Assembly: GCA_005776475.1 (NCBI GenBank)
Contig: SXPB01000019.1
Coordinates: forward strand, 1-32,692
Source: Planctomycetia bacterium
GTDB lineage: Bacteria; Planctomycetota; UBA1135; UBA2386
Length of the DNA stretch: 32,692 bases
Direction of reading: 5' to 3'
In this document: one piece after another, positions 1-32,692 of the stretch
Layout of the letters: each line of letters opens with the position of its first letter
Numbering within the stretch: the first letter of the stretch is position 1
Notes under the pieces: model-generated
Seen by the model: only the letters and a program-made list of their open reading frames with translations
Database searches by the model: none
Told to the model about the DNA's origin: nothing
Program-made: the position numbers and the translations under genes

Positions 1-1
1 C

Positions 2-220
2 AACGCGATTTCGGCCGGACCGATCAAGACGGTGTCGGCGATGGGCGTCTCCGACTTCGGTTCGCTGCTCGACACGATGGCGGCGAAGGCGCCGCTGCGT
101 CGCAACGTCGACCAGGGCGATGTCGGCAACACGGCCGCCTTCCTGCTGTCGAACCTGGCGCGCGGCATCACCGGCCAGACGATCTACGTCGACGCCGGCT
201 ACAGCATCCTGGGGCTGTAA
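2..220 (+). CDS. fabI: Enoyl-ACP reductase (FabI), C-terminal fragment (5' end outside window)
   Basis: Frame 2 reads [19 protein letters not shown]...[38 protein letters not shown], the typical FabI C-terminus. Confidence 0.9.
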
Positions 221-251
221 CCCCGGGTCGGCAACCCGCCGCCGATCGCGT

Positions 252-1418
252 TCAGCGCGGAATGTCGGCGGTCAGCGGGGCATGCACGCGGGCCCGCAGG
301 CTCTTGCGTTCGCTCGAAGTCAGCACCGCTTCGCCGGCATCGCGTTCGAGCAGTCGCTGCCAGAGGGCGGTTGCGCCCGCTTCGTCGCCGCGCGCCGAGC
401 GCAGCGCCGCGAGGTTGAGCATGGCGCCCGGGTGTCCGGCGTCGCGCTGCAAGGCCAGGGCGTAGGCCGCTTCGGCTTCGGTGGCGGTTTGCCGGTGTTC
501 GGCAACGAGACCGAGCCGGAACCACGCCTCGGCATTGGTGGGGAACTTCTCGGCGACGTCGCGCAGCCGCTGCTCGAGCGTGGCGCGATGGGCCGCAGCT
601 TCGGCCGGTTTGCCGTTCTGGTCGGCGAGCTCGGCGGCGCGCCAGTACGCGGTGGCGATCGCAATCGCGGCGTCGTCGTCGCCGGGCGACAGCGCGAAGC
701 AGCGTTCGAACGCCTGCCCGGCCAGTTCGGCGTTGGCCTGGGCGTCGAGGAAGCGGCGGTGGCGGCTGCCCTGCGGCATCGCGGCGATGCGCAGGAGGCT
801 CGCGCCGAGCCGGAACTGCGCCGCGGCGTCGTCCGGGCGCAGTGCCACGTAGGCTTCGAGGTGCGGGCGCGCGGCGATCTCCTCGCCGAGTTCGTAGCGG
901 TAGGTGCCGGCGATGCCGAGCAGCGACGAACGGTCGGCGGCGGGGGCGTCCTTGGCCCGGGCCAGCGCGGCTTCGGCTTCGGCGGCGGCAGCCGACATGT
1001 GGCCCGACTCGGCCAGGAACACCGCCGACAGGAAGCCGACGAAGGCGTCGCTCGGCCCAAGCTGGCGGGCGAGGTGCATCTCGGCCTCGGCGGCGTTGCA
1101 CTGGCGCTGGTCCGGCAGCGGTTGTTGCAGCGCCAGCTGCAGCCGCGCCATGCCGAGCACGGCGCGGGCCCGGGCCGTGCGCGGATCGATCGCGAGCGCC
1201 GCCGAGGCGGCCGCTTCGGCCTGCTCGTAGCGGCGCAGCATCACATTCTCGATCGCCAGCCCGACGTGGCCGTCGCGGGCGTTCCGGTCGGCGTCGTCGA
1301 GTTCGCGCACGGGCAGCGTCGAGGCATCGGCGGCCTCAGGTCGGGGCGACACCGCGGCACAGGCGGGCAGGAGGCACAGAAGGAAGGCGCAGCCGAGCGA
1401 GCGCATGCGCAGCATCAT
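252..1418 (-). CDS. TPR-repeat lipoprotein
   Basis: Starts MMLRMRSLGCAFLLCLLPACA (lipobox LPAC) followed by TPR-like helices (YEQAEAAASAALAIDPRTARARAVLGMARL; AEAWFRLGLVAEHRQTATEAEAAYALALQRD). Confidence 0.75.
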   Translation of the reverse strand: MMLRMRSLGCAFLLCLLPACAAVSPRPEAADASTLPVRELDDADRNARDGHVGLAIENVMLRRYEQAEAAASAALAIDPRTARARAVLGMARLQLALQQPLPDQRQCNAAEAEMHLARQLGPSDAFVGFLSAVFLAESGHMSAAAAEAEAALARAKDAPAADRSSLLGIAGTYRYELGEEIAARPHLEAYVALRPDDAAAQFRLGASLLRIAAMPQGSRHRRFLDAQANAELAGQAFERCFALSPGDDDAAIAIATAYWRAAELADQNGKPAEAAAHRATLEQRLRDVAEKFPTNAEAWFRLGLVAEHRQTATEAEAAYALALQRDAGHPGAMLNLAALRSARGDEAGATALWQRLLERDAGEAVLTSSERKSLRARVHAPLTADIPR

Positions 1419-1457
1419 CGTCTGGCCTGCCTTCACGACCAAGCTACGCTTGGCAGC

Positions 1458-2381
1458 ATGGCGCGAATCGCTGCGGATGTGACTTGGCTGGTCGGGCGGA
1501 CGCCGCTCGTCGAACTCGCTCGGGTATCGCCGCCCGGGGGACGCATCGTCGGCAAGCTCGATGCCTTCTGCCCGTCCGGCAGCAACAAGGACCGCGCGGC
1601 GCTCGGCATGATCCGCCATGCGGAGCGCTGCGGCTTCCTGCGCTCCGGCGGCACGATCGTCGAGTGCAGCAGCGGCGACCTCGGCATCGCGCTGGCGACG
1701 ATCGGGCGGCGGCTCGGCTACCGCGTGGTGCTGACGATGCCCGAGAACGTCGGCCTGCAGCGCCGCAACATGCTGCTCGCACTCGGCGCCGAAGTGATCC
1801 TGTCGCCGCTGGCCGAAGGCATGCGCGGGGCGATGGTGCGAGCGGAGACCCTCGCCAAGCAGACGCCCGGCGCCCTGTGCTTGCAGGCGTTCACCAACCG
1901 GGCCAATGCGCGCATCCATGCCGAGACCACGGCGCGCGAGATCTGGGAAGACACCGATGGCCAGGTGGCGTTGGTGGTCGCCCCGGTGGGAACCGGCGGC
2001 ACCGCGGCGGGGTGCATCGCGTTCTTCCGCGACCTTGGGGTCGCCGTCGCCGGTGTGCAGCCGGTGAACAGTGCCGTGCTGACGGGCGGCGCGGCGGGCG
2101 CGCACGACATTCCGGGGATCGGGGCCGGGTTCGTGCCGGAGATCCTGATTCCTTCCGAGCTGGCACACATCGTCGATGTCTCGGACGCGCAGGCGGTCGC
2201 GGGTTCGCGGGCGCTGGCTCGGCAGGAGTCGTTGCTGCTGGGGCCGGCGAGCGGTGCGGTGTTGCACGCGGCGGTCGCGTTGGCAGTGCGACCCGAGTAT
2301 CTCGGCAAGCTGGTGGTCGCGGTGCTGCCAGATTCCGGCGATCGCCACCTCGACCACCCGATCCTGCAGCAGGTGAACTGA
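1458..2381 (+). CDS. Cysteine synthase / CBS-like PLP-dependent enzyme (fold-type II)
   Basis: VGRTPLVEL..., PSGSNKDRAAL (Schiff-base Lys), SSGDLGIALA, LTMPENVGLQRRNMLLALGAEVILSP, PVGTGGTAAG, LGPASGAV. Confidence 0.85.
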   Translation: MARIAADVTWLVGRTPLVELARVSPPGGRIVGKLDAFCPSGSNKDRAALGMIRHAERCGFLRSGGTIVECSSGDLGIALATIGRRLGYRVVLTMPENVGLQRRNMLLALGAEVILSPLAEGMRGAMVRAETLAKQTPGALCLQAFTNRANARIHAETTAREIWEDTDGQVALVVAPVGTGGTAAGCIAFFRDLGVAVAGVQPVNSAVLTGGAAGAHDIPGIGAGFVPEILIPSELAHIVDVSDAQAVAGSRALARQESLLLGPASGAVLHAAVALAVRPEYLGKLVVAVLPDSGDRHLDHPILQQVN

Positions 2382-3373
2382 TGGTCTCCGATCCACAAAA
2401 GCTGGCGGCGTCGCTGCTGCCCAAAGTCGCCGCGCTGCGTCAGCATCTGCAGCTCCACGTCATCGGTCAGGAAGCTCTGATCGAAGACCTGCTCGTCGGC
2501 ATCCTGGCGGGCGGCCACGTGCTGCTCGAAGGTTTGCCGGGGCTCGGCAAGACGCTGCTGGTGCGGACGTTGGCACAGGGCCTCGGCCTGCAGTTCGCCC
2601 GCATCCAATTCACGCCCGACCTGATGCCGAGCGACGTCACCGGCACCCAGGTGCTCGACGAAGAAGGTGGCGTGCGGCACTTCCGGTTCCAGGAAGGGCC
2701 GCTGTTCGCCGGGCTCGTGCTTGCCGACGAGATCAACCGCGCCACACCGAAGGCGCAGGCCGCGCTGCTCGAAGCAATGCAGGAAGGTGCGGTGACGGTT
2801 GCCGGCGCGACGCACGCGCTGCCGCGTCCGTTCCATGTCGTTGCGACGCAGAATCCGATCGAACTCGAAGGCACGTTCCCGTTGCCGGAAGCGCAGCTCG
2901 ATCGCTGCCTGTTCCGCCTCGAGGTGAAGACCCCGGCGGCAGCGGCGATGATGAAGATCCTGGAAGCGACGACGGCGCGCACGGCGACGGCGGCGGTGCC
3001 GGCGTTGGCGAGCGCGGACCTGGCTGCACTCCAAGGGCTGGTTCGCGAGGTGCTCTGCGGATCCCACCTGTTGCGATATGTCGCCGAACTCGTGCTGGCG
3101 TCGCATCCCGATCGCGAAGGCAGCGACGCACGCACGCGGCGCTTCGTTCGCTACGGTGCGAGTGCGCGCGCGGGACAGGCGATCGTGCTCGGTGCGAAGG
3201 CGCGCGCGTTGGTGGCGGGACGACCGGCGGTCGTGCGTGCCGACATCGACGCTTGCGTGCTCCCGGCGATGGGCCACCGCGTGCTGCTCAATTTCGAAGC
3301 CGATGCCGAGCGCGTGCGCGTGAGCGACCTGCTCGCGGAATGGAGAACAGCCGCCGAACGTCGCGCAACGTGA
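2381..3373 (+). CDS. MoxR-family AAA+ ATPase
   Basis: Walker A GLPGLGKT, Walker B LVLADEINR, ATPKAQAALLEAMQE, VATQNPIELEGTFPLPEAQLDRC; start overlaps the upstream stop codon (TGATG). Confidence 0.92.
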   Translation: MVSDPQKLAASLLPKVAALRQHLQLHVIGQEALIEDLLVGILAGGHVLLEGLPGLGKTLLVRTLAQGLGLQFARIQFTPDLMPSDVTGTQVLDEEGGVRHFRFQEGPLFAGLVLADEINRATPKAQAALLEAMQEGAVTVAGATHALPRPFHVVATQNPIELEGTFPLPEAQLDRCLFRLEVKTPAAAAMMKILEATTARTATAAVPALASADLAALQGLVREVLCGSHLLRYVAELVLASHPDREGSDARTRRFVRYGASARAGQAIVLGAKARALVAGRPAVVRADIDACVLPAMGHRVLLNFEADAERVRVSDLLAEWRTAAERRAT

Positions 3374-3508
3374 GTTGTTTCAGTCGGTGCGATTTCGTCA
3401 CCAACGATTGTTCGCTGACAAAGAGCGAAGACGTAGCGGCGCATCGCTGCTGAAAAATCAGCAGCACTTTGGAAAGTTCTGTCCCCTGCTTCGTCTACTA
3501 GGGTGCAT

Positions 3509-3640
3509 GGGACGAGTGGTCCCGGCCGCGCGACGCCGGCTTCCGCAAGGAAGCTGGTGTGATTCGAGAGGGCAAACTGCGCGGCCGGGACCCATCGTGG
3601 CCGGCGATTCTGGGAGAGAATCGCCGGCCACTCTTTTTTT
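3509..3640 (+). ncRNA. Candidate structured RNA / regulatory leader ending in an intrinsic terminator, upstream of the cyaY-like gene
   Basis: Perfect 14-bp long-range inverted repeat GGTCCCGGCCGCGC (3518-3531) / GCGCGGCCGGGACC (3579-3592) enclosing a GCAA-tetraloop hairpin CCGGCTTCC-GCAA-GGAAGCTGG, then a 15-bp terminator stem and T-tract; no convincing ORF. Confidence 0.6.
3597..3640 (+). terminator. Intrinsic (Rho-independent) terminator
   Basis: GTGGCCGGCGATTCT-GGGAG-AGAATCGCCGGCCAC perfect 15-bp stem followed by TCTTTTTTT. Confidence 0.9.
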
Positions 3641-3764
3641 GCAACCCCCTCCTCACGGCCAGTTTGGCCATCCGGGTCGATCGCCGGGCTCCGCCGCCAG
3701 GCTTGCGGCGCAGCGACACAAGCGTTGGCTGGCAGGCCGTCCGACGATCTCCGATCATCCCCGC

Positions 3765-4103
3765 ATGTCGATGCCGTCCGATTCCGAGTTCTTGCGCCGC
3801 GCCGAGCAGTGCCTGACCAGCGTCCAGGCCGCGCTCGACTCCTTCGATCCGGACGAACTGGAAGCGGACCTCGCCGGCGGCGTCCTTCGCATCTCCTTTC
3901 CCGACAAGCGCAACTGCATCCTCAACCGGCAATCGGCCGCCAGCCAGATCTGGTTGGCTGAAGGCGCTTCGGCCTGGCACTTCGTCTTCGACGCGGCGCG
4001 CGGTGTCTGGACCGACACCAAGGGCCGCGGCGAGCTGCGCGCCATTCTCGAAGGTGTGATCGCGCGCCGGGTCGGCCGCGCCGTGCAGATTGCGATCAGC
4101 TAG
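3765..4103 (+). CDS. cyaY: Frataxin / CyaY-like iron donor protein
   Basis: ELEADLAGGVLRISFPDKRNCILNRQSAASQIWLAEGASAWHFVFDAARGVWTDTKGRGELRAILEGV matches the frataxin pattern (INRQ..xQIWLA...FxFD...W.D...GEL). Confidence 0.75.
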   Translation: MSMPSDSEFLRRAEQCLTSVQAALDSFDPDELEADLAGGVLRISFPDKRNCILNRQSAASQIWLAEGASAWHFVFDAARGVWTDTKGRGELRAILEGVIARRVGRAVQIAIS

Positions 4104-5445
4104 CGCTTTTGGAGCGGCGTGCTTCGGTGCGTGGGAACCGCAGCCGGAATGTGGTGCCACGCCCGGGCGCGCTCTCGACCTGCGTGAGTCCGTTGCTGCC
4201 GCGCACGAAACGCGCCACCGCGGTGAGACCAAGTCCCGTGCCCTGGCCCGGCGCCTTCGTCGTGAAGTACGGATCGAAGATGCGTTGCTGCAGTTCGGTG
4301 GACATGCCGCAGCCGGTATCGCTCACTTCGATCCACACCTGGTGCTCGTCGCTGCCGCAGCGCAGTGTGATCGCACCTTCGCCGGTGATCGCCTGCTTCG
4401 CGTTGATGACGAGGTTCCAGAGTGCATGCATCAGACCCATCGGGTCGAGCATGACGGGCGGAGCCGACGCGGCGGTTTCGCAGGTGAGCTGGATCGAACC
4501 GGGCAGCACCAGCAGGGCTTGCTGATGGAACTGCCGCAGCACATCGGCGAGGTCGGACGACTGCGGTGCGCCCTCGTCGGGATGCGCCATGCGCATCAGC
4601 TGGTCGAGCAGCGGGCGCGCTTGCACCAAACTCTCTTCGATCATGCCGAGTCGGCGCGCCCGTTCGGCATCGTCGCCGATGCCTGCAAGCGTCACGTGGC
4701 CCATCAGCACCTGGAACGTGTTGCGCAGCTGATGGCAGACCATGCCGGCGAGGTCGCCGATCGTCTCCACCCGCAGCGCGTGCCGCAGCAGCTTCTCGCG
4801 ATGGCGCAAGGCGCGGCTCGATTCGAAGTTCTTGCGCCGTTGCGACTCGGCGGTGATCAACGCCAGGAAGACGAGGCGGTTGACGATCGCGCCAGCGAGT
4901 GCGGAAGCGAGCGCCACGGCCGAGAGGCTCGTCACGTGCACCCACTGGTCGCTGACCGTGGCGGTGGCGTCGGTCTCGCCGTGCATCAGGGCCGCAAGCA
5001 GCATCGCGGTGACCGCGACGAGCGTCATCGTGAGTCCGGAAGTGACCCCGAGGCTGGTCGTCGCCACGAGGCACAGGACCGGATGCAGGTACCATGCCGG
5101 GCTGAAGATGCCGCGCGGCCAGTTGGCCAGGATCGTCAGCAGGAACAACGCAGCGAACAGCCAGGTGGCGGCGCGCTGCAGCCGGTTCTTGCGCCAGTCC
5201 AGCCACGCCAGCGTGAACGGTCCCGCCGCCGCCAGCGCCGGCAAGGCGCCGGACCACGGCAAGCCTGGTGCCCAGAAGCCATGCTCCACGAAGAGCAGCA
5301 TCGCGACGCCGAACACCACGCACCCGATCGCGAGGCCCATCGAGGCCCATCGGATGAGCGTCGAAATGCTGGAGACGACCGGCAGGCGGGTGCTGGTGAG
5401 GAAGCCGAAGAGCGACTCCTCCGACAACTGGATCGGAACGCGCAC
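4096..5445 (-). CDS. Membrane sensor histidine kinase (GTG start likely)
   Basis: Multiple N-terminal TM segments; H box MVCHQLRNTFQVLMGHV; N box ALWNLVINAKQAI; DTGCGM; IFDPYFTTK; GTGLGL. Confidence 0.88.
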   Translation of the reverse strand: MRVPIQLSEESLFGFLTSTRLPVVSSISTLIRWASMGLAIGCVVFGVAMLLFVEHGFWAPGLPWSGALPALAAAGPFTLAWLDWRKNRLQRAATWLFAALFLLTILANWPRGIFSPAWYLHPVLCLVATTSLGVTSGLTMTLVAVTAMLLAALMHGETDATATVSDQWVHVTSLSAVALASALAGAIVNRLVFLALITAESQRRKNFESSRALRHREKLLRHALRVETIGDLAGMVCHQLRNTFQVLMGHVTLAGIGDDAERARRLGMIEESLVQARPLLDQLMRMAHPDEGAPQSSDLADVLRQFHQQALLVLPGSIQLTCETAASAPPVMLDPMGLMHALWNLVINAKQAITGEGAITLRCGSDEHQVWIEVSDTGCGMSTELQQRIFDPYFTTKAPGQGTGLGLTAVARFVRGSNGLTQVESAPGRGTTFRLRFPRTEARRSKSAS

Positions 5446-5507
5446 GCCGCCGCATTCTAGGAATGCGCAGCGGTCGTGCCCAGCCTGCTCCGAGGCGAAG
5501 GGAGCAG

Positions 5508-6149
5508 CTATTCCGGCCGCAAGAGCGGTTCGGCTGCCGGCACTTCGACGGCGATGCGTTCGCCGGTCACCGGATGCACGAACCCCATGCGCCACGAGTG
5601 CAGCATCACGCGGCGGAATCGCTCGCCGGGGCGAGCGCGAAAGCCGTACTTGCGGTCCCCGGCGACCGGACAGCCCAGCGCGGCCAGGTGAACGCGGATC
5701 TGGTTGCGGCGACCGGTTTCGAGGCGACAGCGGACGAGGGTGCAGCGGTCGCGCCGCGCCAGGGTCTCATAGTGCGTGACGGCGCGTTGGCCGCCGGTCG
5801 GAACGACGCGCACGATGCCGTCGTCGCCTTCACGCAGGTTCGATTCGATGCGGCCAGCGGCTGGCGAAGGTGCCGCCGACGCCAAGGCAAGGTAGTCGCG
5901 TTCGATGGCGTGGGCGCGGAAGAGCGCTTCCATGCCGATGCGGGCTTCGTCGGAGCGGGCAAAGGCCAGGGCTCCGGTCGTCTCTTCGTCGAGGCGATGC
6001 ACTGCGAACACCGGGCCGCCGACCAGTTTCGGCAACACATCGACGAGCGAAGGGCCGGAGCGGCCATCGGCGGGGACAACGAGGATCCCGGCCGGCTTGT
6101 CGACGACGAGAAGGTGATCGTCCTGATGCACGATCGCGACGGGCTGCAT
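5508..6149 (-). CDS. RluA-family 23S/tRNA pseudouridine synthase
   Basis: DHLLVVDKPAGILVVP, VHRLDEETTGALAFARSD (catalytic HRLD), TGRRNQIRVHLAALGCPVAGDRKYG, LHSWRMGFVHPVTGE. Confidence 0.92.
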   Translation of the reverse strand: MQPVAIVHQDDHLLVVDKPAGILVVPADGRSGPSLVDVLPKLVGGPVFAVHRLDEETTGALAFARSDEARIGMEALFRAHAIERDYLALASAAPSPAAGRIESNLREGDDGIVRVVPTGGQRAVTHYETLARRDRCTLVRCRLETGRRNQIRVHLAALGCPVAGDRKYGFRARPGERFRRVMLHSWRMGFVHPVTGERIAVEVPAAEPLLRPE

Positions 6150-6189
6150 CGCCGCAAGATAGCGGCGACGGTGCTCCGGCGGCGTACGG

Positions 6190-7494
6190 CTATTGCAGGC
6201 TCAGGCGGTACTGCTGGATCTTGCGATACAGCGTCGCCCGACCGATGCCGAGCAGCTGCGCCGCGCGGCGCACGTTGCCCTTGGTGGCGCGCAGGGCGCG
6301 CGACAGCATGCGTTGCTCTTCTTCTTCGAAGGGCAGGATCGAGTCTTCGGTCAGTTCGGTGCTCTCGGCGGCTGCCGACGGCGTGTTCGTCCGGGCAGCA
6401 CCCGTAGCAGCGGCCGCAGCCGGCGGCTGGATGTGCTCACGCTCGACGGTTCCGCCACCCGCCTGGACCAGGGCGCGGCGGACGGTTGCCTCGAGTTGGG
6501 CGACGTTGCCAGGCCACGTCATCGCCTCGAGCAGCATCATGGCGGCAGGTGACAGCGTGGTGGCGCGACCAGAGGCCGAGGCGGCAGCTTCGGCGACGGC
6601 CTGCGCCAACAGAGCGATGTCCTCGGTGCGTTCGCGCAGGGCGGGCACCACCAGCGGCATCGCGTGCAACCGGTAGAACAGGTCTTCGCGGAAGGCACCG
6701 CGGGCCACGAGTTCGGGCAAGTGGGCCGAAGTCGTCGCGACGATGCGCGCCGCACCCTGGCCGTTGGGGCCCGACCGCTCCTTGAGGCTGCGAACCAGCA
6801 CCGCTTGCGCGGCCGTCGGCAGGCGTTCGATGTTCTCGAGCACGAACGTGGTGCCCTTGGCCTCGGCGAGCAGTTTGCCCAACGAGTCCGCGGTGACTGC
6901 CTCACCTTCCGCCGTGACGATCGGCTTGTTGCCGCGGCGGCTCTTGCAGTGGACCATGCGGGCGGTGAGCGACTTGCCCGAGCCGGCGGGGCCTTCGATG
7001 AGAACGGTGGCGTCGCAGTCGGCGGCGCGGCTGATGGCGCTGGCGAGGCGGCGCATGACCGGGCTGCGGCCGACCATCGCCGAACCCGAGTGCAGGCCAT
7101 CGACGATCCGTGCGAGTTCGTGTTGGCGCGTGAGGCTGCGATTCAACTGCGTCGCCAGCGTCACCAACACGTCGAGGCTCGACTCCAGCGTCGCCAAGGT
7201 CACGACCGGCATCGACCCCGACTTCGTGGTGGTCGTGGCATGGTCGGCAATGGCGATGGTCGGGCTGCCAAGTCCCGTAGGCGCGTCCGCGGCCAGCGAT
7301 TCGTCGCAGAGCAGCAGGTCGATCGCGCCGAGTTCCTGGTTGGCGTGGAACGACGACCAGTCAGGGAAGTCGAGTGCCTCGTGGCCGGCGCGAGCCAGCA
7401 GTGAGGACATGGTCGAAGCTGCGGTTCGCGAAACCACAGCAACGCGCGCCTTTTGCGCCAGATCTCCGGTCTTCCCGATGAGTGCGGTTGTCAT
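6190..7494 (-). CDS. NtrC/Fis-type AAA+ transcriptional regulator lacking the GAFTGA loop
   Basis: Walker A GPAGSGKS, FREDLFYRLHAMPLVVPALRERTEDI, WPGNVAQLE, C-terminal Fis HTH ALRATKGNVRRAAQLLGIGRATLYRKIQQY; start MTTALIG preceded by GGGAAAGG. Confidence 0.85.
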   Translation of the reverse strand: MTTALIGKTGDLAQKARVAVVSRTAASTMSSLLARAGHEALDFPDWSSFHANQELGAIDLLLCDESLAADAPTGLGSPTIAIADHATTTTKSGSMPVVTLATLESSLDVLVTLATQLNRSLTRQHELARIVDGLHSGSAMVGRSPVMRRLASAISRAADCDATVLIEGPAGSGKSLTARMVHCKSRRGNKPIVTAEGEAVTADSLGKLLAEAKGTTFVLENIERLPTAAQAVLVRSLKERSGPNGQGAARIVATTSAHLPELVARGAFREDLFYRLHAMPLVVPALRERTEDIALLAQAVAEAAASASGRATTLSPAAMMLLEAMTWPGNVAQLEATVRRALVQAGGGTVEREHIQPPAAAAATGAARTNTPSAAAESTELTEDSILPFEEEEQRMLSRALRATKGNVRRAAQLLGIGRATLYRKIQQYRLSLQ

Positions 7495-7636
7495 GCCTTT
7501 CCCATTGCTGGATCGGCATTTGGTGCAGTCGCGGTGAACGCGAGTTGGAGAACGCCCGCGGTCGCAAGTCGAGGCATCGGCAGCCATCGGCGCGAGCGCC
7601 CGACCGCATCGGGCTTTCGCGCACACGGCGGGTCGC

Positions 7637-8056
7637 TCAGCTGTCGGTAAGACGACGAGCGAGTTCGTCGAAGTCGATCGTGCCGAGCTCTTCCTTGCCG
7701 ATCGGCGGCATCTTCCGGAACTTGCGGTACTCGTCGATGCTGGTGAGTTCGACGTAGTCGCGGGCGGTCATCGAGGTCGCGGTCTCGGCCCGAGCAATCG
7801 CCGGCTTCGTGGTCGTGGTGCGATCCAGTGTCTGCTTGGCGCGGTGGCAGATGGAGAGGGTGTTCTCCAGGTTGCTGCGGATCTTGGTGAGGCGCTCTTC
7901 GTTGGCGCCAGGAACGTCCATGCTCTTCGTGATCTTCTGGATCGCGACTTCGAGGACGGCGATCAAGCAGTTGAGCTTGGTCGTCAGTCGAGCGCGATAT
8001 TCCGTCGAGCTGAGGGCTTCGGGGAGCTTGGGAGTGTTGTTGTTTTCGGCGTCCAT
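7637..8056 (-). CDS. Hypothetical protein (~139 aa)
   Basis: ATG-started ORF MDAENNNTPKLPEALSSTEYRARLTTKLN...; no family recognised. Confidence 0.55.
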   Translation of the reverse strand: MDAENNNTPKLPEALSSTEYRARLTTKLNCLIAVLEVAIQKITKSMDVPGANEERLTKIRSNLENTLSICHRAKQTLDRTTTTKPAIARAETATSMTARDYVELTSIDEYRKFRKMPPIGKEELGTIDFDELARRLTDS

Positions 8057-8244
8057 CCGTGTTCCGTGCGCGAGTTGATGTCCACAAGCACGACAGGTGC
8101 CAACTGATTGCGTTGGATGGTTGGTCGGTGGCAGCGGGGCTTCATCCCGGTTGGTGAACCTGGCGACGGCGACCGTCGCGAATTCGCGAGGCCGAGGGTC
8201 GCAGTTGTCGGACGCCGTCGCGAAGCGAGGACGGTCCGTCGCGA

Positions 8245-9333
8245 TCAGTTGCTCGACAGGGCCTGGCGCAGGACCGATTCGGCCAGGTCGTCGAGACGGA
8301 GCAACGAGCCGCGGCCGGCGACATGGAAGGACACGCCGCCTTCCCAGAAGAGCAAGGCGCTCATCGCCGGATCGCGGAAGCGGCCGATGGTGCTCGTGCC
8401 CGGGGCGCTGCTCGGCAGGCCCTGGAAGACATCGGAGGTGTTCGGGGTCTGGACGACCATGAACTGGTCGACGCCGTCGGTGAACGACATCGTCAAGGTC
8501 GACCGGCCGTTCAGCGGATCGACCCGAACGTGGATCGCTTCGGTCTGGTATTCGCTCGCGACGAGCAGGTTGGGATCCACCAGTCCGGCTGGCTGGCCCA
8601 TGCTGGTCCGCGCCGCGACGAACGATGCGAACGGCGTGCTGCCAGCGAGCGAAGTGACCCAGGGCACGACCGAGCCGAGGAATGACTGCGCTTCCACTTC
8701 GGCCAGCAGACGCAGCTGCACGTCGTACTCGGCGGCATACAGCGGCACGTGCGTTTGCGTATCGACGTCGATCAGCCAGATCGCCTTGTCGACGGTGTTC
8801 GGGAAGACGACCGTGCGACGCGCCGACCGGCCGGCGCGAGTCACTGCGCCAAAGTCGTGGATCGAGTAGTTCGTCACCGCGGCCGACAGGTTGCGGACGC
8901 GGAAGGTGCCGTGGCTGAAGAACTCCGAGGAGTGTTGCAGGTAGTGGCGCTGCCACTTCACCGTGACACGTGAACCCGGCAGCTCGCCAACGACGCTCAG
9001 GAACGTAATGCGGTAGTCGGGACGTTCGGTGCCGTTGGCATCGACTTCGAGCCGCTCCTGGACCGTGACGAAGCCGCCGCGCTCATCCCGGAACCGACGC
9101 AACTGCACCGCGGTGTAGTCCTGCGTGCGTACGGCGTTCTCCAGCGACTGCAAACTGGGCAGCGCCGTGGGTGCAGGGGCGGGTCCAGGGCCTGGACTGA
9201 CGGCCGACTTCGATTGTTGGACGGTGGACTGCGCCAGCAGGGGCGAGACGCTCATGGCCATGGCCAACATTGCGCATCCAGCGAGCAGCAAACGCCGTAG
9301 GGCGGCTGTTGATTCTGTGCTGATGGCAGGCAT
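8245..9333 (-). CDS. Secreted protein, possibly LolA/RseB-like, third gene of a sigma/anti-sigma operon
   Basis: Signal peptide MPAISTESTAALRRLLLAGCAMLAMAMSVSPLLAQ; beta-rich RFRDERGGFVTVQERLEVDANG...DKAIWLIDVDTQTHVPLYAAEYDVQLRLLAEVEAQSFL; lies directly downstream of the anti-sigma gene. Confidence 0.6.
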   Translation of the reverse strand: MPAISTESTAALRRLLLAGCAMLAMAMSVSPLLAQSTVQQSKSAVSPGPGPAPAPTALPSLQSLENAVRTQDYTAVQLRRFRDERGGFVTVQERLEVDANGTERPDYRITFLSVVGELPGSRVTVKWQRHYLQHSSEFFSHGTFRVRNLSAAVTNYSIHDFGAVTRAGRSARRTVVFPNTVDKAIWLIDVDTQTHVPLYAAEYDVQLRLLAEVEAQSFLGSVVPWVTSLAGSTPFASFVAARTSMGQPAGLVDPNLLVASEYQTEAIHVRVDPLNGRSTLTMSFTDGVDQFMVVQTPNTSDVFQGLPSSAPGTSTIGRFRDPAMSALLFWEGGVSFHVAGRGSLLRLDDLAESVLRQALSSN

Positions 9334-9394
9334 GGTCACGAGGGATGGTAACGAAAAACGAGAAGGACGCGAGTAGGGAGAGCGTGCTCGGCGG

Positions 9395-10000
9395 CTAACG
9401 AGGCGCTCCGTATCGAATCGCGGCGAAGTCGATGCCGGGAGCGGACTCAAGGTCGACGAAGACGATGGTGGTTTCGGGGTGAGTTTCTTGGGCCAGCCAG
9501 ACGCCACCGACGACCGCAGCGGCTGCTGCCGTCATCGCACCCAGCAACCAGCGGTGTTTGGCGCGTCCCGCCCGTTCGACATGCGCTTCGGCAAGGATCG
9601 CGCGGTGGACTTGCGACCACGCTGCCGGGCTCGTGCGAGGCTGCTTCGACAGGGCGGCCTGCAGGACCGGGGATTCGAGGGCCGGCGCCACCCACTCAGG
9701 CTTCTGGGTGGCTGCCGCGACGCGGTCGCGCAGGGCTTCCGCCATCGAACCGTTGTCACAGTCGGCGACCACTCGTTCGAGCGTCGCCTCCACCAGGTTG
9801 CGAGACAGCAAGGCGGCAGGCAGCGACGGCCGCGCGCTCAATGCGGGGGCCATGCGGCGTTGGAACGCGAGCACTGCGCCGCAGCGATCGCAATGGGGTG
9901 CGACCGGGTCGGCTGCATCGAGCTTCGCGCGCAGGAAGTTCCTGCATTCGTCGCCCAGCGGCGAACGCAGTCCAGCGGATCGATCTCCAGCGGCAGTCAT
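9395..10000 (-). CDS. Anti-sigma factor (zinc-finger type, single TM)
   Basis: CRNFLRAKLDAADPVAPHCDRCGAVL motif, TM LLGAMTAAAAAVVGGVWLA, ATGA overlap with the ECF sigma gene. Confidence 0.75.
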   Translation of the reverse strand: MTAAGDRSAGLRSPLGDECRNFLRAKLDAADPVAPHCDRCGAVLAFQRRMAPALSARPSLPAALLSRNLVEATLERVVADCDNGSMAEALRDRVAAATQKPEWVAPALESPVLQAALSKQPRTSPAAWSQVHRAILAEAHVERAGRAKHRWLLGAMTAAAAAVVGGVWLAQETHPETTIVFVDLESAPGIDFAAIRYGAPR

Positions 10001-10614
10001 CCGACGTCTCCCATGGAATCAGGGGCCGCGCTGCCCGTGTCGAGGTGCGGGTAACGGTTGCGAACTACGGTTTCGAGAGCGAGGTGGGCACGCGCGAGGC
10101 GTGATTTCACCGTTCCCAACGACAACCCGAGCGTCGCGGCTAATTCTTCGTAGGACATGTCCTCCAGGTAGCGGAGGGCGAGGATGGCGCGCAGCTTGGG
10201 GCTCAGCAACGCGATCGCCTCTTGGACCTGGTCGCCGAGTTCTTTCGTCTCGGCGCGGTCGCGAGGGTTCGGTGCGTCATCGACCAGATCGATGGAGCAC
10301 TCGCCTTGCGTGCCAATGCGGGCGGCTTCTCGCTTCCGGCGGTGGTCGATGCTGCAGTTGACCACGATCCGGAACAACCAGGTGCTGAACATCGAGCCGC
10401 CGCGGAAGCCGTGCAGTTTGCGCAGCACCAAGGCGAAGCTCTCCTGCACTACATCGAGCGCATCGACCGCGTTGCCGACGACCCGGTAGGCGATGGCATA
10501 GACGCGCTCGCGGTAGCGAACGAACAACTGCTCGAATGCGCCTTCGAAGCCGTCGGATTCTGGGTGCCGGCAAACGGCAACCAATTCGGCATCGGGATCG
10601 CGCAGAAGTTCCAC
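9997..10614 (-). CDS. ECF RNA polymerase sigma factor (RpoE-like); start uncertain (GTG at 10614 or further upstream up to 10740)
   Basis: Sigma2 FEQLFVRYRERVYAIAYRVVGNAVDALDVVQESFALVLRKL..FSTWLFRIVVNCSIDHRRK; sigma4 LSPKLRAILALRYLEDMSYEELAATLGLSLGTVKSRLARAHL. Confidence 0.92.
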   Translation of the reverse strand: MELLRDPDAELVAVCRHPESDGFEGAFEQLFVRYRERVYAIAYRVVGNAVDALDVVQESFALVLRKLHGFRGGSMFSTWLFRIVVNCSIDHRRKREAARIGTQGECSIDLVDDAPNPRDRAETKELGDQVQEAIALLSPKLRAILALRYLEDMSYEELAATLGLSLGTVKSRLARAHLALETVVRNRYPHLDTGSAAPDSMGDVG

Positions 10615-10782
10615 GGGGGATTGACGTCCGCAGATCAGGTCCGGGTTCCCTGAATTGTTGTTAGATGCGACAAAACCCGGTGCCAGCAGCCAAGTTGTGG
10701 CGTACGTGTCGCTGCGTCCGCAACCAGTCCCAAACGGCACCCAGTAGGCCCGAGGCGGCAGTCCCGAAGTGTTCCCGACGGC

Positions 10783-11661
10783 CTAGTTGGGGCCGCCCAT
10801 CGCTGCAAGTCCGCCTGGGATCGTGAGTAGCCATCCGACCGATTGCGGGCAGGTCACGGCGCATTCGACTTCGTTGCAGTCGTCGCAGAACGCGCTGACG
10901 ACCTCGTAGACCGTGCCGCCGGGGCCGGATCCGACTTCCTCAAGATCGAGCAGGCAGACGCGATTGGACAAGGTCGTTGGTGTGCCTTGCGGCACCAGGT
11001 GCTGCGCCGCGTAGAACGTCTCGCGGAAGGCAACCAGCGTCACCAGCTCGCCGCCCACGTCGAACAGCTTGGCGCACGAGCGGAGATAGCGTCCGCCGAC
11101 GATTGCCTCGGCGTTGAAACTGCACGGAACCAACGTGTGCAGGATGTTCGACTGCACGAGCGGCACGGAAACCTGCAGCCAGGTACCGTCGACGCCAGCG
11201 TTGTGTTCCTGGAAGAGGACTGGCCCCTGCGCCAGCACATCGAACGGGAAGCGAATGCCTGGATACGCCGGCAACTCGACCCATGCCTGGAACTGCGAAA
11301 TGGGCGTTCCGGGCTCGACGTAGCGAACGAACAGGTGGAACCAGGTTGGACTCGCCGGGCCACCGACCGTTGGGCCGGTGACGATGACGCGCATTTCCTG
11401 GTCGGCCGGCAGCGGCGCCCCGGCATCCCGCGGTGCACCGCGTTGCACGACTTCGATGAAGTCGCCGATGTTGTCGCCGTCGGTGTCGGGGTTCGTCGCG
11501 CTCGTCAGCACCGCCCATTCGACACAGTCGGGAAGGAAGTCTCCGTCCGTGTCGGGCAATACCGAAGTGGTCGTCGTCGCTTGCAGCGGTGCCGTGTCGC
11601 GCATCGTCACGAGGGCGATGGCGACAATCGACAGCAGCGAGAATACGGACCGGACGATCAT
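10783..11661 (-). CDS. Secreted protein with thrombospondin type-3-like Ca-binding repeats
   Basis: N-terminal hydrophobic signal; DTDGDFLPDCVEW and NPDTDGDNIGDFIEV repeats. Confidence 0.65.
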   Translation of the reverse strand: MIVRSVFSLLSIVAIALVTMRDTAPLQATTTTSVLPDTDGDFLPDCVEWAVLTSATNPDTDGDNIGDFIEVVQRGAPRDAGAPLPADQEMRVIVTGPTVGGPASPTWFHLFVRYVEPGTPISQFQAWVELPAYPGIRFPFDVLAQGPVLFQEHNAGVDGTWLQVSVPLVQSNILHTLVPCSFNAEAIVGGRYLRSCAKLFDVGGELVTLVAFRETFYAAQHLVPQGTPTTLSNRVCLLDLEEVGSGPGGTVYEVVSAFCDDCNEVECAVTCPQSVGWLLTIPGGLAAMGGPN

Positions 11662-11809
11662 GCTGGGCTTGCCGAACTACCTAGCCGCGCGGCCCGAGGG
11701 GGTTGCGGGTCAGCGCACAAGTATTCAACCAGCCGGGCAGCCAGCTGGCAACGGGGCAACAACGCGGGTTGGCCTGCGGAACCCACGCCGGGGACAACTG
11801 GCAGCGGCG

Positions 11810-11838
11810 TTGTGTTTCGCGGGTCCCTTCGATAATAC
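11810..11838 (+). promoter_or_regulatory. Sigma70-like promoter of tRNA-Arg
   Basis: TTGTGT (11810-11815) - 17 nt - TAATAC (11833-11838), 14 nt upstream of the mature tRNA 5' end. Confidence 0.6.
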
Positions 11839-11852
11839 CGGCCCTCCCGGGT

Positions 11853-11929
11853 GCGCCCGTAGCTCAGTGGGATAGAGCGACGGTCTCCGAAGCCGTAGGT
11901 CAGAGGTTCAACTCCTCTCGGGCGCGCCA
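11853..11929 (+). tRNA. tRNA-Arg(CCG), CCA encoded
   Basis: Cloverleaf GCGCCCG-TA-GCTC..GAGC-G-ACGGT-CTCCGAA-GCCGT-AGGTC-AGAGG-TTCAACT-CCTCT-CGGGCGC-G-CCA; anticodon CCG. Confidence 0.97.
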
Positions 11930-12011
11930 TTCACTTTTCCGGCCTGTTGGCTGTTCCCGCCGCCGCACGCCCGGTCCGCAGCAAGGTTTGGGGCGGGTCA
12001 CGAGGTGTCGA

Positions 12012-13838
12012 TTGAGCGCGGTCGCCGGCCTGCTTCGGTACCAGATCGATGTGCGCCGGCCGGTCCATCGGATGGTCCGGGTCGAGCTTGAGTTTTCCCG
12101 GGGCGACTTGCTCCCGCCGGGCGGGGGGCAGGTCGATCTGTTCCTGCCGACCTGGACTCCGGGCAGCTACCTGGTGCGGGAGTTCTCGCGCCACCTTTCA
12201 CGGGTGGCGGCCGTCGACGCGGCGAGCGGCAAGGAGATCCCGTGCCGGAAGTCGGCGAAGAACCGCTTTCAGCTCGAACTCGGGGCCGAGGTGCAGCGGG
12301 TTCGGGTCAGCTACCACGTCTACGCGCATGAACTCAGTGTGCGCACCGCCGACCTGACGGCGGACCACGCGTTCTGGAACCACGCATGCTTGCTGCTGTG
12401 GCCAGCCGCCGGCATGCACCTGGCAGCACAGCTCGAAGTGTGTCACCCGTCGACGTGGGATCTCGCCTGTGCGTTGCCGCGGGATCGGGAAGTGATCCAT
12501 GACGCGATCGAAGGCACCTGCGTCACCACACTGCGCGCTGTGGATCTGCACCAGGTGTTCGACTCGCCGTGTCTGGTGGCTGCGTTCCAGCGCGTGTCGT
12601 TCACGGTGCGGGGCGTGCCGATCGTCGCCGCGATCGACGGGCTGGCGCCGGTGGCGTTGCCGCCGACTTTCGTGGCCGACCTGACTGCGATCTTCGAACG
12701 TGCGGCGGACTTGTTCGATGGCCGGTTGCCGTTCGGCCACTACACGATCCTGTGCCTGTTTTCCGCGGACGGCTACGGCGGCCTCGAGCACGCCGAATCG
12801 ACGACGCTCTTGTTCGGGCGAGCAGCGTTCGCGACTGCGAAGGGCTACCGCGAGTTCCTCTCGCTGTTGGCGCACGAGCTGTTCCACGCGTGGAACGGCA
12901 AGCGGCTGCGGCCGGTCGAGTACTGGCGCTACGACTACGAACGCGAGAACTACACCGAGTTCCTCTGGTTGATCGAGGGCTGGACTGCCTACTACGACGA
13001 TCTGTTGTGCCTTCGCGCCGGGGTCATGACACGGGCGGACTATCTCGTCGCCGTCGCCAAGAACGTGAACGGCATGCTCGGGGCGCCAGGTCGGTTGCGT
13101 TTGAGCCTGGGTGAGTCGAGCTTCGACGCTTGGATCCGGCTCTACCGACCTGACGAGAACACGCGCAACTCGTCGCAGAACTACTACGGAAACGGTGCCG
13201 TCGCGGCGATGTGCATGGACCTCGCGATCCGCGAAAGCACGCAGGGAGCGCGCTCCCTGGACGATGTCGTGCGTGCGTTGCTGCGGCAGACCTTCGCAGC
13301 AGGCCGGGGATACACGCGCGCGGACGTGCATGCGGTGTTGCTCGAAGCGGGTGGCCAGGAAGCGGTGACGTTGTTGGCCAGCCTGGTCGACCAGCGGCTC
13401 GATCCGGCGTTGTCGCCGCGGTTGGCCTCGTTCGGGTTGCGCGTCGTGGAACGCGATGCCGAGAAGCCCTTCTTCGGAGTGCAGTTCGACGGCGGCTCGA
13501 CGGTGGTTGCTTCCGTCATCGCCGGCAGCCCAGCGCATGAAGCAGGAGTGCATCCCGGCGACGAGATCCTCGCGTTGGATGGCCTTCGGGTTGATGCCGC
13601 GCGGTGGTCCGACGTCTTCACGGCGGTGGCCAAGATCGCAGCGAAGCTGGAAGTCCTCTACAGCCGGCGCGGCGTGGTCGGGAAGTTGGCGGTGATTCCC
13701 AAGGGCTCGCCAAGTGCCGTGTCGATCGAGCCAGAAGCGGTACCGACGCCAGCGGCGAAGGCGCTGTTGGATGGGTGGTTGCCGGTGCCTGCGGTTGCGC
13801 CTGCGCCTGCCGCTGTTGCAGGCGCGACGAAGGGCTGA
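12012..13838 (+). CDS. M61-family (glycyl aminopeptidase-like) metallopeptidase with C-terminal PDZ domain; TTG start likely
   Basis: LLAHELFHAWNGKRLRPVEYWRYDYERENYTEFLWLIEGWTAYYDDLL (M61 signature); PDZ FFGVQFDGGSTVVASVIAGSPAHEAGVHPGDEILALDGLRV. Confidence 0.9.
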   Translation: MSAVAGLLRYQIDVRRPVHRMVRVELEFSRGDLLPPGGGQVDLFLPTWTPGSYLVREFSRHLSRVAAVDAASGKEIPCRKSAKNRFQLELGAEVQRVRVSYHVYAHELSVRTADLTADHAFWNHACLLLWPAAGMHLAAQLEVCHPSTWDLACALPRDREVIHDAIEGTCVTTLRAVDLHQVFDSPCLVAAFQRVSFTVRGVPIVAAIDGLAPVALPPTFVADLTAIFERAADLFDGRLPFGHYTILCLFSADGYGGLEHAESTTLLFGRAAFATAKGYREFLSLLAHELFHAWNGKRLRPVEYWRYDYERENYTEFLWLIEGWTAYYDDLLCLRAGVMTRADYLVAVAKNVNGMLGAPGRLRLSLGESSFDAWIRLYRPDENTRNSSQNYYGNGAVAAMCMDLAIRESTQGARSLDDVVRALLRQTFAAGRGYTRADVHAVLLEAGGQEAVTLLASLVDQRLDPALSPRLASFGLRVVERDAEKPFFGVQFDGGSTVVASVIAGSPAHEAGVHPGDEILALDGLRVDAARWSDVFTAVAKIAAKLEVLYSRRGVVGKLAVIPKGSPSAVSIEPEAVPTPAAKALLDGWLPVPAVAPAPAAVAGATKG

Positions 13839-13856
13839 CCAGTCTCTGCGGTTGCG

Positions 13857-14096
13857 TCAGATTCGCGAGTGCGTGCCGTCGCAGAACGGCTTGTTGTTCG
13901 AGCACGCACAGGCGCACCAGACCACCGTGCATGCCTTCTCGAGCACGATCTTGATCGGAGTCACGTCGCTGCCGCGGTGCGTGCCGTCGCAGTACGGATA
14001 GGTCGCGCTGCGAGTACATGCGCACCACGCGTGCTTGCCGGGTTCACACGAATCGACGAACGGACCCTTCTGCACGCGGCCAGGAGGCTTGGTCAT
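13857..14096 (-). CDS. CDGSH iron-sulfur domain protein with two CDGSH motifs
   Basis: CACTRSATYPYCDGTH and CACACSNNKPFCDGTH both match CxCx2[ST]x3PxCDG[ST]H. Confidence 0.92.
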   Translation of the reverse strand: MTKPPGRVQKGPFVDSCEPGKHAWCACTRSATYPYCDGTHRGSDVTPIKIVLEKACTVVWCACACSNNKPFCDGTHSRI

Positions 14097-14124
14097 GCGA
14101 CGACAGCATCCGCGATGCGAGCGT

Positions 14125-14751
14125 TCAGCGGAACCGTCGGATCACGCCGCGCACCACGCCGCGCAGCTGCAGTCGGGAAGTGAAGATCGGCTCCATGCTC
14201 GAGTTGGCTGGCTGCAACCGGATCATCCCGTTGCGTTCGCGGTAAAAGCGCTTCAGCGTCGCTTCTTCGCCGTCGAGGATCGCGACGACGATCTCGCCGT
14301 CGTTTGCCGTCTCGCGCTTCTCGACCACCACCAGGTCGCCGTCGTCGATGTGGTCCTCGATCATCGATTTGCCGCGCACCCGCAGCAGGTAGATGCGGTC
14401 GCCGGTGGGCACGAGGTCGGTCAGGCTCACTTCCTGGCGATCCTCCAGAGCCTCGATCGGACGGCCGGCGGCGATCAAGCCAACCAATGGAATCGACGGG
14501 ATCGCCGAAGCGACGGCGGGCTCATCGGCAGCGTCCGGATCGTGCAGGATGGCGACGGCGCGAGCCTTGGCCTTGTCGCGGTGGATGGCGCCCTTCTTCG
14601 TCAGCTGGTTGAGGTGCTCGTGGATCGTGATCTTGCTGACCCCAAGGGCCTGCGCCGCCTCGTCCAGGGTAGGAGCGATCCCCTTCTGCTTGCGGTAGTC
14701 GCGAAAGTACCGCAGCACGCGAATCTGCTTTTCCGTAAGCATGAGGTCCAT
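14125..14751 (-). CDS. lexA: LexA repressor
   Basis: LTEKQIRVLRYFRDY...GIAPTLDEAAQALGVSKITIHEHLNQLTKKGAI; Ala-Gly cleavage site LIAAGRPIEA; catalytic Ser VRGKSMIEDHIDDGDLVVV; Lys EEATLKRFY. Confidence 0.95.
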   Translation of the reverse strand: MDLMLTEKQIRVLRYFRDYRKQKGIAPTLDEAAQALGVSKITIHEHLNQLTKKGAIHRDKAKARAVAILHDPDAADEPAVASAIPSIPLVGLIAAGRPIEALEDRQEVSLTDLVPTGDRIYLLRVRGKSMIEDHIDDGDLVVVEKRETANDGEIVVAILDGEEATLKRFYRERNGMIRLQPANSSMEPIFTSRLQLRGVVRGVIRRFR

Positions 14752-14817
14752 GGGAACGCCTCTGGGTCAGGGTTGGTCGCCTTGGGCTGGCGACCGGGGA
14801 ATCGAGAGAACCGAACT

Positions 14818-14997
14818 CTACCCGAACAACGCCAGAACTAGGAAGAAGGCGATCATCGAACATGCCCCCGCCAGTTCGAGCATCTGGCTGAGGCCGGCTG
14901 CGCGGCCCGAGGCGCCCGCGGCAGCCTGTGCGGGGCGCGGCGGGGTGCGAAGGACCTGGATGGTGCGCGAAGATCGGGAGTGGAAGCTCGTGATCAT
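14818..14997 (-). CDS. 59-aa small protein with C-terminal TM segment, upstream of lexA (not in supplied ORF track)
   Basis: MITSFHSRSSRTIQVLRTPPRPAQAAAGASGRAAGLSQMLELAGACSMIAFFLVLALFG*; AGAGG Shine-Dalgarno-like sequence just upstream; same strand as lexA with a 66-bp gap. Confidence 0.55.
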   Translation of the reverse strand: MITSFHSRSSRTIQVLRTPPRPAQAAAGASGRAAGLSQMLELAGACSMIAFFLVLALFG

Positions 14998-15007
14998 GAT
15001 GACCTCT

Positions 15008-15077
15008 GTTCGTCAGGCGTTTGGTCCAAAGGTTAGCAAAACGTTAGCCATCGTCAAGTGGAGTTCGTCTTTTGTTA
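15008..15077. promoter_or_regulatory. Candidate SOS (LexA) operator region: direct repeats GTTN-N7-GTTN
   Basis: GTTC-GTCAGGC-GTTT (15008-15022), GTTA-GCAAAAC-GTTA (15032-15046; GTTAGC-N5-GTTAGC exact repeat), GTTC-GTCTTTT-GTTA (15063-15077); all spaced 7. Confidence 0.45.
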
Positions 15078-15138
15078 GAAGTCTCTCGCCTGCGGCCGGT
15101 TGGTGACTTCGGCCACCCCGCGAAATCCCGCGGCCGGC

Positions 15139-15732
15139 ATGCTGTTGAGCGGTCGCATGCACGACCACCGTGCCAAAACCACCCACCGCATGTTGCGCCC
15201 CACCGACCTCCTGCGCCGTGAGCACGCGACCATGGGTCAGGCGCTGCGGGTGTTGCGGGCCGTGGGCAGCTCGGTGGTGGCCGGTGCCGCGTTTCCAGCC
15301 CAGGACTGCGCCACCCTGATCCGGTTTCTGCGCGAGTTCGTGCTCACTGGGCATCTGGCCAGGGAAGCGGCGACCGTATGCCCCGCAGTGGCGATGCACG
15401 GCGACGACGCTGCTGCCGCCGTGGTCGGTGAAGTGCTGCGGCTGCACGAAGAGGTCGGCGAACTCGTCTGTTCGCTGATGTGGTTCTGGGAGCCGTCGGA
15501 CCTGTCGGCTGCCGAGCGCACCGGCTTCGGCGCAACCGTCGACGCCCTGGTCCGCCGCCTGGAGACGCTGCGCGAACTCGAAGAGACGCGCCTGTTCCCG
15601 GCCGCCGAGTCTGAGGTTCCCGCCGACGATCGACTCGAGTGGGTGCAGTCGTTCGCCGCGGATGGTCCCGAGCGCAGCATCGACCGCTGGATCCCACGGA
15701 TCACGGCGTTGGCAGCGGTCTGGGTTGCCTGA
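15139..15732 (+). CDS. Hemerythrin-like (HHE) domain protein; start 15139 or 15157
   Basis: LLRREHATMGQALRVLRAV...FVLTGHLAREAATVCPAV...VLRLHEEVGELV...LRELEETRLFPAAE helical pattern. Confidence 0.6.
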   Translation: MLLSGRMHDHRAKTTHRMLRPTDLLRREHATMGQALRVLRAVGSSVVAGAAFPAQDCATLIRFLREFVLTGHLAREAATVCPAVAMHGDDAAAAVVGEVLRLHEEVGELVCSLMWFWEPSDLSAAERTGFGATVDALVRRLETLRELEETRLFPAAESEVPADDRLEWVQSFAADGPERSIDRWIPRITALAAVWVA

Positions 15733-15774
15733 GTCTCGCGCGCGGCACGAAAATCCGGCGTCGTTCTTCCCCCG

Positions 15775-16023
15775 GGTACCACACCTAGAGAGTGGGTTCC
15801 GTTGGTGGGCATCGCGAAGCGAGCCGAGCCGGGTGGCGGTTGCCATGGCTCGTTCGCGCCGCCGGCCGACGCGCACCTGGCGCGAGCGTGCAGACGAGAT
15901 GGCGCTCGTGCCGCAGGGAAGTGCGGGTCGCCCTGGTGGGCCCGCACGCGAACGAAGCATGGACAGGAGAGTTTGACTGATTGGGCAGTCGGGGGCTCTC
16001 GCCTGGCGGGGGCCCCCGTTTTT
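15775..16023 (+). ncRNA. Candidate structured non-coding RNA with intrinsic terminator
   Basis: Consecutive hairpins: CGCGAA(g)CGAGCC/GGCTCGTTCGCG (15813-15858), GGCGCGAGCG/CGCTCGTGCC (15879-15912), GTGCGGGTC/GGCCCGCAC (15921-15947), GACTG/CAGTC (15975-15990), then a terminator; no convincing ORF. Confidence 0.55.
15990..16023 (+). terminator. Intrinsic terminator
   Basis: CGGGGGC...GCCCCCG stem followed by TTTTT. Confidence 0.8.
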
Positions 16024-16104
16024 CGTCGCCGCTCGGGCCGCACGATCGTCCCGACCCAGAAGCAGCCGGCGGGCCGCTGCACGTCGCCGGTATAACGGCT
16101 GCAC

Positions 16105-17457
16105 ATGGCGCTCGACGCGTTGCACGTCATCCACCAGTTCCCACCCGAGAGCCGTGGCGGGTCCGAGTCCTATGCGTTCGACGTGGCGCAGCGCCAACGC
16201 GCGCGCGGCATGCAGGTCGAAGTCTGGAGCGGCAGCAAGCACTGGCGCGAGCGGCTGACCATCGAACGCGACGAGGTCGAAGGCCTGCCGGTGCACCGGG
16301 TGCATCGCGACGACCTCTACTTCGACCACCACGTGAAGATGTGGCATCCGGGCGTCGAGGCGGCGTTCGTGGCGTTCTTGCGCGAACGGCGGCCCGCGAT
16401 CGTGCACGTGCACCATTGGGTGCGGCTGACGTGCAATCTGGTCGAAGCGTGCTGGCGCAATGGCGTGCCGGCGATCGTCACGCTGCACGACTACTACACG
16501 AGCTGTCCGCGCGCATTTCGGCGCCGCGCGGGCGACGAAGCGTGCCGACGCGCGCTGTCGGCGGCGAGCTGTGGCGATTGCGTGCCCAAGCACGGCTACG
16601 AGCCGAAGGCCGAGATCGACGCCGGGATCGAGTTGTTCGCCGACCACTACCGCGCCGAACTGGCACTGGCCGCGGCCGTGCTGGTGGCGGTGGGCAGCAC
16701 CGCCGACCTGCTGGCGAAGACGACGGGAGTGCCGCGCGATCGCTACCAGGTGTTGCCGCTCGGCTACCGGCAGCGGTTTGCCGGAATGCCGCCGCTGCCA
16801 GCACCCGTCGCCGGCGCGCCGGTCCGCTTCGCGTTCTGGGGTGGCGTCGGTCGCCACAAGGGGGTCGATGGCCTCGTGCGCGCCTTCCGCCAGGTGCACG
16901 CCTCGCATCCGGGCCGCGCCTCGCTGCACGTGCTCGGCGGTTTCGAAAGTCCCGAGTTCGAGCGCGAACTGCGGCAAGCCGCCGAAGGGTTGCCGGTGAC
17001 GTTCCATGGCGAGTTCACCGCCGCGCAATTGCACGCTGCAGCACCGCACGTTGGCGTGTTTCCGAGCACGTGCCTCGAGACCTATGGCCTCGTGCTCGAC
17101 GAGTGCTTCGAACTCGGACTGCCGTGCATCACCAGCGATCTCGGCGCCCTGCCAGAACGCGCTGCTGGCGCGGGCCTCGTGGCGAAGGCCGGTGACGATG
17201 CGGCGCTGGCCACGGCGATGCAGCGGTTCCTCACCGAAGCGACGCTCTGGTCCGAGTTGCGCGCGCGCCGTCCGGCGGGTTCGCCCGATCTCGACGCGCA
17301 CGTGACGAACTTGCTCGCGATCTACGAACGGGCCCGCCTGCAACCGCGGCGCCCGACCTTCACGCCGCCGGTGCCGTCCGAGCGCCGCATTGCGTTCCTC
17401 ATGCAGCAACGCGAATCGGCGATGAGTCGGGTCGTGCCGCCCGGCGGGCCGCGCTGA
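16105..17457 (+). CDS. Glycosyltransferase family 4 (GT-B)
   Basis: HQFPPESRGGSESYAFDVAQRQRARG...VEVWSG; VHVHHWVRLTCNLVEAC; FAFWGGVGRHKGVDGLVRAF; FPSTCLETYGLVLDECFELGLPCITSDLGALPE. Confidence 0.9.
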   Translation: MALDALHVIHQFPPESRGGSESYAFDVAQRQRARGMQVEVWSGSKHWRERLTIERDEVEGLPVHRVHRDDLYFDHHVKMWHPGVEAAFVAFLRERRPAIVHVHHWVRLTCNLVEACWRNGVPAIVTLHDYYTSCPRAFRRRAGDEACRRALSAASCGDCVPKHGYEPKAEIDAGIELFADHYRAELALAAAVLVAVGSTADLLAKTTGVPRDRYQVLPLGYRQRFAGMPPLPAPVAGAPVRFAFWGGVGRHKGVDGLVRAFRQVHASHPGRASLHVLGGFESPEFERELRQAAEGLPVTFHGEFTAAQLHAAAPHVGVFPSTCLETYGLVLDECFELGLPCITSDLGALPERAAGAGLVAKAGDDAALATAMQRFLTEATLWSELRARRPAGSPDLDAHVTNLLAIYERARLQPRRPTFTPPVPSERRIAFLMQQRESAMSRVVPPGGPR

Positions 17458-17542
17458 CGGCGATCACTTCGGCTGTGACCACGCGGCGAAGGTCCGCGGC
17501 ACGAGGTGCGCACTCACGAGGCGAGTGTGCGCATCGGCGCAC

Positions 17543-18838
17543 TTAGCGAGCGTTTGAACCAGCTGGCCAGTCGGCAAAGGACTGCAGTCCGAGCACAGGC
17601 AGCGCGAACGCGGCGCACTCAGGCCATGCCGCGGTGTCGCAGGCGGCGAACACGGCGGCGATGTGGCGGCGGCGTTCGGGCGTGCACACCGAGTCGGGCG
17701 TGCGCGTCCACAGGCCAAGCCGCAGGCCACCTTCGTGCGCGTGGTCGACGTGGCGATGCAGATGGAACGCGTCGATGCCGGGCGAACGTTGCACGATCGA
17801 CCACGCCAGCGCATACGCCGCGGCCTGGTCGCGTTCGCCGTGTTCGCCATCGGCGCAGTGGAAGCCCTGCTCGCTGAGGATCACGCGGCGCGGTGTGTCC
17901 TGCCAACGCAGTTCGTCGCGGGCAAGGCAGCGGTCCAGCACCTGCAGATTGCGGAACGTCACGCGCGGCGCATCGTCGGCATCGGGCGCACTCGCATCGC
18001 GCCAGAAGCGGCAATCGAACAGGTTCTCCGGATACGGATGGAACGCGACGTGCCAGTCGAAGTCGCCGAGGGCGTGCGCGCGCACGCGCGCCGCCAAGGC
18101 CAGCAGCAGCTCGCGGCCGGGGGCGGCCTGCTCGGCATCACCGGCGGCGTAGCGCGCATTCCAGTGGTGTTCGAGCGACACGAACACGCGGCCGTGGCGG
18201 CTGTGGGCGCGCACGGCGCCGTGCACGAGGCGCAGCGCTTGTTCGTATTCGGCGACGACGGTGGCGAGGTCGGCCTTGCCGAGGTGGTACCACCACCAGT
18301 GCGAGTTCACTTCGTTGCCGACGATCCAGTTCCAGATGCGGCCGTGCGGCGCGTCACCGGAGTAACGCGCCGCCAGGAACGCCACCGCGGCAGCCAGCCA
18401 GCGCCTGCCCTCGGGGGTCGCGGTCTGGAATGCGGCGATGCCGTTCGGTGCCTTGCCGGTGCAACGCGAGTGCACGACGAGGCGATCGCGCGCCGGATCG
18501 CCGGTTTGGATCGCGAGCAGGATCGCGCTGACAACCACGCCGGCCTTCGCCAGTGGAGCGACCTGGGCATCGAGCGCGTTGATCGGTGCTTTGCGGAACG
18601 TGAAGTGCTCGCCGTCGTGTTGCCACGGCAGACAATCGTCACCGCCGGCAGGAGCGCACAACGCGCCGAGATCGACGTTCAACGCCGCGTGCGCGATGCC
18701 GAGCGCCAACGCATCGTCGACCATCTGCACCTGCAGCCCCTTCTTGCTCGTCGGCGTCGGGTACGGCGTCGCATCCTGGGCGAGGGACGACGTCGCCTGC
18801 ACAGCGAACACGGCGACCAGAAGAGCCTGACGCAGCAT
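17543..18838 (-). CDS. Secreted DUF5722-like / glycoside-hydrolase-fold protein
   Basis: Signal MLRQALLVAVFAVQATSSLAQ; SKKGLQVQMVDDALALGIAHAALNVDLG; putative acid/base WNWIVGNEVNSHWWWYHLG and nucleophile VILSEQGFH. Confidence 0.7.
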   Translation of the reverse strand: MLRQALLVAVFAVQATSSLAQDATPYPTPTSKKGLQVQMVDDALALGIAHAALNVDLGALCAPAGGDDCLPWQHDGEHFTFRKAPINALDAQVAPLAKAGVVVSAILLAIQTGDPARDRLVVHSRCTGKAPNGIAAFQTATPEGRRWLAAAVAFLAARYSGDAPHGRIWNWIVGNEVNSHWWWYHLGKADLATVVAEYEQALRLVHGAVRAHSRHGRVFVSLEHHWNARYAAGDAEQAAPGRELLLALAARVRAHALGDFDWHVAFHPYPENLFDCRFWRDASAPDADDAPRVTFRNLQVLDRCLARDELRWQDTPRRVILSEQGFHCADGEHGERDQAAAYALAWSIVQRSPGIDAFHLHRHVDHAHEGGLRLGLWTRTPDSVCTPERRRHIAAVFAACDTAAWPECAAFALPVLGLQSFADWPAGSNAR

Positions 18839-19145
18839 CTCGACCAGACTATCGCTTGCAACGGTGCGCGATGGTGAATGTCACGTCATGCAGCGGCAGC
18901 ACCCCAAAGGCCAAGCGCGCGGGTTCAACTGCGCACGAGGGTCACTTCGCCGCGGCGCAGTCGCAGCGGCAGGCGTCGGCTGCCGCCGTCGCGCCCTACT
19001 TCGCGCGGAGTGTGCGGTCGGGCATGCCATGCGAGTGCGCGTCGGCAACGTATGCCGATGGAACGCGGTCAGGGACGAGCCGTTGGCCGAAGGAAAGTTT
19101 CCAGATTCGGCGCAAGAATCGAATCGAGCGACGTGATCCTCGTGC

Positions 19146-21587
19146 ATGACGACCGCCGATCGGATCCAGCAGATGCTCGCCGAGACTCGGTGGCTGCATG
19201 GGTTGGCGAGGCAACTCGTCGCGTGTGACCACACCGCTGCTGATCTGGTACAGGACACGCTATCGACCGCTTGGCGCCGTCCTCCGGCCGGGGCCGGGCC
19301 CGTCCGGGCGTGGTTGCGGACCGTGCTGCTGCGCAACTGGCGCGACAAACATCGCCGCCGCGATCGCCGCCGTCGCCATGAGCATGCTCAAGCGAGTGCG
19401 CACGAAGCGTTCGCGCCCGATCCGGCCGACGTCGTGCACAAGGCGGAGTCGCAACGGGCGCTCGTGGCCGCGGTGCTGGCGCTCGCCGAACCGTTCCGCA
19501 CCTGCGTCCTGCTGCGCTTCTTCGACAACCTGCCGCCGCGCGTGATCGCGGCGCGCACCGGGGTCACCGTCTCGACGGTCAACAGTCGTCTGCAGCGCGC
19601 GCTGGCGATGCTGCGGCGGCACTTCGCCGAACGGCACGGCGAACGCTGGAGCTCGGCGTTGTTGCCGCTTCTGGCGCCACCTTCGCACTGGCTGCCGCTA
19701 CTCGGAGTTCCACTCGTGCCCACCGCGCTGAAGTTCGTTCCGGTCGCCGTACTGTTCGTCGTTGCGTGTTGGTGGTGGCAAACACCGGAGCCGGCACCGA
19801 CGCCGGCGGTGGCCGCGTTGGATCGTTTCGAACGGTTGGTCGCGGCGCCACCGACGGAGTCTTCCGTGCCTGCCGCTGAGGCTGCGAGTCGGCTGGATTC
19901 GACACCGGCTGCCAGCGCCGCGGTCAGTGCGCCCGATTCCGAAATGCGTTGGCGCGGTCGAGTGGTGGATGCGCAAGGCGCGGTTCGACCTGGCGTGCAG
20001 CTGCAGATCGGCGCCGGCGACGCGACCATCGTCAGCGGTGCCGAGGGAGTGTTCGAGATCGTGGGGCAGCAGGGCAGTGGCACGGTTCGTTCGCGCGACC
20101 CACGCTGGTCGACGGTGATGCAGGGGCTGCTGCGTCAGGATCGCGTTTGCACGATCGTCGTCGCTCCGCGACTCGATCTCGGTGGGCGAGTCGTCGATGC
20201 CTCCGGCGCGCCGGTGCCTCGCGCTGCGGTCCAGGTCCATTCGCCGACGATGCTCGGTGCCGATCTCGGCATGTTGCTCGACTTCTCGACGCCGTGCTCT
20301 TGGCGATGCGAATGCGACGACGATGGCCGGTTTCACTTGGCCGACGTGCCGTTGGTTGCGGGTGCATCGCTCGTTGCCGAACTGGGCGGTTGGGTGCCGC
20401 GCATCGTTCCCTTGCCGCCGGCATCGACTGAATTGCTGGAGCTCGTGTTGGAACGCCCGGCGACATCGGCGTCGGTGATCGAAGGCCTGGTCGTCGATCG
20501 ATGGGGAGCCGCGGTGGCGCAGGCGCGCGTGAGTGCGGGAGCGGCGGTTGCACGCAGCGATGCGCGCGGGGGCTTTGCACTCGACGTGGCGGGGAACGCG
20601 ACGATGCAGCGTTTGGTCGCCGTGGCGCCGGGGGCCTTGCCGGCGATCTTCGTGCCCGAACGCGACGCTGCGGGCGCGCCGCGTTGGCCAGCGCGCGTGG
20701 TGCTGCAGTTGGGTGGTCCTCCACGCACGCTCACAGGCCGGGTGACGTTCGCTGATGGCAAGCCCGCAGCGGGCGCGAAGGTCTGGCTCGCCGATCCGAC
20801 CTTGGTCGGCACGGAAGACGACGTCGTGCTCGCCGAGAGTCTGCTCGCGGGCGAGGAGCGTCCGTTCTGGAACTTTGTTCTCGCCGCCGCCGATGGCACG
20901 TTCCGCATCGACGGGTTGAGCGAGCGGTCCTACACGCTGCGCGCACTCGACGGCCGGACGCTGCTCGAGCACACGGTGCTCGGCGTGCGGCCGGGGCCTT
21001 CGCCGATCGACCTGCGGCTCGCCGGCAGCTTGTTCGATCGGGTGCGAGTGAAGATCCTCGCGCGCGATCGCCAACCGATCGCCGGTGCGAAGGTGGTGCT
21101 GCAGCGTCCCGCGCTGGAGGTGCAGGTGCCGGGTGGAACGCGCGACGAATGGGCGACGGGTGCGGCGGGGCAGTCGGACACGAACGGAGTGGTGGAGTTC
21201 ACCAACGTGCCGACGAGCGGCGTCGAGGTGTTTGCATCCGGCGACGACATTCTGTTCGCCGGGCGCACGATCGAGCCCGGCATCGACCCGAACGAGTTCG
21301 TGGTCACGGTCGATCGGCGCGTGCATCTGCAGGTCCAGCTGTCGCCGCCATTCGATCGGGTCGATCGCTGTCGCGTGCTCGATGCCGATGGCAAGTCGAT
21401 GCTGTTGCGAGTGATGCGTGGCAACGCCGCGCAAACGAGTCGCAGCGCCGCGGTGACCGAAGGGCGCAGCCACATCCTGTCGTTGGGTGAAGGTGCGCGC
21501 ACGCTGGTGTTGTTGCGCGGCGACCAGGAAGTGGGGCGGATTCCGATCGATCTCTCGCCGGGGCCGGTGCACACGGCGAACTTCTGA
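19146..21587 (+). CDS. ECF sigma factor fused to a TM segment and multiple carboxypeptidase-regulatory-like domains
   Basis: N-terminal sigma2 (HGLARQLVACDHTAADLVQDTLSTAWRRP..VRAWLRTVLLRNWRDKHRRR) and sigma4 (LAEPFRTCVLLRFFDNLPPRVIAARTGVTVSTVNSRLQRALAMLRRHF); TM FVPVAVLFVVACWWW; repeats WRGRVVDAQGAVRPGV.., LGGRVVDASGAPVPRAAVQV.., IEGLVVDRWGAAVAQARV.., LTGRVTFADGKPAAGAKVWL.., VRVKILARDRQPIAGAKVVL.. Confidence 0.9.
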   Translation: MTTADRIQQMLAETRWLHGLARQLVACDHTAADLVQDTLSTAWRRPPAGAGPVRAWLRTVLLRNWRDKHRRRDRRRRHEHAQASAHEAFAPDPADVVHKAESQRALVAAVLALAEPFRTCVLLRFFDNLPPRVIAARTGVTVSTVNSRLQRALAMLRRHFAERHGERWSSALLPLLAPPSHWLPLLGVPLVPTALKFVPVAVLFVVACWWWQTPEPAPTPAVAALDRFERLVAAPPTESSVPAAEAASRLDSTPAASAAVSAPDSEMRWRGRVVDAQGAVRPGVQLQIGAGDATIVSGAEGVFEIVGQQGSGTVRSRDPRWSTVMQGLLRQDRVCTIVVAPRLDLGGRVVDASGAPVPRAAVQVHSPTMLGADLGMLLDFSTPCSWRCECDDDGRFHLADVPLVAGASLVAELGGWVPRIVPLPPASTELLELVLERPATSASVIEGLVVDRWGAAVAQARVSAGAAVARSDARGGFALDVAGNATMQRLVAVAPGALPAIFVPERDAAGAPRWPARVVLQLGGPPRTLTGRVTFADGKPAAGAKVWLADPTLVGTEDDVVLAESLLAGEERPFWNFVLAAADGTFRIDGLSERSYTLRALDGRTLLEHTVLGVRPGPSPIDLRLAGSLFDRVRVKILARDRQPIAGAKVVLQRPALEVQVPGGTRDEWATGAAGQSDTNGVVEFTNVPTSGVEVFASGDDILFAGRTIEPGIDPNEFVVTVDRRVHLQVQLSPPFDRVDRCRVLDADGKSMLLRVMRGNAAQTSRSAAVTEGRSHILSLGEGARTLVLLRGDQEVGRIPIDLSPGPVHTANF

Positions 21588-21602
21588 CGGCGATCGCGGG
21601 TG

Positions 21603-22064
21603 TCAGCCGTTGGCGACGGGCGCTGCGTCCTGCGGCTTGCTGCGCAGCAGGAAGAAGCCGAGTACGAGCCCGCCGCCGATGAGGCCGAGGCCGATCAGGA
21701 AACCGGATCGGTTGTCCTTCGAGCCGCCGACAATGATCGCGACCGAGGGATCGCTCGCGTCGTAACGCACCGTGCACTTGTCCTCGACGATTTCGTCGCC
21801 TTTGACGACTCGCTCCGCGAACTCACGGCTGACTTCGAACTCCTGCTGGCGCGCCGCGCCGCCTTCGGGCGTGAAAGTCACCGTGAAGCTGTAGGACTTG
21901 CGACCGCGGCGCCCGCGTTCGACGCTGCCGCCTTCCAGGATGCCTGGCGCTTCCTTGCCGGCGGCTTCGATGCGGCCCCACTTGCCGCGATCCTGCCAGC
22001 CTTGCCAGCCGAGGACCCCACCGCCGCCGATCAGGCCGAGTGCCACCCATGCGAGTTTCTTCAT
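21603..22064 (-). CDS. DUF3592-like membrane protein
   Basis: Two TM segments flanking SYSFTVTFTPEGGAARQQEFEVSREFAERVVKGDEIVEDKCTVRYDASDPSVAII. Confidence 0.65.
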   Translation of the reverse strand: MKKLAWVALGLIGGGGVLGWQGWQDRGKWGRIEAAGKEAPGILEGGSVERGRRGRKSYSFTVTFTPEGGAARQQEFEVSREFAERVVKGDEIVEDKCTVRYDASDPSVAIIVGGSKDNRSGFLIGLGLIGGGLVLGFFLLRSKPQDAAPVANG

Positions 22065-22106
22065 TGGCGCAGGGTAGGTGCGCTGCGCAACGACGGCAAC
22101 AACGTG

Positions 22107-24032
22107 TCACTCGGGGCGGGGGAACAGTTGCGTGCGCGCGTTCGTCGTGAGGTCGAGGCGGACGATGCGGGCGCCGTCGAGCAGCACGGCGGTGTTCGCG
22201 TCGGGCCAGTCGAGCAGGCGCATCTGTTGGAGGTTGTCGCTCATCGACGCCAACTCCGTCACCTGGAGTTTCGCGACGTCGACCAACAGTAGTTGATCCC
22301 GGCCCCCGCCGTTGAGGCAGTGCAACCACAGACGACCGGCAGGATCGCGGGCCAGCAGTGAGCCCCAGCGGTTAAAGGGCGCGACGACACCAAGTGACAA
22401 GAACGAGGCGCCAGGAGGCAAAGTGAGATCGGTTTCCGTGCCGTTCGATGGGCGGTACAGGAACAACCGCGTCGGCGCGAACTTCTTGTGTTGGTAGTGG
22501 GTTCGCGCGGCAAGCACGTGGTCGTCGTCGACCAGGCCAAGAACACGGCATGCTTGCAAAGGGGCGCACGGCTTCTTCTGGCCGTCGCGCGTCTCCGTCC
22601 AATGGGAGCCCGACTTTCCTGGCAGCCGCGACAGCAATACGTCGCGCACCAGGTAGGCATCTGTCTCATCGTCGACCAACGTCGCTCCGGAGGTGAGGTC
22701 GACCACGCGGCGCCGACCGCCGTACACCACCACGGCGTGGCCAGCGGGACTGATGGAAGTGGTTGTGTCGACGTCGAGCACGCGGTGGTCGGAGCCATCG
22801 GCGTTCGTCGTCCACACCGCTCCGTCGTCACACCAGACCGGGCGGTTGCCAGGCAGGCGCAGCGCCGTCGTCGCTTTCAGTTCGGCGATGATGCGTCGGT
22901 GCTGGTCCGCCGTCGGCAGTGGTCGGTTTGCATTCTTGTCGAAGGTGAAGGGCTCGCGGTTTCCGGTCGCGAGGTCGAGCAGCTCGCGCTCGCGCTCCCC
23001 AGCCATGTCGTGGAACAGCCAGTGCCGTTGTCGACCCGATAGCACCATGCGATGCGGCCGCAGCAGGCTCGGGGACGAGTAGGTGTTGATACCTGACAAC
23101 TGCTCGGCGGTGCCCCGCGCGAGGTCGATGCGAATCGGCACGGAGCACCACGAGTCCATCGTGTTGCCGTAGGCGAGTGCGTAGCTACCGTCGGGGCTGA
23201 TTCCCAACACGTTCATGTCGGCGAGCTGGGTGAGGTCGGGGTGGTGGTAGTGCCAGGCCCGCACCCCGAGCCACGCACTGGGCGGCACGAACACGATGGC
23301 TGCGCCACACAGGCCGAAGCGCGCCGAACGCAGTGAACCACCGCCGCGCCGACCGCGGATCCACGACAGCGCCGCGATCGCGAACCCGGTCGGCGGCACC
23401 GCCCACAGCCAGTGCCACCATTCGAGCCCGTGCTCGATGTTCGGACTCTGCCGCAGCACCGCGAACACGCCGACGCCGACGAGCAGCACGAACAGCAGCG
23501 TGCCACCGAGCGCCATGCGGCCACCGGGCAGCCACGTGCCGATCGCCCACACCCACGGCGCCAGCAGCAGCGCGCCGCCGGCGATCACGACAACTGCTGA
23601 CCACTCGATGTTCACTTCACCGCGCCAGTCCCACACGTACAGCTTGTCCCAGTCGTGGCCGAGAGCGGTGAGGATCACCTCGCCGGCAGCGAGGCCGAGC
23701 AGCGGCAGGGACAGCAGCGTCAGGACGAAGAACAACAGCTTGCCCGCGAACGCCGGGGCGAGCGCCCCCGGCAACCGGCGCACGAACTGGTCGTCCTTGG
23801 TGCCGAACTCCGACCGCACGAGGTTGGGGGCGACGAATGCGACGACGCCGATCACGCCGGCGACAACGAACCACGACAGCGCGCGCGCGCCGAAGCCGTC
23901 GTTGGTCCAAAGGTGCGTCGGCACCAGCGAGAAGCCGAGCGTGAGGCATGCGAACACGAGCCCGAGGTACGCGAGCAACAGCCCCCGCTGCGCGCGCCAC
24001 TCCTTCCAGCAGAACGTCAGTGCGAGGTTCAC
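22107..24032 (-). CDS. ABC-2-type permease with C-terminal beta-propeller-like domain
   Basis: MNLALTFCWKEWRAQRGLLLAYLGLVFACLTLGFSL and several further TM segments, then a ~350-aa region with propeller-like strands (MNVLGISPDGSYALAYG, WCDDGAVWTTNADGSDHRVLDVD, SLLARDPAGRLWLHCLNGG); overlaps the ABC ATPase gene. Confidence 0.8.
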   Translation of the reverse strand: MNLALTFCWKEWRAQRGLLLAYLGLVFACLTLGFSLVPTHLWTNDGFGARALSWFVVAGVIGVVAFVAPNLVRSEFGTKDDQFVRRLPGALAPAFAGKLLFFVLTLLSLPLLGLAAGEVILTALGHDWDKLYVWDWRGEVNIEWSAVVVIAGGALLLAPWVWAIGTWLPGGRMALGGTLLFVLLVGVGVFAVLRQSPNIEHGLEWWHWLWAVPPTGFAIAALSWIRGRRGGGSLRSARFGLCGAAIVFVPPSAWLGVRAWHYHHPDLTQLADMNVLGISPDGSYALAYGNTMDSWCSVPIRIDLARGTAEQLSGINTYSSPSLLRPHRMVLSGRQRHWLFHDMAGERERELLDLATGNREPFTFDKNANRPLPTADQHRRIIAELKATTALRLPGNRPVWCDDGAVWTTNADGSDHRVLDVDTTTSISPAGHAVVVYGGRRRVVDLTSGATLVDDETDAYLVRDVLLSRLPGKSGSHWTETRDGQKKPCAPLQACRVLGLVDDDHVLAARTHYQHKKFAPTRLFLYRPSNGTETDLTLPPGASFLSLGVVAPFNRWGSLLARDPAGRLWLHCLNGGGRDQLLLVDVAKLQVTELASMSDNLQQMRLLDWPDANTAVLLDGARIVRLDLTTNARTQLFPRPE

Positions 24033-24751
24033 GACGCCACCTCCGCGAGCACGCGCTGCAGACCGCGCGGCGCCGCCACCGGTTCGTCTTCGCCGAGCAC
24101 TTCGGCCAGCGTCCCGTGCTTCACCACGCGTCCGGCCTGCAGCACCGCGATGCGGTCGGCGATGCGCGCGGCGATGTCGAGTTCATGCGTCGCACACAGC
24201 ACCGTGCGTTCGCCGGCGCGCAGCGAATCGAGCACGCCCTGCAGCACTTCCTCGCGCACCAGCGGATCGAGCCCCGCGAACGGTTCGTCGAGCAGCAGCA
24301 GTTCCGGCTCCGGCGCCAACGCCGCGACCAGCATCGTCTTCATGCCCTGGCCGCGCGACATCGTCTTGATCTTGGTGCGCAGCGGCACCGCGAGCCGTTC
24401 GCACAGCTCGGCGCATACGCTGTCGTTCCAGGTCGGATACTGCGGCCGCAAGAACGCGAACAGGTCGCGCGCCGTCATCCACGGATAACAATCGGGAACG
24501 TCGGGCACGTAACCGACGCGCCGCAGCACCTCGCGGTGCGCGCGCAGCGGATCCTGTCCGAACAGTCGCACCGAGCCGGCGCGCGGCCGAACGACACCGA
24601 GCAACACGCGCAGCAGCGTGCTCGTGCCGGCCCCGTTGGCGCCGAGCAGCACCGTCACCGTGCCGTCGTGCAGCGACAGGTCGAGCCCGTCGAGCACGCG
24701 CTTGCGGCCAAAACCGGCCACCAGGCCGTCCACTGTGAGCACCGAGTTCAT
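24029..24751 (-). CDS. ABC transporter ATP-binding protein with altered Walker A
   Basis: GANGAGTSTLLRVLLGVVRPRAGSVRLFG, MSRGQGMKTMLVAALAPEPELLLLDEPFAGLDP, ATHEL H-loop; Walker A Lys replaced by Thr (ACG codon, complement of 24623-24625). Confidence 0.92.
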   Translation of the reverse strand: MNSVLTVDGLVAGFGRKRVLDGLDLSLHDGTVTVLLGANGAGTSTLLRVLLGVVRPRAGSVRLFGQDPLRAHREVLRRVGYVPDVPDCYPWMTARDLFAFLRPQYPTWNDSVCAELCERLAVPLRTKIKTMSRGQGMKTMLVAALAPEPELLLLDEPFAGLDPLVREEVLQGVLDSLRAGERTVLCATHELDIAARIADRIAVLQAGRVVKHGTLAEVLGEDEPVAAPRGLQRVLAEVAS

Positions 24752-25170
24752 GCTTTGCTCCTCTGTCTCCCCGTTTCCCCGAGTCCCTGTCCTTGTCCCT
24801 GCGCCGCGCGCGCGTGCGCAATCGCCGCGCGCAGCACCTGTTCGTCGTGGCCGGCGCGCAACGCCGCCGCCGCCGCCTGCTGGAACGTCGCCAAGGTCTC
24901 CGCCAGCCGCAGCGCCTTCGCCACGTCGGGCCCGGCCGCAGTGACGTAGACGCCCGAACCGTTGCGCCCTTCGGTCGCACCGAGGTGCTCGAGGTCGCGG
25001 TAGGCCTTGATCACCGTGTTCGGATTGACCAGCGCGTCGCCGGCGAGCCCGCGCACCGACGGCAGCTTGTCGCCCGGCGCAAGTTCACCGGCAGCAATCG
25101 CATCGAGCACGGCGGCGACGAGCTGTTGGCTCGGCGGCACGAGGCTGTGTGGATCGACGCGGACGTTCAC
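24748..25170 (-). CDS. GntR-family regulator, YtrA-like
   Basis: PPSQQLVAAVLDAIAAGELAPGDKLPSVRGLAGDALVNPNTVIKAYRDLEHLGATEGRNGSGVYV; short C-terminal domain; translationally coupled to the ABC genes. Confidence 0.92.
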   Translation of the reverse strand: MNVRVDPHSLVPPSQQLVAAVLDAIAAGELAPGDKLPSVRGLAGDALVNPNTVIKAYRDLEHLGATEGRNGSGVYVTAAGPDVAKALRLAETLATFQQAAAAALRAGHDEQVLRAAIAHARAAQGQGQGLGETGRQRSKA

Positions 25171-25172
25171 GA

Positions 25173-25196
25173 ACCGTCCTATCGGTCTAGGACGGT
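25173..25196. promoter_or_regulatory. Inverted-repeat operator candidate for the GntR regulator
   Basis: ACCGTCCTA-TCGGTC-TAGGACGGT, perfect 9-bp arms, 2 bp upstream of the gntR start codon. Confidence 0.75.
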
Positions 25197-25254
25197 AGGC
25201 ACTGGAGCGATGCCCCTCGTTACCGATGGCGCGTGGACGGCTATCGTCGGCGCC

Positions 25255-26436
25255 ATGGTGCTCTCGATGCCGCGCAGAATTCCGTTCGCCGCCCTGCTTG
25301 CCCTCGCGACGGCGACGGTGGCCCTGCCGGCCCAGGGCAAGGCCGCCGGCGTCAACGAACTGCTGGCCCGCATCGCCGCCGCCAAAGGCGCCGAACGCGA
25401 CGTCGCCGCCCAGGAACTCGCCGCGCTCGGTGGCAAGGCGGTGCCTGGACTACGCCGCGTGCTCGAAGACGGCGAAGACGCGCAGCGCATCGTCGCGCTG
25501 TTCGCCATCGGCAAGATGGGCAAGGCGGCGGAGCCGTTGCTGCCCGTGATGAGCAAGCTGTGGTTGGCCGAGCGGCTCGAGCTGACGCAGGCGATCCAGA
25601 AGAGCTTCGTGGCACTGGGTGCGGTGGGTGTGCCCGAACTCGCGCGCTGCGTTGGCGAGTTCGGCATCCAGAGTAATGCGTGCCAGACGCTGGCGGAGAT
25701 CGGGCCGGCCGGCAAGCCCGCGGTGCCGGCGTTGTGCAAGCTGCTGTCGTCGCGCACCGTCAGTGCACACACGGCGGCGTCGACGCTCGGCGCGATCCGC
25801 GATCCGGCCGCGATTCCGTTCCTCGTCAAAGCGGTGACCGAAGGCGCCGAGAACCCGCGCGGCTGCGACGAGTACAAGGTCGCGAACTCGGCCCAGGCGC
25901 TCGGCAGGATCGGCCCAGCGGCAGCGGCCGCGGTGCCGGCGCTGGTGAAGGTGATGCAGGCCGAGGGCGTTGCTGCGACGGCCACCATGTGCGATCGAGC
26001 AGCCACTGCCCTCGGGGACATCGGCGTGCGCACGGAGCCCGTGCTCGCGGCGCTTCGCAACGTCGCGAAGACCGGTGCGGGCGACGTGAAGAGGGCGGCG
26101 CAGGAGAGCCTCGACATCCTCGAGTGCGCGGTGGGTTCGAGCGATGACGCGGTTGCGCGCGCGATCCGCCACGCGAACTTCGACCTGCGACTGCGCGGCT
26201 TGCAGCGAGCGGTCGAACGCGCCGCCAACGGCCGTCCGTTCGTCGCCTCGATCGTCTGGTGCTACGAACACACCGACGACATCGCGGTGCGCATGGCGGC
26301 CGTCGGTGCGCTCGGCGCCATCGGCCTGCAGGACGAGCACGTCACCCGCGTGCTCGACGCGGCCGCGAAGCACCCCGATGCCAAGCTCGCCGCCGCCGCC
26401 CAGGAAGTGCGCGCCAGGTTCGAGCGCAAGGGCTGA
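25255..26436 (+). CDS. Secreted HEAT-repeat protein
   Basis: Signal MVLSMPRRIPFAALLALATATVALPAQG; repeated HEAT-like units (AAQELAALGGKAVPGLRRVLEDG, TLAEIGPAGKPAVPALCKLLSS, ALGRIGPAAAAAVPALVKVM). Confidence 0.8.
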   Translation: MVLSMPRRIPFAALLALATATVALPAQGKAAGVNELLARIAAAKGAERDVAAQELAALGGKAVPGLRRVLEDGEDAQRIVALFAIGKMGKAAEPLLPVMSKLWLAERLELTQAIQKSFVALGAVGVPELARCVGEFGIQSNACQTLAEIGPAGKPAVPALCKLLSSRTVSAHTAASTLGAIRDPAAIPFLVKAVTEGAENPRGCDEYKVANSAQALGRIGPAAAAAVPALVKVMQAEGVAATATMCDRAATALGDIGVRTEPVLAALRNVAKTGAGDVKRAAQESLDILECAVGSSDDAVARAIRHANFDLRLRGLQRAVERAANGRPFVASIVWCYEHTDDIAVRMAAVGALGAIGLQDEHVTRVLDAAAKHPDAKLAAAAQEVRARFERKG

Positions 26437-26457
26437 GCTGCGCGGCTGGCGCGTCGC

Positions 26458-26691
26458 TCAGTAGCCCTTCTTGCGCCCGAAGTTGTTCGGCCGCAGACGT
26501 TCGGCCTGATGCTGCAGCGGCACCCAGTCCCGGCCACCCGGCGGTGGCGGTTCCGGGGGAGCGGTTGTGACCGCATCGGCAGGAGCTGGCTCGACGGGCG
26601 TGGCGACCACCGGCGGCGCGACCAGCGCGCAGCACTTCTTCCACTTGCGGCCGGAACCACACGGGCAGCGTTCGTTGCGTCCGGTCTTCAT
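26458..26691 (-). CDS. SEC-C motif protein
   Basis: MKTGRNERCPCGSGRKWKKCCA. Confidence 0.85.
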   Translation of the reverse strand: MKTGRNERCPCGSGRKWKKCCALVAPPVVATPVEPAPADAVTTAPPEPPPPGGRDWVPLQHQAERLRPNNFGRKKGY

Positions 26692-26748
26692 GGTGTGCAC
26701 CACACTACGAGACCGGACGCAACTTCCCACTACGCCGCCCGCGTTGCG

Positions 26749-29700
26749 TCAGACGCCGAGCGTCAGCGCCACGCCGTTGCTGCTGATCAGGCCCGCGGCG
26801 TTGACGCCGTTCACGAACGCCGCACTCTGCACCGTCAACTGGAGGCCCATCAGCGCCGGGTTGCTCGGGATCGGCATCGTGTAGACGGCCTGCTGCGCCA
26901 CGGGCAGCAGCAGATTGAGCGAGTCGAGGCCGGCGAACTGGAAGCAGCCGGTCATGCCGATCACCGACAGGTCGATGCCCGGATCGAACCGCGTCGTGCT
27001 CACGATCTGGATGCCGAGCACGCTCGACGCCGGGAACTGCGTCGTCGTGCACGTCAGCGTCGTGCCGAGCTGCGGCAGCGACGTCGCCAGCGCCAGCGGC
27101 ACCGCGTTGTCGGCGCTGGTGCGGAACGTGCCCGGCAGTGCGGTCGAGATGTCCATGCTGCCGAGGTCGGTGTTGGGGCCAGCTGCGGTGTAGCCGACGA
27201 GCCAGGCATTGCCCGACGCGACCATCGTCTGCCACACGCAGGTGACGTTGCCGGTGGTGAGGTCGAACTGCATCTGGAACGTGTTCGCGTTCGTCGTGTT
27301 GTAGCTGTAGACGCCGTCCCACGTGACGTAGGCGATCGAGCCGATCTGCTCGAACTTCACCTTGCCGGAGCCCACAGCGTTGGGATTGAAGTCGTGCCAC
27401 GTGCCCCAGCGCGGTTGGACCGAGCCGAGCCACAGGGCAGCACTCGGTGTGTAGGCGGCGCCGTTGCCGGTCACCGGCGACACGAAGCCGTTCGAGCAGA
27501 CTTCGAGCGACGTGGTGACACCACCGAAGTATGGGAACGACCCGGTCAGGCCTACCGACTGGAACGAATCGTCGGTGAGGACCAACTGCGTCGCCGCGAG
27601 GCTGGGCGCCACGTAAGTGCCACCCGGCTGTGCGACGTAGAACCCGCCTGCGTTCTTGACGAGGCGCATGCCGACGCCACCGAGATCGAATCCCGTGTTG
27701 GTGAACAGTTCGTAGAACGACTTCGAGGACGTGCCGCAGGCCGTGCCGAACGGCGTGCTGACGGCAGGCGTGCCCGCGGGGCCATTGACGTTGAGGCTGA
27801 ACGAACCGGTCGCGGCGTTGTAGCCACCGACGCGGATGTAGTAGAGGCCGGGCGTGACCGCCGCCGTCACCGACGACTGCAGCGAGCACGTGTCGTCGTT
27901 GCAGATGACGCTGGTGAGGCTGCCGCACGAACCCGAGAGGATCTGGATCGCGGTGTCCCACGTGGCCTGGCCACAGGTATCGACGACCAGGTTGCCCGCG
28001 GTGCCGGCGACGTAGGTGAACCAGATGTCGTTGCCGCCAGCGGCGCATGGCCATGCACTCGACGTCGTCGAGCCGACTGTCGTGTACGGACCGTTGAGGC
28101 CGTTCACCACCGCGATCGCGGCGGCGCATTCGTCGTTGACCGGCGCGCCCGGACCGCCGCCGCCACCGGGGATCGGCAGCGAGTGCTGGTTGCAGGCCCA
28201 GTCGAGATCGACCTTGTTCGGCGTGCCGTTGGCGAGATTGCCGTCGTTGTCGTCGGCGATGTAGACCTGCAGCACCGCGTCGGCCTGGTTCGTGGCGTCG
28301 GCCGCGATCGAGCCGACGACGATGTCTTCGGTGAGCGCGATCGCCGCGGCGCGCGTGCCCAGCGTCGTTTCGAGCCGGTTGCGCAGCTTCCACGCAAAGC
28401 CCATCCACGACTGGCCGGCGGTGTGCACACCGCAACCCGAGCACGGATACTGCGTGGGGTTGTTGGCGTTGCGCAGCGCCACGCCCGTCGTCTGGAAGCC
28501 GCTGCCGAGCAGAGGCGTGTCGAGCAGGTAGCAGCCGAGGATGTCACCCCAGCCTTCGCTGAGGCCGTTCGTCTGCGAAATGCCGCCGTAGCGATCGTCG
28601 AGGCCGTGGCCCCATTCGTGCGCGATAACCGTCGAGAACGACGTGTTCGCGCAGCCGCCGCCGCTGGCGTAGTAGTTCATCGAGTTGCCGGTGTAGTACG
28701 CGTTGCACGTGCTGGCGATGTTCACCGTCACCGCGATGTTGCTGGCGGTGTTCAACTCAGCCGAGTTGCCGAGGATCGTGCGCGCCCATTGGTTGACCCT
28801 GTCGGTCCAATACGAAGTGGTCGTGTGCGCACCCTGCGCCGTGGAAGCACCTGCCGTCAGCAACTGGATCGTCGTCGGCACGCCGGGGTTGACCGTGAAC
28901 GAACCACTCGGCGCACTGCCGCCGCTGATCGTCGCGTGGTGACGACCGTCGAGGTTGCCGACCGCGATCGACACCGCGGCGGCGATGTTGACCGTGAACT
29001 GGCCGTTGTTGTCGGTGGTGACGTTGCCGATGCCGGGCACGCTGAGCACGAGCCCGGGCATGGGCGTGTTGACGAGCGGGTCATTGGCGTCGACGCCGGT
29101 GCGCGTCCAGCCCATCACCGTCACCGTGGTGTTGACCGGCGGCATGCCGAGGTTCGCCATCGCGGGCAACGAGACGGGGGCCGCGATCGGCAGCGTCTTG
29201 CCGACCGTGCAGCCTGCGAGGCCGCATTCGTGCTTGTCGCTGACGAAGCGCAACACCTTGCCGGTGAGCGCGTCGACGTAGTAGCGACCGATCGGGCCAC
29301 TGCCGTCCATGGCGACGTTGCTGATCGGCACTTCCCACGCCAGGGCGAACGTCTGCAGGTCGCTCGCTTCGACGTCACCGTCGATCACGAGCCGCGGTGC
29401 GGCAACCGGAGCGGGCTGCGGCACGCCGGTTGGTGTGCCGAGCGTCTGCCACGCGATCGCGAGCGCCGTGTCGGCATCGAAACGCGGCGTGATGTTGAAG
29501 TCGGCGGGGATCTGGAACGCCGTGGCGCCAAACATCGGCACGCGGCCGACCATGTGCACGCGCACGTCGGCGCGACCACCGATCACCGGCAGGCCGCGAA
29601 AGAACTGGTCGAAGACGAAGACCCACGTGCGGCTCATCCGGCTGCCGATCACTTCGCGGAACTCGGACGTGCCAAGGCCGAGCAAGGCCGCCTGTTGCTG

Positions 29701-29985
29701 CAGCAGCAGGTTCGCGTGGCGGCGCGCTTCGACGAGCGAGTTCTCGCGCCAGTCGGCGAGCGGCAGGCCACTGCCCCAGATCGCCTTCGGGGTGCCGGTG
29801 GCGGCGCACCACTCCACGCGCCACTGGCCGTTGGCGTTGGCGAGGAACTCATGCCATGCCGGGCTGCTGTAGAACTCGGCGAGTCGCACCGAGGTCTGGG
29901 TGTCGAGCTTCTGGGCTAGGGCCGGGACTGCCAGTGCGAAGCTGGCGACGAGGGACGAAGTCGTCCGCAAACGGGAGATGGTCAA
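26749..29985 (-). CDS. Large secreted zinc metallopeptidase (fungalysin/thermolysin-like propeptide plus HExxH domain plus PPC-like and C-terminal domains); TTG start at 29985 inferred, ORF open to 30057
   Basis: Signal LTISRLRTTSSLVASFALAVPALAQ; VIAHEWGHGLDDRYGGISQTNGLSEGWGDILG; PPC-like NDECAAAIAVVNGLNGPYTTVG...DIWFTYVAGTAGNLVVDTCGQATWDTAIQIL...GLYYIRVGGYNAATGSFSLNV. Confidence 0.85.
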   Translation of the reverse strand: MTISRLRTTSSLVASFALAVPALAQKLDTQTSVRLAEFYSSPAWHEFLANANGQWRVEWCAATGTPKAIWGSGLPLADWRENSLVEARRHANLLLQQQAALLGLGTSEFREVIGSRMSRTWVFVFDQFFRGLPVIGGRADVRVHMVGRVPMFGATAFQIPADFNITPRFDADTALAIAWQTLGTPTGVPQPAPVAAPRLVIDGDVEASDLQTFALAWEVPISNVAMDGSGPIGRYYVDALTGKVLRFVSDKHECGLAGCTVGKTLPIAAPVSLPAMANLGMPPVNTTVTVMGWTRTGVDANDPLVNTPMPGLVLSVPGIGNVTTDNNGQFTVNIAAAVSIAVGNLDGRHHATISGGSAPSGSFTVNPGVPTTIQLLTAGASTAQGAHTTTSYWTDRVNQWARTILGNSAELNTASNIAVTVNIASTCNAYYTGNSMNYYASGGGCANTSFSTVIAHEWGHGLDDRYGGISQTNGLSEGWGDILGCYLLDTPLLGSGFQTTGVALRNANNPTQYPCSGCGVHTAGQSWMGFAWKLRNRLETTLGTRAAAIALTEDIVVGSIAADATNQADAVLQVYIADDNDGNLANGTPNKVDLDWACNQHSLPIPGGGGGPGAPVNDECAAAIAVVNGLNGPYTTVGSTTSSAWPCAAGGNDIWFTYVAGTAGNLVVDTCGQATWDTAIQILSGSCGSLTSVICNDDTCSLQSSVTAAVTPGLYYIRVGGYNAATGSFSLNVNGPAGTPAVSTPFGTACGTSSKSFYELFTNTGFDLGGVGMRLVKNAGGFYVAQPGGTYVAPSLAATQLVLTDDSFQSVGLTGSFPYFGGVTTSLEVCSNGFVSPVTGNGAAYTPSAALWLGSVQPRWGTWHDFNPNAVGSGKVKFEQIGSIAYVTWDGVYSYNTTNANTFQMQFDLTTGNVTCVWQTMVASGNAWLVGYTAAGPNTDLGSMDISTALPGTFRTSADNAVPLALATSLPQLGTTLTCTTTQFPASSVLGIQIVSTTRFDPGIDLSVIGMTGCFQFAGLDSLNLLLPVAQQAVYTMPIPSNPALMGLQLTVQSAAFVNGVNAAGLISSNGVALTLGV

Positions 29986-30084
29986 GGTGGTGCCTCGAGC
30001 GAGGTGGCGAAACGAGAGGAAGACGCGACTTTTCCGTGGGGCGAACGGAAACCACAATGTCGGTTTAGGCTAGGACGTATGCCC

Positions 30085-30190
30085 GGGTTGAAAAGTGCCG
30101 CGCTGCGGCGATCTTCTCCCGGGAACTGCGGTCTGGCCGCTCCCTCCCCTGGAGGTGAGCGGCCGGGCGCCGCAGAAACCCAAGGAGGAG
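30085..30190 (+). promoter_or_regulatory. Structured 5' leader of the SASA esterase gene
   Basis: GGGTT (30085-30089)/AACCC (30177-30181) closing; hairpin GCCGC-GCT-GCGGC (30097-30109); CTGCGG (30126-30131)/CCGCAG (30170-30175) and GGCCGCTCCCTCC-CCT-GGAGG(t)GAGCGGCC (30135-30164); RBS AAGGAGGAG at 30182-30190. Confidence 0.5.
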
Positions 30191-30194
30191 AAGC

Positions 30195-31385
30195 ATGGAC
30201 ATCCGCAGCACGGCGGTCGGGCGTTGGATTCGTTCCTTGGCGTGGGCGTTGGCCGCGGGGCTCGGCGCCACGGCGGGATGTGGCGCCCAAGCGGCGCTCG
30301 ATGTCGTGGCCGTGCCCGATCGCTTCGAAGCGCGTGTCGATGGGAAGCCCGGCCAGGTCGCCTTCTTGTTCGTAGGCTTTGCGCCAGGGAGCCAGCCCTT
30401 GCCGGGTGGTCATGACCTTGGGTTGGCAGCCCCCGCGTTGCTCGGGGCCGCCGTGGTCGATGCCCGCGGCGTCGCCAGCTTCGCTGTCGGCTTCCCGGTT
30501 GGGGCGTTGGCCGGCGCTACGGTCTTTGCCGAAGCGGTGCTGTGGCAGCCGCCGTTGTCGCTGGACGCACCCGGCGCATTGCAGCTCTCCGGAACCCGCG
30601 CGGCGACGGTGCCGGTCGTGGGCAAGGTCGTCGATGTGTTCGTGTTGTTCGGGCAGAGCAATGCCGAAGGTGCGGGCGACGGCAGCACGCTGCCGCGGCG
30701 CCTGCTCGGGCCACAGCCTCGGGCGCGCATCTGGAGCGATCCGCTCGGCCAGTTCCAGGCGATCGAACACGGCGTCAACACGCGCTCCTACACACCGGCT
30801 GGGTTTGGTGGGCCGGAGCTGTCGTTGGCGGCCGGTCTCGCCGGCCACGAACGCACGGTGTACCTGATCAAGTTCGCGTGGCCGGCGACCGCGTTGGGAT
30901 TCACGGCTGGGCCTTGGAACGAATGGGGCGCGTCGGCGCAGGAGCTCTACGCGATCATGCAGTTCCGGCTCGGCTCCGCGTGTGCGGCGTTGCGCGCACA
31001 AGGGCAAGAGCCGCGCGTGCGCGGCATCTTCATGATGCAGGGGGAGAGCGATGCGCTGCAGGCGAGTCTCGCGAACACGTATCGGCAGAACCTCGCAGAG
31101 CTGATCCACGCGTTCCGCGAGGATCTGGTCGTTGCGGGCAACGCGGTTGCGGCGGTCCCGTTCGTGGTCGGTGGACTGCCCGATCTGCACGCGGGCTTCA
31201 CGTTCACGGCACAGGTGCGAGCGGCGCAGGCCGCGGTCGCTGCCGCGCTGCCGGGCTGTGCCTTCGTCGACACGCGGCGCTACTCGATGCTGCCCGACCG
31301 CGCGCACTTCGACATGGGCGGGTGCATCAGCATGGGCAGCGACTTCGCGGCGGCACTGCACGCGCTCGCCGACGGCCCGCGTTGA
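30195..31385 (+). CDS. Secreted SASA/DUF303-type carbohydrate esterase (sialate O-acetylesterase-like)
   Basis: VFVLFGQSNAEGAGDGS (catalytic Ser block) and GIFMMQGESDA; N-terminal signal/lipobox-like segment AGLGATAGCGAQA. Confidence 0.85.
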   Translation: MDIRSTAVGRWIRSLAWALAAGLGATAGCGAQAALDVVAVPDRFEARVDGKPGQVAFLFVGFAPGSQPLPGGHDLGLAAPALLGAAVVDARGVASFAVGFPVGALAGATVFAEAVLWQPPLSLDAPGALQLSGTRAATVPVVGKVVDVFVLFGQSNAEGAGDGSTLPRRLLGPQPRARIWSDPLGQFQAIEHGVNTRSYTPAGFGGPELSLAAGLAGHERTVYLIKFAWPATALGFTAGPWNEWGASAQELYAIMQFRLGSACAALRAQGQEPRVRGIFMMQGESDALQASLANTYRQNLAELIHAFREDLVVAGNAVAAVPFVVGGLPDLHAGFTFTAQVRAAQAAVAAALPGCAFVDTRRYSMLPDRAHFDMGGCISMGSDFAAALHALADGPR

Positions 31386-31394
31386 GAAGGCCGC

Positions 31395-32692
31395 CTACTT
31401 GGGTTCCGTGGCGCCGGCGCGGGCGCGCGCCGCAGCTTCTTCGGCTTCCTCTTCTTCGTCTTCGGCGCCGGCGGTGATCGCCCACTCCGGATAAGGCGCC
31501 GCGCTTCCGCGCATCGCGCGCCACAGGATCCGGTTGAGCACGTCCTCCGGCGCACAGTCGATCTGCGCGAAGTTGAGCGTCGCCGACATCTCCGCATCGG
31601 CGCGCAGCACCGGATCGGCGATCGCCACCGGGGCCGGGTTCATCTGGTCGAGCGGCACGGTCGCGGCGAGTTCTTGGAACGGCGTCAGGTCCGGCGTCTC
31701 GCTGAAGCAGTCGAACATCGGCGTGGCGCTGGCGTCGAACACGTTCATCGGCGGAATGCCGAGGATCTGCTCCATCGTGCGCAGCACGCTGGTCGTGTTG
31801 TACTGCGTCGAGACGGTGACGCCCCGGCGTGCGAACGGGCTCGCCACGTAGCACGTCGTGCGGTAGCCGCTGACGTGGTCCCAGCCCGCCTGCGGATCGT
31901 CCTCGATGCCGAAGATCGCCATCTTCGGCCAGAACTTCGAACGCGACAGCGCCGCGACGATGCGCCCAAAGGCGAGGTCGTTGTCGGCGACGCACGCGGC
32001 CGGCGTCGGGCAGCCCTTGCTCGTGCCGCTGGTGTGGTCGTTCGGCAGGCAGATCAGCACGAGGTTGGGGAACGTGCCCTTGCGTTCGAACTCGGCGAGC
32101 TCGCGCAAGAAGAAGTCGGCGCGGTGCTGGTCGGGCACCGACATCTCCCAGCCGACGTAGCCGGTCGGCGAATGCGGCAGCAGCGAACGCACGCTGGCTT
32201 CGCTCGCGAACACGACGTCGTCGGTGCCGTCGCGCCACGCGCGGAAGCACGCCGTGAAGTCGGGCTCGCCCTTCTTCGCCGGATCGCGCCAGCGCACCTT
32301 CGGGCCGCAGAACTCGCCGTAGTTGCGCAGGGTCAACTTGCGCGCGAGGGCGTGATCCCAGAGAAACCCGGCCGACGAGTACGACAGCGCATCCTTCTCG
32401 TCTTCGCCCATGCCGTCGGGATAGCTGCGCGGCCAGCCGGCGAAGCTCTTCTCGAGGTAGTCGCTGGCGAACGCGGCGGTGCTCCACTGGTGGCCGTCGG
32501 CCGACAGGATGCCGGAGCAGTACGTATTGTCGAGCAGCACGAACTGCCGCGCCAGCGCGTGTTGGTTTGGCGTGATCGCTTCCGGAAAGATGCACAGCTC
32601 GGGATCGCCGTTGCCTGCCTTCATGTCGCCGAGCACCTGGTCGTAGGTGCGGTTCTCCTTGATCACGTAGACGACGTGCTCGATGCGACTCG
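31395..32692 (-). CDS. Alkaline phosphatase / phosphoesterase-family protein (N-terminus outside window)
   Basis: SRIEHVVYVIKENRTYDQVLGDMKAGNGDPEL...LARQFVLLDNTYCSGILSADGHQWSTAAFASDY...LPNDHTSGTSKG..; acidic low-complexity C-terminus. Confidence 0.85.
   Translation of the reverse strand, partial: SRIEHVVYVIKENRTYDQVLGDMKAGNGDPELCIFPEAITPNQHALARQFVLLDNTYCSGILSADGHQWSTAAFASDYLEKSFAGWPRSYPDGMGEDEKDALSYSSAGFLWDHALARKLTLRNYGEFCGPKVRWRDPAKKGEPDFTACFRAWRDGTDDVVFASEASVRSLLPHSPTGYVGWEMSVPDQHRADFFLRELAEFERKGTFPNLVLICLPNDHTSGTSKGCPTPAACVADNDLAFGRIVAALSRSKFWPKMAIFGIEDDPQAGWDHVSGYRTTCYVASPFARRGVTVSTQYNTTSVLRTMEQILGIPPMNVFDASATPMFDCFSETPDLTPFQELAATVPLDQMNPAPVAIADPVLRADAEMSATLNFAQIDCAPEDVLNRILWRAMRGSAAPYPEWAITAGAEDEEEEAEEAAARARAGATEPK

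Follow-up and report, generated by a model that had tools for sequence, protein, structure and literature searches.

In classical ECF signaling, the sensor is a separate anti-sigma factor located in the membrane. Several described systems instead carry the sigma factor as part of a larger chain. ECF52, represented by SCO4117 of Streptomyces coelicolor, consists of a sigma factor followed by a zinc finger, a TM segment, a Pro-rich stretch and a carbohydrate-binding domain; it has been reported only from Actinobacteria, and its proteolytic release has been proposed (PMC5826349). In IutY (ECF243) of Pseudomonas putida, the sigma factor is joined to a membrane protein and released by Prc and RseP, and ECF57 factors of Planctomycetes bear WD40-like C-terminal extensions and two conserved cysteines that link sigma2 and sigma4 (PMC8999054). 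The idea of a sigma-TM fusion is thus not unprecedented, ECF52 and IutY having preceded the locus described here. Our literature search, which lay outside the publications in which the ECF groups were defined, returned no paper linking ECF sigma factors with CarboxypepD domains, so an earlier mention of the architecture is possible.

The window examined here is a 32,692-nucleotide stretch of a Planctomycetia bacterium contig, and its plus strand contains a single ORF of 813 residues at 19146..21587 (P0001; ATG at 19146, stop codon at 21585-21587, no internal stop) that encodes a sigma-TM-ectodomain fusion. Consistent with the initial annotation, which had read complete sigma2 and sigma4 regions in this ORF, sigma region 2 (residues 15-75, 19188..19370; Pfam PF04542 Sigma70_r2, 38.5 bits versus a cut-off of 24) and sigma region 4 (residues 104-156, 19455..19613; PF08281 Sigma70_r4_2, 40.5 bits versus a cut-off of 25.7) were both found above threshold, separated by just a short linker (residues 76-103) and with no sigma1 or sigma3, as in group 4 (ECF) factors. 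NCBIfam TIGR02937 also matched (61.4 bits, cut-off 42.9), and Foldseek aligned the sigma part with M. tuberculosis sigma-H within the RNAP initiation complex 6kop_F (24% identity). The protein is therefore an ECF sigma factor by its domains, and binding to core RNA polymerase is predicted from the sigma-H fold match.

Downstream of sigma4 lies a juxtamembrane stretch (residues 157-196, 19614..19733) that is part helical and then disordered in the AF2 model (pLDDT <50 at residues 181-199) and that includes W168, which is nearly invariant among homologues. It leads into the one hydrophobic helix that had been noticed in the sequence, placed at residues 197-211 (19734..19778) by hydropathy and AF2; the hydrophobic segment itself spans residues 190-208 in P0001 numbering, with a KD mean of 2.23. 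Beyond the TM helix, a Pro/Ala-rich disordered linker that is expected outside the membrane (residues 212-264, 19779..19937; pLDDT <50 at residues 209-264) precedes an ectodomain of ~550 residues (267-813, 19944..21584), which was delimited by PF13620, AF2 strands, Foldseek and end-to-end conservation and is made of tandem CarboxypepD_reg/pilin-like beta-sandwiches and a conserved C-terminal beta domain. CarboxypepD_reg (PF13620) scored 77.2 bits over four stretches, and GRVVD-type motifs lie near residues 271, 347, 447, 531 and 635, so that the earlier count of about five repeats was a fair one, with an additional C-terminal beta domain after them; the description of a non-catalytic ectodomain on a membrane-anchored ECF sigma factor is likewise supported. 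The AF2 model, which drew on 21 homologues and reached a mean pLDDT of 81.5, shows two sigma domains, the TM helix, the disordered linker and a chain of beta-sandwiches from residue 267 to the end at high pLDDT, and no contact that would hold the sigma part inactive was seen in it. Foldseek matches to the ectodomain were Cna-B/pilin-type stacks. Since the ectodomain and sigma matches are generic and whole-chain TM-scores are low, no ligand can be named from them.

The neighbors of the gene are, on the minus strand, a divergent gene for a DUF5722 protein (17543-18838; strong full-length match, 5e-110), which could be a target of the sigma factor or a mere neighbor, and a gene for a DUF3592-like membrane protein (21603-22064); as previously noted, no anti-sigma gene is among them. 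A fused anti-sigma domain was ruled out as well, since the stretch from sigma4 to the TM helix, modeled with low confidence, has ~35 residues, too few to form one. The window also encodes a second ECF sigma factor of a different type (10000-10782, minus strand), which is soluble and has neither a TM segment nor an extension, and a compact GntR-ABC export operon (22107-25170, minus strand) comprising a GntR regulator, an ABC ATPase and a 641-residue membrane protein. No SD sequence precedes the sigma start ATG at 19146 (region 19101-19146), and the sigma part may undergo leaderless translation; only three relatives were near enough for alignment of the promoter region upstream of the sigma gene.

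The fusion is shared by a large family. The same genome (G000; 5.2 Mb, 76% complete) contains at least nine further ORFs of 719-1096 residues with sigma2, sigma4, a TM segment and a large C-terminal part, and eight of these nine fusions have a CarboxypepD_reg ectodomain. One paralogue (L029:6858-9014, minus strand) follows the sigma-TM plan with an ectodomain that matches neither CarboxypepD_reg nor any other Pfam family, indicating that the sigma-TM module has been joined to different kinds of ectodomain. We collected 142 fused homologues (140 once near-identical sequences were removed), and the homologue statistics given below are drawn from these mutually related, MAG-derived sequences. All come from Planctomycetota apart from evidently mislabeled records: four contigs (L076, L092, L104, L124) are titled Kiloniellaceae, Candidatus Kuenenia or Phycisphaera, but their genes group with the uncultured Planctomycetota family, and they are likely mis-assigned bins or contaminating contigs. 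Matches were present in 61 of 61 genomes in a search of relatives, many of them end to end, and in 76 of 392 genomes drawn across the phylum (E<=1e-15); full-length identity to the closest homologues is 46-50%. A Pfam scan of 48 members recovered Sigma70_r4_2 in 48, Sigma70_r2 in 47 and CarboxypepD_reg in 46, and all 142 homologues scored have a TM segment after the sigma part. Fused genes often occur in tandem pairs (L087, L097, L102, L113, L141), which suggests that the family expanded via local duplication.

Sigma and ectodomain distances are correlated among 46 homologues with the same type of ectodomain (Mantel r 0.63, p 5e-4), indicating that the two halves are inherited together. A frame or assembly artifact was rejected, given the 142 homologues fused in frame and the nine further sigma-TM fusions in the same genome. 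Among short-looking fused ORFs, L112, L121 and L140 were inspected, and the ectodomains of L121 and L140 are apparently broken by single-base frameshifts. Three outcomes had been named beforehand as counting against the fusion, namely a missing TM segment, homologues consistently split at the TM and sigma regions lacking core-binding residues. The homologues retrieved to examine its conservation were not so split, the TM segment is present, and sigma2 and sigma4 are complete and match sigma-H by fold.

The sigma/TM junction of the window gene contains a feature that the initial annotation had overlooked. A Shine-Dalgarno core GGAG (19704..19707, plus strand), which uses a GGA glycine codon, is positioned 8 nt before an in-frame GTG (codon 191, 19716..19718) in the sequence CTC GGA GTT CCA CTC GTG CCC. 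Initiation at this GTG is predicted to yield a product of 623 residues (MPTALKFVPVAVLFVVACWWW...) that has the TM helix and ectodomain but no sigma part. The GGAG-N8-GTG arrangement is common to the window and one relative (L076), though neighboring codons differ, and at the junction of the nearest relative (L047) the ATG is present and the GGAG absent. In the window protein, VVAC at the end of the TM segment (19752-19769, residues 203-208) fits a lipobox ([LVI][ASTVI][GAS]C); similar endings occur in L028 (VVAC) and L047 (LISC) and are absent in most homologues. Judging from these motifs, the short product that begins at the internal start could in some members be a lipoprotein and not a signal-anchor protein.

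Alignment of the family junctions revealed an excess of Met 2-6 residues before the TM segment, often followed by xxK, such that the junction (MxxK, then TM) resembles the start of a signal-anchor protein. Met occurs at positions -9 to +2 of the TM in 72 of 140 family members compared with 9 of 63 kinase-TM junctions (p 4e-7), and an SD core lies 4-12 nt upstream of 24 of 61 junction Mets compared with 75 of the 852 Mets at other internal positions (p 1e-9). When glycine is encoded four codons before the junction Met, the codon is GGA in 19 of 25 cases, as against 11.7% of glycine codons elsewhere. We defined a strict site as GGAG, GAGG or AGGA at a spacing of 5-10 from an ATG, GTG or TTG within -12 to +2 codons of the TM. 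Such a site was present at 32 of 108 junctions in the discovery set (p 3e-14), which had been seen before the junction window was picked, and at 15 of 34 junctions in an independent replication set then scored by the same rule (p 2e-9), versus ~5% of control windows in each comparison. Among non-redundant sequences the strict site was found at 46 of 140 junctions but at only 2 of 63 Ser/Thr kinase-TM junctions from the same genomes (p 6e-7); two thirds of the homologues fall outside this definition. A laxer SD definition was dropped, since it was nearly as common in the kinase controls (44% vs 37%).

The excess is not accounted for by codon usage. Synonymous shuffling with each gene's own codon usage gave 10.4+/-2.7 expected sites compared with the 47 observed (z 13.4), and in 52 sequences of <45% identity, 17 sites were observed versus 2.9+/-1.6 expected (z 8.8); the anti-SD duplex energy differed only modestly from that of synonymous shuffles (p 0.04). 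The modal SD-to-start spacing is exactly 8 nt, and strict sites are spread over many family-level groups. Along the ORF, site frequency is highest in the junction bin (33%), compared with 13-14% in the next-highest bins and 15% at the expected sigma start. Taken together, these sequence comparisons are good evidence that selection at synonymous sites maintains an RBS and a start codon at the junction. The short C-terminal product is nevertheless a predicted one, since selection on the site does not prove its synthesis.

Stand-alone TM-ectodomain genes were found in several genomes. In one relative (G333), four tandem sigma-less homologues occupy L164:3159-10189, and three of the four have near-identical signal-anchor starts (RRTTLVLLALAALLTGIGVWFGQ or RTTTLVLL...). 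In an ectodomain tree that held eleven sigma-less proteins (one of which, L169, runs into a contig end and could belong to a fused gene), sigma-less and fused members are interleaved, and well-supported branches require five or more switches of label. In two sister pairs (L159/L059 and L156/L056), the sigma-less protein begins at the junction of its fused partner, which indicates that a short form is viable alone. A sigma HMM detected no sigma gene at any of nine sigma-less loci, and descent from an operon, with a separate sigma gene beside a sigma-less ectodomain gene, was accordingly rejected (0 of 9).

Because an RBS and start codon lie at the sigma/TM junction, the gene is probably not solely the one-component sensor initially proposed, although the single sigma-TM-ectodomain chain on which that proposal was based holds and is conserved. 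With moderate confidence, and arguing from sequence, we favor a two-in-one locus that yields both a membrane-tethered sigma factor, presumably released by proteolysis, and a sigma-less TM-ectodomain product. The first product (start at 19146) would be an ECF sigma factor whose own TM helix ties it to the inner membrane and whose tandem beta-sandwiches, resembling a receptor or adhesin, are expected on the far side of the membrane; the second (GTG at 19716) would have the same TM helix and ectodomain without sigma. The sigma part would be silent while tethered. A ligand, contact at the cell surface or failed export, perceived by the ectodomain, would trigger cleavage at the TM, first by a site-1 and next by a site-2 protease, and so release sigma for RNA polymerase. 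The genome encodes the site-2 protease family PF02163, but this family was also matched in 14 of 14 control genomes, and since site-2 proteases are near-universal its presence is not specific. The sigma-less product may join or compete with the full-length product and so set the threshold of the response; alternatively, it may be the bulk surface protein, the state of which would be reported by rarer sigma-bearing copies. A more specific form of this reading, which we put forward only tentatively, is that the locus consists of nested in-frame genes that supply in excess a sigma-less receptor pairing or competing with the sigma-bearing form, such that the ratio of the two starts would take over the role that the sigma/anti-sigma ratio has in classical ECF signaling.

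Of the competing explanations, the one that survives best, though we consider it unlikely, is that the junction is a relic of the fusion of an upstream sigma gene to a signal-anchor gene, whose leftover RBS and start codon are dead, so that only the full-length sensor is made. The likeness of the junction to a signal-anchor N-terminus, the existence of sigma-less relatives and the lack of a strict RBS in two thirds of the members all fit this explanation. Nevertheless, GGA and the spacing of 8 persist in the <45% identity set even though synonymous sites are saturated, the sigma and ectodomain parts are co-inherited, and no unfused sigma gene was found next to the sigma-less ectodomain genes, so that repeated recent fusion has no visible source. 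Somewhat less probable again is a sigma factor that works while tethered, in the manner of the membrane-bound one-component regulators ToxR and CadC, and that the ectodomain controls by dimerization or conformation without proteolysis. A short flexible juxtamembrane stretch that would keep sigma accessible, together with the absence of an anti-sigma or inhibitory domain and of any inhibitory contact predicted by AF2, is in keeping with such an arrangement, but sigma factors normally must travel with RNA polymerase, and proteolytic release is known or has been proposed for the described sigma-TM fusions IutY and ECF52. Finally, SD-like stretches near TM segments have been proposed to pause translation, but that the GGAG is no start site and slows ribosomes ahead of the TM to aid membrane insertion is very improbable, since a pause leaves the Met or GTG exactly 8 nt downstream and the MxxK context unexplained and the kinase-TM junctions of the same genomes lack the motif (2/63).

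The family thus combines sensor and sigma factor in one chain with no anti-sigma domain, and genomes across Planctomycetota each hold many diverged copies of it. If the two-in-one reading is correct, envelope signals would be wired to transcription in a different way, and many genes annotated simply as sigma factors would contain hidden second products; if the nested genes are also real, these Planctomycetota would possess a sensory layer without anti-sigma factors, encoded by many such genes per genome. The family differs from ECF52 and IutY in its lack of an anti-sigma domain, its type of ectodomain and its expansion of paralogues, and the internal start is what is new.

Like ECF52, the window protein connects an ECF sigma factor via a TM segment to a long extracytoplasmic part, and it has a Pro/Ala linker after the TM; however, the anti-sigma-like zinc finger that ECF52 carries between sigma and TM has no Pfam match in it, and in place of a carbohydrate-binding module the family has CarboxypepD_reg repeats and an internal start before the TM. 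The covalent link between sigma factor and membrane protein is shared with IutY, whereas the fused anti-sigma domain of IutY (FecR-type, for iron-siderophore cell-surface signaling) likewise has no Pfam match in the window protein; the ECF48, ECF52, ECF53 and IutY fusions all carry an anti-sigma-like part, and the present family is without one. ECF57 resembles it as a Planctomycetota ECF factor with a large C-terminal extension, but WD40 repeats are absent from the window protein and from the 25 commonest families among 48 homologues, and a 20-member alignment contains no conserved Cys in the sigma part that could correspond to the ECF57 pair. Ser/Thr kinases of Planctomycetota follow the same plan of cytoplasmic effector, TM and ectodomain, with an internal start at only 2 of 63 TM junctions. 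Internal-start proteoforms, in which a second in-frame start gives an N-terminally shorter protein, are known for clpB and mrcB (PMC11005335); their short forms lose a modest domain, whereas the short form predicted here would be a TM receptor from which the entire transcription factor is missing.
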